Assembly (NCBI GenBank): GCA_002163135.1
Contig: MAAN01000012.1
Span: 1 to 64,000, forward strand
DNA length: 64,000 nucleotides
Direction of reading: 5' to 3'
DNA from: Alphaproteobacteria bacterium 46_93_T64
Lineage (GTDB): Bacteria > Pseudomonadota > Alphaproteobacteria > Sneathiellales > Sneathiellaceae
The translations under genes and the position numbers were made by a program. The notes beneath the pieces were generated by a model. That model saw only the letters and a program-made list of their open reading frames with translations. It searched no databases and was not told the DNA's origin. Every line of letters starts with the position of its first letter. The first letter of the stretch is position 1. Shown here piece after piece: positions 1-64,000 of the stretch.

Positions 1-1
1 G

Positions 2-457
2 CAGTTCTCCAAAATTCAGGCCTTAATTCAGAAAGGCATCGACGAAGGAGCAACTTTGATCGCTGGCGGCACTGGTCGTCCAGATGGCCTTGAAAAAGGA
101 TATTTTGTGAAGCCAACAGTGTTCGCAGATGTGAACAATGAGATGGCAATTGCCCGCGAAGAAATTTTCGGTCCGGTTCTGTCAATCATTCCATTCGATA
201 CAGAAGAAGAAGCTGTAAAAATTGCGAATGACACAGTTTATGGTCTGACGAACTATGTTCAAACAACTGACGCGGCAAAGGCTAACCGTATGGCGCGCCG
301 CTTGCGTTCAGGAATGGTAGAAATGAACGGAACATCACGCGGTGCAGGTGCCCCGTTTGGTGGTTATAAGCAGTCAGGTAATGGCCGAGAAGGTGGCTCT
401 TGGGGATTGGAAGATTTCCTTGAAGTGAAAGCTGTCAGTGGCTGGGGCGACGAATAA
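2..457 (+). CDS. Aldehyde dehydrogenase family protein, C-terminal part
   Basis: The reading frame is open from base 2 to a TAA at 455-457, giving the last 151 residues of an NAD(P)-dependent aldehyde dehydrogenase. Visible family features are the EEIFGPVLS signature that lines the cofactor site, the YGLTNYV segment and the C-terminal [13 protein letters not shown] block that precedes the oligomerisation tail. The catalytic cysteine and glutamate lie upstream of the window, so the substrate cannot be judged. A strong intrinsic terminator follows 30 bases after the stop, so this is the last gene of its transcript. The family call is secure; the substrate is unknown. Confidence 0.93.
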
Positions 458-486
458 CCCAACCTAAATTTGTTCTAGGTAAGAAA

Positions 487-515
487 GCCGCGCTAAGAAA
501 TTAGCGCGGCTTTTT
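487..515 (+). terminator. Rho-independent terminator after the aldehyde dehydrogenase
   Basis: A perfect 10-bp stem, GCCGCGCTAA at 487-496 and TTAGCGCGGC at 501-510, closes a GAAA tetraloop and is followed by TTTTTC. This is a textbook intrinsic terminator for the upstream gene. Confidence 0.93.
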
Positions 516-598
516 CTATCTTGCTAATTCTTGGCTGCAGTTTATATATGTAAGTGAAATGTAATATTAGTAATTAGTAGTATGAGTGATGAGAAGAT

Positions 599-1435
599 AT
601 GGCAACTGTTGTGAAGTTTGGTTTTTTTATTTTGCTTCTGTGCGTAATATCAATTGCTAGTCTGGACAATGTGTCTGCAAGACCAGTTTGTAACGCGGAT
701 GAGCAAGTGAGCCTTGCTTCAGAAGATGCGTTTTTTCCATATTCAGGTAAATATAACGGGAAAATGCGAGGGTACTCGTATGATTTAGTGCGCGCTGCCT
801 TTGCTGCTGTTGGTTGCAAACTGGAAGTGACTTCAAGTTCATATAATCGTTGTATGGTCGAAGTCGCTATGGGAAAGCTTCTTGGTTGTTTCAATACGAC
901 AAACTCTCATGAAAATCGGACTAAATATATATTGCATAAGCGTCCGTTATTTTACGGAAGAATTCAGGTTTTTGCGCGTGCAGATCATCAAGGTAAGTTC
1001 GAAGAAAAATCTTATTACAACTCACGTTTTGCAGTCGTAAGAGGCTACCAGTATTCCTTTGAATTCGACTCTGATACAGCCATAGAAAAAGTTGAAGTCG
1101 ACTCGGACCTTCAGACACTTGCTTTGGTTTCAGTTAAACGCGCGGACTATGCACTGGTGTATGATATGGTCGCTCAGTTCCATTTGACTCGAAAGAATAA
1201 TTTGATCAAGGAAAGGCCAATCCCAATTGGGCTCCACGCTGAATATGGCCTTTATGTTTCTTTTTCCCGTGCACGGGGAAGCCAGGCTCAACGAATTGCA
1301 GATATCCTAGATCATGGTCTCAGTAGAATTAATGTGTCAGGCGAGTATAGACGCATAGAAAATAGATGGATGAAATGGCTTTCTAGTGGCAAAGAGAATG
1401 ATCTGCCTGCGCCTTACTGGCAAGACCCGAATTAA
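599..1435 (+). CDS. Solo periplasmic solute-binding protein (SBP_bac_3-like)
   Basis: The 278-residue protein starts with a hydrophobic signal peptide (roughly residues 1-27, ending near SARP). The mature part resembles family 3 amino-acid binding proteins: an early FFPYSGKYNGKMRGYSYDL segment matches the usual PPY-G-GFDYDL entrance, and a YEF/VKRADYALVYDM region matches the second lobe. No permease or ATPase gene adjoins it. Such solo proteins in marine proteobacteria are annotated as transporter substrate-binding domain proteins; they may feed a distant ABC permease or act as sensors. The ligand is unknown. The match is more divergent than for the similar gene at 5346-6134. Confidence 0.72.
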   Translation: MATVVKFGFFILLLCVISIASLDNVSARPVCNADEQVSLASEDAFFPYSGKYNGKMRGYSYDLVRAAFAAVGCKLEVTSSSYNRCMVEVAMGKLLGCFNTTNSHENRTKYILHKRPLFYGRIQVFARADHQGKFEEKSYYNSRFAVVRGYQYSFEFDSDTAIEKVEVDSDLQTLALVSVKRADYALVYDMVAQFHLTRKNNLIKERPIPIGLHAEYGLYVSFSRARGSQAQRIADILDHGLSRINVSGEYRRIENRWMKWLSSGKENDLPAPYWQDPN

Positions 1436-1578
1436 AGCTGAAGTTGTTGTTTCGAAACTGATTGAAATTCAACGTATTTAAAGCTCAGCAACACAAACCC
1501 GGTAGCGATTGCCGCTAGTCTCAAAGCTGTGAAGCTGAACTTCTTTTATCTTGGTTCCTAATTAATTGACTAGAAAAT

Positions 1579-2043
1579 TTATGCCGCTATCTTTCCGCGG
1601 CTCTCCAGCAATTCCTTGATGTCATTTAACCCAACTGCGATTTGTTTGTTAAATTCCTTCCGAAGCATGCTTCGCATCATATGACCCATAAGACCCTTAG
1701 CTTGGTACCTGATGTCAACGTGGATGGTCGCATGGAGGGCATCGCCTTCAACGCGCCATCTGGCAATCCCGTCTTTAATCGGTGCGGCAGTGTTGGTCAC
1801 AATATACGTAAATTCTTCACCTTCTACCCAATCGGTTATTTCCTCATCGATGAATTGCTTCATACCCATCATACTTGGCAAGTCACAATGGCGAATGGTC
1901 CCCACGCCAGATTGCTGCTCTGTCATTAAATAAGCGTTTTGAATACCTTTGAAGTATTTGTGAGCATTTCCAAAATCCGCCAAAACTTTCCAGGCTTCTT
2001 CTTTCGATGTGTTCAATGTTACGCTTTGAATAACTGTATCCAT
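1579..2043 (-). CDS. SRPBCC family protein (polyketide cyclase/START-like)
   Basis: This 154-residue protein opens with VTLNTSKEEAWKVLADFGNAHKYFKGI, the standard start of SRPBCC helix-grip proteins, and contains the GVGTIRHCDL strand and a DIRYQAKGLMG segment. Members bind hydrophobic ligands in a deep pocket, and many have no known activity. It lies 54 bases downstream of a TetR-family gene on the same strand, with a perfect 18-bp palindrome in the gap, so it is probably a target of that repressor. The START codon at 2043 follows a purine-rich AAGAAAG. The ligand is unknown. Confidence 0.85.
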   Translation of the reverse strand: MDTVIQSVTLNTSKEEAWKVLADFGNAHKYFKGIQNAYLMTEQQSGVGTIRHCDLPSMMGMKQFIDEEITDWVEGEEFTYIVTNTAAPIKDGIARWRVEGDALHATIHVDIRYQAKGLMGHMMRSMLRKEFNKQIAVGLNDIKELLESRGKIAA

Positions 2044-2061
2044 CTTTCTTCTCCATTTATT

Positions 2062-2079
2062 TAACCAACCGGTTGGTTA
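2062..2079. promoter_or_regulatory. Probable TetR operator upstream of the SRPBCC gene
   Basis: TAACCAACCGGTTGGTTA is a perfect 18-bp palindrome in the gap between the TetR-family gene and the SRPBCC gene. Its core, ACCAACCGGTTGGT, recurs directly upstream of the TetR gene at 2707-2720. The shared site in front of both genes argues for binding by the TetR encoded here. Palindromes of the AACCNACCGGTTGGTT kind are common among TetR regulators. Confidence 0.82.
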
Positions 2080-2097
2080 TTTGTGAAATAAATAAAA

Positions 2098-2703
2098 TTA
2101 CCAGTGCTTTAGGATGTTTATTGCGCGATGAGAACCTTCAAGAATAGCCTCTGGTCTTCTCTCAAGTTTCGAGGCGACGAGGCAGGCGTTCATATTTGCA
2201 AGCAAGGCTGACACAATTTCAGTGGCATTGGTTGGTTCCTCAACAACGCTCACTGTTTGGTAGTCGTCGGTAATCCGTTTGTAATAGGGGTGGAAACTTT
2301 CGAAAGCTTTGTTCACCGCAGTTCGTACATCGTCACTAGACGTTGCAAGTTCCACACCGATATTCACAAATGGGCAGCCAATGCAGTTGGCTTCCTTTTC
2401 GTATATGGCTTTATGTGTTTGATAGACATTTTTGTAGATGTTCTTTAAACGATCCACTGGATTTTCAGACCTCTCGAACGCTGTATCAAAAACGAAGTTA
2501 CGCGTTCTTTCTGCAGCACGTTCGACGGCAGCAACGGCTAGTTTTTCTTTAGAACCAAAATACTGATAAACGGTGGCTTTGTTCAGGTCTGCCGCCCGGC
2601 TCAACTCATTCATATTGACGCCGTGATAACTGGCGCGCCAAAACAAATCAATGGCTGTGTCCAAGATATGGTTACTCGTTTCTTCTTTGCTCATAAACGA
2701 CAT
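2098..2703 (-). CDS. TetR/AcrR family transcriptional regulator
   Basis: The 201-residue protein has an N-terminal TetR helix-turn-helix (about residues 25-55) with the diagnostic segment LSRAADLNKATVYQYFGSKE, followed by a ligand-binding domain of the usual size. It is transcribed toward the SRPBCC gene. A 14-bp copy of the palindrome found in front of that gene lies within 4 bases of its own start codon, so autorepression is likely. The inducer is unknown. Family identification is firm; the regulon is inferred from the operators. Confidence 0.93.
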   Translation of the reverse strand: MSFMSKEETSNHILDTAIDLFWRASYHGVNMNELSRAADLNKATVYQYFGSKEKLAVAAVERAAERTRNFVFDTAFERSENPVDRLKNIYKNVYQTHKAIYEKEANCIGCPFVNIGVELATSSDDVRTAVNKAFESFHPYYKRITDDYQTVSVVEEPTNATEIVSALLANMNACLVASKLERRPEAILEGSHRAINILKHW

Positions 2704-2706
2704 ATA

Positions 2707-2720
2707 ACCAACCGGTTGGT
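2707..2720. promoter_or_regulatory. Probable TetR autoregulatory operator
   Basis: ACCAACCGGTTGGT is a perfect 14-bp palindrome ending 4 bases upstream of the TetR start codon at 2703. It repeats the core of the 18-bp palindrome at 2062-2079. A repressor bound here would block its own transcription or early elongation. Confidence 0.8.
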
Positions 2721-2990
2721 ATTTGGGAAGAAAGAATATGGTACACTCACAATAATGTTACTGAATTTGGCGAAGAGAAATAAATATGTTCGGGTACTTT
2801 CTGGATGTAACGAGATGGGCGATAACGGCTTAGGTATTACCTTTTTAAGCGAAAGCTGACGGGCTTGAATCATAGGCATGGCTGAATACCAAGTTCGTCA
2901 ACTATCTTCTTGTCTGGATCTTGAAATTGGTATTGGTTATTGTCACCGCTTGAGACCGAGTCGGAAAAGTTATTACTCCGGCTTTAGCCA

Positions 2991-2996
2991 TATAAT
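2991..2996 (+). promoter_or_regulatory. Possible -10 element for the saccharopine operon
   Basis: A perfect TATAAT lies at 2991-2996, 24 bases before the GTG at 3021 that best fits the protein family. No good -35 hexamer sits at the expected distance; TTATTA at 2970-2975 is 15 bases away. If this is the real -10 box, the transcript would start near 3003. That would exclude the earlier in-frame GTG at 2997 as initiator. Confidence 0.35.
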
Positions 2997-3020
2997 GTGT
3001 CAGTAAAAAATGGATGTCCT

Positions 3021-4088
3021 GTGAAAACAAAAATTTGGATCCGTACGGAACATAAATCAAATGAACGTCGCGTCGCTGTTGTGCCCAAAGACGCTGCAGC
3101 GCTTATTCAGGCTGGATACGATGTAACCGTTGAAAAATCGTCAGAACGTTGCGTCGATATTACAGAATATGAAGCAGTTGGTTGCGCTATCGCGGATGAA
3201 GGAAGTTGGCCATCTGCGCCTAAAGACGCCTTTATTCTTGGTGTGAAGGAGCTTCCAAGTGGAGATGAAGACCTTATCCACCGGCACATCTATTTTGGGC
3301 ATGTTTATAAGGACCAGCCGGGATGGCAGCATACACTAGGTCGGTTCGTCTCTGGCGGTGGATCGATTTATGACCTTGAATGCCTTGTCGATGAAAATAA
3401 TCGGCGGGTAGCCGCTTTTGGTTATTGGGCTGGGTATGCGGGTGCGGCTGTTGCTGCTATGGCATGGTGCGGACAACAAGCGGGTAATTCACCTTCGCTT
3501 GGACCTCTTCATAGCTATGCAAACGTAGATGCATTGCTATCTGAACTGAGAGCCAACTTGGACAGATCCCCAGACAAACCAAACATGGTTGTTATCGGAG
3601 CACTTGGTCGATCTGGAAGCGGCGCTGTTGATCTGGGCGAAGCACTCGGACTAGAAGTCAGTAAATGGGATATGGCGGAGACAGCTTCAGGCGGACCGTT
3701 TCCTGAATTGCAGCAGCACTCCATTTTCGTAAATTGCATTTTAGCGACCAAAGATTGCCCGCGTTTTGTTACGGCGAATGACATTCAGGTAGACGGTCGC
3801 CGACTTTCAGTGATTTCAGATGTAAGCTGTGATCCGGAAAGTATCTATAATCCAATTCCGATTTACAACAGAAGTTCAACTTTTGATGCGCCAATCGTAC
3901 CTATATTGGAAGGTCCGCAGCCACTTGATGTGATTGCGATTGATCATTTGCCATCGTTGTTACCACTTGAATCGAGTGCGGATTATTCGGACCAGCTTAC
4001 CAAAGCACTTATGGAACTAAACGAGCCTGAAAAAGCGATCTGGGGCAGAGCGCTGGATCAATTTAATAAAAATGTGACTCGGCTTTAA
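3021..4088 (+). CDS. Saccharopine dehydrogenase, L-lysine-forming type (LYS1-like)
   Basis: The protein (355 residues from GTG 3021; an earlier in-frame GTG at 2997 adds 8) begins KTKIWIRTEHKSNERRVAVVP, the typical start of the AlaDH/PNT-N fold of lysine-forming saccharopine dehydrogenase. The GVKELP lysine and the FGHVYKDQPGW histidine fit the catalytic pair of the fungal enzyme. A nucleotide-binding VIGALGRSGSGAVDL lies near residue 200. The enzyme interconverts lysine plus 2-oxoglutarate and saccharopine using NAD. A LYS9-like gene follows after 25 bases, so the pair probably carries out saccharopine-route lysine catabolism, since bacteria usually make lysine through diaminopimelate. A polyamine-type carboxy-dehydrogenase role is a less likely alternative. 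Confidence 0.87.
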   Translation: MKTKIWIRTEHKSNERRVAVVPKDAAALIQAGYDVTVEKSSERCVDITEYEAVGCAIADEGSWPSAPKDAFILGVKELPSGDEDLIHRHIYFGHVYKDQPGWQHTLGRFVSGGGSIYDLECLVDENNRRVAAFGYWAGYAGAAVAAMAWCGQQAGNSPSLGPLHSYANVDALLSELRANLDRSPDKPNMVVIGALGRSGSGAVDLGEALGLEVSKWDMAETASGGPFPELQQHSIFVNCILATKDCPRFVTANDIQVDGRRLSVISDVSCDPESIYNPIPIYNRSSTFDAPIVPILEGPQPLDVIAIDHLPSLLPLESSADYSDQLTKALMELNEPEKAIWGRALDQFNKNVTRL

Positions 4089-4113
4089 ACAGAATTTTTA
4101 AGGACTATTTATC

Positions 4114-5274
4114 ATGAAACATATTCATTGGCTGGGTGCAGGATTATCATCTGTACCGGGCATTCGCCGTCTTGTTGAAAACGGTCACCGTATTACTGTT
4201 TGGAACCGGACGCTCGAAAAGGCTGAGGATGCTGTCGCAGGTTTAAACGGTGAATGCGACGCCAAGACATTCTCATTGGATGCTTTTGAAGCTTCTTTGC
4301 AAGAAGGTGATGTGGCCGTATCAATGCTTCCAGGCGATTTTCATCCAACAATAGCAAAGATTTGCTTGCACGTTGGAGCACATTTCGTTTCCAGCTCCTA
4401 TATCTCACCTGAGATGCAGGCTCTGGACGGGATTGCGAAAGAAAAAAATCTGACGTTGGTAAATGAAGTAGGTCTTGATCCGGGAATTGATCATTTGATG
4501 GCGCATGTGCTGATGGATGATTATCGTAAATCAGGCGCATATGCAGCAGATAACGCGCATTACTTCAAATCCTACTGCGGTGGATTGTCTGAAGAACCAA
4601 ATGATTTTTGCTACAAGTTTAGTTGGTCGCCTTTGGGTGTGCTAAAGGCATTACGCTCTCCTTCTAAAAGTTTGCGGGACGGCAAAGAATATGATGTAGA
4701 CCGTCCATGGAATGCGGTTGAAGTATATGAAGCTGTCCTTCCAAAAGGCAACGAAGTCTTTGAGGTCTATCCAAACCGCGACTCACTGCCTTATGTTAGC
4801 GAGTATGGTTTCACAGATGATATGAATGTGCAGCAGTTTGTTCGTGGTACGCTTCGGTATAATGGCTGGTCTAAAGCATGGGCTGACATATTTGCAGAAG
4901 TTGAAACACTGGAAGGTGAAGCTGGCGACCAGCGTTTGTCTGACATGAGCAATGAACTTTGGGACAAATATGCCGTTGGTGCAGACGAAGCTGACCGTGT
5001 TGTATTGAGTGTTGATCTTTGCGCCAAGCATGATGGCAAAGAAGTATACAACAGATCATATGTGATGGATGCTTATGGGGATGAAACACATACGGCAATG
5101 GCACGACTGGTTTCAATACCGGTAAGCTATGCTGTGGAAGGTGTTTTACAGGGTGAATTTACCTCTGGTGTCCATGCTGCGCCGAGTGCTCCAGAAATGG
5201 CTGCCAAATGGCTTTCCAATTTAAAGAAAAGTGGCGAAGGTATGATGATTGTTGATCATTTAGCCGCTAACTAA
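4114..5274 (+). CDS. Saccharopine dehydrogenase/reductase, glutamate-forming type (LYS9-like)
   Basis: This 386-residue protein carries an N-terminal Rossmann segment (HWLGAGLSSVPGIRRL, residues 4-19), then VSMLPGDFHPTIAKICL and LVNEVGLDPGIDHLMA, which are hallmarks of the LYS9/saccharopine reductase family. It would convert saccharopine to glutamate and 2-aminoadipate semialdehyde, completing what the preceding LYS1-like enzyme begins. The length matches the standalone bacterial form rather than the fused eukaryotic AASS. An AAGGA ribosome-binding site precedes ATG 4114. The glycine motif is GAGLSSVPG, as usual for this family. Operon partnership is inferred from the 25-base gap and shared pathway. 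Confidence 0.9.
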   Translation: MKHIHWLGAGLSSVPGIRRLVENGHRITVWNRTLEKAEDAVAGLNGECDAKTFSLDAFEASLQEGDVAVSMLPGDFHPTIAKICLHVGAHFVSSSYISPEMQALDGIAKEKNLTLVNEVGLDPGIDHLMAHVLMDDYRKSGAYAADNAHYFKSYCGGLSEEPNDFCYKFSWSPLGVLKALRSPSKSLRDGKEYDVDRPWNAVEVYEAVLPKGNEVFEVYPNRDSLPYVSEYGFTDDMNVQQFVRGTLRYNGWSKAWADIFAEVETLEGEAGDQRLSDMSNELWDKYAVGADEADRVVLSVDLCAKHDGKEVYNRSYVMDAYGDETHTAMARLVSIPVSYAVEGVLQGEFTSGVHAAPSAPEMAAKWLSNLKKSGEGMMIVDHLAAN

Positions 5275-5345
5275 TTGAAGTATGGTTGTCGTGACATCGC
5301 CATGATTGGCAGGTGTTACGGCAATTATACAATGCTAACTCGGTT

Positions 5346-6134
5346 TTAATGATATTTGCCTCGGATTTGCTCAATTGTTCCGTCGTCCCTCAGTCGTTTG
5401 AGGGTTGAGTTGAAATTGGCAACGATTTGACGAACGTTCGGATATCTTTTGCTGAAACAAAAATGAAATTCTTTTGTCAAAATTGGGTGAAAATTAAACT
5501 CCCCTGATAAGCCGGATAACCTGATTTCGAAGTCTGTCGCTTGTTTGTTTACATAGAGATAGTCAAACCGGTTTTCATGCAACATGCGAATAGCGGTTTT
5601 AGTATTCGGCGCTGCTATAGGGGTCATTCCTAGCTCTTGTAATGCTTTCAAACTTTCATATTCAGTGATCGAAGCAACTTTTTGATCTGCGACGTCTTTA
5701 AGTGTAATTGGTTTGACGCCGTGGTGGTTTTTCCGGGTGAAGAAGCCGTTAGTGAATTCACTTATGGGATCCGAATATACAATAAAACTTTCTCTCTCCT
5801 TTCGGTACGCACAGGTTAAGATACCGACTGTGCTACCAGTCCGGGCTTTTTCTAATGCGCGTTTCCATGGATAGAAAGTTATTTGCGGCTCATACCCAAG
5901 TTGTTTGAAAATCAAGGTGGCCAATTCATAATCAAATCCTTGTAAGCCTTGGATCGGTGTTGCCATTTCGTAAGGAGGGTAATCTTCAGTTACAATTTGC
6001 AAGATACCTTTACCATGCGCATCGGCCAAAACGGAATTTGGTGAAACTAGAAGATAAGGCAGTATAAACGCGAAAGCATTGTTTCTAATCGACCGTATAA
6101 GGGGCATACCAAAAGCTTTCTCTACACCTACCAT
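5346..6134 (-). CDS. Solo periplasmic solute-binding protein (SBP_bac_3)
   Basis: The 262-residue protein has a hydrophobic leader (about residues 12-38) and then the family 3 pattern: LQIVTEDYPPYEM, GFDYELATLIFKQLGYEPQITFYPWKRALEKARTG, and FCFSKRYPN near the C-terminus. The PWKRA segment is typical of the ABC-type amino-acid binding proteins that occur alone in Vibrio-like and alphaproteobacterial genomes. No transport genes are adjacent; the divergent neighbour is yaiI-like. Ligand unknown. It is the second of three such solo genes in the first 14 kb. Confidence 0.87.
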   Translation of the reverse strand: MVGVEKAFGMPLIRSIRNNAFAFILPYLLVSPNSVLADAHGKGILQIVTEDYPPYEMATPIQGLQGFDYELATLIFKQLGYEPQITFYPWKRALEKARTGSTVGILTCAYRKERESFIVYSDPISEFTNGFFTRKNHHGVKPITLKDVADQKVASITEYESLKALQELGMTPIAAPNTKTAIRMLHENRFDYLYVNKQATDFEIRLSGLSGEFNFHPILTKEFHFCFSKRYPNVRQIVANFNSTLKRLRDDGTIEQIRGKYH

Positions 6135-6244
6135 TGGGATAATTGTGATATATTCAAATTAAGAATTCATGAACAGGCTTTGTTCTGGGTTCGCGAAACT
6201 GTTATCTAGTAATGAGAAAAAATTGGTCTTGAAATGGAAGTTTA

Positions 6245-6688
6245 ATGACAGCCGTTTATATTGATGCTGATGCCTGTCCGGTGAAGGACGAAATTTATAA
6301 AGTTGCCGGACGGCACAATTTGCTAAGTTATGTTGTGAGTAATAGCTGGATGCGTCTTCCTCAAAGCCCCTTAATCGAACAAGTTGTTGTTGATGATGGA
6401 TTTGACGCTGCCGATGACTGGATCGTGGATCATGTGGGCAAAGGTGATGTGGTGGTAACATCTGATATTCCGTTGGCGGATCGCTGCCTCAAAAATGGTG
6501 CTGTTGTTCTTGGGCCAAGCGGGAAAGCATTTACAGAACAATCTATTGGAATGTCTTTGGCAATGCGGGATTTGAATACACATCTTCGGGATATCGGTGA
6601 AATATCTGGGAAAAACGCTTCATTTACAAAGAAAGATCGTTCCAATTTTCTCAACGTTCTGGAGAATACTTTGTATAAACTGCGATGA
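6245..6688 (+). CDS. yaiI: YaiI/YqxD family protein (UPF0178, DUF188)
   Basis: The 147-residue protein begins MTAVYIDADACPVKDEIYKVA and contains VDDGFDAADDWIVDHVGKGDVVVTSDIPLADRC and a TKKDRSNFLNVLE tail, all hallmarks of the UPF0178 family. The acidic residues in DADACPV and TSDIPLA suggest a PIN-like nuclease fold, but I know of no established activity. A TetR-family gene starts 4 bases after the stop, so the two are probably co-transcribed. Length is normal for the family. Confidence 0.93.
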   Translation: MTAVYIDADACPVKDEIYKVAGRHNLLSYVVSNSWMRLPQSPLIEQVVVDDGFDAADDWIVDHVGKGDVVVTSDIPLADRCLKNGAVVLGPSGKAFTEQSIGMSLAMRDLNTHLRDIGEISGKNASFTKKDRSNFLNVLENTLYKLR

Positions 6689-6692
6689 TTAA

Positions 6693-7322
6693 ATGAAGAA
6701 ATTTAAAACCAAGGACCAAATTAAAATAGCGGCGCAGTTGCTGTTTGCCGAACGTGGTATCGACGGGGTGAGTGTTCGTGAAATAGTGAAAGCGGCTGGT
6801 CAGAAAAACATGGCGTCCCTTCATTATTATTTTCACTCGAAAGAGGAACTCGCAAGAGAGTTGTTGATGGATGCAGGTAAGCTGATCGAAGATCAGCGAA
6901 CGTTATTGCTTGATGCCCTTGAAGCTGAAGGTGGTCCTGCAACACCAACTGAAATTCTCGAAATTTTTATCAAATGCGCGGTGATCTCGAACGATGATCC
7001 TAGAGCCTTGAGTAACGTTAGACTATTTGTTATGGCCGTGCAGAAAAGTCCATCTTTGGTGTTAGAAACCATCGGTGACACAGAAACGTCAGCTTATTTT
7101 AGGTGCTTAGCGCATTTACGAGCCTTTATGACTGACTTTGATGAGGATGTCCGTGAACGACGTCTTGCCCTGTTGCAACAGTTTGTATTTTCAACACTAT
7201 CATCGCGGGAGCGTGCACTATCTGAGCAAAATCATGAAGTGGCCTTATGGGAAGGCGATGAGATGTTAAATGAGTTAGTTATAAGCTCTTGGGGGTTATT
7301 GTTTGCTAATCCAGTTCTCTAA
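6693..7322 (+). CDS. TetR/AcrR family transcriptional regulator
   Basis: A 209-residue TetR protein with an N-terminal helix-turn-helix: QIKIAAQLLFAERGIDGVSV, then REIVKAAGQKNMASLHYYFHSKEEL. The KNMASLHYYF form of the recognition helix is seen in a TetR subgroup that often controls catabolic or lipid genes. It starts 4 bases after yaiI and lies about 100 bases upstream of a monooxygenase-esterase-SDR operon on the same strand. It may regulate that operon; this is inferred from position only. The ligand is unknown. Confidence 0.92.
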   Translation: MKKFKTKDQIKIAAQLLFAERGIDGVSVREIVKAAGQKNMASLHYYFHSKEELARELLMDAGKLIEDQRTLLLDALEAEGGPATPTEILEIFIKCAVISNDDPRALSNVRLFVMAVQKSPSLVLETIGDTETSAYFRCLAHLRAFMTDFDEDVRERRLALLQQFVFSTLSSRERALSEQNHEVALWEGDEMLNELVISSWGLLFANPVL

Positions 7323-7394
7323 AAATTTGCGCCGCATTTGTTGAATTAAAGCGTTTGACTTAAAATGCAATATTGATACTCTTCTAATGAATAT

Positions 7395-7408
7395 CTGCCG
7401 AATGGCAG
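7395..7408. promoter_or_regulatory. Short inverted repeat before the monooxygenase operon
   Basis: CTGCC at 7395-7399 and GGCAG at 7404-7408 form a 5-bp inverted repeat around GAAT. It lies 14 bases upstream of the likely ATG of the monooxygenase. A degenerate promoter (TTGACT at 7355-7360) lies upstream. The repeat could be an operator or a small hairpin; it is too short to be sure. Confidence 0.25.
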
Positions 7409-7421
7409 TGCGCATGTTTTG

Positions 7422-8984
7422 ATGGGAAAAATGAATAATATGAATGTCCAAGTTCGGCCTAGCGTGGCAGGCGCAGAGCAGAGTTCTGATAATAAAATTC
7501 TTGATGTTTTGATTGTCGGAGCTGGATTTTCTGGTGTTTGCATGGGAACCAAGCTTTTGGAAGCAGGCATCAACGAGTTTGTTATTCTAGAAAAAACGAA
7601 CGGCGTTGGTGGCACTTGGTACAAAAATAGATATCCCGGTGCGGCCTGTGATGTTCCTTCTCATTTCTATTGTTTTTCGTTTGCTCCAAATCCGGATTGG
7701 TCACGTATTTATTCTCCGCAAAAAGAAATTCAGGCTTATATCGAGAAATGCGCAAACGACTTCGGAGTAACGCCGCATATTCAGTTTGGGGCCAGCGTAG
7801 AAGAAATAGTATTTGATGAAAAAACTGCATTATGGACGGTCTCTGTACCGGGCGAGAAGGTTTTCAGAGCGAGGCATATAGTCCTTGGTTCTGGCGGCCT
7901 CAATACTCCTAGCATTCCTGATCTAAAAGGATTGGATAATTTTGAAGGACCGGCATTTCACACAGCGCAATGGCAGGACGATATTGATCTGACTGGTAAG
8001 CGTGTAGCCGTTATTGGAAGTGCCGCTAGTGCGGTTCAAGCGGTTCCACAAATAGCCAAGAACGCAGAGAAAGTAGTGATGTTCCAAAGAACACCCAATT
8101 ATATTTCGCCTAGAAACGACCGAGCATATACTGAAGAAGAAAAGAAAACGTTCCGCAAGAGCCCTTGGAAATTGCGTCTTCAGCGATTGAAGATATTTTG
8201 GCGATTTGAATTGTTGCTGTCCCCTCTGTTTAAAAAGAAATCTAGAATTCGGGGCCGGGCAACGGCTCAAATTGTCGGGTATATGCGCAAGGTAATTAAA
8301 GATCCGGGCTTGCAAGAAAAGCTGGTTCCCAATTTCGAACTCGGGTGTAAACGTATTTTGATTTCCGATGATTTTTATCCTGCTCTCAACAGGAAAAATG
8401 TGGATGTGAATACGGATGGTGTTGGTTATATCGAAGAAAATGCGATTGTTGATGGGGCCGGCCAGAAGATAGATGTTGATGTTATTGTTCTTGCAACGGG
8501 TTTTGATTTGCAAAAACAAATGGTTTCCATTGATCTGAGGGGGCAAGGTGGTATCTCTTTGAAGGCGAAATGGGCGCGTGAGGCGACTGCCTATAACGGC
8601 TCCATGGTGAACGGTTTTCCAAACGCTTACTTCGTGACAGGCCCAAATACTGGGGTTGGATCAACCTCAATAGTGTTTATGATTGAGGCACAGATCAAGT
8701 TTATCATGCAGTGTATCGAGAAAGCCGGTAAAGGCGTACTTTTACAGCCGAAAGCAGATGTACAGGCAGCGCAAAATGTTAAAACACAATCAGATCTACA
8801 AGAAACAGTTTGGGCTGGATCCTGTCAAAGTTGGTACAAAGATGAAGATGGCCGAATTCACACGCTCTACCCCCACACAGCACGACGTTTTTTGAAGGAG
8901 CGTTCACGATTAAAAATGAACGATTTCGAGATCACACAGAAAACGAACGAACAGATTGAACAAGAAAGTCCATCCGTATGTTAA
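7422..8984 (+). CDS. Flavin-containing / Baeyer-Villiger-type monooxygenase
   Basis: The protein (520 residues from ATG 7422) has an FAD Rossmann motif VGAGFSGVCMG (about residue 31) and GVGGTWYKNRYPGAACD, typical of class B monooxygenases. The Baeyer-Villiger fingerprint appears as FEGPAFHTAQW near residue 174, which fits FxGxxxHxxxW. A second Rossmann motif for NADPH, VAVIGSAASAVQ, follows near residue 193. These enzymes insert oxygen into ketones or oxidise heteroatoms. The next gene overlaps it by 7 bases and encodes an HSL-type esterase that could cleave the resulting ester; an SDR gene then follows. The start is uncertain (TTG 7419, ATG 7422, 7431 or 7440). Substrate unknown. Confidence 0.92.
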   Translation: MGKMNNMNVQVRPSVAGAEQSSDNKILDVLIVGAGFSGVCMGTKLLEAGINEFVILEKTNGVGGTWYKNRYPGAACDVPSHFYCFSFAPNPDWSRIYSPQKEIQAYIEKCANDFGVTPHIQFGASVEEIVFDEKTALWTVSVPGEKVFRARHIVLGSGGLNTPSIPDLKGLDNFEGPAFHTAQWQDDIDLTGKRVAVIGSAASAVQAVPQIAKNAEKVVMFQRTPNYISPRNDRAYTEEEKKTFRKSPWKLRLQRLKIFWRFELLLSPLFKKKSRIRGRATAQIVGYMRKVIKDPGLQEKLVPNFELGCKRILISDDFYPALNRKNVDVNTDGVGYIEENAIVDGAGQKIDVDVIVLATGFDLQKQMVSIDLRGQGGISLKAKWAREATAYNGSMVNGFPNAYFVTGPNTGVGSTSIVFMIEAQIKFIMQCIEKAGKGVLLQPKADVQAAQNVKTQSDLQETVWAGSCQSWYKDEDGRIHTLYPHTARRFLKERSRLKMNDFEITQKTNEQIEQESPSVC

Positions 8985-10069
8985 AGCTTTTACTCAAAAT
9001 TCCGTATTTTTTATACCAACGACATAGGCTGATTAAGCGGAGCGATGCCTATTGGGAACAAAAAATGCAAGGGAAGCTAATGGAGATTGATGGACGAAGT
9101 GTGAACCCACGAGCTCAAGCTTTGTTCGATTTACAAGAAGAGTTCTCAATTCCAGCCTCTAAATGGACACCGACTCTTGTTCGGGCGGGATATCTTAAAT
9201 CTGTGGAATTATTCGACGGTCCGAAACCCAAAATTGCGAGTGTAGAAGACATTACAATTGATCTTCCTGAGCGTTCATTAGCAGGTCGCTTGTATCGAAA
9301 CTACGAGGGAAATGAAACTGGTGCCTGTTTGTTGTATTTTCACGGTGGCGGGTTTGTTATTGGTGATCTGAAAAGTCACGATGGTTTATGCCGTAAAATT
9401 GCCAAAGAAACAGGACAGGCTGTGTTGGCTGTAGATTATCGACTAGGCCCGGAAAACAGATATCCAGCTGCGATGGACGATGCGCTGGATTGCTGGCGAT
9501 GGCTACAAACAGAAGGAGCACGACACAACATTGATGCTTCAAAGGTTTCTGTTGGAGGGGACAGCGCTGGCGCAGCTCTGGCCGTCCTGGTATCTGCCGT
9601 GGCATCAAAGGGAAATCTTGGACAACAACCCATTTCTGCAGCTCTAATCTATCCACTTCATATGACAGTAGAGACGACACAGTCCCGCCAATTGCTCAGT
9701 GGTGAGAATATAGTTCTGACGCAAGAATTGATGGACTGGTTCAGCTCAAATTTTGTGAGTGATGATACTTTGGCAAATCCTGAGCATTTGAACGCCCTTT
9801 CAAATGCCACGCCGGGGAATATGCCGCCAACCTGGATATTGACGTGTGGGTTTGATCCGTTGAGAGACGATGGCGTACTCGTAGCAGAGGAAATTCGTAA
9901 ACTGGGCGCACCTGTGAAGTTTCAAGAATATGAAGGCCTATACCACGGTTTCATAGGAGCCTCGGCCTTGTTTGGTGAAGTAGATGAGATGGTTAAAGAT
10001 CTCTCAAACTTCGTCATTGATCAGCAAAAGATAAAGGCGACAAAGAAAGTCGAGTTGGCGGCAGAATAA
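8978..10069 (+). CDS. Alpha/beta hydrolase, hormone-sensitive lipase family esterase
   Basis: This 363-residue protein contains the HSL-family oxyanion motif YFHGGGFVIGD (about residue 120) and the nucleophile elbow GGDSAGAALAV (about residue 193). The rest of the triad fits DPLRDDG and the histidine in LYHGF near the C-terminus. The N-terminal 70 residues are basic and partly hydrophobic, as in LipR-like esterases. Its ATG overlaps the TAA of the monooxygenase (ATGTTAA), so translation is coupled. The likely role is hydrolysis of short acyl esters, possibly the ester or lactone made by the upstream enzyme. The natural substrate cannot be read from the sequence. Confidence 0.93.
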   Translation: MLKLLLKIPYFLYQRHRLIKRSDAYWEQKMQGKLMEIDGRSVNPRAQALFDLQEEFSIPASKWTPTLVRAGYLKSVELFDGPKPKIASVEDITIDLPERSLAGRLYRNYEGNETGACLLYFHGGGFVIGDLKSHDGLCRKIAKETGQAVLAVDYRLGPENRYPAAMDDALDCWRWLQTEGARHNIDASKVSVGGDSAGAALAVLVSAVASKGNLGQQPISAALIYPLHMTVETTQSRQLLSGENIVLTQELMDWFSSNFVSDDTLANPEHLNALSNATPGNMPPTWILTCGFDPLRDDGVLVAEEIRKLGAPVKFQEYEGLYHGFIGASALFGEVDEMVKDLSNFVIDQQKIKATKKVELAAE

Positions 10070-10093
10070 AGCTAACAAAAAAGGGTAAGTAAA

Positions 10094-10906
10094 ATGAATT
10101 TTAACGGGAAAGTCGCCGCCATTACGGGGGCGGGTTCAGGCATCGGGCGTGCTCTGGCTGTACGTTTAGCAGAAGAAGGGTGCTCTGTTTCGCTAGCCGA
10201 CGTTGACCAGAAGGGTCTGACGCAAACGGCGGCTGAAGTGGCCAAACTTAATGTGGGCTGCAAACAAACCCATTTGGATGTGAGAGACAAAAAAGCTGTC
10301 GGTGACTGGGCGGATGAAACTGTTCAAGAATTTGGGCGTGTAGATTACATTTTCAACAATGCCGGTGTGACTCTTTTTGATAGTGCGGCAAGTACAGAAT
10401 ACGATGACTTTGAGTGGGTCATGGATATCAATTTTTGGGGCATGGTGTACGGTACGAAGTCATTCATGAAGTACTTCCAGGAAGTGAAAACTGGCCATGT
10501 TATTAATGTGTCTAGTTTATTTGGGTTGGTCGCCTTTCCTAATCAGAGTGCCTACAACGCCAGCAAATTTGCTATTCGTGGGTTTACTGAAGCGCTTGCT
10601 TTGGAAATGAAAGATACCGATATTCAAGTCAGCAGTGTTCATCCGGGCGGTATTCTGACGGACATAGCCAGAAATTCTCGTTTTAAAGAGACAGGAAGCG
10701 CCGGGGTTACAAAAGAAGAGGCTGTACGGAGCTTCGATGCGATTGCTAAAACCGCTCCGGCTCAAGCAGCGGATGTTATTCTAAAAGGTGTTTTAGCGGG
10801 AAAAAGACGAATTTTAGTCGGTACAGATGCAAAAATTATAGATTTTTTGCAGAGATTGATGCCTGTTCGGTATGCAAGTTTATTGTTAAAAGTACTCAAG
10901 CCGTAA
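10094..10906 (+). CDS. Short-chain dehydrogenase/reductase (SadH-like)
   Basis: The 270-residue protein is a classical SDR: cofactor motif TGAGSGIG at residues 11-18, NNAGV near residue 90, catalytic serine in NVSSLFG and the YNASK tyrosine/lysine near residue 154. The acidic residue in ADVD after the second strand suggests NAD preference. It starts 24 bases after the esterase stop and closes a monooxygenase-esterase-SDR operon. The same gene order (Baeyer-Villiger monooxygenase, LipR, SadH-type SDR) is known from the mycobacterial mymA operon. The substrate is unknown; oxidation of an alcohol product or formation of the ketone substrate are both possible. Confidence 0.93.
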   Translation: MNFNGKVAAITGAGSGIGRALAVRLAEEGCSVSLADVDQKGLTQTAAEVAKLNVGCKQTHLDVRDKKAVGDWADETVQEFGRVDYIFNNAGVTLFDSAASTEYDDFEWVMDINFWGMVYGTKSFMKYFQEVKTGHVINVSSLFGLVAFPNQSAYNASKFAIRGFTEALALEMKDTDIQVSSVHPGGILTDIARNSRFKETGSAGVTKEEAVRSFDAIAKTAPAQAADVILKGVLAGKRRILVGTDAKIIDFLQRLMPVRYASLLLKVLKP

Positions 10907-11014
10907 CACTGTGCTGTGCCACAGAATGACGTAAATGGGATTAGCGAATGGACAGGCATGCGTGTTTAATCTAGCTTTGCCGCTCTGTATAAATATTGAG
11001 AGTATTTTAGTACC

Positions 11015-11806
11015 ATGTCATCCTCCGCAACTCGCTTTTCACATGCAATTACCAGACTGCCCGCAAAAAGCATTGTCGATGGACTCCGCGCTTGTAACAC
11101 CGGAAATCCCAGTCATGAACTTTTTCAGGAACACCATGCGGCTTATGTCTCTGTTTTAAAAGAAACGGGAGCTGAAGTAACCGAGCTACCTGCACTGGAA
11201 AATTATTCGGATTCTGTTTTCGTTGAAGATACAGCTTTATGCTTAAAGGAGGGCGTAATTATCATGCGTCCTGGTGCTCCTTCACGCGCAGGAGAAGCTG
11301 CTGCAATAACTTCAACTCTCAAAACGTTATTCAGCGATGTTCGTGTGATTGAAAATGGCCACATTGAAGGCGGTGACATTCTCGTAACCGCAAGCGAAAT
11401 TTTGGTTGGGAAATCAGAGCGCACCGATGCCGAAGGTATTGCCGCACTTAGGGTTTGCGTTGCCGATTGGGGATACAAGGTCCGTGAACTGCAAACACCA
11501 GCGGACGTATTACATTTTAAAACCGATTGTGGCCTTCTTGACGAAAATACCATTTTGTCTACACGGCGACTGGCAGACAGTGGTTGTTTTGAAGGTTACC
11601 GAGTTCTCTATACGGCCGAAGATGAAGAAGCTTCAGCAAATGCAGTGTGCTTTAATGATGTTATCTTGTTTCCAGCTGGTTTCCCAAAGACGGCAGCAAT
11701 GCTTGAGGCCGAAGGCTACCGTATCGTGCAGATCCCAAATACCGAAGCAGCGAAAGTCGACGGAGGTATGTCTTGCCTATCCCTTCGCCTCACTCCGAAT
11801 ATCTAA
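11015..11806 (+). CDS. Dimethylarginine dimethylaminohydrolase (DDAH)-like
   Basis: The 263-residue protein belongs to the arginine-modifying pentein family. It shows ITRLPAKSIVDGLR at the start, FVEDTAL (substrate-binding acidic residues), HIEGGDILV, the catalytic histidine in DVLHFKTDCGLLDE (near residue 167) and the nucleophilic cysteine Cys254 in GGMSCLSLRL. DDAH hydrolyses methylated arginines to citrulline and methylamines. In bacteria it may allow use of methylarginine as nitrogen source. A close relative such as arginine deiminase is longer, so DDAH fits best. It converges on the alcohol dehydrogenase gene with only 11 bases between the stops. Confidence 0.9.
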   Translation: MSSSATRFSHAITRLPAKSIVDGLRACNTGNPSHELFQEHHAAYVSVLKETGAEVTELPALENYSDSVFVEDTALCLKEGVIIMRPGAPSRAGEAAAITSTLKTLFSDVRVIENGHIEGGDILVTASEILVGKSERTDAEGIAALRVCVADWGYKVRELQTPADVLHFKTDCGLLDENTILSTRRLADSGCFEGYRVLYTAEDEEASANAVCFNDVILFPAGFPKTAAMLEAEGYRIVQIPNTEAAKVDGGMSCLSLRLTPNI

Positions 11807-11817
11807 GCTAAGATGTG

Positions 11818-12954
11818 TCAGATTGTGCCGAGGGATTCTCGGTACATTTCCTCATACTCTTTGACTGTCGGCTGAACCGGGTTAGTGAAATGACAAGCAT
11901 CCGTCATACAATGCACTGCAAGAGCTGGGATCATTTCGTCAGTAACGCCCATTTGAGCAAGATTAGCGGGTAAACCCAAACTTGAATTGAATTTGGAAAT
12001 CCAGTCCGAAATATCGGCTCCTTCTTCAAGGCCCATTGCTTGTCGCAACCGCGCATATTTATCACCGACATGATCGGCATTAAATCGTAACACGGTGGGG
12101 AGCAATACCGCATTTAGAGTTCCATGATGCGCTTGCAGTTCAGGTAAAGCGCCAACGGCATGGCTCATTGAATGAACAGCGCCGAGGCCTTTTGCAAAGG
12201 CCATGGCCCCTTCACTCGCGGCCATCATCATGTTCCAACGGGCGTCTCTATCCTGTCCGTCATCCACAGCCCGTTTCAAGTATTTTACAACCCTTTCCAA
12301 ACCGTCAAGGCCGATCGCGGCGGCAGGAGGATTAACAACCGGGGTTAAGTAGGCTTCAATACAATGTGCCATGGCGTCCATGCCCGTTGCAGCGGTCAGG
12401 TGCTTAGGGAGGCCTAATGTGAGCTCTGGATCGCATATGGCCAGCTTGGGTAATAGGTTTGGACTGGCAATAACGACTTTTTGTCCGTCTTCAGTAACGA
12501 TAACTGAACCACCTCCAACTTCACTTCCAGTTCCGGCAGTTGTTGGAATGGCTATAATCGGTGGTACAAACCCGATTTTCTCCCGTCCACCGTTTGTTGC
12601 AGACCAATTTACAATGGGGCCTTCGTGGGTTGTTTTTAGTGCGACCCCTTTACCAAGATCGATGGAGGAGCCACCACCAATTGCAATGACGCCGTCACAT
12701 GAATTGCTTTTGTATAATTTTACAGCATCATTCACGGCAATTTCTGTTGGGTTTCCTGGCGTTTCGTCAAACAAGGTAGCTGTAATTTCGTTTGGAAGCG
12801 CCAAACGGAGAGCATCATATATTCCAGATGCGATAATGCCTTTGTCTGTACAAATTAGGGGCCGCGTTATACCGTTTTTCTTAAGTGCAGCTCCAATCTT
12901 CTGGATTGCGCCAAAGTCGATGTCCATTTGGTTCTGATATGTAATAAGTGCCAT
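11818..12954 (-). CDS. Iron-containing alcohol dehydrogenase (type III ADH)
   Basis: A 378-residue type III alcohol dehydrogenase. The GGGSSIDLGKGVAL motif binds the pyrophosphate of NAD, followed by PTTAGTGSEVGGGSVI. Metal ligands are visible in MDAMAHCIEAYLTP and the SMSHAVGALPELQAHHGTLNA segment. The family oxidises primary alcohols or diols or reduces aldehydes with Fe(II) or Zn(II). Length is normal. It is convergent with the DDAH gene and lies downstream of the broken solute-binding protein gene on the same strand, with a 141-base gap. No clear substrate assignment is possible. Confidence 0.93.
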   Translation of the reverse strand: MALITYQNQMDIDFGAIQKIGAALKKNGITRPLICTDKGIIASGIYDALRLALPNEITATLFDETPGNPTEIAVNDAVKLYKSNSCDGVIAIGGGSSIDLGKGVALKTTHEGPIVNWSATNGGREKIGFVPPIIAIPTTAGTGSEVGGGSVIVTEDGQKVVIASPNLLPKLAICDPELTLGLPKHLTAATGMDAMAHCIEAYLTPVVNPPAAAIGLDGLERVVKYLKRAVDDGQDRDARWNMMMAASEGAMAFAKGLGAVHSMSHAVGALPELQAHHGTLNAVLLPTVLRFNADHVGDKYARLRQAMGLEEGADISDWISKFNSSLGLPANLAQMGVTDEMIPALAVHCMTDACHFTNPVQPTVKEYEEMYRESLGTI

Positions 12955-13095
12955 TAAAGCTGTCTCCCCATGTTTTGTTATGCTTTTCGAATTTTTGGAT
13001 GTTCTTATTGGTGCGTAAGCATACTCGTTGTTCTTGAGATCAACCTTAAGAGTGTTAAAACGCTTAGGCTAGCAATAATAACGTGTGGATTATCA

Positions 13096-13939
13096 TTAGC
13101 CTTTAGGTTCTGCGGTATAGTCTGCTTCATACCATTTTAGAGAAAGGTTTTTTAGAGTGCCGTCATTTCTCATTGCATCAATGATTTTGGAAATTTTTGA
13201 CCCAAATTCCGGATCTCCCTTATCGATAGCGATTGCAAGGGGTTCAAAGAAAACGGGATCGCCTATCACTCGTAGTGGATACCCCTTTTTTATGGCGGCA
13301 GATATGGTCGGAAGTGATGACAAAATGGCGTCCAGACGCTTGCCGTCCCCAATCCGCAAGTTATCAAAGGCGTTCCAGTCCGATATATAGGATCTAACCT
13401 TTCCTGCCGTTACCTGATAAGTAAAGTGAAGGTGCTTCGGACGCATCGATGATTAGATTTTTGTTTAAATACGCTTCATAGGTGCACCCCTTACAAACGC
13501 CAATGCTTTTACCGTTCAGATCTGAAAGTTTTTGGGCGCTGGAATTAACATGAACAGCGAAGGTTGCCGGTACGTAATAATAGATGGCAGGAAAATCGAA
13601 CACCTGAGCGCGAGCTTTGGTAGGGGTCATTGAGCCAACGGAGATGTCCCAACGATCTTTCCAATGACCAGTGGTAATGATTTCCCACGGTGAGTTGATG
13701 ATTTTGAGCTCCACTCCCAACCGTTTGGCAATTTCTTTGCCGACATCAATATCGAAGCCATCCATTTCATTATCGGAATTTAGAAAAGATTGGGGGGGAT
13801 AGTTCGCATCGGATGGCATTGTCAAAACCCGTAAGCTCATGACCCTGTTAAGCACTTCACCAGAAACCGCATCGTTTGATAAATCAAACAAAATAATAAA
13901 AGTAGCGAGAAGAATGAAAATTGGTTTCGCCATGCACAT
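13096..13939 (-). pseudogene. Solute-binding protein gene (SBP_bac_3) with a one-base frameshift
   Basis: Two overlapping frames together encode one family 3 solute-binding protein. The first (from 13939) holds a signal peptide, LTMPSDANYPPQSF, GFDIDVGKEIAKRLGVELKI and SIGVCKGCTYEAYL, then stops after DASEAPSLYLSGN. The second (to 13096) supplies the rest: TYQVTAGKVRSYISDWNAFDNLRIGDGKRLDAILSSLPTI through KWYEADYT. Removing a single base at about 13426 restores APSFTYQVTAGKV, which is what the family shows there. The cause is either a real inactivating insertion or a base error. Everything else in the gene looks intact and unworn, so the lesion is recent or not real. Confidence 0.85.
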
Positions 13940-14270
13940 AAAGTTACCTTAACAATCACATAAGTTGACTATGGGTCAATACAATTGAAAGTTCAATATA
14001 CAGTGTTGGTTTTGGCATCAAATACATGCTGTCCTTGCGCAAATACAACAATTCAACAATAAAACACCATGGCATAAGAACCTGAAGACAGATGCCTACT
14101 GTATGGGGGCATACAACTAGACCCTGTTAGAGTTGGACGAATATTAGATTTTAAGCTATTATGAGCATTAAGAAGATTCTGATTATCGTCCAGCTTGATT
14201 ATTTCATAGTTCATGAGAAGTGTAAGTAATACGATTTTGTTGAAAGAAATCTTCACTCGGGGAAGAGAAA
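13940..14270. other. 331-bp intergenic region between divergent genes
   Basis: This gap separates the minus-strand solute-binding gene from the plus-strand histidine kinase and must hold both promoters. I see a small inverted repeat, TGTATG-GGGG-CATACA, at 14100-14115. I also see a GGGGAAG ribosome-binding site at 14259-14265 that supports TTG 14271 as the kinase start. No tRNA, repeat array or convincing small ORF is visible. Confidence 0.5.
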
Positions 14271-15926
14271 TTGAACAAACAATCGGTTTTAGTATCTGAA
14301 ACTCCAGAAACGTCTGTTGATCCATCTCAACTCAAAATCATGAATGCGTTCGCAGTTGATTTGATTAGCATAACTGATGAAGTTGATCTTGCATGGTACG
14401 TTGCACGTGAAGTTGTCAGTAAACTTGGTTTCGCTGATTGTGTTGTTTATTTTTTGGATAGAGATCGTGGCATGTTGCTTCAATCAGCTGCGATTGGAGA
14501 GAAAAACCCTGTTGATAATATTATTGTCAATCCGCTGGAAATTCCTCAGGGTAAGGGAATAACCGGGCGTGTTGCGGCGACAAGGCAGTCTTTGATTGTG
14601 AATGATTTGGATAACTGTGACTTCTATATACAAGATATTGAAAATGCCAGCTCTGAAATTTGTGTCCCGATAAAGTGCGATGATTTTGTATATGGTGTGA
14701 TTGATAGTGAAGACAGACGCAAAAATTTCTTCACTCAAGAGCATTTGGAATTGCTCACATTTATATCAGCACTTACAGCCGCAAAATTACAACTTATTCA
14801 CAAAAATAGAGAACTTTTAGAGAACGAACGTCGTAATCGTTTGATTTTCGACGCTTCTTTAGACGGTATAATTACGATTGATGAACTTGGGAACTTGGTT
14901 GAGTGTAATCCGGCAGCTCGGACAATGTTTGGCTTTGATGATGACGATATAGCGGGGAGAAAATTCACAGACTTATTTATACTCCCCAAATTTCAAAAAA
15001 GAATTCAAGGCTGGTTCTTAAAACTCTCCCAAGTTACGGGACACAGAATTTTGGATACAAGATTTGAAACTACTGCTCAACGTAGTAATGGCGTAGAATT
15101 TCCGATCGAGCTAATAGTTACCGAATATTCAATCGATGATGAACGGTTTTTTACCGGTTTTCTCCGAGATATCAGCGAGCAAAAACATGCCGAAGTATCA
15201 CGTAAAAAGGCGCTGTTGGAGGCCGAAAAGGCGAATAAAACAAAATCTGAATTCTTGGCAATTATGAGCCATGAACTGCGCACGCCGCTTAATGCGATTA
15301 TTGGGTTTTCCGAAGTGCTTTCTGGACAGATATTTGGCCCTCTCGGATCAAAAAGGTATGTAGAATATGCCAATGATATCAAAGTAAGTGGCCGACATCT
15401 TCTGAATCTAGTTAATGATATTCTGGATTTGTCAGCAATTGAAGCCAATGAGTTAAAACTCAATAAAAAAAGCATGTATATCAAGGATATCGTCTCAGAA
15501 TGCTCTGCCATCATTGGCGGATTGGCCGAGAAAAAGAAAATTACGTTTGTTGAAAACGTGGAGGAAAATTTGTGCTCGGTATATGCCGACGCGCGGGCTG
15601 TCTCACAAATATTGATAAATCTGTTGTCCAACGCGGTGAAATTTACGCCAGACGGCGGAAATATACAGCTGACGATTTCAGTTGTTAGTGGATATCATGT
15701 CATCGAAGTGGAGGATACTGGACAAGGTTTTCCACCCGAAAAAATCGAGACACTCATTAAGCCATTTGTACGCGGTGAAGATGATGCACTTAAAGCACAA
15801 GAGGGAACTGGTTTAGGCCTCGCCATCGTAAAATCTCTCGTTGATATGCATGACGGAGAACTCGTAATAGACAGTGAGGTGGGTAGAGGCACAAAAATTG
15901 TTGTAACTCTTCCGAATGGCCCCTAG
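14271..15926 (+). CDS. GAF-PAS sensor histidine kinase
   Basis: The 551-residue protein starts at TTG 14271, backed by GGGGAAG six bases upstream. Order of domains: GAF (about 25-175, including EICVPIKCDDFVYGVIDSED), PAS (about 190-305, IFDASLDGIITIDELGNLVECN), HisKA with phosphoacceptor His334 in FLAIMSHELRTPLNAIIGFSE, and HATPase_c with NLLSNAVKFTPDGG, DTGQGF and GTGLGL boxes. No membrane segment is visible, so it is probably cytosolic. The GPLGSKRYVEYANDI region after the HisKA helix resembles PleC/DivJ/PdhS kinases, which act on DivK/PleD in other alphaproteobacteria; that partner assignment is inference. No response regulator is adjacent. Confidence 0.93.
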   Translation: MNKQSVLVSETPETSVDPSQLKIMNAFAVDLISITDEVDLAWYVAREVVSKLGFADCVVYFLDRDRGMLLQSAAIGEKNPVDNIIVNPLEIPQGKGITGRVAATRQSLIVNDLDNCDFYIQDIENASSEICVPIKCDDFVYGVIDSEDRRKNFFTQEHLELLTFISALTAAKLQLIHKNRELLENERRNRLIFDASLDGIITIDELGNLVECNPAARTMFGFDDDDIAGRKFTDLFILPKFQKRIQGWFLKLSQVTGHRILDTRFETTAQRSNGVEFPIELIVTEYSIDDERFFTGFLRDISEQKHAEVSRKKALLEAEKANKTKSEFLAIMSHELRTPLNAIIGFSEVLSGQIFGPLGSKRYVEYANDIKVSGRHLLNLVNDILDLSAIEANELKLNKKSMYIKDIVSECSAIIGGLAEKKKITFVENVEENLCSVYADARAVSQILINLLSNAVKFTPDGGNIQLTISVVSGYHVIEVEDTGQGFPPEKIETLIKPFVRGEDDALKAQEGTGLGLAIVKSLVDMHDGELVIDSEVGRGTKIVVTLPNGP

Positions 15927-17140
15927 GAATTTTTAAGAGCAATCTTACAGGCCACAGCCCCACCTGCTGCGAGCGCGGCTGATATATATGCGAGGGTTTG
16001 TAATGAGATTTCAGCATCCAATGCAGCGCCCATAAAAACAGGGCCGAGAGCCGAGCCAAACACCATAACAACATTCGCAACTGATCGAATGGCGCCTAAG
16101 TGCTTGACGCCATAAAGCTCAGCCCAGAGCGAAGACAAAGCAGGATTGTTCGCGCCTGCGCCAAATCCAAAAATGGCCATAATGATGGCTGCAAATGCCG
16201 GGTGATCGGCAATTGCAAATAACGTCAATCCTATAGCGAGTGGCAGCAGAACCAAGGGTGCAACGCTTCTTGCACGAAAATGATCCACAAGAAAACCACT
16301 TAAAAGCCCTCCGATTAGAGAAGAGGCGGCAAAAATGCTAAAACAAATGCTCCACCATTCCATACTCCAACCTTTAAGTGAGATAAGATGAACTTGATGA
16401 AAGAAAACGCCGGTAATTATGCCTGACTGCGCAATGGGAGTGAGTGCTAACAAAAAGAAGCGCTTGTCCCGTAACATTTCCGCCCTAGTCCAGTGTCTTG
16501 CGTCTTCATCAAACTGGGCGAGTTCGGACGTTCCTTGCCCATCTTGACTTGACGTGTGGCCAATGAGTTTGGGTATGAGGGGAAGCAAGGTGATGGCGGC
16601 AAAAATCGCCATTACAGGCCATAGAAGTTGCCAATCATATATGCCTAGAGCCAAGACAACTAGCGGCGGAAACAAAGATTCGCCAATTGGAAATCCTAAC
16701 CCAGCAATAGCAATGGCTCTGCCACGTTCTTTTTGGTATCTACGGGCCATCGCAGTCATTGCGATATGATGGAGCATCCCTTGTCCCATGAACCTTACGA
16801 AAAATATCCCAAAAAATAGAGTGATTGGTCCTTGAACGCCTGCGACTAGTGCAATCGAAATAATCATAATCGTCGCGGCTTGTTGGACAAATTTCTTAAG
16901 TGGTAGATGATCGACAAGAGGTCCAGTTTTCCATAAAAGCGCCGCGCTAATTAGTGTCGCACAAGTATAAATCGTTCCAAATTCACCATGGGTTAGGTCA
17001 AAATCTGAACGTATATGTCCACCAAACAGCGAAATTACGAAGGTTTGCCCTGGACTGGACCAAAAAGAGAGGAGTAGTCCAAACAGCAAAAATCGCCATT
17101 CACGTTGAATAAATCTGCGAGTTTCTGTCAATTGGGACAT
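15923..17140 (-). CDS. MFS transporter
   Basis: A 405-residue protein with about 12 hydrophobic segments, the layout of a major facilitator superfamily carrier. It has a FGTIYTCATLISAALLWKTG segment after helix 2 and a second half starting near FFLLALTPIAQSGIITGVFF. The central basic/acidic loop (residues about 190-220) separates the two six-helix halves. The stop codon overlaps that of the kinase on the opposite strand: both lie within the tetranucleotide CTAG at 15923-15926. The substrate cannot be predicted. No operon partner is visible. Confidence 0.9.
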   Translation of the reverse strand: MSQLTETRRFIQREWRFLLFGLLLSFWSSPGQTFVISLFGGHIRSDFDLTHGEFGTIYTCATLISAALLWKTGPLVDHLPLKKFVQQAATIMIISIALVAGVQGPITLFFGIFFVRFMGQGMLHHIAMTAMARRYQKERGRAIAIAGLGFPIGESLFPPLVVLALGIYDWQLLWPVMAIFAAITLLPLIPKLIGHTSSQDGQGTSELAQFDEDARHWTRAEMLRDKRFFLLALTPIAQSGIITGVFFHQVHLISLKGWSMEWWSICFSIFAASSLIGGLLSGFLVDHFRARSVAPLVLLPLAIGLTLFAIADHPAFAAIIMAIFGFGAGANNPALSSLWAELYGVKHLGAIRSVANVVMVFGSALGPVFMGAALDAEISLQTLAYISAALAAGGAVACKIALKNS

Positions 17141-17220
17141 GCTGTGGTTGCAATCACTTAGGTCATGGTAGAATTCGAAAGGAATTTGATTTGTAGCTGA
17201 ATTCTCGGGGACGTAGAAGA

Positions 17221-17250
17221 AAAATAAAAAAGGCCGCTACTCAGCGGCCT
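17221..17250 (-). terminator. Rho-independent terminator after the CbiM-like gene
   Basis: On the minus strand an 8-bp stem, AGGCCGCT and AGCGGCCT, closes a four-base loop (17231-17250). It is followed by TTTTTATTTT (17230-17221). It lies 28 bases beyond the stop of the CbiM-like gene and so ends the riboswitch-controlled transcript. Confidence 0.9.
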
Positions 17251-17277
17251 TCCATTGTAGTTTATCGGCTTAAAGCG

Positions 17278-17943
17278 TTACGAGAGTTTAAGTTCCTGAA
17301 TGCTTGTAAGTCTTGAAACCACTTTGTTGTCCTCAAAAGCCTTTAAACCTTTAACCGCGGCATAGGTTACAACAGGTTCTAGTACGACGAGGGACATGTA
17401 GGACGCCATAAATGTTACCCATGAGGTAAATGGCGTTGCGACGTCCCCAATCAGAAGCCAGAAGCCAACCATGCTGGACACTCCTGCGTAGTAGACGGCG
17501 TCTAGCTTCACAATATTTATCCAGGAAAGTCGTTCTGAAACAGACCGTTTGAAGAATTTGCTACCAAGCACATAATGTGTAGTGATTAACGGTAACATGA
17601 GTGTAAGGCTATTGACGCCAAGGTGCATCAGATCACCTGGATCAAATACGATGCCTTGGAATAAGAGCCCAATAGCGAAACCAAGCAATGTCGGGGTAAA
17701 GCCTACTGTAAGGTAGAGGGCCATCGCACCAACAAAATGAAGTTCAGACGGGCCGATTGGAACACTGTAAATCTGCATGAAAAGTGAGAAAAAGGCTGCT
17801 GCAAGCAGGCTTTTCATCAAGACCCATGGTTGTTTTAAAAACTCTTTGACCTGTTCTTTGAAGCCCCACGCGAAAACCGCAATGGCGCCAATATTGGCAA
17901 TTGCTACCTTGGCCGGAGCCACTACACCTGGTTCAATATGCAT
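17278..17943 (-). CDS. CbiM-like cobalt ECF transporter permease component
   Basis: The 221-residue protein begins MHIEPG. The Met-His N-terminus is the metal-binding element of CbiM/NikM S-components. It has about six hydrophobic segments and the family's VPIGPSELHFVGAMALYLTVGFTPTLLGFAIGLLFQG core. A cobalamin riboswitch lies in its leader, so cobalt uptake for B12 synthesis is the likely job. No cbiN, cbiQ or cbiO gene is adjacent: the next minus-strand gene is an MFS carrier beyond a terminator. It therefore either works alone or borrows ECF partners encoded elsewhere. The start is firm because of the MHI terminus and an AAGGAG ribosome-binding site. Confidence 0.88.
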   Translation of the reverse strand: MHIEPGVVAPAKVAIANIGAIAVFAWGFKEQVKEFLKQPWVLMKSLLAAAFFSLFMQIYSVPIGPSELHFVGAMALYLTVGFTPTLLGFAIGLLFQGIVFDPGDLMHLGVNSLTLMLPLITTHYVLGSKFFKRSVSERLSWINIVKLDAVYYAGVSSMVGFWLLIGDVATPFTSWVTFMASYMSLVVLEPVVTYAAVKGLKAFEDNKVVSRLTSIQELKLS

Positions 17944-18016
17944 TTTTTCTCCTTTTCACACCCACCGTGTGTATAAGTTATGCCAGCCAATTAGCTGGCC
18001 GTTTATGTGATGTAAA

Positions 18017-18205
18017 AGGGCAGGTCTCCTGACTCGCGCATTATCGCCAGTGTCCGCCTTCCCGGATTAAATCCAGTGGCAAGATGGACATGACTAACGC
18101 TCACAGTTGCGGGGGCAGTCCCGGATCAGATTTATAAATCCTACCGTGTTCCCTATTATTTCTACAGATGTTCGTCTGCGGAAACCCTTGAACGGGGGCA
18201 GTATC
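18017..18205 (-). promoter_or_regulatory. Cobalamin riboswitch
   Basis: Read on the minus strand, this leader has the conserved blocks of the cobalamin aptamer in order: AGGGAACACGGT, GGGACTGCCCCCGCAACTGTGA, GCCACTGG, GGGAAGGC and the B12 box GAGTCAGGAGACCTGCC. A six-bp stem-loop, GCCAGC and GCTGGC, follows at 17982-17999 before the ribosome-binding site. It may be part of the expression platform. The switch should repress the CbiM-like gene when adenosylcobalamin or another cobalamin is plentiful. Confidence 0.96.
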
Positions 18206-18266
18206 ATGCAAGCCTATTAATGGAGCAAGTGTAAAATGGATAAACCAGAAGTGGCAGTTGAAAATT

Positions 18267-18785
18267 TTATTTAGGAGCTTCCAGCTTTTCTAGCCAGCGT
18301 TTAATACGGGCTTTATTCGCCCCCAAATCAGATCTTCCGTAAATGGAACGACTGAATATTGCGAGACTGCTTTGATTGTCTGGGAGCTCAACGTAGCTGA
18401 TCGATACGAGGTCAGGCCAGCGGAGAATTGGTGTTCGAATAACAACGTCCAATGTTACACCGGTATCGTCACGGACAGTCGCATTTCCCTCAGAAAGAAT
18501 TATCTCTTTTAGCTGATCAGCAAGCTGAGTGCTTTGACGATCAAATACTGGGGCGGTTCGGGGCGAATTTGCCAAAGGGCAAAATCCTTCAGGGCATACC
18601 AAAATCCAGTTCCGTTTTTTTGGAAGAGAAAGGGTATTAAAATCAACCGACTTAAAGCTACCGGATGACAAAATGGAGTCCCAAAGGGGCGTAAAGCGAA
18701 GAATAAAGAGCAACGCAAGCGCCGCTAGAGAAAATATTGTCGTCTTTAGGATCATAGTAGGCTCATCATTTGCTAAAGTCTTCAT
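18267..18785 (-). CDS. DUF1499 domain protein, membrane-anchored
   Basis: The 172-residue protein has one N-terminal membrane segment (about residues 13-31) and a periplasmic part typical of DUF1499: WILVCPEGFCPLANSPRTAPVF, DVVIRTPILRWPDLVSISYVEL and the closing SIFSRS-type block with RSIYGRSDLGANKARIKRWL. The function is unknown in the family. An internal ATG at 18755 could be the true start, shortening the cytosolic tip by ten residues. The tungstate transporter genes are divergent. Family assignment is good; role is unknown. Confidence 0.83.
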   Translation of the reverse strand: MKTLANDEPTMILKTTIFSLAALALLFILRFTPLWDSILSSGSFKSVDFNTLSLPKKRNWILVCPEGFCPLANSPRTAPVFDRQSTQLADQLKEIILSEGNATVRDDTGVTLDVVIRTPILRWPDLVSISYVELPDNQSSLAIFSRSIYGRSDLGANKARIKRWLEKLEAPK

Positions 18786-18864
18786 TCTGTTTCGTATTCA
18801 CCAGTAGACAATAGATACGGCATACTAAACAATAACAAAAAGAGTGGGGCAAAGAAATTTAAGC

Positions 18865-19569
18865 ATGAACGACTTGTTCGCGGGCTTCGTCGAAGCCGCT
18901 CACCTTGTTCTTACATTGGATAATGATCTAGTCGAGATCTCGCTAAGATCGTTACAAGTGAGTGTTATTGCTGTTTTCATTGCGTCTTTGATCGGGCTGC
19001 CGCTCGGAGCGTTACTTGCTGTTGCTCGCTTCAGGTATCGCCGGACTGTAATTGCACTCCTAAACTCGTTGATGGGCCTTCCCCCAGTTGTTGTTGGCTT
19101 GGTTGTCTATTTACTGCTTTCACGTGCAGGCCCTTTTGGCGTTCTTGATTTGTTGTTTACACCGACAGCAATGATCATTGCGCAAGTTATTATCGTAACA
19201 CCGATTATTGCGTCCTTCTCCCATCAGGCATTACGCGACTTATGGTATTTATATCATGATCTCTTGATCTCCATTCACACGTCCAAGGCGCAACGTATGA
19301 AGGCACTTTTGTGGGATGGACGCCGAGCCCTTTTAACGGCGACCCTTACCGGATTTGGACGCGCCATTGGCGAAGTCGGAGCGATTATGATTGTGGGGGG
19401 TAATATTGATCATCTTACCCGCGTCCTGACAACTGCCATTGCTCTTGAAGTGGGTAAGGGGCAATTTTCTCTGGCTTTGGGATTGGGAATAGTTTTGATA
19501 ACAATTGCGGTTGTTATAAACCTCGCGGTGCACTCTCTATCGAAGACCGAAAGAGGTGGCGTATGGTAA
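18865..19569 (+). CDS. tupB: Tungstate ABC transporter permease
   Basis: From ATG 18865 (GTG 18844 adds 7 residues) the 234-residue protein has about five or six membrane segments. It carries the EAA-like loop of ABC permeases around RMKALLWDGRRALLTATLTGFGRAIGEVGAIMIVGGN. Together with GLPPVVVGLVVYLLLSRAGPFG this is characteristic of TupB/WtpB permeases. The following ATPase gene overlaps its stop by 7 bases and a TupA-type binding protein follows that, so the three form a complete importer. The order B-C-A differs from the more common A-B-C. Confidence 0.93.
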   Translation: MNDLFAGFVEAAHLVLTLDNDLVEISLRSLQVSVIAVFIASLIGLPLGALLAVARFRYRRTVIALLNSLMGLPPVVVGLVVYLLLSRAGPFGVLDLLFTPTAMIIAQVIIVTPIIASFSHQALRDLWYLYHDLLISIHTSKAQRMKALLWDGRRALLTATLTGFGRAIGEVGAIMIVGGNIDHLTRVLTTAIALEVGKGQFSLALGLGIVLITIAVVINLAVHSLSKTERGGVW

Positions 19570-20279
19570 GCAGTATTCTCCCGCTCACGCTTATAAACGT
19601 CTCTGTGCGAAAAGGAGCCAAAGTCATTCTAGGCCCTGTTGACTGGGAATTGAGCTCTTCGGGCTGTACAATTGTTCTGGGACCAAATGGCGCCGGAAAA
19701 ACAACGCTGCTGCGTTTGATGCACGGACTTCAAAAACCGTCTAAAGGCGAAATCGCATGGCAGGCTGACTTTAAAACTGTAAGCGCTCGGCAATCTTTCA
19801 TATTTCAAACACCGGTTGTTATGCGGCGCACAGTGCTGGAAAATCTTATCTATCCGTTATTGGTGCGCAGGATCCCAAAGAAAGACGCAGAACGCGAGGC
19901 TGCCGAGTGGCTAGAGGCCGTTGGGCTTGAAGACTTTAAGCAAAAAGCAGCGGTGACACTTTCTGGAGGGGAAAAGCAAAAACTAGCTATGGCCCGTGCG
20001 TTGATCATCAAGCCCGAGGTTCTTTTTCTAGACGAACCTTCTACCAATTTGGATGGCGCTTCGACAGTTTCGATCGAAGCCTTGGTTAAAAAAGCAATTG
20101 CTGATGGCACACGTATTGTTATGGCAACCCATGACATTGGTCAGGCACGCAGATTGGCCTCAGAAGTAGTGTTTTTACTACACGGCAAAATTCACGAAAT
20201 CTCTGCGGGAGGCGTATTTTTCGACGCGCCGCGGACAAATGAAGCACAATCTTTCTTGAGGGGAGATATATTGCTGTGA
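19563..20279 (+). CDS. tupC: Tungstate ABC transporter ATP-binding protein
   Basis: A 238-residue ABC ATPase with Walker A GPNGAGKTTL (about residue 40), Q-loop FIFQTPVVMRRTV, signature LSGGEKQK, Walker B EVLFLDEPS and the H-loop ATHDIGQA. It overlaps tupB by 7 bases and tupA by 4 bases (GTGA), so the three are translated together. The FQTPVVMRRTVLENL segment is usual in tungstate/molybdate-type ATPases. There is no C-terminal TOBE/MOP domain, so it does not carry the regulatory oxyanion site seen in ModC. Confidence 0.94.
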   Translation: MVSSILPLTLINVSVRKGAKVILGPVDWELSSSGCTIVLGPNGAGKTTLLRLMHGLQKPSKGEIAWQADFKTVSARQSFIFQTPVVMRRTVLENLIYPLLVRRIPKKDAEREAAEWLEAVGLEDFKQKAAVTLSGGEKQKLAMARALIIKPEVLFLDEPSTNLDGASTVSIEALVKKAIADGTRIVMATHDIGQARRLASEVVFLLHGKIHEISAGGVFFDAPRTNEAQSFLRGDILL

Positions 20280-21088
20280 TTGTAAGGTTCTTCAGCATTG
20301 TTTTAGGGCTGTTGCTTTCGCTGAGTTCCCCTGTCGTTGCAGATGAGATGCGGTTAGCTGTGACAACATCTTTTCATAACTCTGGTCTAGCGGGTGTATT
20401 GTTGCCTGAAATCAAAAAGGATTTGGGGTTAAACGTGCGACTGCTTGTCGTGGGGACTGGCCAAGCATTGAAATTAGGACGGCAAGGGGATGTTGATGCT
20501 GTTTTAGTTCATTCGAGAAAAGCAGAAGAAGCTTTTATTACGAACGGCTATTCCAAGTATCGAAGAGAAATAATGTACAACGATTTTGTTTTCATTGGAC
20601 CAATTGTCGACAATGCGAAGATCAAAGAAAAGAAAACTGCTGTTGAAGTTTTGAAGGCTGTGTCTGCTAGCCAGCAAATTTTCGTAAGCCGGGGCGATGA
20701 TAGCGGTACCCACAGGAAAGAACTTTCCTTATGGAAAGCTGCGAAGCTTAAACCAGAAACATTTAGTAGTTCATGGTATCGAGCTAGCGGATCCGGAATG
20801 GGGGCAACTCTTAATATGGCAAGTGCGATGGATGGATATGTGTTTGCAGATCGGGCCAGTTGGCTGAATTTCGGAAATAAAAGAGGGTTGCGTATTTTGT
20901 TTTCTGACGATCCTGCGTTGTTTAATCAATATGCGTACTTACCAATAAGCGCAACGAAACATTCACATATCAAGGTAACCGCTTCCAAAAAATTGGAACA
21001 CTGGCTCACAGGGCAAAAGGGGCAAGCACTAATTGCGGGTTATAAATTGTCAGGCGAACAACTTTTTGTTCCGAATGCCAAAAACTAA
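20276..21088 (+). CDS. tupA: Tungstate-binding periplasmic protein
   Basis: A 270-residue protein with a signal peptide (residues 1-22, cleavage after VVA) and the TupA ligand motifs TTSFHNSGLAG (a variant of TTTSTxNSGL), VGTGQALKLGRQGDVD and SRGDDSGTH-KE. TupA binds tungstate with much higher affinity than molybdate. A GTG start at 20276 overlaps the tupC stop. Imported tungstate usually supplies W-dependent oxidoreductases or formate dehydrogenase, none of which is in this window. Confidence 0.94.
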   Translation: MIVRFFSIVLGLLLSLSSPVVADEMRLAVTTSFHNSGLAGVLLPEIKKDLGLNVRLLVVGTGQALKLGRQGDVDAVLVHSRKAEEAFITNGYSKYRREIMYNDFVFIGPIVDNAKIKEKKTAVEVLKAVSASQQIFVSRGDDSGTHRKELSLWKAAKLKPETFSSSWYRASGSGMGATLNMASAMDGYVFADRASWLNFGNKRGLRILFSDDPALFNQYAYLPISATKHSHIKVTASKKLEHWLTGQKGQALIAGYKLSGEQLFVPNAKN

Positions 21089-21123
21089 TCGGTATTTATG
21101 AGGAAGATGGGCATACTCGATAA

Positions 21124-21759
21124 ATGGATTTTCAATCTCTTATAGCAATCGTGGATTTAGCTGGTGTCGCTGTATTTGCGGCAACAGGAAGTTTGGTTGC
21201 AAGCCGGAAACAATTGGATTTGATTGGCTTTGCATTGATGGCAACGCTGACAGGTGTCGGCGGGGGAACGCTTCGTGACTTGTTGTTATCCCGCCCTGTA
21301 TTTTGGACAATTGATCAAAGTTATTTAATTGTTTGTTTTTCCGTTGCATTGTTCACATTCTTCTTTGCACATCGCCTGCAAAAAAGGTATTCCGTGCTCA
21401 TCTGGGCGGATGCCATAGGTCTTGCAACTTTTGGTGTAATGGGCGCTCACATAGCGTCTGAAAGCGGTGCGCAGCCGTTGCTTGCTGTGGTGCTCGGAGT
21501 AATGACAGCAACATTCGGTGGCTTAATTCGTGATGTCGTTGCGGGGGAGACACCACTTTTATTGCGCCCGGAAGTGTACGTAACTGCAGCTCTTGTCGCT
21601 GCAGCTTCGTATGTTCTGCTTTTGAATATAGAGGTAGGCTTACCGATAGCCGTCGGCGTTTCAATCGCGCTTGGGTTTGTTGTGCGTGGTGGCGGAATTC
21701 TGTGGGGATGGGTATTGCCACGCTATAAAAATCGCGCAGGTCGAGACTACTCTGAATAG
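21124..21759 (+). CDS. TRIC-type trimeric intracellular cation channel family protein (UPF0126)
   Basis: The 211-residue protein is hydrophobic throughout, with two repeats of a three-helix unit. Each repeat has the signature glycine/arginine segment: ATLTGVGGGTLRDLLLSRPVFW (residues about 40-60) and VMTATFGGLIRDVVAGETPLLL (about 127-148). These are the hallmarks of bacterial TRIC channels (formerly UPF0126/YadS), which conduct monovalent cations. It follows tupA by 35 bases and could be co-transcribed. A functional link to tungstate uptake is not established. It ends convergently with the enoyl-CoA hydratase gene. Confidence 0.93.
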   Translation: MDFQSLIAIVDLAGVAVFAATGSLVASRKQLDLIGFALMATLTGVGGGTLRDLLLSRPVFWTIDQSYLIVCFSVALFTFFFAHRLQKRYSVLIWADAIGLATFGVMGAHIASESGAQPLLAVVLGVMTATFGGLIRDVVAGETPLLLRPEVYVTAALVAAASYVLLLNIEVGLPIAVGVSIALGFVVRGGGILWGWVLPRYKNRAGRDYSE

Positions 21760-21850
21760 TCAAAATAACAAGAACCGAAACCACAATCGGTGCTGGTTGC
21801 CAATTTTTTTGGGTTTTGATTAGTAACCATGCCATAATTCAGGCCAGATT

Positions 21851-22636
21851 TCAGCTTCGATCGAAATTACCGTGTCTACCTTCGCCCGAGGCAAAGCGAG
21901 CGGCACCAATTTGTGCTTCTTTTTGTTGAGCTTCCTGAGCTGATCGCCATTCTTCCGCTAAAGCGTCTTCTTCGCTCTGACCATCCTGAGAGTAGAGAGC
22001 ATGCCGGTCTGACAACATAGCAATTGGAGGATAAGAGGCGATCTGAAGAGCGAGTTTTTCGGCAGCTTCTCGCGCCCCGCCTTTTTTAGTTATGCGCGTA
22101 ACCAATCCAATTTCTTTGGCCTGCTGGGCTGTGACAGGTTCACCCGTTAACATCATATCCATCGCAGGTCCCATACCGATTATGCGAGGGAGGCGAGTTG
22201 GCGTGCCATCGCTCATTGGAACACCCCATCGGCGGCAAAAAACGCCAAAAATGGCATCTTCTTCAGCTATTCGGATATCGCAGTAAAGGGCAATGCCAAG
22301 ACCGCCCGCGACGGCATGTCCCGCAACAGCTGCAATTATTGGTTTTGAGAGCGGTTTATGCAATGGACCTTCTGGATGTCCGGCCCAAGCTTTATAATCT
22401 GCACGTTTGGAGGTTTCTTTTAAATCTGCACCAGCACAGAAGAAGCCACCTGCTCCCGTAAGCACGGCGACTTTCTGGTTCTCGTCTGTGTCGAATTCCT
22501 TTAAATGCCTTGCTAGTTGTTCGGATCCGTCTTGATCGAGTGCGTTTCTAAAGTCAGGGCGGTTAAGGATTATGGTTGTGACCGGGCCGTTTTTCTGAGA
22601 GACAATTTTTTGCTCTTTGGCTTCTTGTTGTGTCAT
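21851..22636 (-). CDS. Enoyl-CoA hydratase/isomerase (crotonase) family protein
   Basis: A 261-residue crotonase fold protein with LNRPDFRNALDQDG, the oxyanion-hole segment AVLTGAGGFFCAGADLKE, and AAVAGHAVAGGLGIALYCDIRIAEEDAIFG. The acidic residue usually found after GGLG/MGxxxP is present as RRWGVPMSDG-type sequence rather than a canonical hydratase glutamate pair, so the exact reaction is open. The leader contains a perfect 10-bp inverted repeat at 22653-22682. A small antibiotic-biosynthesis-monooxygenase gene lies upstream on the same strand, 59 bases away. Confidence 0.9.
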   Translation of the reverse strand: MTQQEAKEQKIVSQKNGPVTTIILNRPDFRNALDQDGSEQLARHLKEFDTDENQKVAVLTGAGGFFCAGADLKETSKRADYKAWAGHPEGPLHKPLSKPIIAAVAGHAVAGGLGIALYCDIRIAEEDAIFGVFCRRWGVPMSDGTPTRLPRIIGMGPAMDMMLTGEPVTAQQAKEIGLVTRITKKGGAREAAEKLALQIASYPPIAMLSDRHALYSQDGQSEEDALAEEWRSAQEAQQKEAQIGAARFASGEGRHGNFDRS

Positions 22637-22652
22637 TTTTTTATCCCAATGA

Positions 22653-22682
22653 CGCTACCTGTTTGGTTAGATACAGGTAGCG
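22653..22682. promoter_or_regulatory. Perfect inverted repeat between two minus-strand genes
   Basis: CGCTACCTGT (22653-22662) and ACAGGTAGCG (22673-22682) form a perfect 10-bp inverted repeat with a 10-base spacer, and TTACAGGT recurs at 22687-22694. The stem is not followed by a U-run in the direction of the genes. An operator for an unlinked TetR/GntR-type repressor, or an RNA hairpin that tunes the enoyl-CoA hydratase gene, fits better than a terminator. Confidence 0.55.
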
Positions 22683-22695
22683 CATGTTACAGGTC

Positions 22696-23004
22696 TTACG
22701 CGTTACTTAAGATGTGAATAGCTTTATCAGCCACCATATCGGCAGTTTTTTTGCTATATTCTCTCATGTGAGCAGATGTTGCGTGTGCCATTAGAGCCTC
22801 TTTACTTTCCCATTTTTCGATAACAGCAAAAGAGTCTTCCCCTAATTTTGCTTGAAAGCTACCCATACCATCAGTATCTACAGCTGCGGCATATTCTATG
22901 CAGCCGTCTTCAGCGAGAACCGCAGGAACATTGGCGTTAAAGGCTTCAAGAACGGCATCGCGCATGCCAGGTCTTGCTTTGATGATTGCGACGATATTTA
23001 ACAT
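22696..23004 (-). CDS. Antibiotic biosynthesis monooxygenase (ABM) domain protein
   Basis: From ATG 23004 the protein is 102 residues: a single ABM ferredoxin-like domain, with LNIVAIIKARPGMRDAVLEAF, VLAEDGCIEYAAAVD, FAVIEKWESKEALMAH and SAHMREYSKKTADMV. This pattern matches YgiN-like quinol monooxygenases and related small dimeric oxygenases. AAAGGG spaced 6 bases upstream supports this start over longer alternatives reaching to 23055. The substrate is unknown. It may share a transcript with the enoyl-CoA hydratase gene downstream. Confidence 0.9.
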   Translation of the reverse strand: MLNIVAIIKARPGMRDAVLEAFNANVPAVLAEDGCIEYAAAVDTDGMGSFQAKLGEDSFAVIEKWESKEALMAHATSAHMREYSKKTADMVADKAIHILSNA

Positions 23005-23345
23005 GTTCATCCCTTTGTATTTTTTGTTATGTGATGGGGAAATAAATATTAACAAAAAACAACTGATACTGAAGGCTTTTTTTAACGAGTGTTTTATATT
23101 GTATGAATATGTTTCTCCAATTAAGTGTAGTAGTGTTGTCGCTGTACTCTCTTATCGAGAAAAAAATTCTCATAAGTAGTAAATATCGTTTTATCGTAAA
23201 TTATGTTTGGGTGAAAATAGTCCTGCCAATGTGATGAAGTTCTGGATTTCCATTCAAAGGAGATGTAGATAATTGCCGATAACGTAGCGTAACCTTCGGA
23301 TTAAAAATAAATGCAAGATGTCATAGAAGCCAAGGAAGTCACTTA
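23005..23345. other. 341-bp intergenic region with divergent promoters
   Basis: This AT-rich gap separates the minus-strand ABM gene from the plus-strand PAS kinase. It holds an imperfect stem-loop at 23151-23176 (CTTATcGAGAA with TTCTCATAAG). It also holds a possible 11-codon ORF at 23311-23346 whose TAA overlaps the kinase ATG by one base. I see no tRNA or repeat. Confidence 0.45.
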
Positions 23346-25241
23346 ATGCTATACGGTGATTTCCTGTTTTTCTTTTTTTTAGCGTCTATCTGTGTTTGGT
23401 TTTTGGTTCTGTTCAAGCAGTATTCAAGAGTAAGAGCCGGGTATCGATTGCTGACCATTGGTCTGGCATTAGCATCCCTGTCTGCTTTAATTGATTTTCT
23501 TATAATAGGGCCCAGTCATCTTCTTCCCTTTGAGATCCGCGGCGAGATTGCGGTAGAGTTTTGGAGGATATTCGGATATATGCCAGGACTTGTTCTGATC
23601 TTGCTTGGCACAGCGAAAATTTTACCGGCGGTTGGTCGAATTAATGATGAAATTGTGGCGCGTGAAGAAACTGGAGTAGTACTTCAAACCAAAGCTGACG
23701 AATTTAGAGACGCGAAATTACGTGCTGAAAAAGCCGAAGCAATTCTGGTCGAAGCTTTGGAAGCGATTTCTGAGGCCTTTATTATTTTCGATGCCGATGA
23801 CCGTGTTGTTGCCTTTAACACTCAGCATAAAAATTTGTTCGATGATGTCGAAGATGTCCTAAAGCCGGGGGTCACTTTTGAAGAATTGATCCATCACCAA
23901 ACAGCAGCGACCCTTCACTTCGAAAATCCGGAAGAAGCTGAGCGTTGGATAAAACAGCGAATGAAAGAGCATCGCAATCCAGAAGGTTCGAGAGATCAAG
24001 TTTTTAATGGCGATCGTATATATAGATTAACGGAAAGGCGTACGCCTTCCGGCGGGACGGTTGCAATCCGAACAGATATTACAGATCTTAGAATGAGAGA
24101 ACGGGCACTCGGTAACTTGAATGAGCGGTTGGAAGAAGCGCAGTCTGTTGCTCATATTGGGCATTGGTCCGTCAATGTGGCGGATGAAAAACACGAATGG
24201 TCGGATGAGGTTTCTCGTATAATGGGATACGACCCCAAAACCATTGAAATTTGCAAAGAAGCTTATCATTCACGTGTACATCCGGAAGATATTTTGGGCA
24301 TGCGTTCAGTCGTTAATTGGGCGCTGGAGAACATCGAAAATTATCAGACTGAATACAGAATGATCCGCCCAGACGGAGAGATTGTACATGTTCGGGAAAT
24401 TGGTCGATTTCAAACAGATGAAACCGGAAACGTAGAATTTTATAGAGGTACTATTCAAGATATCTCTGCAGAGCATTTTACAGAACTTGAGCTTATTGAC
24501 GCCAAGATGCGTGCGGAAGAGGGGACGAAGGCTAAATCTCTTTTCCTCGCGAGTATGAGCCATGAACTCAGAACTCCACTAAATGCTGTCATCGGCTTTG
24601 CTGACGTGATTTCTAAGGAAATTTTTGGCCCGTTAAATAATCAAAAATATAAGGAATATACAGAGAATATCTTGTCTTCAGGACAACACTTATTATCGCT
24701 TATTAATGACATCCTCGATTATTCTCGCTTTGAAGCGGGAAAATATGTGCTTGAAAATGAAGAGGTGAGCTTTAAGGATGTTATTGGATGGACAGAGCTG
24801 TTGTTATCTCCAAAAGCACATGAGAAATCTATAGACCTCAGCTTTCATTTAGACACAGATTTAATATTTATGGGGGATAAGCGGAAGTTTAAACAAGTTA
24901 TGGTCAATCTTATAAATAATGCTATCAAGTTCACACCTGTAAATGGTGCTGTAAAAACCTATGTGAGAGATGATGCTGAAAAATACATCAGCATTTTTGT
25001 TGAGGATAATGGTATTGGCATTGGAAAAGATGAGTTGGGGACCGTTTTAAAACCGTTTGTTCGAGCAAAGAACTCTGTTTCTCATTCCATAGAGGGAACC
25101 GGACTTGGGTTGCCACTTTCAAAATCTATCGTAGAATTGCATGGCGGCGTTTTGGAGATTGAAAGCGCCGAAGATGCGGGAACTACTGTCGAAATAAGGC
25201 TGCCGCGAAATCTCCTCGTCGAAATGCAGAAGCGGGCGTAA
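23346..25241 (+). CDS. Membrane PAS-PAS sensor histidine kinase
   Basis: The 631-residue protein has three N-terminal hydrophobic segments (about residues 4-95), then a coiled linker. A PAS-7 type domain follows (about 130-245, ALEAISEAFIIFDADDRVVAFN), then a PAS-3 type domain (about 260-380, GHWSVNVADEKHEWSDEVSRI). HisKA carries His406 in FLASMSHELRTPLNAVIGFAD, and the HATPase_c has NLINNAIKFTPVNG, EDNGIGI and GTGLGL. The FGPLNNQKYKEYTENILSSGQHLLSLINDIL segment matches the PleC/PdhS-like HisKA type also found in the kinase at 14271. No response regulator is adjacent. AAGGA lies 10 bases before ATG. Signal unknown. Confidence 0.94.
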   Translation: MLYGDFLFFFFLASICVWFLVLFKQYSRVRAGYRLLTIGLALASLSALIDFLIIGPSHLLPFEIRGEIAVEFWRIFGYMPGLVLILLGTAKILPAVGRINDEIVAREETGVVLQTKADEFRDAKLRAEKAEAILVEALEAISEAFIIFDADDRVVAFNTQHKNLFDDVEDVLKPGVTFEELIHHQTAATLHFENPEEAERWIKQRMKEHRNPEGSRDQVFNGDRIYRLTERRTPSGGTVAIRTDITDLRMRERALGNLNERLEEAQSVAHIGHWSVNVADEKHEWSDEVSRIMGYDPKTIEICKEAYHSRVHPEDILGMRSVVNWALENIENYQTEYRMIRPDGEIVHVREIGRFQTDETGNVEFYRGTIQDISAEHFTELELIDAKMRAEEGTKAKSLFLASMSHELRTPLNAVIGFADVISKEIFGPLNNQKYKEYTENILSSGQHLLSLINDILDYSRFEAGKYVLENEEVSFKDVIGWTELLLSPKAHEKSIDLSFHLDTDLIFMGDKRKFKQVMVNLINNAIKFTPVNGAVKTYVRDDAEKYISIFVEDNGIGIGKDELGTVLKPFVRAKNSVSHSIEGTGLGLPLSKSIVELHGGVLEIESAEDAGTTVEIRLPRNLLVEMQKRA

Positions 25242-25417
25242 AAATAAATCTTGATTTTTTATCCAAAACCGATCATTTGACGGCTTGAACAAGATGATTT
25301 TTAAAGATCAACATTTTCTAGTTCATTAATGATGCGGCACAGCGGTAAACCGGCTATTAGTGGGGTGCCGATCTTGTCGTGTAGGATGCAGGCTGTTTTT
25401 CGAATAGGAAACCCGAA

Positions 25418-26596
25418 TTGCAGGTTTTTAAAAAATCAAATAAAGGCGCGGTATCGCTTTCCAACTCTTTTGAGGGGATAGCGTCTTACGCCAGCGAACA
25501 ACAAGCCATCATTGCAGAACACTGCAATGATGCATTGCATATGTTGTATGCGGATAAGCTTGCGGAAAAAGCCTCCTTATTTCTGAGCAAATTTTCTGGC
25601 GATTGCCTATACGCTGTTAAGGCAAATCCTCATCCGTCCCTCTTGAAATATCTGTGGAAGATGGGGGTTCGGAAATTCGAAATGGCCTCCCTCCGTGAGA
25701 TAGAATTTATCTCGGAGTTGTTTCCAGGGGCAGAAATGTATTTCATGCATCCGGTGAAAAGCCGACAGGCAATCCGCTTTGCGTTTGAACATGGGGTCCG
25801 TGCTTTCGCCTATGACAGTTTGGACGAGCTTCGGAAAATTGAGGAAGAAACTAACTTTTCAAAAGATTTGAATCTGTTTTTGAGAATTTGTGTAGACCAG
25901 TCTTCGTCGGCCCATCCCTTAAGTGGAAAGTTTGGCGCTAGTTTTCAGGAAGCTCCGCTACTGTTGCAGCGGGCGCAGCAGTCCTCGCAAACGCTAGGTG
26001 TCACATTCCATGTCGGGTCGCAGTGCCTTGAGCCGAAAGCTTATGTAACCGCTATCAAGCAGGTTGCTGAAATGCTCAAGCAAAGCGGATGTCAAATTGA
26101 TGCACTGGATATTGGTGGTGGTTTTCCTGTTTCCTACCCCGGAATGACGCCTCCTCCTTTGGCTGACTATTTTAACAGTATCCATGGTGCGTTGAAAGAC
26201 ACTGGCTTGGATGAATTGCAGTTAATGTGCGAGCCAGGGCGGGCGCTTGTGGCAGAAGCAGGATCCGTTGCTGTTCGTGTTGAGATGCGGAAAGGCCAAA
26301 TGCTGTATTTGAATGACGGCACATATGGGGCATTGTTCGACGCAGGTGTTTCCGGATGGCCGTATCCATTAGAAACTGTCCGTGTAGAGGGGGATGAGCT
26401 TCTTACATCGCTATCTCCGTTCAAATTATATGGGCCGACTTGTGATAGTCTGGATGCGATGGAAGGGCCATTTATGCTGCCTGAGAATATCGCCGAAGGT
26501 GACTGGATCGTATTCCATCATTTGGGAGCATATGGTTATGCGATGCAAACCCGTTTTAATGGATTCTATTCTCAGACGACAGTCGCTATCAATTGA
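25418..26596 (+). CDS. Type III PLP-dependent decarboxylase (ornithine/lysine/DAP decarboxylase family)
   Basis: The 392-residue protein (TTG start with AGGA nine bases upstream) is an alanine-racemase-fold decarboxylase. The PLP lysine is Lys68 in YAVKANP; HVGSQ, DIGGGFP, CEPGRALVAEAG and the active-site YGPTCDSLDAMEG (Cys near residue 341) are all present. The CDSLD motif and chain length fit ornithine- or carboxynorspermidine-type decarboxylases as well as diaminopimelate decarboxylase. A deoxyhypusine synthase-like gene and an agmatinase-like gene follow, so a polyamine role is far more likely than lysine synthesis. Substrate undecided between ornithine, lysine and a carboxy-polyamine. 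Confidence 0.86.
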   Translation: MQVFKKSNKGAVSLSNSFEGIASYASEQQAIIAEHCNDALHMLYADKLAEKASLFLSKFSGDCLYAVKANPHPSLLKYLWKMGVRKFEMASLREIEFISELFPGAEMYFMHPVKSRQAIRFAFEHGVRAFAYDSLDELRKIEEETNFSKDLNLFLRICVDQSSSAHPLSGKFGASFQEAPLLLQRAQQSSQTLGVTFHVGSQCLEPKAYVTAIKQVAEMLKQSGCQIDALDIGGGFPVSYPGMTPPPLADYFNSIHGALKDTGLDELQLMCEPGRALVAEAGSVAVRVEMRKGQMLYLNDGTYGALFDAGVSGWPYPLETVRVEGDELLTSLSPFKLYGPTCDSLDAMEGPFMLPENIAEGDWIVFHHLGAYGYAMQTRFNGFYSQTTVAIN

Positions 26597-26634
26597 TCCA
26601 TTGTTTTAATTGTATATGGGCTTAATCGTGCCCG

Positions 26635-27699
26635 ATGAATGTTGCCTTGGAAATTGTAATGTCCGAAAAAATAACTCCATCTGAAAAATCTGAACTGCTT
26701 TCAAAAGTAGTTGAGCATATTGATATCAAATCCTTCGATGCGCGGCCGATAATTGATGCCATGGACAGAATGTCTTTCACTTCGAGAGATCTTGCGCGTG
26801 CGACCAAAATTTTCAATATGGCCGTCGAAGATCCCGAATGTGCTGTCATTCTGACCTTAGCGGGATCAACCTCCGCCGGCGGATGCATGGATGTCTATCG
26901 AGATCTTGTCGAGGCCGGTATGGTGGATGCTGTCGTATCCACAGGCGCTTCCATCGTGGATATGGATTTCTTCGAGGCGCTGGGGTTTAAGCACTATCAA
27001 GGCGATGCTTTCGCTGATGATGGAAAGCTCCGAGAGCTTTATATTGATCGTATATATGATACATATATTGATGAAGAAGAGCTGCAATCGTGCGATGAAG
27101 CGATAAAAGTCATCGCAGACAGTCTTGAGAAGCGGCCCTATTCATCTCGTGAATTTATATACGAAATGGGGGGCTGGCTTAAGAAAAATTCTGTGAAGAA
27201 AAACTCGCTTATCGAAACCTGTTTCGATCATGATGTGCCTATATTCGTACCGGCATTTTCGGATTGTTCTGCAGGATTTGGCCTTGTGAAGCATCAGGTG
27301 GAAAATCCGAACCAGTATTTGAGTATTGATAGCGTTGCCGATTTTCGGGAGCTCACAGACATTAAGATCGCTGCCGGTAGAACTGGCCTATTGATGATCG
27401 GCGGCGGTGTTCCAAAGAATTTCGTGCAAGATACGGTCGTTTGTGCTGAAATTTTAGGTGTTGAAGCTGAAATGCACAAATATGCTGTTCAAATTACAGT
27501 CGCAGATGTTCGCGATGGTGCTTGTTCCTCTTCTACATTGAAGGAAGCCTCAAGCTGGGGCAAAGTAGATACAGCTTGGGAGCAAATGGTTTTTGCCGAG
27601 GCAACATCCGTTGTGCCTCTTTTGGCGTCTGCAGCCTATCATGGCGGAGCATGGAAAAATCGTCCTCGACGAAAATTTGGTAAGCTGTTTCAAAAATAG
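26635..27699 (+). CDS. speY: Deoxyhypusine synthase-like protein (probable homospermidine synthase type)
   Basis: The 354-residue protein has the NAD-binding and active-site pattern of deoxyhypusine synthase: LTLAGSTSAGGCMDVYRDLVEAGMVDAVVSTGASIVDMDFFEALG, and the catalytic lysine in EASSWGKVDT (Lys310). Bacteria lack eIF5A, the eukaryotic substrate. A cyanobacterial homologue (speY) was shown to be needed for homospermidine formation by transfer of the aminobutyl group of a polyamine. It lies between a decarboxylase and an agmatinase-like gene, 38 and 17 bases away, so a polyamine product is expected. ATG 26659, preceded by GGAA, is an alternative start. Confidence 0.88.
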   Translation: MNVALEIVMSEKITPSEKSELLSKVVEHIDIKSFDARPIIDAMDRMSFTSRDLARATKIFNMAVEDPECAVILTLAGSTSAGGCMDVYRDLVEAGMVDAVVSTGASIVDMDFFEALGFKHYQGDAFADDGKLRELYIDRIYDTYIDEEELQSCDEAIKVIADSLEKRPYSSREFIYEMGGWLKKNSVKKNSLIETCFDHDVPIFVPAFSDCSAGFGLVKHQVENPNQYLSIDSVADFRELTDIKIAAGRTGLLMIGGGVPKNFVQDTVVCAEILGVEAEMHKYAVQITVADVRDGACSSSTLKEASSWGKVDTAWEQMVFAEATSVVPLLASAAYHGGAWKNRPRRKFGKLFQK

Positions 27700-27716
27700 A
27701 AGAGATTATCTAGATC

Positions 27717-28616
27717 ATGGAAATTGACATTCTGCCTTCTGAAGAAGGCTTCCTTGGTTTGCCCAAAGAAGATGCCGTCAGCTATAAAGATGCCAAGGCC
27801 GTTGTCATACCTTGCGGCCTTGATGCATCGGTTAGCTACGGCGGAGGAGCAGGGAAGGGGCCAGCCGCAATGCTTGTGGCCAGCCATCAGGTCGAGCTGT
27901 TTGATGAAGTGTTCTGGTGTGAAGCTTTTCGCGAGTATGGGGTTGTAACCGCGCGCCCTGAAAATATTGAAGGCCTTGAAATACCGACGGTACTAGAAGG
28001 ACTTGCCGCTAAAACGACGGCGATCCTGAATGCTGGAAAATTCCCTTTGGTCTTTGGAGGGGAGCATTCTATTACCCCGGGGGCAATTCGCCCATTCCTA
28101 GAGAAATACCCTGATCTGATCGTTCTTCATTTTGACGCACATGCTGATTTACGTGATGGTTACGAGGGAGAACATTTCTCCCATGCTGCTGCAATCAGAA
28201 GAGTTCTCGATCATCCGACATTGCCCATCGTCTCCGTCGGTATTCGAAATATCTCTGCTGAGGAAATTCCGTTTCTGGACGCGAACAAACACCGTATTAC
28301 AATTCATTGGGGCAAAGATCGCAAACACTGGGATATTGAGGAGATCGTCGCGCCGCTTAAAGGGAGGCCGGTATATCTGACTTTTGATCTGGATGGCTTT
28401 GATAGCTCTTTGATGCCGGCAACAGGTACACCTGAGCCCGGGGGGTTTTTCTGGGAAGACGCCATCGATATTATAGAAGCGGCGAGTAAAAATAGCAGAA
28501 TCGTTGGCGCTGACATAAACGAGCTTGCCCCTATTGAAGGGTTTCATGCTCCGGATTTTCTTGCGGCCAAGCTCGCTTACAAAATTCTTAATTACTCTTT
28601 GATTTCAAGGGAATAG
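27717..28616 (+). CDS. speB: Agmatinase-like ureohydrolase
   Basis: A 299-residue arginase/agmatinase fold enzyme. Manganese ligands are visible in GGEHSIT, HFDAHADLRDGYEG and DLDGFDSS. The TGTPEPGGF and DINELAPIEG blocks match agmatinases. The usual reaction is agmatine to putrescine and urea, but members of this family also act on aminopropyl- or carboxy-aminopropyl-agmatine in alternative spermidine routes. It is the third gene of the decarboxylase/DHS-like/ureohydrolase operon, 17 bases after the DHS-like gene. Whether its substrate is agmatine itself cannot be read from the sequence. Confidence 0.92.
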   Translation: MEIDILPSEEGFLGLPKEDAVSYKDAKAVVIPCGLDASVSYGGGAGKGPAAMLVASHQVELFDEVFWCEAFREYGVVTARPENIEGLEIPTVLEGLAAKTTAILNAGKFPLVFGGEHSITPGAIRPFLEKYPDLIVLHFDAHADLRDGYEGEHFSHAAAIRRVLDHPTLPIVSVGIRNISAEEIPFLDANKHRITIHWGKDRKHWDIEEIVAPLKGRPVYLTFDLDGFDSSLMPATGTPEPGGFFWEDAIDIIEAASKNSRIVGADINELAPIEGFHAPDFLAAKLAYKILNYSLISRE

Positions 28617-28718
28617 GCCGATTTTAAGTTGGTTGACTGATTTGTCCGCCTTTCTTTTTCCCTAATTTTACCTTTTTGACAATATAGATGTGCCGTAATT
28701 CCTAGTCATTCTAGCCTC

Positions 28719-30821
28719 ATGAAAAATGGGGTAAAAAAGATGACGCATACGGACTCAGAAAAATATGAAGTAGGCCTTTCCAGCAACATTATCTCGACCG
28801 AAGACCCGCTTTTAAAGGGGTGGCCCAGACTAATCAGATTACTGATTTGTCTTAATGTCGTGGGGCTCATGGGAATTTGGATTGGGAATGCCGATGCCGC
28901 AGCACGTGGTGCTGAGTTTCTACTCGTCCCAATAGAGAAAACCGAAGGTCTAGATCCCACGCCGGTTCTCGCATTTATTACGACCACAAAAATCGAAACC
29001 GTTGTAACAGGTCATATCGTTCGAAGTCGCGTTATACAGACGTTTGAAAACCCAACGGCTTATTGGATGGAAGGAAAGTACTCCTTTCCGTTACCAGACG
29101 GTGCCGCGGTCGATCAGATGATTTTGAAAGTTGGGGACAGGCGGATTGTTTCCGAAATTCAGGAAAAGCAGAGAGCGAAACGAATATATGAAGAAGCTGC
29201 CGCAGCTGGAAAAGTAAGTGCGTTGCTAGACCAGTATCGTCCAAACGTCTTTTCGACGAGGGTCGCAAATATTGAGCCTGGCAGTAGTGTTTCGGTTGAG
29301 ATTTCATTCCAAATGCTTGCCGAACAAAATGACGCCAGTTTCTCCTGGATTATGCCGCAGACCATTACGCCCCGTTACACACCTACCGCGAGCCGTGAAA
29401 ACTTGACCGGTGAAATTCAGTCTGAAACGTATCAGGATACGTTAGCCCCGGTTTTAACGATGTCGGAATTTAGCGTGCTTTTTAGACAAGGCGATCAGAT
29501 TTCAATTCTCGAAAGTCCAAGCCATACCCTTGTAAGCGACAAACTGGAAAATGGAGATATCCGTGTTTCTTTGAAAGACGGAACGGTCCCCGCGAACCGG
29601 GATTTCATTTTGAAGTGGAAATTTGAACAAGGGGCTGTGGCTAGAGCTCTCCTGTTTGAAGAAATACAAGAAGAGGGAAACTATATGCTTGGAATACTTT
29701 TACCCCCAAGCGAAAATATAGAGGTAGCCTATGTGCCGCGAGATATTACATTTATTTTGGATATCTCAGGTTCAATGCAGGGCGAGGCAATCACTCAGGG
29801 AAAAGAAGCACTAATTGCTGCAGTGGAAAATTTGCGTGCGACAGATCGTTTCGAGATTATGGCCTTCAACGACAATTATTATCAGCTATTTGGCAATAGC
29901 CGTTCGGCTACCCCCACAAATGTAAGATTGGCTAAGCAGTACGTTTATGATTTGCAGGCCGAACGTGGAACAGAGATGTTTCCAGCGCTTAAGCGTGCAC
30001 TTCAGCTAGCACAGACAGATAAAATGGGACGGCAAATTGTTTTCCTTACTGATGGAGCAGTCAGTAATGAAGAACAAATGTTCGAACTTGTTGATCGTAA
30101 ATTGAAGGATGCTCGTTTGTTTACGGTAGGACTTGGGCAAGCGCCCAACAGCTGGTTTATGAGGAAAGCTGCTGAATTTGGGCGGGGTATTCACGTGCAA
30201 GTTGACAATATCAACAACGCGAAATTTCAGTTGGATAAACTTTTTGAAGATATGTCGCGACCAACACTTCAGAAAATTCAAATGGATTTAGGAAAAAATG
30301 CGGATACATACCCGAGACTGATCCCGGATCTATTCGGACAACGCCCTCTCGTCTTTTTAAGCCGGCGAAAGGATAATTCTGATATTCCATCGCTAAAGGC
30401 CATCGATGGCGATGGTCAGCTCTTGAGTTTGAATATTGACGTGCAAACGCAATCATCAAACGCCAGTATCTCGAAACTTTGGGCTTCGAAAAAAATTGAG
30501 GGACTAATGGATGCTGCCGCACGCGGAATGGATATCGATATCGTTCGTGCAGGTATTTTGAAGATTGCTCTGACGCACCAAATTATGAGCCCCTACACAA
30601 GCTTTGTTGCCGTGGATAAGACGCCCGTTCGTGTTCAGCAAGATTTTTTGCGTAAAGCCAAATCTGCGTTGAAATCCCCACCAAGTCTCGCATGGAAGAA
30701 AGTACATGCGCCTCAGACAGCGACACAATTGGAAATGTCGCTCTGGATTGGCCTTGGTACATTCTTTCTTTCCGGAATTTTGTTTTTAATATTCTTCAGA
30801 AGGTTCCGAGTGAATGGGTAG
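28719..30821 (+). CDS. Marine proteobacterial sortase target protein (VIT and VWA domains)
   Basis: A 700-residue protein: a hydrophobic leader (about residues 40-65), a VIT domain (about 70-200, with YSFPLPDGAAVDQMILKVGDR and RAKRIYEEA), and a VWA domain with a complete MIDAS start DISGSMQGEA near residue 346. At the C-terminus the sorting signal reads APQTAT, followed by a membrane helix and the basic end FFRRFRVNG. This is the single target paired with class GN sortases. The next gene, the sortase, overlaps it by 8 bases. ATG 28740, after GGGG, is an equally good start. Function unknown; cell-surface display is expected. Confidence 0.93.
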   Translation: MKNGVKKMTHTDSEKYEVGLSSNIISTEDPLLKGWPRLIRLLICLNVVGLMGIWIGNADAAARGAEFLLVPIEKTEGLDPTPVLAFITTTKIETVVTGHIVRSRVIQTFENPTAYWMEGKYSFPLPDGAAVDQMILKVGDRRIVSEIQEKQRAKRIYEEAAAAGKVSALLDQYRPNVFSTRVANIEPGSSVSVEISFQMLAEQNDASFSWIMPQTITPRYTPTASRENLTGEIQSETYQDTLAPVLTMSEFSVLFRQGDQISILESPSHTLVSDKLENGDIRVSLKDGTVPANRDFILKWKFEQGAVARALLFEEIQEEGNYMLGILLPPSENIEVAYVPRDITFILDISGSMQGEAITQGKEALIAAVENLRATDRFEIMAFNDNYYQLFGNSRSATPTNVRLAKQYVYDLQAERGTEMFPALKRALQLAQTDKMGRQIVFLTDGAVSNEEQMFELVDRKLKDARLFTVGLGQAPNSWFMRKAAEFGRGIHVQVDNINNAKFQLDKLFEDMSRPTLQKIQMDLGKNADTYPRLIPDLFGQRPLVFLSRRKDNSDIPSLKAIDGDGQLLSLNIDVQTQSSNASISKLWASKKIEGLMDAAARGMDIDIVRAGILKIALTHQIMSPYTSFVAVDKTPVRVQQDFLRKAKSALKSPPSLAWKKVHAPQTATQLEMSLWIGLGTFFLSGILFLIFFRRFRVNG

Positions 30822-31380
30822 AATTGCCGTTGCATTCTGTATTTTGTTATTGCTAGCAATTGCGTTATGGCAATTGGGACGAGCGGGGTTAATTGCAGCA
30901 AAAGCGTGGGCGGCGCCTGTGTTAATTGAATACGCTTTTGATCGAGTGGAATTGACTAATCAACGACAGTTACCGTGGCCTTGGGCGGATAATTACCCGA
31001 TTGCAAAGATATCTGTTCCACATCTTAAAGAAAACCGCTTCGTTCTGTCTCAAAGCAGCATGAGAAATCTTGCTTTTGGGCCTACTCTGGAAAAACACGG
31101 CGGCAATCGAATTTTTTATGGTCACAGGGATACGCACTTCGAATTTTTAAAAGAACTTAAGATTAAGGATAAAGTAAAGTATGAGGCAGTTGGAAAGGGT
31201 GTAGAGTATTGGCAAGTTCAACATATAGCCGTGGTCGACGCAGATGAAATTTATGTTCCTGGGCCAAATCAAGAATCTGCCATTTTATTTGTCACATGTT
31301 TTCCTTTTGATAGCATAGTACCAGAAACACGGCAGAGGTTTGTCGTATGGCTAGGGCAGGAGAATAAATCTCGTAGTTGA
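30814..31380 (+). CDS. Class GN sortase
   Basis: The 188-residue transpeptidase has an N-terminal membrane anchor (residues 4-30) and a sortase domain. The catalytic set is visible: His104 in FYGHRDTHF, Cys162 in LFVTCFPFD, and an arginine in the ETRQRFVVWL strand. Length and the WPWADNYPIAKISVP opening match the proteobacterial GN class. Its ATG lies inside the last codons of the target gene, so the pair is translationally coupled. The enzyme should cleave the APQTAT motif of the upstream protein and join it to an unknown acceptor. Confidence 0.95.
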   Translation: MGRIAVAFCILLLLAIALWQLGRAGLIAAKAWAAPVLIEYAFDRVELTNQRQLPWPWADNYPIAKISVPHLKENRFVLSQSSMRNLAFGPTLEKHGGNRIFYGHRDTHFEFLKELKIKDKVKYEAVGKGVEYWQVQHIAVVDADEIYVPGPNQESAILFVTCFPFDSIVPETRQRFVVWLGQENKSRS

Positions 31381-31523
31381 TGTAAAACGGTTGTACGTTA
31401 TGGTTAGGCGAATTTTTTTAATGGTTTGTCTTTAGAACTGTTTATTCCTTCTGTCACAGTTTTGCCAAGCCTTGCGTCTACACAGGGTTGTTAAGTCGAA
31501 AACAAAGAAAATAAGGGCGTCTT

Positions 31524-32327
31524 GTGAATTCATTCCAGATATTTGTATTGGCAGTTGTACAAGGCGTAACCGAATTTTTGCCGATTTCATCCAGTGGCCA
31601 TTTGCTTTTGGTTCCCCTTTTAACAGGGTGGCAGGATCAAGGGCTTGCCATAGATATTGCAACTCATATTGGCACCTTGCTGGCGGTGTTATTGTATTTT
31701 AAATCTGACCTGATCTACATGATACAAGCGATGTTGGGTAAAGGTTCTGCAACAGACATTATTGGGGGACGCCAGCTCACCTTTCATTTAATTGTCGGAT
31801 CTTTACCAGCTTTACTGGCTGGTGGAGCCATTTATTTTATAGCGGAAGTCGATCTGCGTTCCTTGCTTATGATTGCAATGACGACATTGTTTTTCGGTGT
31901 GGTTCTGGGGATAGCAGATCATTTTTTTAAGGGTACTCGAGATCTCCGCAGCATGAACAGTTGGGATGCTCTGTTCATAGGGATCTTTCAAATTTTCGCC
32001 CTATTCCCGGGTACAAGCAGGTCCGGTGTTACAATGACCGCAGCACTGATCCGGGGACTGGATAGGGTAGCGGCTGCTCGCTTTTCCATGCTGCTTTCAA
32101 TCCCTATTATTGCGGCGGCTGGTATTGCCGCAACTATCAAGACTTCGATGACACAAGATTTCATATTTGATTTCAACGCGTTGATTGCAGGTGCTATCGC
32201 TTTTATCGTTGCATATCTTGTAATTAAAATCCTGATGCGTTGGATCAATAAGGTTGGATTCATGCCTTTCGTTATCTATCGAATGATTTTGGGTGTGTTT
32301 CTACTTGGGCTTTATGTAACGAACTAA
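31524..32327 (+). CDS. uppP: Undecaprenyl-diphosphatase
   Basis: A 267-residue polytopic protein of the UppP/BacA family, with both conserved motifs: GVTEFLPISSSGHLLL (residues 15-30) and PGTSRSGVTMTAALIRG (about 165-181). It dephosphorylates undecaprenyl pyrophosphate, recycling the lipid carrier used by MraY and MurG. A GTG start at 31524 is preceded by AAGGGCG. It follows the sortase gene by 143 bases, so it may be a separate transcript. Assignment is firm. Confidence 0.96.
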   Translation: MNSFQIFVLAVVQGVTEFLPISSSGHLLLVPLLTGWQDQGLAIDIATHIGTLLAVLLYFKSDLIYMIQAMLGKGSATDIIGGRQLTFHLIVGSLPALLAGGAIYFIAEVDLRSLLMIAMTTLFFGVVLGIADHFFKGTRDLRSMNSWDALFIGIFQIFALFPGTSRSGVTMTAALIRGLDRVAAARFSMLLSIPIIAAAGIAATIKTSMTQDFIFDFNALIAGAIAFIVAYLVIKILMRWINKVGFMPFVIYRMILGVFLLGLYVTN

Positions 32328-32424
32328 AATAGTGTGGTCTGCTTCCGTAATATGGACATGATTGAAAAATATCATATGTCTTCCCATATATAGGGGTGAA
32401 TTCATCTGGACTGTTGGAGTGAAA

Positions 32425-33252
32425 ATGCGAAAAGCGCTAATTCCGTTATTGAGTATCGGTATGTTGTCATTGTCGCAGCTATTGGCAACGACAGCGTTTA
32501 GTATGGACAACCTGCAAATGAAACATTCGGTTTATCTGGGTGGATTTTTTATGGGAAGTTTGACAACAGAAATGGAGCAATCTGCAACAACCTATACTGT
32601 ACGTTCAACGGTAGAAACTAACAAAACCCTACGTTGGTTGGTAAGCTGGACAGCCAAAGGGGCAACGACGGGGAAGCTGAGCGGGACTCAGGTTCAACCA
32701 GTCCAACACACGCATGTCAGTCAGTGGAAGGACAAAGGCCGTGGCGCGGATATTAAATATACTCCGACGGGACACGTGACTTACTCGACCTCTGGTAAAA
32801 AATCCAACAATCCAAATAAGTATACAGAACTTGATCCCGCCTCTGTTCATAAAAGCTTGGATCCGATGAGTATGATCTTGGCTGCAACTCTTGAGTTTGA
32901 AAAGACTGGTGTATGCGGTGGTACTTATCCCATTTTTGATGGCCGTAGACGATTTGATATCCTTTTGTCTGATGGCGGATATCGAACATTTAAGAAATCC
33001 GACTATTCAGTCTTCAAGGGTAAAGCTTCTGGTTGTAAGTTTGAAGTAGTGGAAAAAGGCGGCTTCAAAAAGAACAAGGAATACGAACTGAAGGACAGTT
33101 CTGATCTGGTGGTATGGGTCGCGTCTCCAACATCAGGCGGGCGTGTTGTACCCGTTCGAATGGAAGTGAACACTGGCTTCGGGTACTTCGAATTGCATTT
33201 GGAACGATACCAATATGGTGCCGTTAAATTGGCGAGTAAAAACGCTCAATAA
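32425..33252 (+). CDS. DUF3108 domain protein, secreted
   Basis: From ATG 32425, backed by a GGAG seven bases upstream, the protein is 275 residues with a clear signal peptide (cleaved near TAFS-MDN). The mature part has the DUF3108 pattern: YLGGFFMGSLTTEMEQ, a long strand-rich core, DPMSMILAATLEF and GRRRFDILLSDGG, ending with VPVRMEVNTGFGYFELHLERY. Family members are periplasmic or outer-membrane associated with no known function. An upstream TTG at 32362 would extend it by 21 residues but lacks a ribosome-binding site. Confidence 0.87.
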   Translation: MRKALIPLLSIGMLSLSQLLATTAFSMDNLQMKHSVYLGGFFMGSLTTEMEQSATTYTVRSTVETNKTLRWLVSWTAKGATTGKLSGTQVQPVQHTHVSQWKDKGRGADIKYTPTGHVTYSTSGKKSNNPNKYTELDPASVHKSLDPMSMILAATLEFEKTGVCGGTYPIFDGRRRFDILLSDGGYRTFKKSDYSVFKGKASGCKFEVVEKGGFKKNKEYELKDSSDLVVWVASPTSGGRVVPVRMEVNTGFGYFELHLERYQYGAVKLASKNAQ

Positions 33253-33295
33253 ATTTCACAAACCCCTTTGAATATTTTAATCCTTCGGAGAATAT

Positions 33296-33748
33296 ATGCA
33301 TTTATCCGATCATTTTACGCTGCGTGAAATGACCAAAAGCGCTTATGCCTTGCGTCATGATATTGATAATACACCGTCTAAACAGATCATTCAGAGACTG
33401 TCCGTATTGGCAAGTGCGATACTTGAGCCAATTCGAAAGCATTTCGGACTACCTTTTTCCCCAACGAGTGCTTACCGTAGCTTGGATCTTAACCGTGCAT
33501 TAGGTTCAGGCGATAGTTCACAACATATAAGAGGTGAAGCTGTTGATATAGTTTTGCCGGGGATTAGTACCTATGATCTTGCTTTGTGGATCAGCAAAAA
33601 TTTGACGTGTGACCAGTTGATTTTGGAGTTTTATCAGGCGGGCGATGTGAAAAGTGGGTGGGTTCACTGTTCTTACGTACAGACTGCCCAACGTAGGCAA
33701 TTGTTGACCTATAACGGGGTCAGTTATGAGAACGGTCTTACGGCTTAA
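33296..33748 (+). CDS. Peptidase M15A-like D-Ala-D-Ala carboxypeptidase family protein
   Basis: This 150-residue protein carries the zinc site of M15 peptidases: SSQHIRGEAVDIV (the SxHxxGxAxD motif near residue 75) and the later GWVHCSY histidine. The start, LSDHFTLREMTKS, and TSAYRSLDLNRALG are the usual framework. No signal peptide is visible. Enzymes of this family cut the peptidoglycan stem peptide, and similar proteins occur in phage lysis cassettes; there are no other phage genes here. Its stop overlaps the convergent Lrp gene by 11 bases. Confidence 0.9.
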   Translation: MHLSDHFTLREMTKSAYALRHDIDNTPSKQIIQRLSVLASAILEPIRKHFGLPFSPTSAYRSLDLNRALGSGDSSQHIRGEAVDIVLPGISTYDLALWISKNLTCDQLILEFYQAGDVKSGWVHCSYVQTAQRRQLLTYNGVSYENGLTA

Positions 33749-34199
33749 ATGGAAGCTTCATCGATGATTTTACATCTTTCAAGATAATGTTGGACCGAAC
33801 ATGAGCCACTCCAGGCACCCGAAATAAAAAATCATCCAGAAACTGATTGAATTGCTTAATATCTTTTACGGCAACACGTAAATGATAATCAGCCTCTCCT
33901 GTTGTTGCGTAGCAATCCAGAATTTCTGGCCGCAAATTTACTGCATTCACGAATTCATGAACCGTGTCTTCTTCCTGTCGAGACAAACTAACATGAATGA
34001 TGGCTGAAAATTCAAAACCTGCCACGTTGCGATCGATAACAGCTCCGTACCCGGTAATTATTCCAATATCTTCAAGGCTCTTAATTCTCCGCCAGCAGGA
34101 TGAGGGAGAAATTCCGAGCTTTGTAGCCAATTGTGCATTGGTTATCCTGCAGTCGTCTTGCAGTGTATTGAGTAGGTTTTGATCAATTTCATCTATCAT
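33738..34199 (-). CDS. Lrp/AsnC family transcriptional regulator
   Basis: From ATG 34199 (TTTGGAGAA upstream) the protein is 153 residues: an N-terminal winged helix with IDQNLLNTLQDDCRITNAQLATKLGISPSSCWRRIKSLED, then the RAM effector domain with DCYATTGEADYHLRVAVKDIKQFNQFL. The gene is divergent from the indolepyruvate ferredoxin oxidoreductase gene, so control of that amino-acid catabolic enzyme, probably with an aromatic amino acid as effector, is plausible. An upstream extension to 34235 exists but lacks a ribosome-binding site. Family call is firm, regulon is inferred. Confidence 0.95.
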   Translation of the reverse strand: MIDEIDQNLLNTLQDDCRITNAQLATKLGISPSSCWRRIKSLEDIGIITGYGAVIDRNVAGFEFSAIIHVSLSRQEEDTVHEFVNAVNLRPEILDCYATTGEADYHLRVAVKDIKQFNQFLDDFLFRVPGVAHVRSNIILKDVKSSMKLPFKP

Positions 34200-34220
34200 T
34201 TCTCCAAAATACATAAGAAT

Positions 34221-34243
34221 GAGTAAATTGTCCATTTTTGCTC
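34221..34243. promoter_or_regulatory. Imperfect inverted repeat in the Lrp/IOR intergenic region
   Basis: GAGTAAA at 34221-34227 and TTTGCTC at 34237-34243 form an inverted repeat with one mismatch over a 9-base AT-rich spacer. It lies in the divergent promoter region. It may be a site for the Lrp-type regulator, but it does not match the classical Lrp consensus well. Confidence 0.25.
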
Positions 34244-34359
34244 ATAGTTTTGAACAGATGGTTCATTTTTTCACCAAAATACGGATCAGGTTGAAAAGAA
34301 TTTTCATCCCACTACTGTTAAACTGAGGGCATCGTAAATTGTCTTAAGTGGAGAAATTA

Positions 34360-37300
34360 ATGTCCCGGCGATCCCAAGAAAAAACCGATTTTAACTCAGA
34401 ATATGAATTGATGGATCGTTATGAAAGTATGAGCGGTCGGGTATTTTTGACCGGAACGCAAGCACTTGCGCGAATTCCATTGATGCAAAAAATCCGGGAT
34501 GAAGACGCTGCGCTCAATACCGCGGGGTTTGTCAGTGGTTATCGTGGATCTCCTTTAGCTACGCTGGATAAAGAACTTTGGAGTATTCAGGGGCTTCTAA
34601 AGGATAAACATATTGAATTCGTACCTGCAGTGAACGAAGAGTTGGCAGCGACAGCAATACTGGGGTCACAGCAAGTAGAAACTGACCCGAAGAAAACAGT
34701 CGATGGTGTTTTTGGTCTTTGGTACGGAAAAGGGCCAGGCGTTGATCGGGCCGGGGATGCTCTCAAGCACGGAAATGCCTACGGCTCCTCCCCGACTGGC
34801 GGAGTGCTTGTCGTGGCGGGCGATGATCACGGAAGTATTTCCTCCTCCATGCCCCATCAATCCGATGCCGCCTTTCTTACTTTCTTTATGCCCATATTGA
34901 ACCCGGCAAGTGTGTCTGAGTATCTGGCGTTTGGGGAATATGGGTATGCCCTGTCTCGTTACAGCGGAATGTGGGTCGGCTTTAAAGCGACAACTGAAAT
35001 TGTTGAAAGCGGAGAAAGTGTTGAGCTTCAACCCGCACGAAAATTTGTTAAACCTGATTTCGAAATTCCGGCTGACGGATTACATTATCGTTGGCCAGAT
35101 CTACCCGGTCCTCAAATAGAGGAGCGCTTGGAAGGCAAGAAACACGCTGTTCTAGCTTTCGCTGAGGCAAACCCTATCGATCGCCATATCTACGAAGTGC
35201 CGAAAGCAACATACGGCATTGTGACGACAGGTAAGGCACATCTAGATTTGATGGAGGCCCTCCGCTTGCTCGGGATCGGAGAGCAAGAAGCTCATGATAT
35301 CGGAATTGATATTTATAAAATCGGAATGGTTTGGCCACTCGCCAAGAAATCTTCGCTGGACTTTGTGCAAGGCAAGCGGGAAGTGTTGGTCGTAGAGGAA
35401 AAACGGGGAATTATCGAAAGCCAGTTTAAAGAATATTTTTACGACTACCCGGGGGCAAAACCTGAAAGAATGGTCGGAAAAAATGATGAGTATGGTCGTC
35501 GTCTGATCCCTTGGACTGGTGAACTGTCCCCAATCCAGTTGGCTGTTGTTGTCGCAAAACGCCTTGATATGGTTTTTGAAGATCTGAATTTGACTAAACG
35601 AGCTGAAGAACTCGAAGAAATCGCACCAGTTTCACTCAGTGTTATTGGTGTTAATAGAAGTCCCTATTTCTGTTCAGGGTGTCCTCATAACCGTTCGACA
35701 ATAGTACCAGAAGGATCTCAAGCCCTTGCCGGGATCGGTTGCCACTTTATGGCCAGCTGGATGGATAGAGACACAAACTACCTCATTCAAATGGGCGGTG
35801 AAGGGGTGAACTGGGTCGCCAACTCAAAGTTTAATGGCGAGCAACATGTATTCCAGAATTTGGGAGATGGGACGTATTATCATTCAGGTATTCTGGCCAT
35901 CCGGCAGACCGTTGCTGCCAATACAAATATCACATACAAAATCCTGTATAATGATGTAACTGCGATGACCGGCGGGCAGCCTGCTGATGGCCCAATCAGT
36001 GTGAGCTCGATCGCGCATTCCTTACGCGCAGAAGGTATCTCACGTATCGCAATTCTGTCTAATGACATTGAGAAGTTTGATCACGATCTATATCCGATTG
36101 GTGTGAGCTTTAATGATCGAGACGATCTTGATACTGTGCAGAGGGAGCTACGGGAGATACCGGGTGTTACAGCTCTCATTTACGAGCAACCCTGCGCAAC
36201 GGAAAAACGCCGCCGAGTAAAACGAGGCATTGTCAAAGATGTCGCCAAATTTGCCTATATAAATCAAGCAGTATGTGAAGGATGCGGTGATTGCTCAGTT
36301 GCTTCAAATTGTTTGTCTGTGGAACCTGTTCAAACTGAGTTTGGCCGGAAGCGTAAGATCAACCAAAATTCATGTAACAAGGATTTCTCGTGCGTTGATG
36401 GGTTTTGCCCAAGCTTTGTTACCATCGAAGGGGGGACGCGACGGAAACCGGTTGCGAAAAACAAAGGTGAACAGTTAGCGAAATATCTTGAAGGGATCGC
36501 GCGCCCCAATATTGATTATCTGGATCATCCTCATGATATCGTGGTGACAGGGGTCGGTGGTACGGGTGTTATTACTGTTGGGCAGCTAATCACCATGGCA
36601 GCTCATCTGGAGAATAAAGGGGCATCTGTCCTGGATTTCATGGGGTTTGCCCAAAAATTTGGTCCGGTTATCAGTTATGTACGCTTGGCACCTTCGCCGG
36701 GCGACCTCAATCAAGTTCGTATTGATACTGGCCATGCAGACGCGTTAATCGGCTGTGATATTGTCGTAAGCACGTCGCCAAAAGCATCAGCAACCTATAA
36801 TCAAGGTAAGACCAAAGGAGCCGTGAATTTAGCGATTATGCCTACGGGGGACTTCACTCGAGATCCAGACGCAGATATGAAGGCAGATCAACGACTTGCT
36901 TTGTTAGAACGTACGTTTGCTGCAGGGGGGCTTGGAAGTATCGACGCGAACAAAGCGGCTGAAGATCTTTTGGACGATAGTGTTTTTGCAAACGTCCTTT
37001 TGCTGGGTTTTGCATGGCAACAGGGTTTGGTCCCAGTATCTCTTGATGCTTTAATGCGGGCGATAGAACTTAATAATGTAGCTGTTGAGAGAAACAAACA
37101 GGCATTTTCTTGGGGACGTGTTTTGTTTGAGAATCCTGAAGCTCTATCTGCAGTTAAACTGCCATTTACTGATGTACCTCAAAAATTTGAAGACCTGAGT
37201 GTTCGCCATCTGAAATTTCTGACCTCTTATCAAAACGAAAAATGGGCCGGGAAATACACTAAGTTCATGAGCGAGGTTGCGGCGAAACTGGATGTTGAAA

Positions 37301-37818
37301 ATGACGCACATGCGGAATTGCTAAAGTCAATTTCGAAAAGCTTAGTCAAACTTATGAGTTATAAGGATGAATATGAGGTGGCAAGGCTTCATGCCGATCC
37401 GTCCTTTTACGAGCAAATTGCAAATGAGTTTGAAGGTGACTACAAGATCGTCCACCATCTGGCGCCGCCGTTGTTGCCATCTGGAACGGACGCGCGTGGT
37501 CGTCCAAAAAAACGGAAATTCGGGCCCTGTATAAATGTTGGATTTAAATTTCTGACGAAGGCCAAAGGACTTCGGGGAACACTGTTTGATCCATTTGGCT
37601 ATCATCCTGAAAGGCGCATGGAGCGTGGGTTGATTACTTGGTATAAGCAAAATATTCTGACGATGCTGTCTCATCTAAATGATTCTAATGTGGCGACAGC
37701 GATGGAGCTGGCTACGGTCCCGCTTAAAATACGTGGGTATGGACCGGTAAAAGAGAAAGCAGTGCAAGAAGCCAAGAGAAAAATGAGTGAAATCCAGACA
37801 AAAATCGCAGTTGAGTAG
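34360..37818 (+). CDS. Indolepyruvate ferredoxin oxidoreductase family protein (fused subunits)
   Basis: From ATG 34360, with GGAG nine bases upstream, the protein is 1152 residues. It joins an N-terminal pyruvate-flavodoxin-type region, a TPP-binding part (CSGCPHNRST near residue 437, GIGCHFMASW and GGEGVNW), a cysteine cluster CEGCGDCSVASNC (near residue 639) for iron-sulphur, and a gamma-type domain starting GVGGTGVITVGQLI (near residue 730). It oxidatively decarboxylates aryl pyruvates from aromatic amino acids to acyl-CoA. Fused forms of this length are usual in aerobic proteobacteria. The divergent Lrp gene suggests amino-acid control. Confidence 0.94.
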   Translation: MSRRSQEKTDFNSEYELMDRYESMSGRVFLTGTQALARIPLMQKIRDEDAALNTAGFVSGYRGSPLATLDKELWSIQGLLKDKHIEFVPAVNEELAATAILGSQQVETDPKKTVDGVFGLWYGKGPGVDRAGDALKHGNAYGSSPTGGVLVVAGDDHGSISSSMPHQSDAAFLTFFMPILNPASVSEYLAFGEYGYALSRYSGMWVGFKATTEIVESGESVELQPARKFVKPDFEIPADGLHYRWPDLPGPQIEERLEGKKHAVLAFAEANPIDRHIYEVPKATYGIVTTGKAHLDLMEALRLLGIGEQEAHDIGIDIYKIGMVWPLAKKSSLDFVQGKREVLVVEEKRGIIESQFKEYFYDYPGAKPERMVGKNDEYGRRLIPWTGELSPIQLAVVVAKRLDMVFEDLNLTKRAEELEEIAPVSLSVIGVNRSPYFCSGCPHNRSTIVPEGSQALAGIGCHFMASWMDRDTNYLIQMGGEGVNWVANSKFNGEQHVFQNLGDGTYYHSGILAIRQTVAANTNITYKILYNDVTAMTGGQPADGPISVSSIAHSLRAEGISRIAILSNDIEKFDHDLYPIGVSFNDRDDLDTVQRELREIPGVTALIYEQPCATEKRRRVKRGIVKDVAKFAYINQAVCEGCGDCSVASNCLSVEPVQTEFGRKRKINQNSCNKDFSCVDGFCPSFVTIEGGTRRKPVAKNKGEQLAKYLEGIARPNIDYLDHPHDIVVTGVGGTGVITVGQLITMAAHLENKGASVLDFMGFAQKFGPVISYVRLAPSPGDLNQVRIDTGHADALIGCDIVVSTSPKASATYNQGKTKGAVNLAIMPTGDFTRDPDADMKADQRLALLERTFAAGGLGSIDANKAAEDLLDDSVFANVLLLGFAWQQGLVPVSLDALMRAIELNNVAVERNKQAFSWGRVLFENPEALSAVKLPFTDVPQKFEDLSVRHLKFLTSYQNEKWAGKYTKFMSEVAAKLDVENDAHAELLKSISKSLVKLMSYKDEYEVARLHADPSFYEQIANEFEGDYKIVHHLAPPLLPSGTDARGRPKKRKFGPCINVGFKFLTKAKGLRGTLFDPFGYHPERRMERGLITWYKQNILTMLSHLNDSNVATAMELATVPLKIRGYGPVKEKAVQEAKRKMSEIQTKIAVE

Positions 37819-37908
37819 ACAAATTTAAAAATAACTTGGTTTTCTGAAATGCGAGTACTTATATAGGGGTAGTTTAGTTTTCTATTTTGAAAGTTGACGG
37901 GGGAACAC

Positions 37909-39282
37909 GTGGTCGATGTAACCATGCCAAATCAAGTCGTGAATTCTTCTAAAGAAATTGATGACGTAGCCGAGCCAAATAAATTTCTGAAGGATGCTTT
38001 GGCTGAGAACAAGCGAGAGGGTTTGATCCTTGCAGTAAAGGTACGGTTCATCGCAATGAGCGTCGTTGCGGTCCTACTTGCCTATACAATCGGTGACTGG
38101 AGCGTTCTGTACTATGAAGTTTTGCTTGTCGCGTTTGTGCTGAACGGCTTGGCTCAGGCGCGAGTTGGTAAAGTAGGTAAGTCTCGAGCGGAATTGATTT
38201 TACTTGCGTTCGATTTGGCTTTGATGACGATTGCACTCCTTGTCCCTAATCCGTTTGCCGAGGAAATTTCGTCTGTTGGGCTTCAATATAAATATGGTAG
38301 TTTCAGTTTCTTCTACATAATTCTGGCAAGTGCAACGCTTGCCTATTCATGGAAAACCATGTTTGCGGTTACTTGGTGGACGGGTTTGTTGTGGGGCGCC
38401 GGATATTTTTGGGCGACTTTCCAACCTGATGTGATTCCTGAAATATCTGCAAAAATTCGTATGTTACTTGTAGATCATCCCCGTACCCTGGAACTTCTGG
38501 ATCCTACCGAATTGCATTTTGAGTTGCGGGTCCAGGAATTTGTTCTTTTTGCAGTCGTCGCGGGGATATTGGCTTTAAACGGTTGGCGTTCAAACCGCTT
38601 ACTTTTGCGTCAAGCAGATGCTGCAAGAGAGCGGTCAAATTTGGCTAGGTATTTTGCCCCGAGCATGGTTGAACATCTAGCCGGACGAGATCAGCCTCTT
38701 GGCGAGGTTCGCTCACAACCGGTTGTTGTTATGTTCGCAGATATAGTGGGTTTCACCAAAATGGCCGAGCAAGAAACTCCTGAAGAAGTTGTCTCGGTTC
38801 TTCGAGAGTTCCATAAGCAGATGGAAAAAGCGGTTTTTGATCATAACGGTACATTGGATAAATTCTTGGGCGACGGCTTAATGGTTAGCTTTGGAACTCC
38901 TGTGACGTCAATCGATGACGCTCACAATGCACTTGAGTGTGCTGTGTCGATGCAAAACCGAATGCTGGATTGGAACCAGTCACGTCAAAAAGCGGGTAAA
39001 AAACCTATCCGCCTATCCATCGGTCTGCATTATGGAGATGTGATTTTAGGTGATATCGGTTCTGAGCGACGCTTAGAATACACTGTTCTGGGGGACGCCG
39101 TAAATGTGTCAAGCCGGCTTGAGGCTTTAACGCGTGTGTTGGGTTCAAGTATTGTTGCAAGTGACGCTGTTATGACCGCAGCAGGTAAAGATGCGAAAGT
39201 GGCCTCGTCGTTTGAGTTTCTTGGTCCCCAGACATTGCGTGGACGTGAAGAACCGGTGGATGTCTGGGCCGTTAAATTATAA
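37909..39282 (+). CDS. Membrane-bound class III adenylate/guanylate cyclase
   Basis: From GTG 37909 (GGGGGAA just upstream) the protein is 457 residues. The first 240 residues hold several hydrophobic segments, and the C-terminal 210 form a class III catalytic domain. Visible are VVMFADIVGFTKMAE (metal-binding aspartate), LDKFLGDGLMVSFG (second metal aspartate), IGLHYGDVILGDIGSERRLEYTVLGDAVNVSSRLE. The likely product is cAMP, but substrate-specificity residues were not verified. TTG 37894 and ATG 37924 are alternative starts. No effector gene is adjacent. Confidence 0.92.
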   Translation: MVDVTMPNQVVNSSKEIDDVAEPNKFLKDALAENKREGLILAVKVRFIAMSVVAVLLAYTIGDWSVLYYEVLLVAFVLNGLAQARVGKVGKSRAELILLAFDLALMTIALLVPNPFAEEISSVGLQYKYGSFSFFYIILASATLAYSWKTMFAVTWWTGLLWGAGYFWATFQPDVIPEISAKIRMLLVDHPRTLELLDPTELHFELRVQEFVLFAVVAGILALNGWRSNRLLLRQADAARERSNLARYFAPSMVEHLAGRDQPLGEVRSQPVVVMFADIVGFTKMAEQETPEEVVSVLREFHKQMEKAVFDHNGTLDKFLGDGLMVSFGTPVTSIDDAHNALECAVSMQNRMLDWNQSRQKAGKKPIRLSIGLHYGDVILGDIGSERRLEYTVLGDAVNVSSRLEALTRVLGSSIVASDAVMTAAGKDAKVASSFEFLGPQTLRGREEPVDVWAVKL

Positions 39283-39308
39283 GCATAAGCCGCTGTCGCT
39301 TTATGCTT
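39281..39308. terminator. Possible bidirectional terminator hairpin
   Basis: AAGCATAAGC and GCTTTATGCTT form a near-perfect stem (one bulged T) between the convergent cyclase and metallo-hydrolase genes, which end at 39282 and 39311. The T-rich tail is short. It could act in both directions, but it overlaps the cyclase stop codon. Confidence 0.4.
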
Positions 39309-39310
39309 TA

Positions 39311-39958
39311 TTATCCGAAGTTTAGATCGGACACAAACGGGTTGGATTTTCTTTCCTGACCAAAAGTCGACATATTGCCGTGTCCCGGGATAAACGAAAT
39401 ATCGTCGCCCAAAGGCCATAGTTTTCCGCGGATGGAATTAATGAGGTCGTCATGATTTCCTTGGGGAAAATCTGTGCGCCCGATAGAGCCTTGAAAGAGA
39501 ACATCACCAACGATTGCGACTTTATGTTTCATGTTTGCAAAGACAACGTGACCCGGTGTATGCCCGGGGCAATGGATAACATCCATAGTCTCGTTCCCGA
39601 CAGTTACTGTATCACCGTCTTCAAGCCAGCGATCAGGCGTAAATGCGAATGATGGCGGAAAGCCATAGCGTGCGCATTGTTCAGGCAGCTGATCAATCCA
39701 GAATTTATCAGCTTTATGGGGGCCTTCGACACGGACATCAAGCCGTTGTCTCAGCTCTTCCGTGCCACCGGCGTGGTCCAAATGTCCATGGGTAATCAGA
39801 ATTTTTTCGATTTTGACCCCTTGTTCTTTGGCAGTTTCAACAATGTGGTCCAAATCTCCGCCTGGATCTATAACCGCGGCTTTTTTTGTTTCTTCACACC
39901 AAACCAGTGAACAATTCTGCGCAAACGGCGTAACGGGAATAATAATCGCTTTCATCAT
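39311..39958 (-). CDS. MBL-fold hydrolase, glyoxalase II-like (GloC/YcbL type)
   Basis: The 215-residue protein has the binuclear metal site motif LITHGHLDHAGG (residues about 57-68), then VIHCPGHTPGHVVF, GDVLFQGSIGRTDFP and FIPGHGNMSTFGQE. The length and layout match E. coli YcbL/GloC, a short glyoxalase II that hydrolyses S-lactoylglutathione. No extended C-terminal glutathione-binding domain is present, as in that type. It is convergent with the cyclase gene. The MBL family is certain; GloC-type activity is the best reading. Confidence 0.88.
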   Translation of the reverse strand: MMKAIIIPVTPFAQNCSLVWCEETKKAAVIDPGGDLDHIVETAKEQGVKIEKILITHGHLDHAGGTEELRQRLDVRVEGPHKADKFWIDQLPEQCARYGFPPSFAFTPDRWLEDGDTVTVGNETMDVIHCPGHTPGHVVFANMKHKVAIVGDVLFQGSIGRTDFPQGNHDDLINSIRGKLWPLGDDISFIPGHGNMSTFGQERKSNPFVSDLNFG

Positions 39959-40009
39959 ATTTCAAAGCTGATCGATCAGCCCTGCCTTTTCTTTTTTGTC
40001 TGGGGTGAC

Positions 40010-40945
40010 TTATAGCAAAGTTGATGTTGGTTGACTACTGTCTCTGCCTTGTTGTCTTGCGCCTTCTGCCAGTATCCAGTCACGGAGGGCCTTAAGCTTT
40101 GGCTGAGAAGCGCGGTTTGACGGTGTGACAAGTTGAAAAGGAAACCGTGAGCGCCGATGGAGATCAAAAAGTTTTACCAGTTTTCCGCGCGCAACATCTT
40201 CCTCTATCAAAACATCAATGCCAATAACGACACCTAGACCTTCCATAGCAGCATGCAGTGCCATATCAGCACTTTCAAAACTCATTCCTTTGTTTGCGTC
40301 AACGCCACTCACACCTGCGAGATCGAACCATCTTGGCCAATCGGTGGGGCGAGGGCTTTCGTGCAATAAATTTACGTTAGCGAGATCTTCTGGCGTTTTT
40401 ATTTGTGCTGCGAGTTCGGGGCTGCAAACAGGATAGGTTTCGATATCGATGAGTTTATCAATTTCAAACCCTTTTCTCTGCGTCCCCTCTTTCAGAACCT
40501 GAATTGAAATATCAAAACCTTCTTCTTCAAAATCAGCAGGATTGAGTGATGTCGTTAGCTGAATATCCAATTCCGGAAAGGTTTCATGCAATTTCGCCCA
40601 TCTTGGAATAAGCCAACGTATGGCAAACGTAGGGTAAGTGCAGATTGATATGATGTTTTTTCTGGGCTCACTTCTAAGGCGCTCTGATGCAGCTGAAATC
40701 TTTTGTAGCGGGAGCGAAATCTCGGCAAGATACTGGCGGCCAACCGCTGTTAGCTCAACACGCTTGTGATAGCGGTGGAATAAGGCCTTTCCTATAAATG
40801 CCTCGAGGCTTTGTATCTGACGGCTTACGGCGCCGGGCGTTACATTTAACTCCGTAGCTGCCTGATTGAAGCTCAAGCTGCGGGCGGCAGCTTCAAACGA
40901 GCGTAATCCTGAAGTTGAAGGAATATTAAGCACAATCATCTCCAT
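40010..40945 (-). CDS. LysR family transcriptional regulator (GcvA-like)
   Basis: The 311-residue protein begins with a LysR helix-turn-helix: LRSFEAAARSLSFNQAATELNVTPGAVSRQIQSLEAFIG, then a GcvA-type effector domain (ISICTYPTFAIRWLIPRW). GcvA-like members often regulate amino-acid or acyl-CoA metabolism. It is divergent from two tandem acyl-CoA dehydrogenase genes, which are its probable targets. The effector is unknown. The gap of 119 bases holds the shared promoter; no clear T-N11-A site stood out. Confidence 0.94.
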   Translation of the reverse strand: MEMIVLNIPSTSGLRSFEAAARSLSFNQAATELNVTPGAVSRQIQSLEAFIGKALFHRYHKRVELTAVGRQYLAEISLPLQKISAASERLRSEPRKNIISICTYPTFAIRWLIPRWAKLHETFPELDIQLTTSLNPADFEEEGFDISIQVLKEGTQRKGFEIDKLIDIETYPVCSPELAAQIKTPEDLANVNLLHESPRPTDWPRWFDLAGVSGVDANKGMSFESADMALHAAMEGLGVVIGIDVLIEEDVARGKLVKLFDLHRRSRFPFQLVTPSNRASQPKLKALRDWILAEGARQQGRDSSQPTSTLL

Positions 40946-41064
40946 TTAGGTTGAGTTTTTATCAATCATAGCTGGAGGAATATTCGTTTGTCCAATCCTC
41001 ATTCCATGGCCACAATAGAAAAAATAAATAATAAAAAACATCATCCAATTAATGGAGAGTAGAC

Positions 41065-42846
41065 GTGACATTTTATCAAACGAGCGATGAGTTTAATCCT
41101 GAGCAATTATCTGACTGGGTGGCCCCCGATTGTCATGGGTTGAATTTTTTTGAAGCGGATCCTTCTTTGCAAGATTTACTCCACCATTATATGGACACTC
41201 CACTTCGAGAGCATATGACGCCGCATTATCTAAATCTTGGGAAGTTAGCGGGTAATGAGCTGGACGATTGGTCGCGTGACGCCGACCGGCATATTCCAAA
41301 GTTGCACCACCGGGATGCCCGTGGCCGTGATGCCGATTGGATAGAGTTTCATCCGTCATACCGAAAAATGGAGCAAGTTGCCTTTGGCGATCTAGGCCTA
41401 CACGCCATGAGTAATCGGGGCGGTGTTCTCGGGTGGGATGAAAAGGTACCGCCGATCGCTAAGTACGTTTTTCAGTATCTTTTTGGGCAATCTGAATTTG
41501 GTCAGCTTTGTCCAATTTCTGCGACGGAATCAACAGCGATGTTGATTAGCCGTTACGCAAATGAAGAAACGAAAAGTCTTCTTCTGGGAAAAATGATGTC
41601 TCAGAATATGTCGGATATCTTAAAAGGCGGTCAGTTTATGACCGAAAAACCAGGCGGATCGGATGTCTCCAACAGCGCTCTTCAAGCTAGAAACGACGAT
41701 GGGATTTGGAAGTTATACGGTGAAAAATGGTTCTGTTCTTGTGCGGATGCGGATGTAGTACTGTTGTTGGCTCGACCTAAGGGAGCGCCGGATGGTAATG
41801 CGGGGCTTGGGCTTTTTGCATTGCCCCGGCATCTTGAAAATGGGCAACGAAACAATTACCGGATAGTCCGCCTCAAAAATAAAATGGGTTCGAAGTCCAT
41901 GGCGTCAGGTGAAATTATTTTTGATGGCGCTGTTGTCTACCCATTAGGTGAAGTCGGTGCAGGTGTAAATCGCGGCCTTAAGATGATGATGGACCAAGTA
42001 AATATGTCGCGGCTGTCTCATGGCGTTCGGGCAGCTTCCATGATGCGCCGTTGCCTTAACGAAGCTTTGGCAGTAGCAGGTAGCCGTCGGGCCTTTGGCG
42101 GAAAACTGATCCACAAGCCATTGCTACGGCGACAGCTCATGAAGCTAATGGTGCCGACTGAGCAAGCTCTTTCCATGTATATGTATACTGCAAATATGAT
42201 GGAAAAAGGTAATGCGGGCGATAAACATGCTGAAAAAGTAACTCGTATTTTGACACCACTTTTGAAATACCGAACAGCGCGGGACAATGTTCGCGTTGCA
42301 ACAGGCGCTATGGAAGTGCGCGGCGGAAACGGATATATCGAAGATTGGGTTAATGCTCGTTTGGTGCGAGATTCCCATTTGGGTGTCTTGTGGGAAGGAA
42401 CGTCAAATATTAACGCGTTGGATGTGATAACCCGTGCAGTTGCCAAGTCTCGCGCACATGAAAATTTGGGAGAAGCTATAACAGGTCTCCTTGATAAGGA
42501 GACAAATCTACCCGGCCAGTATGCGGGACAATTGAAAGGTCTTCTGGAACAGGCAGTGTCATTTGCTGATACGGTTGCAAAAGAAGGCCGTGAAACATTG
42601 GCGCGCAAAGCCTCTAACGCTCTTTATCATACCGTAACAGCAAGCTTGATGGCGACGGAAGGTGCAAGCCTTGGGGCGGAAGGTCGGGATGCAAGGCGTT
42701 TGCTGCTCTCTCGTATGGTAATTGACCGCAAACTTGGCCAAGAAAATCCGTTCTCGATGGAGCCAGGTAAATTTGATGAAGAAGCTACAGCTGCTTTACT
42801 TAGTGGAGAGCAAGTTTCTCTGGATCAAGCTTCAGAAATTTTGTGA
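41065..42846 (+). CDS. AidB-like acyl-CoA dehydrogenase, first of a tandem pair
   Basis: The 593-residue flavoprotein starts at GTG 41065 with TGGAGAG upstream. It shows the AidB-clade pattern: LCPISATES, FMTEKPGGSDVSN, KWFCSCADAD, KNKMGSKSMASGEIIFDGA, MMRRCLNEAL and WEGTSNINALD with the putative catalytic Glu444. AidB-type enzymes have isovaleryl-CoA dehydrogenase-like folds and weak activity. The extra C-terminal 120 residues make it longer than classical acyl-CoA dehydrogenases. The second gene, starting 29 bases later, is a close paralogue in the same layout. A divergent LysR regulator suggests inducible fatty- or branched-chain acid oxidation. Confidence 0.92.
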   Translation: MTFYQTSDEFNPEQLSDWVAPDCHGLNFFEADPSLQDLLHHYMDTPLREHMTPHYLNLGKLAGNELDDWSRDADRHIPKLHHRDARGRDADWIEFHPSYRKMEQVAFGDLGLHAMSNRGGVLGWDEKVPPIAKYVFQYLFGQSEFGQLCPISATESTAMLISRYANEETKSLLLGKMMSQNMSDILKGGQFMTEKPGGSDVSNSALQARNDDGIWKLYGEKWFCSCADADVVLLLARPKGAPDGNAGLGLFALPRHLENGQRNNYRIVRLKNKMGSKSMASGEIIFDGAVVYPLGEVGAGVNRGLKMMMDQVNMSRLSHGVRAASMMRRCLNEALAVAGSRRAFGGKLIHKPLLRRQLMKLMVPTEQALSMYMYTANMMEKGNAGDKHAEKVTRILTPLLKYRTARDNVRVATGAMEVRGGNGYIEDWVNARLVRDSHLGVLWEGTSNINALDVITRAVAKSRAHENLGEAITGLLDKETNLPGQYAGQLKGLLEQAVSFADTVAKEGRETLARKASNALYHTVTASLMATEGASLGAEGRDARRLLLSRMVIDRKLGQENPFSMEPGKFDEEATAALLSGEQVSLDQASEIL

Positions 42847-42875
42847 AAATAAGATCGCTTAAGGAATAAGAGAAA

Positions 42876-44663
42876 ATGTTCAATGCAGTTGTCCTAAAAA
42901 ATAAAGAAGACCGGGAGCTTGAGGATTGGGTCGCTCCTGATTGTCACGGTCTCAACTTTTTCGAAATCGATAGTAGCCTCAAAAATCTTTTAGACGTTTA
43001 TTTACCGGAAGATCTCCGAAACCACATGACACCAGTTTTCGAGAAACTGGGGGAAGTTGCCGGTAATCGTCTTGATGATCTGTCGCGTATGTCGGATCGC
43101 CATGTCCCTGTATTGCACCACAGAGATGCACGCGGGCAAGACAAGGAATGGATTGAGTTTCATCCAGCCTATACCGAGATGGAAAAAATCGCATATGGCG
43201 ATTTCGGTATCCATTGCATGTCGCATAAAGCAGGTGTTCATGAATGGCCCGAAAAAATTCCACCCATGGCAAAATACGTGTTTACCTATTTGTTTACACA
43301 GTCAGAATTTGGATTGATGTGTCCAATATCGGTAACGGACACGTCTTATGGTCTTTTGGAAAAACATGGCCCAAAAGAGGCGATGGACAAGTTTGGTTGG
43401 CAAATGCTCAGTCAGGATATGGACGAAGTCCACATGGGCGCCCAATTCATGACAGAAAAACTTGGTGGATCTGAGGTTGCTAATCTCTCCGTTACCGCAA
43501 AATATGAAGACGGTGCTTGGCGCCTTTACGGAGACAAGTGGTTTTGCTCCTGCGTTGGTGCAGAAGTCGCTTTGGTCCTTGCTCGACCGGAAGGTGCGCC
43601 TGAAGGAAATTCAGGGTTAGCGATTTTTGCTGTTCCTCGTCACTTGGAAGATGGCAGCCGTAATCCTTATCGGGTTGTTCGCCTGAAAGACAAGATGGGA
43701 ACTAAATCCATGGCGTCGGGCGAAATCGTTTTTGAAGGTGCCGTGGGCTATGCGTTTGGCGATGTTGGCGCCAAGGCTAACCCCGGTCTGAAGCAAATGA
43801 TGGATCAGGTTGTCATGTCACGTTTGTCGCATGGTGTTCGGGCGGCAGGTATGATGCGGCGTTGCCTCAATGAGGCTCTAGTAACGGCGCAGAACCGTGA
43901 AGTATTTGGTGAAACAATTATCCATAAGCCTTTAATGCGCAGACAACTTTTGAAAATGATGTTGCCAACAGAACAAGCTCTTTCAATGTTTATGAACGTC
44001 GCGGTTCAATTGCACAAGAGCAATCAAGGAGATAAGCAGGCGGAACGGCTTAATCGTATTTTGACGCCGTTGCTCAAATTCAGAGCGTGTCGTGACAATG
44101 TAGATGTCGCTGGCGGGGCGCTGGAAGCTCGCGGTGGTAATGGGTTTATTGAAGACTGGATCAATCCGAAACTGGTTCGCGATGCCTACACAGGGTTATT
44201 GTGGGAGGGGACTTCCAACATTAACGCACTCGATATTGTTGGCCGCGCTGTTGGAAAAACAGGCGCGCATAATGACTTGGCAGAGGATTTGAAAAATCGG
44301 CTGGATGAGACTGAAAATCTCCCAGGGCAATATGCAGGGGAGTTAAAAGGTTTGATCGACCGCGCACGCGACCTTGCTGAAGAAGTTGCAGTCACCAATA
44401 ACGAGACATTAGCACGTCAGGCATCGAATGCTTTGTATCATGCTACAACAGCAACCTTGTTTGCCGAAGAGGGGGCAATCCTAGGGCGGCAAGGAAAGGA
44501 CGCTAGACGCTTGCTTTTGTCACGCCTTGTAATGGATACCAAACTGAAACCTTTCGATCCATTGGCCGCTGGAGAAACGGCCTTTGAAGTTGCGGCTGGG
44601 GATCGATTGCTTGACGAGCGCATGGTGTCACTGGAAGAGGCTACCGATCTGCTTCAACTCTAG
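42876..44663 (+). CDS. AidB-like acyl-CoA dehydrogenase, second of a tandem pair
   Basis: A 595-residue paralogue of the preceding gene, aligning along the whole length: DWVAPDCHGLNFFE at the start, then MCPISVTDTSYG, FMTEKLGGSEVAN, KWFCSCVGAE, KDKMGTKSMASGEIVFEGA, MMRRCLNEAL and LLWEGTSNINALD. Shared blocks are nearly identical but many positions differ, so the duplication is not recent. A tandem of two such genes may form a heteromer or cover different chain lengths. It follows 29 bases after the first and ends before a convergent MFS gene. Substrate unknown. Confidence 0.92.
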   Translation: MFNAVVLKNKEDRELEDWVAPDCHGLNFFEIDSSLKNLLDVYLPEDLRNHMTPVFEKLGEVAGNRLDDLSRMSDRHVPVLHHRDARGQDKEWIEFHPAYTEMEKIAYGDFGIHCMSHKAGVHEWPEKIPPMAKYVFTYLFTQSEFGLMCPISVTDTSYGLLEKHGPKEAMDKFGWQMLSQDMDEVHMGAQFMTEKLGGSEVANLSVTAKYEDGAWRLYGDKWFCSCVGAEVALVLARPEGAPEGNSGLAIFAVPRHLEDGSRNPYRVVRLKDKMGTKSMASGEIVFEGAVGYAFGDVGAKANPGLKQMMDQVVMSRLSHGVRAAGMMRRCLNEALVTAQNREVFGETIIHKPLMRRQLLKMMLPTEQALSMFMNVAVQLHKSNQGDKQAERLNRILTPLLKFRACRDNVDVAGGALEARGGNGFIEDWINPKLVRDAYTGLLWEGTSNINALDIVGRAVGKTGAHNDLAEDLKNRLDETENLPGQYAGELKGLIDRARDLAEEVAVTNNETLARQASNALYHATTATLFAEEGAILGRQGKDARRLLLSRLVMDTKLKPFDPLAAGETAFEVAAGDRLLDERMVSLEEATDLLQL

Positions 44664-44707
44664 TCAGACGATCTAATGACGACGATAGATAAGCAGCCCT
44701 TCTCCTG

Positions 44708-45916
44708 TTAAGTAGTCGTGTGTATGAGGGCCTCTTCTTCAGGGAAACGAGGTCCTTTTACTGTTTCATTCCCGGGTCTTGGTACCCGCGGAATGTTCAG
44801 TGATCCCAAGAGCGAGCATACTGCCATTGCAGCGCCTGCAAAGAAGACACTAGACGGTGATGTTAGCCACAAAATGCCAAATAGAACCGGAATAACGACA
44901 GCGGCGATATGATTGATCGTAAAGCTTACGCTCGCTGTTGCTGCCATGTCTCTGGGATCTGCGATTTTTTGGAAGTAGCTTTTGATGCCGATTGCAAACG
45001 CGAAGAATAAATGATCAATCACATACAAAGACGCAGCAATGTTCGAATTTTCAACGATGGCGTAGCCTGTAAATACAAGGATTAGGCCGACATATTCGAA
45101 TATAAGTGCCTTTCTCTCTCCCCAATGGGCAATTAGTTTTCCGATGCGGGGGGCAAGAAAAATGTTTATGGCATGGTTTAGCAAGTACAAAGAAGTAATG
45201 GTTGCAACGTCATAACCAAATTTTTCGACCATCATAAAACCAGCGAAAACCATGAAGATTTGGCGGCGGGCACCGGAAAAGAAGGTGAGGAAGTAATACA
45301 GCCAATATCTTTTCCGCAGGATAATCTTTTTTGTTTGCGGAATATGTACTTCAAAACTTGGATAGGCTTTCCAGCAAACAAGTGCTGCAAATATTGAGAC
45401 AGCGCCGCCCAATGCATAAATGATCGAAAACTCTATATTGGCATATTTGGTTGCCAAAAATATGAGGCCGTAAACTGTAAGGGACGCAAAAGCTTGCGCT
45501 GATATCTGGCGGCCCATAACCAGGGGCGTTCTCTCTTTGGAGACCAACTGCAGTGTAAGAGATTGACGTAAGGTTTCATGATAGTGAAAGCCGATAGACA
45601 TCAAAATAGTGGTAAGGTAAAACCCCATTTCTGAGGGGAAAATACCGGTGATAGCAACACCAACACCGAAAACCAGCAATGAGATCATTAGCAATCGTTG
45701 TTCTGCGATAATCAGTAAAACAAAGATGACGGTAAAGGCCATTAATCCGGGCACTTCTCGTAATGACTGAAGTATCCCGATTTCACGCCCCGTAAAATTA
45801 ATAACGTCTACGGCAAAGTTATTGAGAAGGGCAAGCCAAGTCGCAAAACCGGCTCCCCAACCAGCGGCGGTAATCATCAGTAAGGTTTCAGGGTTTTGCC
45901 ATTTACGAGTTTGCAT
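44708..45916 (-). CDS. MFS transporter
   Basis: A 402-residue polytopic protein with about 12 hydrophobic segments in two halves, separated by a charged stretch near FEVHIPQTKKIILRKRYW. The sequence GREIGILQSLREVPGLMAF at the loop after helix 1 and FAIGIKSYFQKIADPRDMAATASVSFTINHIAAVVIP in the second half fit a major facilitator protein. It lies convergent to the acyl-CoA dehydrogenases, 44 bases from the second. No substrate can be assigned. Confidence 0.88.
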   Translation of the reverse strand: MQTRKWQNPETLLMITAAGWGAGFATWLALLNNFAVDVINFTGREIGILQSLREVPGLMAFTVIFVLLIIAEQRLLMISLLVFGVGVAITGIFPSEMGFYLTTILMSIGFHYHETLRQSLTLQLVSKERTPLVMGRQISAQAFASLTVYGLIFLATKYANIEFSIIYALGGAVSIFAALVCWKAYPSFEVHIPQTKKIILRKRYWLYYFLTFFSGARRQIFMVFAGFMMVEKFGYDVATITSLYLLNHAINIFLAPRIGKLIAHWGERKALIFEYVGLILVFTGYAIVENSNIAASLYVIDHLFFAFAIGIKSYFQKIADPRDMAATASVSFTINHIAAVVIPVLFGILWLTSPSSVFFAGAAMAVCSLLGSLNIPRVPRPGNETVKGPRFPEEEALIHTTT

Positions 45917-46173
45917 GAAGAGTACTTTTCAATTGGGGTGATCACGCGAATGATCAGGAACGGGGAGATAAGAATAACTGCTTGGTGCGAGCTGTCGACA
46001 TATTTTGAACAAAGAGTCAATTTAAGTGGCTAATTCAAATAAATGTAAAGCGTATGTATTCTCGAAACACTAATTTTGATGAAAACAGTAATCGATGTCA
46101 CAATCGACACGACTAGCCGTTTTTTATAGGTACTGTTATAGTTGCAGTAACACATAGGTTGGAAAGAAACAGC

Positions 46174-46914
46174 ATGGCAATTTGGGGAAAAATTCTGGGT
46201 GGTGCAGCCGGGTTACTGCTAGGTGGGCCACTCGGTGCGTTGCTTGGAAGTGTTGCTGGGCATGTCGTTGACAAATATCGCGAAAATGACGAGCACGCCA
46301 CGGATGATACGGCTAGTACCAGTGTAAAGCAGGTTGCTTTTACAATAGCCGTTGTTGCACTTGGCGCTAAACTCGCCAAAGCAGATGGTGTTGTGACCCG
46401 CGATGAAGTAGATGCTTTTAAACGGGTGTTTCGTATTCCAAAAGAAGAAGAAGCAAACTTTGCGAAGGTATTTGACCGGGCACGGCAAAATACAGCTGGT
46501 TACGAAGGTTACGCCCGCCAAGTATCTAAAATGTTTAAGAGCAGCCCGCAGGTTATGGAAGATTTGCTACACGGATTGTTTGCCATTGCTATGGCTGATG
46601 GAGTGCTCCATCCAGATGAAGATACCTATCTTCGAAACATTTCAAACATATTCGGGTTTAATGATCAGGACTATGACCGCTTTAGAAGTTATCATTCAGG
46701 CGAAGATGCGCGAGATCCCTATCAAATACTCGGGGTTGCTGCGGACATTTCGAATGAAGATTTGAAGAAGGCATATCGTCAACTCATCCGGGAGAACCAT
46801 CCGGATAAGGTTATCGCCGAAGGCTTGCCTCAAGAATTTGTTCAGTTGGCGAACGAAAAACTAGCCAAGATTAATGCGGCTTACGATGTCGTCTCCAAGC
46901 AGCGTGGTATGTAA
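46174..46914 (+). CDS. djlA: DjlA-like TerB and J-domain co-chaperone
   Basis: From ATG 46174, preceded by GGAAAGAAA, the protein is 246 residues. It has a short N-terminal hydrophobic, glycine-rich anchor (residues 4-30), then a TerB-type domain (about 50-170, with GAKLAKADGVVTRDEVDAFKRVF and FAIAMADGVLHPDEDTYL). It ends in a J domain with the HPD motif in RENHPDKVI, near residue 210. DjlA is a membrane-linked DnaK partner. In alphaproteobacteria this gene sits beside ampD, rnpB and the dcw cluster, as here. Confidence 0.93.
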   Translation: MAIWGKILGGAAGLLLGGPLGALLGSVAGHVVDKYRENDEHATDDTASTSVKQVAFTIAVVALGAKLAKADGVVTRDEVDAFKRVFRIPKEEEANFAKVFDRARQNTAGYEGYARQVSKMFKSSPQVMEDLLHGLFAIAMADGVLHPDEDTYLRNISNIFGFNDQDYDRFRSYHSGEDARDPYQILGVAADISNEDLKKAYRQLIRENHPDKVIAEGLPQEFVQLANEKLAKINAAYDVVSKQRGM

Positions 46915-46925
46915 GAGCAAGAGCG

Positions 46926-47621
46926 ATGAAATACCTTCCAGATATTAGGAAATCCCCGTCTCCGAATTTTAACGAGAGACGAGAGGGTAGATCGCCCACT
47001 ATTCTTGTTATGCATTATACCGGAATGCCAACCGCTGCGGCCGCACTGGATAGATTGCGCGCGCCGGACGCTGAAGTAAGTGCTCATTACCTTGTAGAAG
47101 AAGATGGCACCATTCATCTGATGGTGAATGAAGAAAAACGCGCTTGGCACGCTGGGGTCGGAAAATGGCGTGGTGTAAGTGACATAAACTCAGCTTCCAT
47201 TGGCATTGAAATTGTGAACCCTGGGCATGAATTTGGCTATCAACCTTTTCCTGAATTACAAATGAAATCAGTTGTATGGCTGTCGCGTGAGATAGTCGGA
47301 CGTCATGATATCAAGCCGTTTAACGTTATTGGTCACTCCGATATCGCGCCAGAACGCAAAACAGACCCCGGAGAATTATTCGATTGGAAAATGTTAGCGG
47401 AAAATACCATTGGAATGTGGCCTTCGGATACGAGCATTTTTGAAGAGGATGATTTTTTCGAAAATTTGCAAGTTATCGGGTATGAAGTTTGTGATCGTGA
47501 GTTAGTCACGAAAGCCTTTCAGCGGCATTGGCGACAACATGAAATTTCAGGAATAGCGGACACGGAAACGAAAAAGATTGCTGCTGTTTTGCGAAAACAG
47601 GTCGAACACTTGACCAAATGA
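46926..47621 (+). CDS. AmpD-like N-acetylmuramoyl-L-alanine amidase
   Basis: The 231-residue protein has the amidase-2 fold: ILVMHYTGMPTAAAALDRL (zinc histidine), VSAHYLVEEDGTIHLMVNEEKRAWHAGVGKWRG, INSASIGIEIVNPGHEFG and VIGHSDIAPERKTDPGELFDW, which supplies the remaining ligand and catalytic residues. A C-terminal peptidoglycan-binding-like segment (about 165-231) follows. No signal peptide is seen, so it is a cytosolic recycling enzyme that removes the stem peptide from anhydromuropeptides. It starts 11 bases after djlA, so the two are co-transcribed. Confidence 0.93.
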   Translation: MKYLPDIRKSPSPNFNERREGRSPTILVMHYTGMPTAAAALDRLRAPDAEVSAHYLVEEDGTIHLMVNEEKRAWHAGVGKWRGVSDINSASIGIEIVNPGHEFGYQPFPELQMKSVVWLSREIVGRHDIKPFNVIGHSDIAPERKTDPGELFDWKMLAENTIGMWPSDTSIFEEDDFFENLQVIGYEVCDRELVTKAFQRHWRQHEISGIADTETKKIAAVLRKQVEHLTK

Positions 47622-47644
47622 GTGCAACGGCGTAATCAAGGTTC

Positions 47645-48025
47645 ACCAGATGGCTGGATGACTGCTGCGTATCCTCGGATGCGGAGAGGAAAGTCCGGGC
47701 TCCACGGAAATACGGTGCCGGTTAATGGCCGGCGGGGGCGACCCTAGGGAAAGTGCCACAGAAAGCAAACCGCCTGATTTATCGGGTAAGGGTGAAAGGG
47801 TGTGGTAAGAGCGCACCGCGCGCCTGGCAACAGGGGCGGCACGGTAAACCCCACCGGGAGCAAAACCAAATAGGAACGGTCGGCGCAGGGCTTTGCTGCT
47901 GCGCAAGTAGGTTTTCCGGACTACCGTTCGGGTTGGTTGCATGAGGTGCTTGGCAACAGGTACCCTAGATGAATGGTCATCCATCGAGAAATCGAGGACA
48001 AAACCCGGCTTACAGGCCATCTGGT
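47645..48025 (+). ncRNA. rnpB: RNase P RNA, bacterial class A
   Basis: The 381-nt RNA begins and ends with a P1 helix (CCAGATGGC at 47646-47654 pairing with GCCATCTGG at 48016-48024). It contains the conserved core: GAGGAAAGTCCGGGCTCC near the 5' part, GGTAAGGGTGAAAGGGTGTGG in the middle, and ATGAATGGTCATCCATC and ACAAAACCCGGCTTA near the 3' end. It follows the amidase gene by 23 bases. A 3' terminator is not obvious. Confidence 0.97.
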
Positions 48026-48185
48026 ATTATGAATTTACAAGTAATCAAGAAATGATGGCTGCAAGTTTCCTAAATATTAGGATCAAATTAGCTTTATTTA
48101 TGTATCTTCTTGCTTGTGTTTCAGAAAATACTGTCTAACAAATACTCATCAGCACACTAATAACCCATCAAATGTCAGCGCCAGT

Positions 48186-50057
48186 ATGAAAATGATCAAC
48201 CTATCAAGCTTGTATAAGACGATTTACTGGACCTTGTTGGCGTTTTTTACTCCCATTTATTCCGCAAATGCGGCTGGCTCAGGGCTCCCGCCTTTGGTGT
48301 ATGATATCGGAATTTGTCTTTTTGCGGCGAGTGTAATTGGCGTGGTCGCGGTCCGCTTAAGGATCCCAAGTATCGCAGCGTTCTTACTTGCTGGCATTTT
48401 GGTTGGGCCACTTGGTTTCAAGTTCATAACCGAGCCCGAGAATATTGAAACTATTGCAGAGCTCGGTTTTATCCTGCTTTTGTTTATGATTGGCCTTGAA
48501 ATCGACGTTCGGAAAATTATTGGTAGCGGTAAGATGCTGTTGGTTTCCGGAGTTGTGCAATATCCTCTTACAGTTCTGTTAGGGTTCGTCGCGGTGAAGG
48601 GGATTGTGTGGCTTGGGTTTGGATCTATTTTCCCAGGTCAATATGATGCACTGTATTTTGGTATTTTTATAGCAGGATCATCGACTATACTTGTGATGAA
48701 GCTTTTTCAAGAACGTTATGAGCTTGGGACTGAGTCAGGGCGGTTAGCTCTTGGTCTTTTGGTGTTTCAGGATATCTGGGCGATTATCGTGTTGGTATTG
48801 CAGCCCACCTTTCACTCTCCTGAACTTATTCCAGCACTTGTCTCTTTCCTCGGAATGTTTTTGCTTGCGGCGATCTCCTATTGTGTCGCGCATATAGTTG
48901 TGGTGAGGGCGTTTACATGGCTGGCAAAAGAGCCGCAAATGATCTTTGTTGGGGCTTTGGGCTGGTGCTTTAGCATAGTATTTATTGGTAGTAGCCTGGA
49001 TCACGCGGCGAGTTCACTTTTTGATATATCTACGTCGCTCTCTGTCGGGTCAGGTATGAGTTCTCTTATCGCCGGGATGACAATTGCAACTTTGCCCTAT
49101 AGTAGAGATATTATTGCGAAGGTAGGGATTGTACGAGATTTCTTCATCGTTCTTTTCTTCGTTGCACTTGGAATGAGTGTGCCTGCTGTTACAGATTTTA
49201 CTGTAATAGCAATTGCCCTTACTTTGGCATTCTTTTCGGTACTAAGCAGACAATTGATATTTTTTCCTTTGTTCTATTATACAGGTGGCGATCGCAGATT
49301 AGCGCAAATATCGGCTATACGGCTTGCCCAAATTTCAGAGTTTGGTTTGGTAATCGCGTACTTGGGAGGACAGTATGGGCATTTGTCTGACGCTTTCTCT
49401 AGTGCCATTATTATTGCATTCGTCATTACAGCTCTACTAACACCGGCATTCTTTGAAAATGCGTATCGTATTTATGAATGGTTTGTCCCAATCATGGAGC
49501 GGTGCGGCATCAGAGAACCAAAAGCTGAATATTCTGAAGATGAAATTGAAACAGATATTGTTTTGCTAGGTTTTCATCGTGTGGCGTCCTCTCTACTGCA
49601 TGAAGTTTCTGCGCGGCGCCCTGAATTGATGAAGCGGATACTTGTCATTGATTTTAACGTCCAAATACACCCAGCTATTCGGAAAATGGGAGCTGCAGTG
49701 CGGTATGGTGATTTGGCGAGTGAATTGACTTTAAGGCATGCGGGCCTTGATAGCGCAAGCGTCATTATTGCGACTATTCCTGACGAAATTTTGCGCGGAA
49801 CTAATAATCATAACCTTGTTCATGCCTTGCGAGAAATTAATAAAAACGCTGTTATTATAGCGAATGCGGAACAGCCGCTGGCGGCCCGTGATTTATATCG
49901 TGCCGGTGCAGATTATGTTTACATGTCACGTGTTGATACTGCGCGTGCACTTGATGACTTGATCGGGCGAACTCTTGATGGAACTCTGGATGAGTTTCGA
50001 GATGAGCAAGAAAGAAAGCACGGGAAATCCCATGAACGGTGGGAAGTGCTCCACTAA
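48186..50057 (+). CDS. CPA2-family cation:proton antiporter with TrkA-N domain (KefB/YbaL-like)
   Basis: From ATG 48186 the protein has 623 residues. A cleavable-looking hydrophobic start (ending SANAAG) is followed by about 12 membrane segments with PSIAAFLLAGILVGPLGF and LLFMIGLEIDVRKI, which are typical CPA2 features. The C-terminal cytosolic part holds a TrkA-N domain (ETDIVLLGFHRVASSLLHEV, VRYGDLASELTLRHAGLDSA). It probably exchanges K+ or Na+ for protons under nucleotide control. ATG 48192 is another possible start; longer forms reaching to 48114 lack a ribosome-binding site. Confidence 0.92.
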   Translation: MKMINLSSLYKTIYWTLLAFFTPIYSANAAGSGLPPLVYDIGICLFAASVIGVVAVRLRIPSIAAFLLAGILVGPLGFKFITEPENIETIAELGFILLLFMIGLEIDVRKIIGSGKMLLVSGVVQYPLTVLLGFVAVKGIVWLGFGSIFPGQYDALYFGIFIAGSSTILVMKLFQERYELGTESGRLALGLLVFQDIWAIIVLVLQPTFHSPELIPALVSFLGMFLLAAISYCVAHIVVVRAFTWLAKEPQMIFVGALGWCFSIVFIGSSLDHAASSLFDISTSLSVGSGMSSLIAGMTIATLPYSRDIIAKVGIVRDFFIVLFFVALGMSVPAVTDFTVIAIALTLAFFSVLSRQLIFFPLFYYTGGDRRLAQISAIRLAQISEFGLVIAYLGGQYGHLSDAFSSAIIIAFVITALLTPAFFENAYRIYEWFVPIMERCGIREPKAEYSEDEIETDIVLLGFHRVASSLLHEVSARRPELMKRILVIDFNVQIHPAIRKMGAAVRYGDLASELTLRHAGLDSASVIIATIPDEILRGTNNHNLVHALREINKNAVIIANAEQPLAARDLYRAGADYVYMSRVDTARALDDLIGRTLDGTLDEFRDEQERKHGKSHERWEVLH

Positions 50058-50330
50058 TTCATCGACACAGAAGAACTTGATTGCGCTCAGAAGACCATCG
50101 TCTGCCTTCAGAACACTGCATTTCAAATTTTTATCACAAATTATTTCACAAAACCTCTTGGCCAGCCGTCAGTGTTTAATGGGCCAAATTTCTAATCAAT
50201 ACTGAATTTCGAGAACAAAACGAGAATAGCTAGGCTTGGACTGCCTTCTGATCGTTCTTGTCCAAAATTTTGTTAATTTTTATTGCTAATTATTTCATTA
50301 GAAAAACCTCAAAACCCAGTAAATTCGGGC
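50058..50330. other. Intergenic region between the antiporter and the MraZ boxes
   Basis: With the MraZ repeats (50331-50380) this forms a 396-bp gap before mraZ. It is AT-rich and must carry the dcw promoter. I found no clear sigma-70 promoter with good spacing, no hairpin terminator after the antiporter gene, and no ORF of note. Confidence 0.5.
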
Positions 50331-50380
50331 CCAATTCCATTGACTTCCATCAAATTCCATGCTAACCCATGAAATCCCAT
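50331..50380. promoter_or_regulatory. MraZ operator: five direct repeats at exact 10-bp spacing
   Basis: On the plus strand five consecutive 10-mers end in TCCAT, TCCAT, TCCAT, CCCAT and CCCAT, at 50340, 50350, 50360, 50370 and 50380. On the minus strand the repeats read TGGGA, TGGGT, TGGAA, TGGAA and TGGAA, each followed by a 5-base spacer. MraZ is known to bind TGGG-type repeats separated by 5 bases upstream of its own gene. The array ends 73 bases before the mraZ start. Confidence 0.88.
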
Positions 50381-50453
50381 TTCTTCTCCAGATTGTGAGG
50401 TGAGAGATGGCGGGAAGCGGGAAATAACCAAGAAACGATGAGGTGTTGGGGGG

Positions 50454-50915
50454 ATGGCCCTGTTTTTGTCCACGCATACGAATAAGATTGATAAGAAGGG
50501 ACGGGTCTCGGTACCTGCACGCTTTCGATCTATTCTGGCTGACCGTGGGCATGGAACTGTTGTGCTGTTTCCAAGTTTTGAAGGCAATGCAATTAATGCC
50601 TGCGATATGGGTGTTATGGAGGGATTGCTGGAAAAAATTGGTGGTTTTGACCCCTTTTCAGAAGACCGCGAGTCCGATGCGGATGTTCTGATGGCAGAAG
50701 CCGTTGAACTTCAAATTGATGGCGATGGCCGTATAGTTATTCCTTTGGTAATGCTGGAGCAACTTGGCATTGAAGGTGAGTGCGTATTCGCGGGACGGGG
50801 AGATAGTTTTCAAATTTGGCGTCCGGCTGATTTCGAAGAGCGCATGAAGGTTGTGAAAGAACGAGCCCGACTTAAACGTAGCCAGAGTGCTTCTTTAGGG
50901 AGGGTAGATGCATGA
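50454..50915 (+). CDS. mraZ: Transcriptional regulator MraZ
   Basis: The 153-residue protein has the family start FLSTHTNKIDKKGRVSVPARFR and the second AbrB-like unit around AVELQIDGDGRIVIPLVMLEQLGIEGECVFAGRGDSFQIW. MraZ is a DNA-binding ring protein that controls the dcw operon. Five 10-bp-spaced TGG(G/A) repeats upstream fit autoregulation. Its TGA overlaps the rsmH start (ATGA), so rsmH is coupled. A GGGGGG run lies directly before ATG 50454. Confidence 0.97.
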   Translation: MALFLSTHTNKIDKKGRVSVPARFRSILADRGHGTVVLFPSFEGNAINACDMGVMEGLLEKIGGFDPFSEDRESDADVLMAEAVELQIDGDGRIVIPLVMLEQLGIEGECVFAGRGDSFQIWRPADFEERMKVVKERARLKRSQSASLGRVDA

Positions 50916-51865
50916 GTGAAAACTCTCCTCATATTTCTGTTTTGTTATCTGAAGTCCTTGACGTGCTTAAGCCAGCGTCTGGTGAAGTGTTTGTTGACGG
51001 TACCTTCGGCGCCGGCGGATATAGTCGCGCCATTTTGAATATGACAGATTGTAATCTGTATGGTGTGGACCGTGATCCGCGGGCCATCGCGATCGGCAAA
51101 GAGATGGAGGCGGAATTTGAAGGGCGCTTCAAAATTCTCGAAGGTTGTTACGGAGATATGGAGCAGCTTCTTGAGCAGGCTGGTGTTTCTGAGGTTCACG
51201 GCATTGCACTCGATATCGGGGTGTCTTCAATGCAAATTGACGAAGCAGAGCGCGGTTTTTCTTTCATGCAAGATGGCCCGCTGGATATGCGGATGGGGCA
51301 AGATGGTCCAACAGCTGCGGATATCGTAAACACAGAGCCTGAAGAAGATCTCGTACGTCTGATTTATCGTTTGGGAGATGAACGGCGTGCACATGCGGTC
51401 GCACGAGCAATTGTTGCGCGGCGAGAAGAAAAGCAGTTTACTCGAACAACAGAGCTTGCGAATGTGATTGCATCGGTTGTCCGTCCAACGGGCAAAGGAA
51501 TACATCCGGCGACTAGAACGTTTCAGGCGCTTCGCATTCATGTGAACGACGAATTGGGGCAGCTCCGTGAAGGATTGGAAGCCGCCGAGAGGCTTCTCGC
51601 GCCCGGTGGCAGACTGGCCGTTGTGTCCTTTCACAGTCTTGAAGATCGGATTGTTAAGAAGTTTCTTGCAGAGAGAGCAGATGCGCGTGGAAACCCATCA
51701 CGGCACATGCCAATGGACGACGATAAGTTTGAGACTTCATTTGATTTGGTCAAGCGCGGCGCGATAAAGGCTGGCAAACAGGAAGTGGATGGAAATCCGC
51801 GTTCCCGTTCAGCACGCCTGCGTGGTGCAATCCGTACTTCTGCCCCTGTGTGGGGGAATAAATAA
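50912..51865 (+). CDS. rsmH: 16S rRNA (cytosine1402-N4)-methyltransferase
   Basis: A 317-residue SAM-dependent methyltransferase. SAM-binding motif VDGTFGAGGYSRAIL (residues about 24-38) and GVDRDPRAI are followed by ALDIGVSSMQIDEAERGFSF, GPLDMRMGQ and AVVSFHSLEDRIVKKF, all hallmarks of RsmH/MraW. It methylates C1402 of 16S rRNA. The ATG overlaps the mraZ stop by 4 bases and its TAA overlaps the ftsL ATG by one. Length and position are standard for the dcw cluster. Confidence 0.97.
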   Translation: MSENSPHISVLLSEVLDVLKPASGEVFVDGTFGAGGYSRAILNMTDCNLYGVDRDPRAIAIGKEMEAEFEGRFKILEGCYGDMEQLLEQAGVSEVHGIALDIGVSSMQIDEAERGFSFMQDGPLDMRMGQDGPTAADIVNTEPEEDLVRLIYRLGDERRAHAVARAIVARREEKQFTRTTELANVIASVVRPTGKGIHPATRTFQALRIHVNDELGQLREGLEAAERLLAPGGRLAVVSFHSLEDRIVKKFLAERADARGNPSRHMPMDDDKFETSFDLVKRGAIKAGKQEVDGNPRSRSARLRGAIRTSAPVWGNK

Positions 51866-52278
51866 TGCGTTGGAATTTGACGATCTTTATTTCAATCGTC
51901 GTCGTGGCAGTTTCATACGGATTGTACCAGCTTTCTTATGAAGTGCAATCGCTTGAAAAAGACATATACAAAATTCGCGCAGAAATTTTGGAAAATCAAC
52001 AGGCTACCCAGATATTGAAGGCTGAATGGGCCTATCAAAATCGTCCTGAAATTATTCAAGAGCTAACGGCTAAATATCTACCGCTATTACTGGTGGCTCC
52101 ATATCAGGTTGCAAGTCTCCAAGATCTGCCAGAGCGGCGCATCGATCCTACGATTGCGAATATTTTTAGTGTTCCGATCCCGCGTGCGAAGCCAAGGTTC
52201 AAGCAGCGGCGTGAAGATGCAATGCCTGAGGGGCATCTACGTTTGGCAACTTACAGACCTCTTGGGTCAGAGGAATGA
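51865..52278 (+). CDS. ftsL: Cell division protein FtsL
   Basis: A 137-residue bitopic protein: a short cytosolic tip, one membrane helix (about residues 5-22), a leucine-zipper-like coiled coil, then an unstructured basic tail (PRAKPRFKQRRED). Sequence similarity across FtsL proteins is low, so identification rests on the fold, size and its place between rsmH and ftsI. The ATG overlaps the rsmH stop as TAATG. FtsL links FtsB/FtsQ to FtsWI in the divisome. Confidence 0.88.
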   Translation: MRWNLTIFISIVVVAVSYGLYQLSYEVQSLEKDIYKIRAEILENQQATQILKAEWAYQNRPEIIQELTAKYLPLLLVAPYQVASLQDLPERRIDPTIANIFSVPIPRAKPRFKQRREDAMPEGHLRLATYRPLGSEE

Positions 52279-54029
52279 GTGTCTTTTCTCCCACTCAGAA
52301 TGGTGCGGAAGTTAAAAGAACACGGAGCGCCATTCATTTGGAAGGAAGCGCTAAAGAAACGCTTGAACAAGGACGTAACCGGCTCGTTGTTGCTGGCGTA
52401 CTGTTTGCGTTTTGCTTTGTCATTCTAGCTGGTCGGTTGGTTGGTCTTGCACTAAGCGGTTCCGGTGAAGTGCCTAAGGCGGCTTTAAAAAGTTCAGCTC
52501 CAAAAGCAGCGCAAGCTCCTCTGGTAGGGCGGGCGCCGGTTTATGACCGAGCTGGAAACCTTCTTGCTATTACATTGGACACTGTTTCGTTGTTTGCGGA
52601 TCCGACCAAGGTTCTCAACCCTGATCGTGCAGCCCGCAAAATAGTGTCGGTACTCGGCGAGCTCAATTCCGCATCTATTATTAGAAAACTAACGTCGAAA
52701 CGAAATTTTGTATGGTTGAAGCGGCATTTGACGCCAAATCAACAAAGAGAAATTAATGATCTCGGAATACCAGGTCTGTTTTTCAGAGATGAAGAAAAGC
52801 GCGTTTACCCTATGGGTTCACTTGCTGCCCATTTAGTCGGGTATACTGATATTGACAATAACGGCATCGCTGGTGTCGAAAAGTATTTTGATGATCAGTT
52901 GTCTGGAAAATCAGGCACTCAGGCAGAGCCCGTCCATTTGTCTGTTGATATGCGTGTTCAATATGCTCTTCGAGATGAATTGAGCCGCTATATGTCTATT
53001 TTTAGAGCAATCGGTGCTTCTGGTCTGGTGATGGATGTGCAAACATCCGAAATTCTTGGAATGGTGTCTCTACCTGATTTTGACCCAAATCGTCCAAAGG
53101 ATTTTCCAAACAATAACAAATTCAACAAGACCACCCTTGGTGTCTATGAAATGGGTTCAACTTTCAAGACCTTCACCACGGCGATGGCTCTTGATTTGAA
53201 CTCGGTCTCTCTCAAAGACGGGTATGATGCGACAAAACCAATTCGGATCGCTGGCTTCAGAATTAGGGATGATCATCCAAAAAAACGTTGGTTGTCTGTG
53301 CCTGAAATTTATATGTACTCATCTAATATCGGAACTGCCAAAATGGCAGATGCTGTGGGACCTAAAAGACATAAGGCGTTTCTTGCACAATTAGGATTTC
53401 TCAGAAAACCAGTTGTGGAACTTCCTGAAGTTGGCGCCCCAATTCTGCCCCCAAGATGGAATAGTCTGGAAACAATGACGATTTCCTATGGGCATGGACT
53501 GTCTGTCAGTCCCCTACAATTGAGTACAGCAGTGAGTTCTATGGTCAATGGAGGATTTTACCGCAATCCCACTATTTTGAAAAAAACCGAAGCCAGCGAA
53601 GAAGGTCGCAGGGTTATCAAGAAGCGCACTTCAAATGTAATTCGCAAATTGATGCGTTTGGTGGTGGCTCAAGGCACCGGTAAAAAGGCTTCTGCTCGCG
53701 GTTATTTGGTTGGCGGAAAAACGGGAACAGCAGAGAAGGCAGTAAACGGACGGTATAAACGCGATGCATTGATTACCTCATTCGTAAGTGCTTTTCCGAT
53801 GAGCAATCCACGCTATGTGGTATTTGCCATGCTGGATGAGCCCAAAGGAAATGCGTCAACGCATGGGTTCAGAAGTGCAGGTTGGACAACAGCGCCGATT
53901 GTTAGTCGATTGATCACTCGTATTGGTCCAATTTTAGGAATTTCACCTGTGGATGAAGAAAGTGAGCGCGTTCAAAAGCAAATGCACATCCCAATTTATT
54001 CAAGGGAGAAAAAACTTGCGACTTTCTGA
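52275..54029 (+). CDS. ftsI: Septal peptidoglycan transpeptidase FtsI (PBP3)
   Basis: The 584-residue class B PBP has a membrane helix near residues 38-58, a dimerisation region with GRAPVYDRAGNLLA, and the transpeptidase domain. The catalytic serine is in GSTFKTF (about residue 296), the second motif is SSN in YMYSSNIGTAKM, and the third is KTGTAEK. It crosslinks septal peptidoglycan with FtsW. The ATG overlaps the ftsL stop by 4 bases, and its 3' end overlaps the murE start by 14 bases. Confidence 0.96.
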   Translation: MSVFSPTQNGAEVKRTRSAIHLEGSAKETLEQGRNRLVVAGVLFAFCFVILAGRLVGLALSGSGEVPKAALKSSAPKAAQAPLVGRAPVYDRAGNLLAITLDTVSLFADPTKVLNPDRAARKIVSVLGELNSASIIRKLTSKRNFVWLKRHLTPNQQREINDLGIPGLFFRDEEKRVYPMGSLAAHLVGYTDIDNNGIAGVEKYFDDQLSGKSGTQAEPVHLSVDMRVQYALRDELSRYMSIFRAIGASGLVMDVQTSEILGMVSLPDFDPNRPKDFPNNNKFNKTTLGVYEMGSTFKTFTTAMALDLNSVSLKDGYDATKPIRIAGFRIRDDHPKKRWLSVPEIYMYSSNIGTAKMADAVGPKRHKAFLAQLGFLRKPVVELPEVGAPILPPRWNSLETMTISYGHGLSVSPLQLSTAVSSMVNGGFYRNPTILKKTEASEEGRRVIKKRTSNVIRKLMRLVVAQGTGKKASARGYLVGGKTGTAEKAVNGRYKRDALITSFVSAFPMSNPRYVVFAMLDEPKGNASTHGFRSAGWTTAPIVSRLITRIGPILGISPVDEESERVQKQMHIPIYSREKKLATF

Positions 54030-55473
54030 TTTATTGGGGGCGGCCGGTTTTCCATCGGAAAATGACATTGAGGTTACGGGACTGACCGCAGATAGCCGAA
54101 CAGTGAGCAGCGGGTTTTTATTCGCGGCATTAACAGGTACTGAATTGGATGGACGTAAATACATCGATGCCGCAATAAATCAAGGTGCCGTCGCAATATT
54201 GACGGATATGCAGTATGACGCCAGCAATTGCACAATTTATTGTCATCAAGTTCAGGAACCCAGATTAACCCTTGCTGAATGCGCGGCACGGTTTGAAGGT
54301 GTTCAGCCAGAAATTGTGACAGCAGTTACCGGCACAAATGGGAAAACGTCAGTTGCACATTTCGTCCGATCCATATGGGAAAAACTCGGATATTCGTCAG
54401 CCAGCCTTGGCACGCTTGGGATTGTAGTAAACGAGAAAACCGAAGATCTGCACTACACAACCCCGGATCCGGTATTGCTACATAAACTTCTTAAGCAGCT
54501 ATCGACTGAAGGTGTAACTCACACAGTGCTGGAAGCATCCAGCCATGGGTTGGATCAGCGCAGATTAGATGCTGTGCGAGTGAAAGTCGCTGCGTTTACA
54601 AATTTGACACGTGATCATCTTGATTATCATTCAGATGCTAAAGGGTATCTGGACGCCAAGTTAGGATTGGTTTCACGTGTTGTAGAGGATGACGGTTTAG
54701 TTGTACTAAATGCAGATTCTGAAGTATTTCCTGAGTTTGAGAAAGCTGCTCACGAAAAAAATCTAAGGGTTATCGAATATGGTCGAAAGGCATCTGATAT
54801 TCAGCTGGTGTCGACGAATTCTCATGCGGGAGGACAACATCTAGATATTCTACTTCACGGAGCCAAATATCAAATTGATTTGCCATTAGCAGGTGAGTTT
54901 CAGGCGATGAACATCCTGTGTGCATTGGGAATAGTTGTTGGGGCAGGGGCAAATGCTGCGGCAGCGGTGGCAGCGTTAGAGACATTGGAAAATGTGCCCG
55001 GCCGAATGGAACGGGTGGCTACGTTGCCTAATGGGGCCGTTATCTATGTAGATTATGCACACACACCTGATGCATTGGAAACTGTCTTAAAAGCACTTCG
55101 CCCACATGCCTTTAATAACGTAATTACGGTGTTTGGATGCGGCGGCGATCGCGATCAGGGGAAGCGTCCCCAAATGGGGGAGATCGCTCATAAACTCGCG
55201 GATGCTCAGATTGTAACGGATGACAACCCCCGCAGTGAAGAACCTTCATCTATCCGTGCCGCTATTTTGCAACAATGTCCAAATGCAACTGAAATTGGGG
55301 ATCGGACAGCAGCTATTGCCGCTTCCATTAAAATGGCAGAGGCGGGTGATGTGGTTCTAATTGCCGGGAAAGGTCATGAAAGCGGACAAATCGTAGGGAA
55401 TCAGATTATTCCTTTCAACGATAAAGACGTGATCCTGAAACTCACAGAGGGCGGGGAGGCTGCTAATGACTGA
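54016..55473 (+). CDS. murE: UDP-MurNAc-tripeptide synthetase MurE
   Basis: From TTG 54016 the protein is 485 residues, with AAGGGAG seven bases before the start and inside the ftsI gene. The ATP-binding motif VTGTNGKTSVAHF (about residue 104) and the DDNPR signature near residue 408 are clear. DNPR marks enzymes that add meso-diaminopimelate to UDP-MurNAc-L-Ala-D-Glu. The reading frame is open back to 53953 but the extra residues do not fit the family. Its stop overlaps the murF start by 8 bases. Confidence 0.95.
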   Translation: MRLSDLLGAAGFPSENDIEVTGLTADSRTVSSGFLFAALTGTELDGRKYIDAAINQGAVAILTDMQYDASNCTIYCHQVQEPRLTLAECAARFEGVQPEIVTAVTGTNGKTSVAHFVRSIWEKLGYSSASLGTLGIVVNEKTEDLHYTTPDPVLLHKLLKQLSTEGVTHTVLEASSHGLDQRRLDAVRVKVAAFTNLTRDHLDYHSDAKGYLDAKLGLVSRVVEDDGLVVLNADSEVFPEFEKAAHEKNLRVIEYGRKASDIQLVSTNSHAGGQHLDILLHGAKYQIDLPLAGEFQAMNILCALGIVVGAGANAAAAVAALETLENVPGRMERVATLPNGAVIYVDYAHTPDALETVLKALRPHAFNNVITVFGCGGDRDQGKRPQMGEIAHKLADAQIVTDDNPRSEEPSSIRAAILQQCPNATEIGDRTAAIAASIKMAEAGDVVLIAGKGHESGQIVGNQIIPFNDKDVILKLTEGGEAAND

Positions 55474-56899
55474 AACTCCGCTCTGGACGGCAAAAGAGGT
55501 TGTGGGTGCGGTCTCAGGTGTTTGTGCAGATCAGGATTGGGTTGCCAACGGTGTTTCCATTGATAGTCGCACCGTTTCAAAGGATGATCTGTTTATCGCG
55601 ATCGTTGGACCAACAAATGATGGGCATGATTATGTTAAAATGGCCCTCGATAATGGTGCCTCTGCGGCACTTGTAAGTAGCATTCCTGACAATTGTGCCG
55701 AACACCCCCGATTAATCCTCGTCGCAGATACGCAAATTGCGATGGAAGCATTGGGCATAGCATCGCGCGCAAGATGCTCTGCAAAAATTATAAGTGTTAC
55801 AGGCAGTGTTGGGAAAACGGGAACCAAAGAAGCCTTGGCCCATATCCTTGGAAAACAGGGCCAGACTCATTATAGCGTTGGCAGTTTTAATAATCACTGG
55901 GGAGTGCCGCTATCTTTAGCGCGGATGCCCCGAACTTCAGAATATGCCATTTTTGAATTGGGTATGAACCACGCTGGCGAACTTGGACCCTTATCTCGCA
56001 TGGTGCGGGCGCATGTTGCAATCATTACGACGGTCGCGGCCGCACATCTGGAGTTTTTCAGAAACACTGCGGAAATTGCTGAAGCCAAAGCAGAGATTTT
56101 TGAAGGTCTTGAAAAAGGCGGAACCGCACTCATTAATGCGGATAACGAACACAGAGAATTACTTCGCCAGAGAGCCGAAGAGATAAATGTCTCCGCAATT
56201 CTCTCATTCGGCCGAGATGAGGACGCAGATATTAGATTGAAAAAAATCTCGCTTCTGCCTCAATCCAGTGAAATTTCAGCCACAATAAGCGGGCATAAAC
56301 TGGATTTTACTTTATCGGTACCCGGAGAACATTGGGCGATGAATATTTTGGCTGTGTTAGGGGCAATTCAAGCTGTCGGTGCGGATATAAACGTCGCTGT
56401 TGATGCCCTTTCAACATTATCGCCCCCTACAGGGCGCGGAGTTCAATTAACCGTCAAATGCACGGGCGGCGATTTCACAATTATTGATGAAAGCTACAAT
56501 GCCAGCCCAATAGCAATGCAAGCAGCGTTTAAAGTTCTGAAGGGTGTAACGGTTTTAAATCTGGGCCGGAAAATCGCTATCCTTGGAGACATGAGAGAAT
56601 TGGGGGAAAATTCGATAGAAATTCACAAATCCCTCGCAATTGATCTTTCCCAGAGCGGGGTTGATATGGTATATGCCTGCGGACCTAATATGCGCCATCT
56701 TTTCGACGCCCTTCCTGAAGATTTGAAGTCAGGCTATGCCAATAGTTCCAAGGAACTTGTACGCATCGTGCTCTCTGTCGTTCGGACGGATGATATTGTT
56801 CTGATCAAAGGTTCACTGGGCAGCAAAATGAAAATAATTTTAGAGGCTTTACTGGCAAGTGCCAGAAAACAAGAGCCCGTCATAAGTGCGGGGAATTAG
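55466..56899 (+). CDS. murF: UDP-MurNAc-tripeptide:D-Ala-D-Ala ligase MurF
   Basis: The 477-residue Mur ligase shows [20 protein letters not shown] (about residues 109-128), [36 protein letters not shown] and [18 protein letters not shown], all MurF hallmarks. It adds D-Ala-D-Ala to the tripeptide, completing the cytosolic pentapeptide precursor. ATG overlaps the last 8 bases of murE. GTN in other Mur ligases is GSV here, as usual in MurF. The downstream mraY start lies 4 bases past the stop. Confidence 0.97.
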
Positions 56900-56903
56900 T
56901 GAT

Positions 56904-57992
56904 ATGTTGTATAATTTTTTATTTCCACTTGCAGATGAATTCGCAATTTTCAATCTGTTCAGGTATCTAACATTCAGAACGGGCGGCGCGTTAATGACGG
57001 CCCTTCTTATCAGTTTTATTTTTGGCCCGACCATTATTAGGTGGCTGAAAAGCAAACAACATAGAGGACAGCCCATTCGGGATGATGGTCCGCAGTCTCA
57101 TATTATTGCGAAACAGGGAACCCCAACAATGGGGGGGTTCCTCATACTAATTGCCTTGGGGTTTGGGACGCTTTTATGGGCGGATCTTACCAACAGGTAT
57201 GTTTGGGCGGTATTGATGGTCACGTTGGGGTTTGGTGCCATCGGCTTTGTTGACGATTATCTGAAAGTCAGCCGTCATAACACGCGTGGTGTTCCCGGTA
57301 AATTGAAGTTGCTTTTTCAGTTCATTATCGCGCTAGCAGCTACATTGTGGATTGTAGATGCGACAAGCCCAGAGCTTGCTACCTCACTGACAATACCATT
57401 TTTGAAAAATGTACTGATCGATCTTGGATGGTTTTACGTACCCTTTGGTATTGTCGTGATGGTAGGCGCATCTAATGCAGTGAACCTTACGGATGGGCTA
57501 GATGGTCTTGCCATTGTCCCAGTTATGATTGCAGGGTCTTCTTTTGGCCTTATCGCTTATCTTGTTGGCAATAATGTTTTTGCTGAATATCTTCAAATTC
57601 AACCAGTTCCCGGTGCGGGTGAATTGTTGGTCTTCTGCGGTGCACTCTTCGGAGCCGGCCTTGGTTTCCTCTGGTTTAATGCGCCACCAGCATTGGTGTT
57701 CATGGGAGACACCGGATCGCTTGCAATGGGCGGAGCGCTTGGATCCATAAGTGTTGTGACGCGGCATGAAATTGTACTGGCGATTATCGGCGGGTTGTTT
57801 GTTCTTGAAACAGTTTCGGTGATTGTTCAGGTGGCGTCTTTCAAACTAACCGGTAAGCGGGTGTTTCGTATGGCTCCGCTACATCATCACTATGAGCAAA
57901 AGGGCTGGCAAGAGCCGACGATAGTGATCCGTTTTTGGATCATTGCTGTGATCCTTGCATTGGTTGGCCTCGCATCGTTGAAATTGAGATAA
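56904..57992 (+). CDS. mraY: Phospho-MurNAc-pentapeptide transferase MraY
   Basis: From ATG 56904 (GGGGAA upstream) the protein is 362 residues with about ten membrane segments. Catalytic motifs are present: [22 protein letters not shown] (DDxxK, about residues 116-130), [13 protein letters not shown] and [15 protein letters not shown], plus [12 protein letters not shown], the HHH metal site. It transfers phospho-MurNAc-pentapeptide to undecaprenyl phosphate, making lipid I. A longer reading to 56886 overlaps murF but adds only six residues and lacks support. Confidence 0.97.
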
Positions 57993-58000
57993 GGAAAATG

Positions 58001-59371
58001 ATGAAAAGTCACGCCTACCAAAATAAAGGAGTTGCTGTTTTCGGTCTTGGCAAAAGCGGTTTGTCGACGGCCCAGCGACTTCATGATGGGTGTGCAAACG
58101 TGAGAGTCTGGGACGATAGGCCAGCTGGACGTGAGGCTGCAGAGAATGCTGGCCTTGACGTTCAAAATTTTCAGACCGCAGACTTTTCTAATATAGATAT
58201 TCTCGTCTTAAGTCCTGGTGTCCCCTTAACGCATCCTGCTCCCCATCCAGTTGTTGAACTGGCCAACAGATCAAATGTCGATATCGTTGGTGATGTCGAG
58301 ATTTTTTTGAACGAAAAGACAGCAGGGAAACTTGTTGGTATTACGGGTACAAACGGAAAATCGACAACATCAGCGCTGACCCACCATATGCTGGCAGACG
58401 CCGGTAGAGATACTGCTCTTGGCGGTAATATCGGTACACCGGTTATGGATCTTCCCCAATTGAATGCAGATGGCACTTATGTGTTGGAGCTGTCTTCCTA
58501 TCAGTTAGATTTAACACCCTCTTGGAAGGCAGACATTGCGGTTATCCTGAATGTCACACCGGATCATTTGGATCGACACGGAGATATGGCGGGGTATACA
58601 GCCGTAAAAGAAAAGATCTTCCAAAATCAAAATAAAGCTGACGTTGCTATCATAAATATTGATGACGCAATCTGTAAAGAAATAGCATCAAAAATTGAAG
58701 CAGATAACGGGGCAAAATTAACACCAATTTCTGTGGAGATGGAGGTTGAAGCTGGGGTGACCGCAGTTGGCGGTATTCTGGTGGATAATACTAAACTTGG
58801 CGCAGGTTGGACTTTCGACATTAACAGACTAGATGCTCTCCGAGGCAAGCACAATTGGCAAAATGCATGTGCAGCTGTTGCCGTTACACGCGCTCTTGGC
58901 CTTAGTAATGCAGAAATCGCAAAAGGGCTCAAGACGTTTGGCGGATTGGCTCATCGAATGGAGCTTGTTGCAAAGCGCAATAACGTTCGGTTTATCAACG
59001 ATTCAAAAGCAACAAATGCTGAAGCTGCAGAGAAATCACTAGCTTCGTTTGAGAATATTTTTTGGATTTGCGGCGGCGTTGCCAAAGCAGGTGGCATCGA
59101 AAGTTTGACACCTCTTTTTTCCAATATTCGCCATGCCTATCTAATCGGCACAGCATCAAAAGAATTCGCAGCAACCCTCGACGGTCAGGCTTCCTACACA
59201 GTATGTGATGCACTAGAGGTTGCAGTGTTGAAGGCCGCTGAAGCCGCAGAGTTATTCGGGCAAGAGGCGACAGTATTATTGGCACCAGCCGCTGCGAGTT
59301 TTGATCAGTTTAAAAGTTTTGAATCACGTGGAAACGTCTTTAGGGATCTTGTCGAAGGGCTGGGTAAATGA
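58001..59371 (+). CDS. murD: UDP-MurNAc-L-alanine:D-glutamate ligase MurD
   Basis: From ATG 58001 (AAGGA five bases upstream) the enzyme is 456 residues. The start reads KGVAVFGLGKSGLSTAQRL, then LSPGVPLTHPAP, the ATP motif GITGTNGKSTTSALTHHML, GNIGTPVMDL, LELSSYQLDLTPSWKAD, and FINDSKATNAEAAEKSL. All fit MurD, which adds D-Glu to UDP-MurNAc-L-Ala. ATG 57998 is an equally close alternative with shorter spacing. Its TGA overlaps the ftsW ATG by 4 bases. Confidence 0.96.
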   Translation: MKSHAYQNKGVAVFGLGKSGLSTAQRLHDGCANVRVWDDRPAGREAAENAGLDVQNFQTADFSNIDILVLSPGVPLTHPAPHPVVELANRSNVDIVGDVEIFLNEKTAGKLVGITGTNGKSTTSALTHHMLADAGRDTALGGNIGTPVMDLPQLNADGTYVLELSSYQLDLTPSWKADIAVILNVTPDHLDRHGDMAGYTAVKEKIFQNQNKADVAIINIDDAICKEIASKIEADNGAKLTPISVEMEVEAGVTAVGGILVDNTKLGAGWTFDINRLDALRGKHNWQNACAAVAVTRALGLSNAEIAKGLKTFGGLAHRMELVAKRNNVRFINDSKATNAEAAEKSLASFENIFWICGGVAKAGGIESLTPLFSNIRHAYLIGTASKEFAATLDGQASYTVCDALEVAVLKAAEAAELFGQEATVLLAPAAASFDQFKSFESRGNVFRDLVEGLGK

Positions 59372-60489
59372 CGACATTTACACGCCTTGATAAATCTGTA
59401 GTTGGTCATTGGTGGTGGACCGTTGATCGCTGGACATTATCGGCCGTGGTACTTCTTATTGCCATGGGCGGTGTTATGGTTTTAGCTGCAAGCCCCGCAG
59501 TTGCTACGCGCCTTGACCTTGACAGTTTTCACTTTGTGAAACGCCAGTTCCTTTATCTTCCAATGGCGTTCTGTATCATTTTTGGTGTGTCACTGTTGTC
59601 GCCTCTCTGGGTTCGCAGACTGGCTGTTATTCTGTTTGGAGTTTGCATATTGCTGACTGTAGCAACGCTTGTTCTTGGACCAGAAGTTAAGGGTGCAAAA
59701 CGGTGGCTGCGATTTGGAAGCTTTACTTTGCAGCCTACCGAATTTTTAAAACCCACATTTGCGGTTGTCTCTGCCTGGATGTTCTCTCAGCAACGGAAAA
59801 GTGATGAAATTCCCGGTAATCTAATCGCAATTATTTTGTATGTTGTTGTCGTCTCGCTACTGCTTATGCAGCCGGATGTAGGTATGACATTAGTGGTTTC
59901 TGCGGTTTGGTTCGCTCAATTCTTCTTGGCGGGACTACCTATAATGTGGGTTGTTCTGTTTCTTGGTGTGGGAATAGTCGGGGCGGCTGGTGCCTATACA
60001 TTATTCCCTCATGTTGCCAGCCGAGTTGATCGGTTTTTGAAGCCTGCTGGCGGGGAGAATTATCAAATTGAACGGGCAATGGAAGCGTTTCAAACGGGTG
60101 GATTTTTTGGAGTAGGTCCCGGGGATGGTTCTGTGAAACGAGTGTTGCCGGATGCTCATACGGATTTCATTTTCGCTGTTGTTGGCGAAGAGTTCGGTGT
60201 CGTTTTTTGTTTGTTCGTGGTGGGCCTCTTTACCTTTATTGTTCTTCGCGGTTTCAGTCGATTGTTGGAAGAGAAAAACTTCTTCATTGTATTAGCGGCT
60301 GCTGGATTGCTTACACAATTTGGATTGCAGGCCATTATTAATATTGGTGTGAATTTGAGATTGATGCCAACTAAGGGCATGACACTCCCATTTATTTCAT
60401 ATGGCGGGTCTTCAATGTTAGCACTCGCCATTTTGATGGGTATGTTGCTGGCTTTCAGCCGACGGCGTGCAGGTTCAGGTGAAATTTAA
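59368..60489 (+). CDS. ftsW: Septal peptidoglycan polymerase FtsW (SEDS family)
   Basis: The 373-residue SEDS protein has about ten membrane segments. Conserved blocks are FHFVKRQFLYLP, GAKRWLRFGSFTLQPTEFLKPTF, LLLMQPDVGMTLVVSAVWFAQFFLAGLP, and the terminal NIGVNLRLMPTKGMTLPFISYGGSSMLALAI. The glutamate/aspartate in the long periplasmic loop (VLPDAHTDFIFAVVGEEFG) supports glycosyltransferase activity. FtsW polymerises lipid II at the septum with FtsI. ATG overlaps murD by 4 bases, and TAA overlaps the murG ATG by one (TAATG). Confidence 0.96.
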   Translation: MTTFTRLDKSVVGHWWWTVDRWTLSAVVLLIAMGGVMVLAASPAVATRLDLDSFHFVKRQFLYLPMAFCIIFGVSLLSPLWVRRLAVILFGVCILLTVATLVLGPEVKGAKRWLRFGSFTLQPTEFLKPTFAVVSAWMFSQQRKSDEIPGNLIAIILYVVVVSLLLMQPDVGMTLVVSAVWFAQFFLAGLPIMWVVLFLGVGIVGAAGAYTLFPHVASRVDRFLKPAGGENYQIERAMEAFQTGGFFGVGPGDGSVKRVLPDAHTDFIFAVVGEEFGVVFCLFVVGLFTFIVLRGFSRLLEEKNFFIVLAAAGLLTQFGLQAIINIGVNLRLMPTKGMTLPFISYGGSSMLALAILMGMLLAFSRRRAGSGEI

Positions 60490-61631
60490 TGTCAGAGAAG
60501 AATAGGCATATTGTATTGGCAAGCGGTGGCACAGGAGGGCATATTTTTCCTGCTCGGGCGCTTGCTGAAGAATTAATTGGCAGAAATTTTCGGGTAACAT
60601 TGCTAACCGATAGCCGCGGTGAAACATATGAAGATCTATTCCCCGGCGTAGATGTTGTTCAAATACGTGCTGGCTCACCTTCTGTTGGAGGTCTTTTCGG
60701 AAAGATTAAAGCAGTATTTGAATTGTCTGCAGGAACTCTTCAATCTCTATTTCTTCTTCGAAAAGAAAAACCAATTGCTGTCGTGGGATTTGGCGGATAT
60801 CCCTCCATGCCACCGGCCGCCGCAGCGACGCTGCTAGGAGTTCCTCTAGTCCTTCATGAACAGAACGCGATTTTGGGTCGCGTAAATAATTTGTTGGCGG
60901 GGCGGGCTGCTGCGATTGCCACTTCGTTCATGCACACAGACGCAAATGAAAACACTGCCCTTGTAAAAATGCGTTTTACTGGCAATCCAGTCCGCAAGGA
61001 AATCCTTTCTCTGCACGGGGAAGGTTATTGCCCTGCAACTAACTCTGAAAAATTCAATTTGCTTGTTCTTGGAGGGAGCCAAGGGGCAACTATCTTGTCA
61101 GATGTTGTACCTGCTGCGATTAAATTGCTCCCTTTAGAGCTTCAGAGACGCCTTCATGTGACACAGCAATGCCGGAAAGAAGATCTGGCTCAAGTCGAAA
61201 AAATGTATGAAACGGCAGCAATAACCTCAACTTTAGCGACATTCTTCGATAACATTCCTGAGCTGCTGGCGAGCTGCCATCTCGCGATTGCACGTTCTGG
61301 TGCTTCCACCATGGCGGAGCTCGCAGTTGCAGGAAGACCCGCAATTCTAGTGCCCTATAAATTCGCTATGGATAATCATCAGTTCCAGAATGCAAAAAAC
61401 AGTGTTGACCGGGGCGCAGCTGAGCTTATCTTGCAGGACAATTTTACAGTTGAAACGCTAAAAGAGAAGTTACTCTGTATGCTAAGTCATCCGGAAAAAT
61501 TGAAGACAATGGCGACAGCCACTGCACAATGCGCAGAGGTAGAAGCCGCTGAAAATCTTGCAGATATGGTTGAAGAGATGGCAAAAAAACGAACTGGTGG
61601 TTCCCAAATGAACGGAAAGGTCGCTGCATGA
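60489..61631 (+). CDS. murG: UDP-GlcNAc:lipid I GlcNAc transferase MurG
   Basis: A 380-residue GT-B glycosyltransferase with the MurG N-terminal loop [19 protein letters not shown] (residues 11-29), [41 protein letters not shown] in the middle, and [36 protein letters not shown] in the C-terminal UDP-GlcNAc site. It turns lipid I into lipid II on the inner face of the membrane. The start ATG overlaps the ftsW stop, and the end overlaps murC by 4 bases. Confidence 0.97.
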
Positions 61632-63052
61632 GAGCGCTCCCGCTTGATATAGGTCTGGTACATTTTGTTGGTATCGGCGGCATTGGAATGAGTGGCATTG
61701 CTGAGGTTATGCATACTCTTGGTTATCAGGTGCAAGGATCTGATTTATCACGCAACGCGAATGTTGATCGACTGGAAGGCCTAGGAGTTAAGGTTTCAAT
61801 CGGCCATTCTGAGGAGAACCTCGGGGAAGCTCGTGTCGTTGTCATATCGTCTGCGGTGAAGGCGGATAATCCAGAAGTACGGCAAGCTCGTGCCAGTCTT
61901 ATTCCTGTGGTGCGAAGAGCTGAAATGCTGGCGGAATTGATGCGCCTTAAATGGGCTGTTGCTGTGGGTGGTACCCATGGAAAAACGACAACCACTTCTA
62001 TATTGGCAAGTTTGCTTGATGCTGCTGAAGCGGAGCCAACCGTTATCAATGGTGGGATTATTAATGCCTACGGCACGAATGCACGGCTTGGTAATGGTGA
62101 CTGGATGGTCGTTGAGGCCGACGAGTCTGATGGGAGTTTTGTTAAGTTGCCTGCCACGATCGCAGTGGTGACAAATATCGATCCTGAACATCTTGACTTC
62201 TATGGTGATTTTGACGGCGTTAAAGAAGCGTTTTTGACGTTTGTCGAAAACATTCCATTCTACGGTTTCGCGGCGCTTTGCATTGACCATGCTGAGGTGC
62301 AGGCACTCATCGGTAAAATATCAGATCGCAGGTTGGTTACGTTTGGCCTATCCCCGCAGGCAGATTATCGCGCAGTCGATGTTCGTTTTGAGGCTGGAGG
62401 CGCTCGCTTCAACGTATCTGTAAGTGATCGTATAAGTGCTGATAAGCGGATGATGAAGGGGTTCGAATTTCCAATGCCGGGTGCCCATAACGTTCAGAAT
62501 GCAATGGCCGCGGTCGCTGTCGGGGCGGAAATGGGATTTGACGAGGTCACTTTGAAAAAAGGCCTTCGCGAATTCGGAGGCGTGAAACGCCGCTTTACAA
62601 AAGTAGGTGTTACAAATGGTGTAACTGTAATCGATGATTATGGTCACCATCCAGTTGAGATATCCTCCGTTTTATCTGCTGCTCGCCAAGCATATGACGG
62701 AAAAATTATAGCGGTGGTTCAACCTCACCGTTATTCAAGATTGAACGATTTGTTCGAAGACTTCTGTACCTGTTTTAACGACGCGGACACTGTGGTCGTT
62801 GCCGATATTTATGCTGCCGGTGAAGATCCAATTGAAGGTGTCAGCCAGGATAGTTATGTTGAAGGTCTGCGGACACGTGGTCATCAACATGTTCTACCGC
62901 TTTCAAGTCCAGAAAAGTTAGCGGAATTGATCATACAAGAGGCTGAACCGGGAGACGTTGTTGTATGCTTGGGTGCGGGTTCTATTTCATTGTGGGCAAA
63001 CCGATTGCCATCTGAATTGGCTGCCCTTCAGGAAAACGGGGCTGCGGAATGA
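61628..63052 (+). CDS. murC: UDP-N-acetylmuramate:L-alanine ligase MurC
   Basis: The 474-residue Mur ligase opens with [30 protein letters not shown], has the ATP loop [20 protein letters not shown] (about residues 117-136), [14 protein letters not shown] and [18 protein letters not shown], and ends in a C-terminal [14 protein letters not shown]. These are classic MurC markers. It adds L-Ala to UDP-MurNAc, the first amino-acid ligation of the pathway. It overlaps murG and murB by 4 bases each. Confidence 0.97.
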
Positions 63053-64000
63053 CTGCAATACTTCGCGCTGATATTCCATTGATTGAAAGGTTGCCAGAAG
63101 TCAAAGGTAGACTACGCGAAAATGTGGCGTTGAATAAAGTGACATGGTTCCAAGTGGGCGGTCCGGCAGACATTCTATATAAGCCTGAAGACGAAACTGA
63201 TCTCGCATTTTTCCTGAAAAACACACCCGTTGATATACCCCTATTCGTCCTTGGCGTCGGATCCAACCTACTGGTTAGAGATAGTGGATTTCGCGGTGTT
63301 GTTTTGCGTTTGGGACGTAATTTCGTGAAAATGAATTGCCTCGAAGGTAATCGTTTGCGGGTCGGAGCAGGGTCGCTTGATGTATATGTTTCGCATTTTG
63401 CCGCCGATAATGGTTTGACAGGGGCAGAGTTTCTAAGCGGTATCCCCGGAAGCATTGGCGGCGCACTCCGAATGAACGCAGGGGCTTATGGTTCTGAAAT
63501 GAAAGAAGTGCTGATTTCTGCCGTCGCGTACGATCGTGCCGGGGAACGTCATGAGCTCAATCTAGAGGATATGGGATTTTCTTATCGTCATTGCGATATC
63601 CCCACTGACTGGATATTTACTGAAGCTGTTCTGCAGTTGCAGCCAGGAAAAGCTGAAAAAATCACTCAGAAGATGAAAGAAATTGCTACGAGCCGGGAAG
63701 GCAGCCAGCCTGTAAAAAGCAGAACAGGAGGTTCTACTTTTGCTAATCCTGATGGGAAAAAGGCATGGGAGCTTATTGATGCTGTGGGCGGCCGTGGACT
63801 AAGCATTGGCGGTGCGAAAATTTCCGATAAACACTGCAATTTTCTAATTAATACAGGCGGAGCGACCGCTGCAGAATTAGAGGCAGTCGGCGAAGAAGCC
63901 CGCAGGCGCGTGTTTAAAGAATTTGATACGTTACTTCGCTGGGAAATTGTGCGTCTTGGCGATGTAGATGAAACCGCAACGACTAGGGAAAGTAAAGACT
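63049..64000 (+). CDS. murB: UDP-N-acetylenolpyruvoylglucosamine reductase MurB, C-terminus past the window
   Basis: The frame is open from ATG 63049 to the window end (317 codons), with no stop. The FAD-binding region starts at [18 protein letters not shown], then [47 protein letters not shown] and [13 protein letters not shown], which carries the conserved active-site serine, and [23 protein letters not shown]. MurB reduces UDP-GlcNAc-enolpyruvate to UDP-MurNAc, supplying MurC's substrate. The 4-base overlap with murC argues for coupling. Only the last few residues, if any, are missing, and ddlB would be expected next. Confidence 0.96.

Follow-up and report, generated by a model that had tools for sequence, protein, structure and literature searches.

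The locus described here raises the question of which polyamine its three genes make, and from which amino acid. The window (the whole 64,000-nucleotide stretch of DNA that was analysed, source genus Sneathiella) contains open reading frames for a decarboxylase, a deoxyhypusine synthase (DHS)-like protein and a ureohydrolase, arranged head to tail on the + strand with intergenic gaps of 38 and 17 bases (Table 1). We lean, with some reserve, towards a pathway in which the operon would turn arginine into homospermidine, via agmatine and then putrescine.

A conserved three-gene operon

The polyamine operon described in the initial annotation was confirmed by the coordinates and the family models. 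The order decarboxylase, DHS-like gene, ureohydrolase was found at 20 of the 20 Sneathiella DHS loci (the window's locus counted) and also at loci belonging to five further families in an evenly drawn sample of the class (f98, f102, f116, f118 and f144), so that the arrangement is not a product of chance. It belongs to an already known kind, that of the Pelagibacter cluster (PNAS 2023) and of Thermus CdmS (2024).

Table 1. Positions of the three genes and of selected residues in the window.
Feature	Position	Strand	Description
Decarboxylase ORF	25418..26596	+	392 aa, TTG start; alanine-racemase (AR)-fold PLP enzyme
Codon of K68, PLP lysine (YAVKAN)	25619..25621	+	K in 100/100 DHS-linked and 40/40 DHS-unlinked rows
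Specificity-helix stretch D308-S312 (DAGVS)	26339..26353	+	Asp at 308; S312 corresponds to Asp-332 of T. brucei ODC
DHS-like ORF	26635..27699	+	354 aa; NF002699/PRK02492 family
Codon of K310, catalytic-type lysine (SWGK)	27562..27564	+	Invariant in a 22-row alignment and in 94 rows of three groups
Ureohydrolase ORF	27717..28616	+	299 aa; agmatinase family (TIGR01230, PF00491)

The decarboxylase matched PF02784 (156 bits) and PF00278 (44 bits), both above cut-off, and scored below every NCBIfam cut-off, the best model being LysA (154.8 against 297.9). The DHS-like gene is present in a single copy in the genome, and its product matched PF01916 (DS, 308 bits, above cut-off) and NF002699 (579.9 bits, cut-off 500). 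The ureohydrolase matched PF00491 (Arginase, 197 bits, above cut-off) and the agmatinase model TIGR01230 (206.9 bits, cut-off 174.3). Residues which had been named as retained were all in place: the PLP lysine and the CDSLD motif (at 342) of the decarboxylase, the SWGK lysine K310 of the DHS-like protein, and the six motif residues of the ureohydrolase (H117, D140/H142/D144 and D224/D226), which we take to be its metal ligands.

The DHS-like protein and its partner enzymes

The published CdmS pocket positions mapped to S78, E147, D154, F215, C297, E304 and K310 of the DHS-like protein with a constant offset of 11, and six of the seven letters were the same, with C297 for L286, in a comparison made via the published numbering only. 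Against the model of the SpeY type, NF001980, to which the tested cyanobacterial SpeY presumably belongs, the protein reached 185.6 bits (cut-off 450). In human DHS, spermidine is reported to be anchored by D243 and D316 (PMC7226451), residues that are paired in print with F204 and L286 of CdmS (PMC10981699). The window protein carries F215 and C297 instead of these anchors of a true deoxyhypusine synthase. The PDB chains 7cmc and 8put ('probable deoxyhypusine synthase'), both presumably archaeal, have Leu at the place of D316, and therefore loss of the Asp there is not decisive. The best 80 loci of the DHS genome scan were all nearer relatives than Thermus CdmS. A plasmid search for CdmS returned 16 records, by name from Sphingomonas, Nostoc, Trichormus and haloarchaea, and a phage search for CdmS-like sequence returned none.

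A guanidino-polyamine route, already raised in the initial annotation, is a serious alternative, as such a route is in print for caldomycin in Thermus, where it was demonstrated with CdmS and TtSpeBap (PMC10981699). The DHS-like enzyme would then join two agmatines to caldomycin, a diguanidino precursor of homospermidine, and free putrescine would be no intermediate. A decarboxylase, a DHS and a ureohydrolase in one operon would make up the full set for this route; NF002699, whose cut-off the window protein passes, is named for the caldomycin reaction; and CdmS, with which the pocket letters are largely shared, is reported not to use putrescine (PMC10981699). However, NF002699 is also passed by a DHS protein from Sphingomonas (L154), one from Caulobacter (L145) and one from a deiminase operon (L088), and therefore the name of the model does not split the groups. 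The occurrence of agmatine-consuming genes and the likeness of the pocket positions between groups, described below, also speak against this route, which we regard as possible but unlikely.

Deiminase and ureohydrolase genes were looked up in 67 genomes, hand-picked from those behind 118 DHS loci. An agmatinase adjoined DHS in 15 of them, and an agmatine deiminase was found in 46 of the 52 others. Among the six genomes with neither, four have another arginase-family gene, and L106 and L118 (both MAGs) have neither a deiminase nor an arginase-family gene. A deiminase and no arginase-family gene was found in 32 of the 67 genomes (some of them incomplete), which indicates that the ureohydrolase is not the general partner of DHS and opens the question of whether the NCBIfam name 'caldomycin synthase' suits the alphaproteobacterial DHS. 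In the class sample, a deiminase was present in 9/9 DHS genomes without an operon agmatinase (G242, a fragment, and G325 and G241, of another DHS type, excluded) versus 104/359 DHS-negative genomes (Fisher p 2e-5, uncorrected for kinship); one of the 116 class-sample deiminase genomes lies below the family cut-off. The operon agmatinase underwent at least nine changes on the best decarboxylase tree (48 rows with genome data), and the agmatinase locus L131 and the deiminase locus L176 are sisters with a support of 98. A kinship-controlled pairs test pointed in the same direction, although the six pairs on supported branches were too few for significance (median p 0.125).

The DHS pocket positions were identical in the agmatinase and deiminase groups except for one Met for Phe at 215. 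Across genomes agmatinase and deiminase alternate, yet the pocket positions hardly vary; the same pocket in both groups points to putrescine, the common product of both routes, and we moderately favour putrescine rather than agmatine as the substrate of the DHS-like enzyme. At position 211, beside a pocket residue, Cys was found in 23/23 Sneathiella rows, and Ser in 44 of 46 deiminase rows and in 24 of the 25 remaining agmatinase rows; the Sneathiella site is therefore not wholly the same. DHS columns that might separate agmatinase from deiminase genomes were also considered and rejected: the strongest 12 (62, 15, 20, 11, 131, 17, 219, 235, 306, 276, 8 and 222) lie outside the published pocket positions, with 306, 219 and 222 near some of them and kinship left in.

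A wider form of the caldomycin route, drawn by analogy, seems distinctly unlikely: the alphaproteobacterial DHS clade would make caldomycin from agmatine with no free putrescine, and guanidino removal would differ by lineage. In Sneathiella and Pelagibacter the operon ureohydrolase would deguanidinate, and in Caulobacter and Sphingomonas agmatine deiminase and N-carbamoylputrescine amidase would act on caldomycin, a step undescribed in the literature consulted.

The decarboxylase and its substrate

The ODC-like enzymes of Pelagibacter and Fonsibacter were reported to act on arginine, activity with ornithine and lysine being undetected (PNAS 2023, PMC9992855). The decarboxylase tree comprised 97 of 143 rows (near-copies removed by hand), and 35 of its 94 inner branches were weakly supported. 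In this tree the DHS-linked decarboxylases formed one clade of 64 rows including the window's (SH-aLRT 99), with 30 DHS-unlinked alphaproteobacterial homologues placed outside it (SH-aLRT 95). Pelagibacteraceae-named loci fell inside the DHS-linked clade, which groups the window enzyme with the arginine-decarboxylase type by reference to Pelagibacterales loci, not the two assayed accessions. A DHS and an agmatine-consuming enzyme adjoin the window decarboxylase, as expected of this type.

For the comparison of residues, 103 linked decarboxylases were reduced to 100 rows by leaving out three without a stretch longer than 300 aa; L101-L103 repeat L008, L018 and L014, so that three of these 100 rows, and three of the 46 operon-agmatinase loci, are duplicates. 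Position 308 was D in 100/100 linked and E in 40/40 unlinked rows, and position 312 was acidic in 0/100 linked and 39/40 unlinked rows. The window enzyme, with S312, lacks the mark of AR-fold ornithine decarboxylases (ODC), an acidic residue where the T. brucei ODC has Asp-332. Residue marks were rejected as proof of substrate: the chlorovirus arginine decarboxylase (ADC) is reported to have Glu at the Asp-332 place (PMC2217671), as do 37 of the 40 unlinked enzymes, presumably ODCs, so that the residue is informative about clade membership and not about the substrate. As a sign of ornithine control, RNA leaders were also too weak: the speF leader was found at 2 of 20 unlinked decarboxylase loci searched (40 in total), and the window contains none.

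The genome (completeness 99.85%) encodes two AR-fold decarboxylases, LysA and the window's, and a search for PF01276 and PF01862 decarboxylases in it found none. Apart from the window enzyme, the genome searches thus revealed no basic-amino-acid decarboxylase. Judged by its clade and its neighbours, the window enzyme very probably acts on arginine. Because of this, the initial proposal of putrescine from ornithine is unsupported, and agmatine would be produced within the operon, making a second source unneeded.

It is improbable that the enzyme is a true ODC providing putrescine for homospermidine synthesis by DHS, with the ureohydrolase salvaging imported agmatine or acting on another guanidino compound. 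Among solved structures, the decarboxylase comes closest in sequence to lysine/ornithine and ornithine decarboxylases, with 33.8% identity to one of them versus 27.5-33.2% to the unlinked homologues (aligned segment); the CDSLD motif is retained; and AR-fold ODC is said to serve most alphaproteobacteria (PMC9992855). On the other hand, the enzyme lies with those of the Pelagibacterales and away from the unlinked homologues, the Asp-332 place is non-acidic in every linked row, DHS is associated with agmatine-consuming genes, and the genome searches turned up no further source of agmatine.

Proposed pathway

DHS-type chemistry consists of oxidation, formation of a lysine imine and transfer to a second amine. 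In the pathway that we prefer, all enzyme activities of which are predicted from sequence, the ODC-like AR-fold decarboxylase would convert arginine to agmatine, and the ureohydrolase, probably acting before DHS, would convert agmatine to putrescine and urea. The NAD-dependent DHS-like enzyme (SpeY type) would oxidise one putrescine, bind its butyl moiety to K310 through an imine and hand this moiety to a second putrescine, giving homospermidine with release of ammonia. Homospermidine, as put forward earlier, is supported as the likely product of the operon. Four Sphingomonas genomes that were examined (L154, L155, L166 and L179) all have this DHS, the linked decarboxylase and a deiminase, and an arginase-family gene is absent in three of the four; in three other Sphingomonas species, homospermidine is reported to make up 85-98% of polyamines (PMC12453569). 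The operon's putrescine may also feed speDE for the synthesis of spermidine: contrary to the hint that speD and speE may be missing, the genome survey found both (a single SpeD), adjacent to each other on another contig. A second arginase-family gene was found in the genome, with a 278-aa stretch scoring 175.9 against the agmatinase-model cut-off of 174.3. The literature search found no published polyamine data for Sneathiella. The earlier interpretation was supported for the polyamine operon, homospermidine as the likely product and the guanidino-polyamine alternative, found no support for the ornithine source, and was wrong in the speD/speE hint.

It is highly improbable that the DHS-like protein modifies a protein, or swaps aminobutyl groups with speDE spermidine, and makes no homospermidine: the DHS fold family, the catalytic lysine, a speDE pair that could provide spermidine and the doubt of the SAR11 authors that DHS is primarily a homospermidine synthase (PMC8437039) would allow it, but the spermidine anchors are replaced and a decarboxylase and a ureohydrolase stand beside DHS at 20/20 loci.

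If the arginine pathway is true, the ODC look-alikes beside DHS in Sneathiella, Caulobacterales, Sphingomonadales and Pelagibacterales would be arginine decarboxylases, and pathway maps that start such bacteria from ornithine would be wrong.

The cluster reported for Candidatus Pelagibacter ubique (ODC-like ADC, DHS/SpeY and arginase/agmatinase; PMC9992855) consists of the same three families as the window operon. Ten Pelagibacteraceae-named loci (L131, L150, L157, L164, L168, L169, L174, L175, L177 and L180) have the window's gene order, and those on the tree (L131, L150, L157 and L164) lie in the clade of the window decarboxylase, to which the Pelagibacter enzyme is ~40% identical. In the window genome, speD and speE are separate neighbouring genes, whereas a multidomain fusion SpeE is reported for SAR11, in which strain HTCC1062 contains homospermidine and spermidine alone is reported for strain HTCC7211 (PMC8437039). 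SpeY (NF001980/PRK00770, 'homospermidine biosynthesis protein') is likewise of the DHS family and is reported to yield homospermidine (PMC9992855, PMC10407285); L099/L100, which are nearest to NF001980 though under its cut-off, are ~25% identical to the window DHS. The window set also resembles that of Thermus thermophilus, in which the DHS homologue CdmS and the ureohydrolase TtSpeBap lead to homospermidine and SpeD and SpeE enzymes are present too (PMC10981699); it differs in the Cys for Leu exchange at 297, and in many relatives DHS is paired with an agmatine deiminase instead.

The operon and the polyamine genes of its genome

The three open reading frames that the initial annotation had proposed as a polyamine operon were confirmed, with intergenic gaps of 38 and 17 bases, and their products exceeded the Pfam cut-offs for an alanine-racemase-fold (AR-fold) PLP decarboxylase, a deoxyhypusine synthase (DHS)-like protein and an agmatinase-family ureohydrolase. 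The decarboxylase passed no NCBIfam model cut-off. The gene order decarboxylase-DHS-ureohydrolase was conserved at 20/20 Sneathiella loci. DHS was present in 20 of 25 genomes of the order; four of the five genomes without it were 56-86% complete, and the fifth, 99% complete, belongs to another genus of the family. In the class sample, 26/385 genomes carried DHS, two of them (G325 and G241) another DHS type.

The source genome, assigned to Sneathiella (4.0 Mb, completeness 99.85%), encodes two AR-fold decarboxylases, the operon enzyme and LysA, whose gene adjoins argH (assigned from reading the ORF). An AAT-fold decarboxylase (PF01276), a pyruvoyl arginine decarboxylase (PF01862) and an agmatine deiminase were not found in this genome. 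The earlier doubt over speD and speE was not borne out by the genome survey, which revealed a single SpeD adjoining a SpeE, both exceeding NCBIfam cut-offs. A second arginase-family gene is located outside the operon; a 278-aa stretch of it just exceeded the cut-off of the agmatinase model (175.9 versus 174.3).

Coordinates of the operon genes, of other window features and of DHS genes in other contexts
Feature	Location	Strand	Remark
Operon decarboxylase	window 25418-26596	+	
Operon DHS-like protein	window 26635-27699	+	
Operon ureohydrolase	window 27717-28616	+	
Marine proteobacterial sortase target protein (VIT/VWA), then GN-type sortase	window 28719-31380		target over cut-off, sortase just under
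Cobalamin riboswitch	window 18002-18204	-	ordinary
Bacterial RNase P class A RNA	window 47646-48028	+	ordinary
NF002699-type DHS, then directly carboxynorspermidine synthase and decarboxylase homologues	L089 4184-7630		synthase below model cut-off, decarboxylase just above
Cluster with another DHS type	L100 4802-9718		DHS nearest NF001980 but below cut-off
NF002699-type DHS, plasmid A of Trichormus variabilis ATCC 29413	L224 5995-7038		591.8 bits

Substrate of the decarboxylase

In total 103 decarboxylases were found with DHS, of which 100, including three repeat contigs, were aligned. Position 308 (numbering of the window decarboxylase) was Asp in 100/100 of these linked enzymes, and position 312, which corresponds to Asp-332 of T. 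brucei ODC in the alignment to 2plj, was acidic in 0/100. Alphaproteobacterial homologues without DHS beside their genes (n=40) had Glu at 308 in 40/40 and an acid at 312 in 39/40. In a quick tree of 97 rows the linked decarboxylases formed a single clade (SH-aLRT 99), and their unlinked homologues formed a separate one (95). Pelagibacterales decarboxylases grouped within the linked clade; these rows were loci found here, other than the two assayed accessions of PMC9992855. According to that paper, the Pelagibacter and Fonsibacter "ODCs" of such clusters were active on arginine, with no detectable activity on ornithine or lysine. Sequence identity of the window decarboxylase was about 40% with four enzymes from Pelagibacterales, compared with 27-33% for the unlinked homologues.

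Agmatine deiminase (PF04371) and the arginase family (PF00491) were checked in 67 genomes with this DHS, and the pattern obtained is the one expected if an arginine decarboxylase supplies agmatine. Agmatinase adjoined DHS in 15/67, four of which also had deiminase; two of the 15 (L138 and L163) had no linked decarboxylase at the locus. Deiminase was present in 46 of the remaining 52 genomes, and the six without it had an arginase-family gene elsewhere (four) or neither gene (two). In the evenly drawn class sample, deiminase was found in 9/9 DHS genomes lacking operon agmatinase versus 104/359 DHS-negative genomes (p 2e-5, too small a value since the genomes are related). The decarboxylase tree required at least nine changes of operon agmatinase, and a pairs test respecting kinship pointed in the same direction without reaching significance (median p 0.125).

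DHS homologues in other contexts and on viral contigs

The DHS of L089 has no DHS-linked decarboxylase adjoining it. That of L100 clusters with agmatinase-like and SpeE-like genes and, by eye, with one ORF resembling an AAT-fold decarboxylase and one SpeD-like ORF. The plasmid-borne DHS of L224 adjoins rocD, with iron-transport genes nearby. The DHS of L138 and L163, 69-70% identical to that of the window and preceded by an agmatinase-like gene, lie on contigs titled Bacteroidetes/Bacteroidales, reflecting either gene transfer or mislabelled contigs.

A scan of IMG/VR viral contigs with the DHS alignment yielded homologues of 355 and 363 aa on phage contigs L182/L230 (IMGVR_UViG_3300038451_000392) and L183/L227 (IMGVR_UViG_3300014201_000003). 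They share 46% identity, retain SWGK and are far from the window protein (~29% identity). Terminase-like genes lie near the DHS homologue on both contigs, and portal and scaffold genes on L182. A second scan with these proteins as query added L229 and L231, giving four IMG/VR contigs in all; L229 is similar by eye, with a terminase-like ORF 2.7 kb downstream of the DHS homologue, and the genes of L231 were read by eye only. According to PMC9992855, BLASTP searches gave no SpeY homologue among viruses or phages. On L181 (IMGVR_UViG_3300006341_000161) a Pelagibacter-type decarboxylase, truncated at its N-terminus, and a DHS start have a phage-like ORF (phrog_455) upstream; the arrangement is either a chimeric assembly or a real insertion.

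The DHS-like enzyme and known systems

The pocket positions published for Thermus CdmS (S67, E136, D143, F204, L286, E293, K299; PMC10981699) map with a constant offset of 11 to S78, E147, D154, F215, C297, E304 and K310 of the window protein. Judged by these positions, six of seven letters are identical, which argues for a common subfamily and means that the caldomycin route, the joining of two agmatines, may still apply to the window protein. As a general rule this route is opposed by the conservation of these positions in deiminase (46), agmatinase (25) and Sneathiella (23) rows alike, except for one Met for Phe at 215, and by the 32/67 genomes with this DHS in which deiminase but no arginase-family gene was found. 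The pocket residues do not decide the substrate, because CdmS has them yet is described in PMC10981699 as not using putrescine. Most simply, the DHS-like enzyme would act on putrescine, to which the agmatinase and the deiminase route both lead. The groups are not alike throughout, position 211 of the DHS-like protein being Cys in 23/23 Sneathiella rows and Ser in 68/71 others.

The DHS proteins of Sphingomonas (L154) and Caulobacter (L145) exceed the cut-off of the same NCBIfam model as that of the window. In three Sphingomonas species other than those whose genomes were examined here, homospermidine reportedly made up 85-98% of polyamines, with putrescine or spermidine minor (PMC12453569). 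No publication was found on the arginine reading for Caulobacter, Sphingomonas or Sneathiella, a weak negative as subscription literature was mostly outside the search. Further related literature comprises PMC8437039, PMC8503589, PMC7226451, PMC7857480 and PMC2217671. The Pelagibacter gene cluster (PMC9992855), DHS homologues as homospermidine synthases (PMC9992855, PMC10407285) and the caldomycin route (PMC10981699) are already published.
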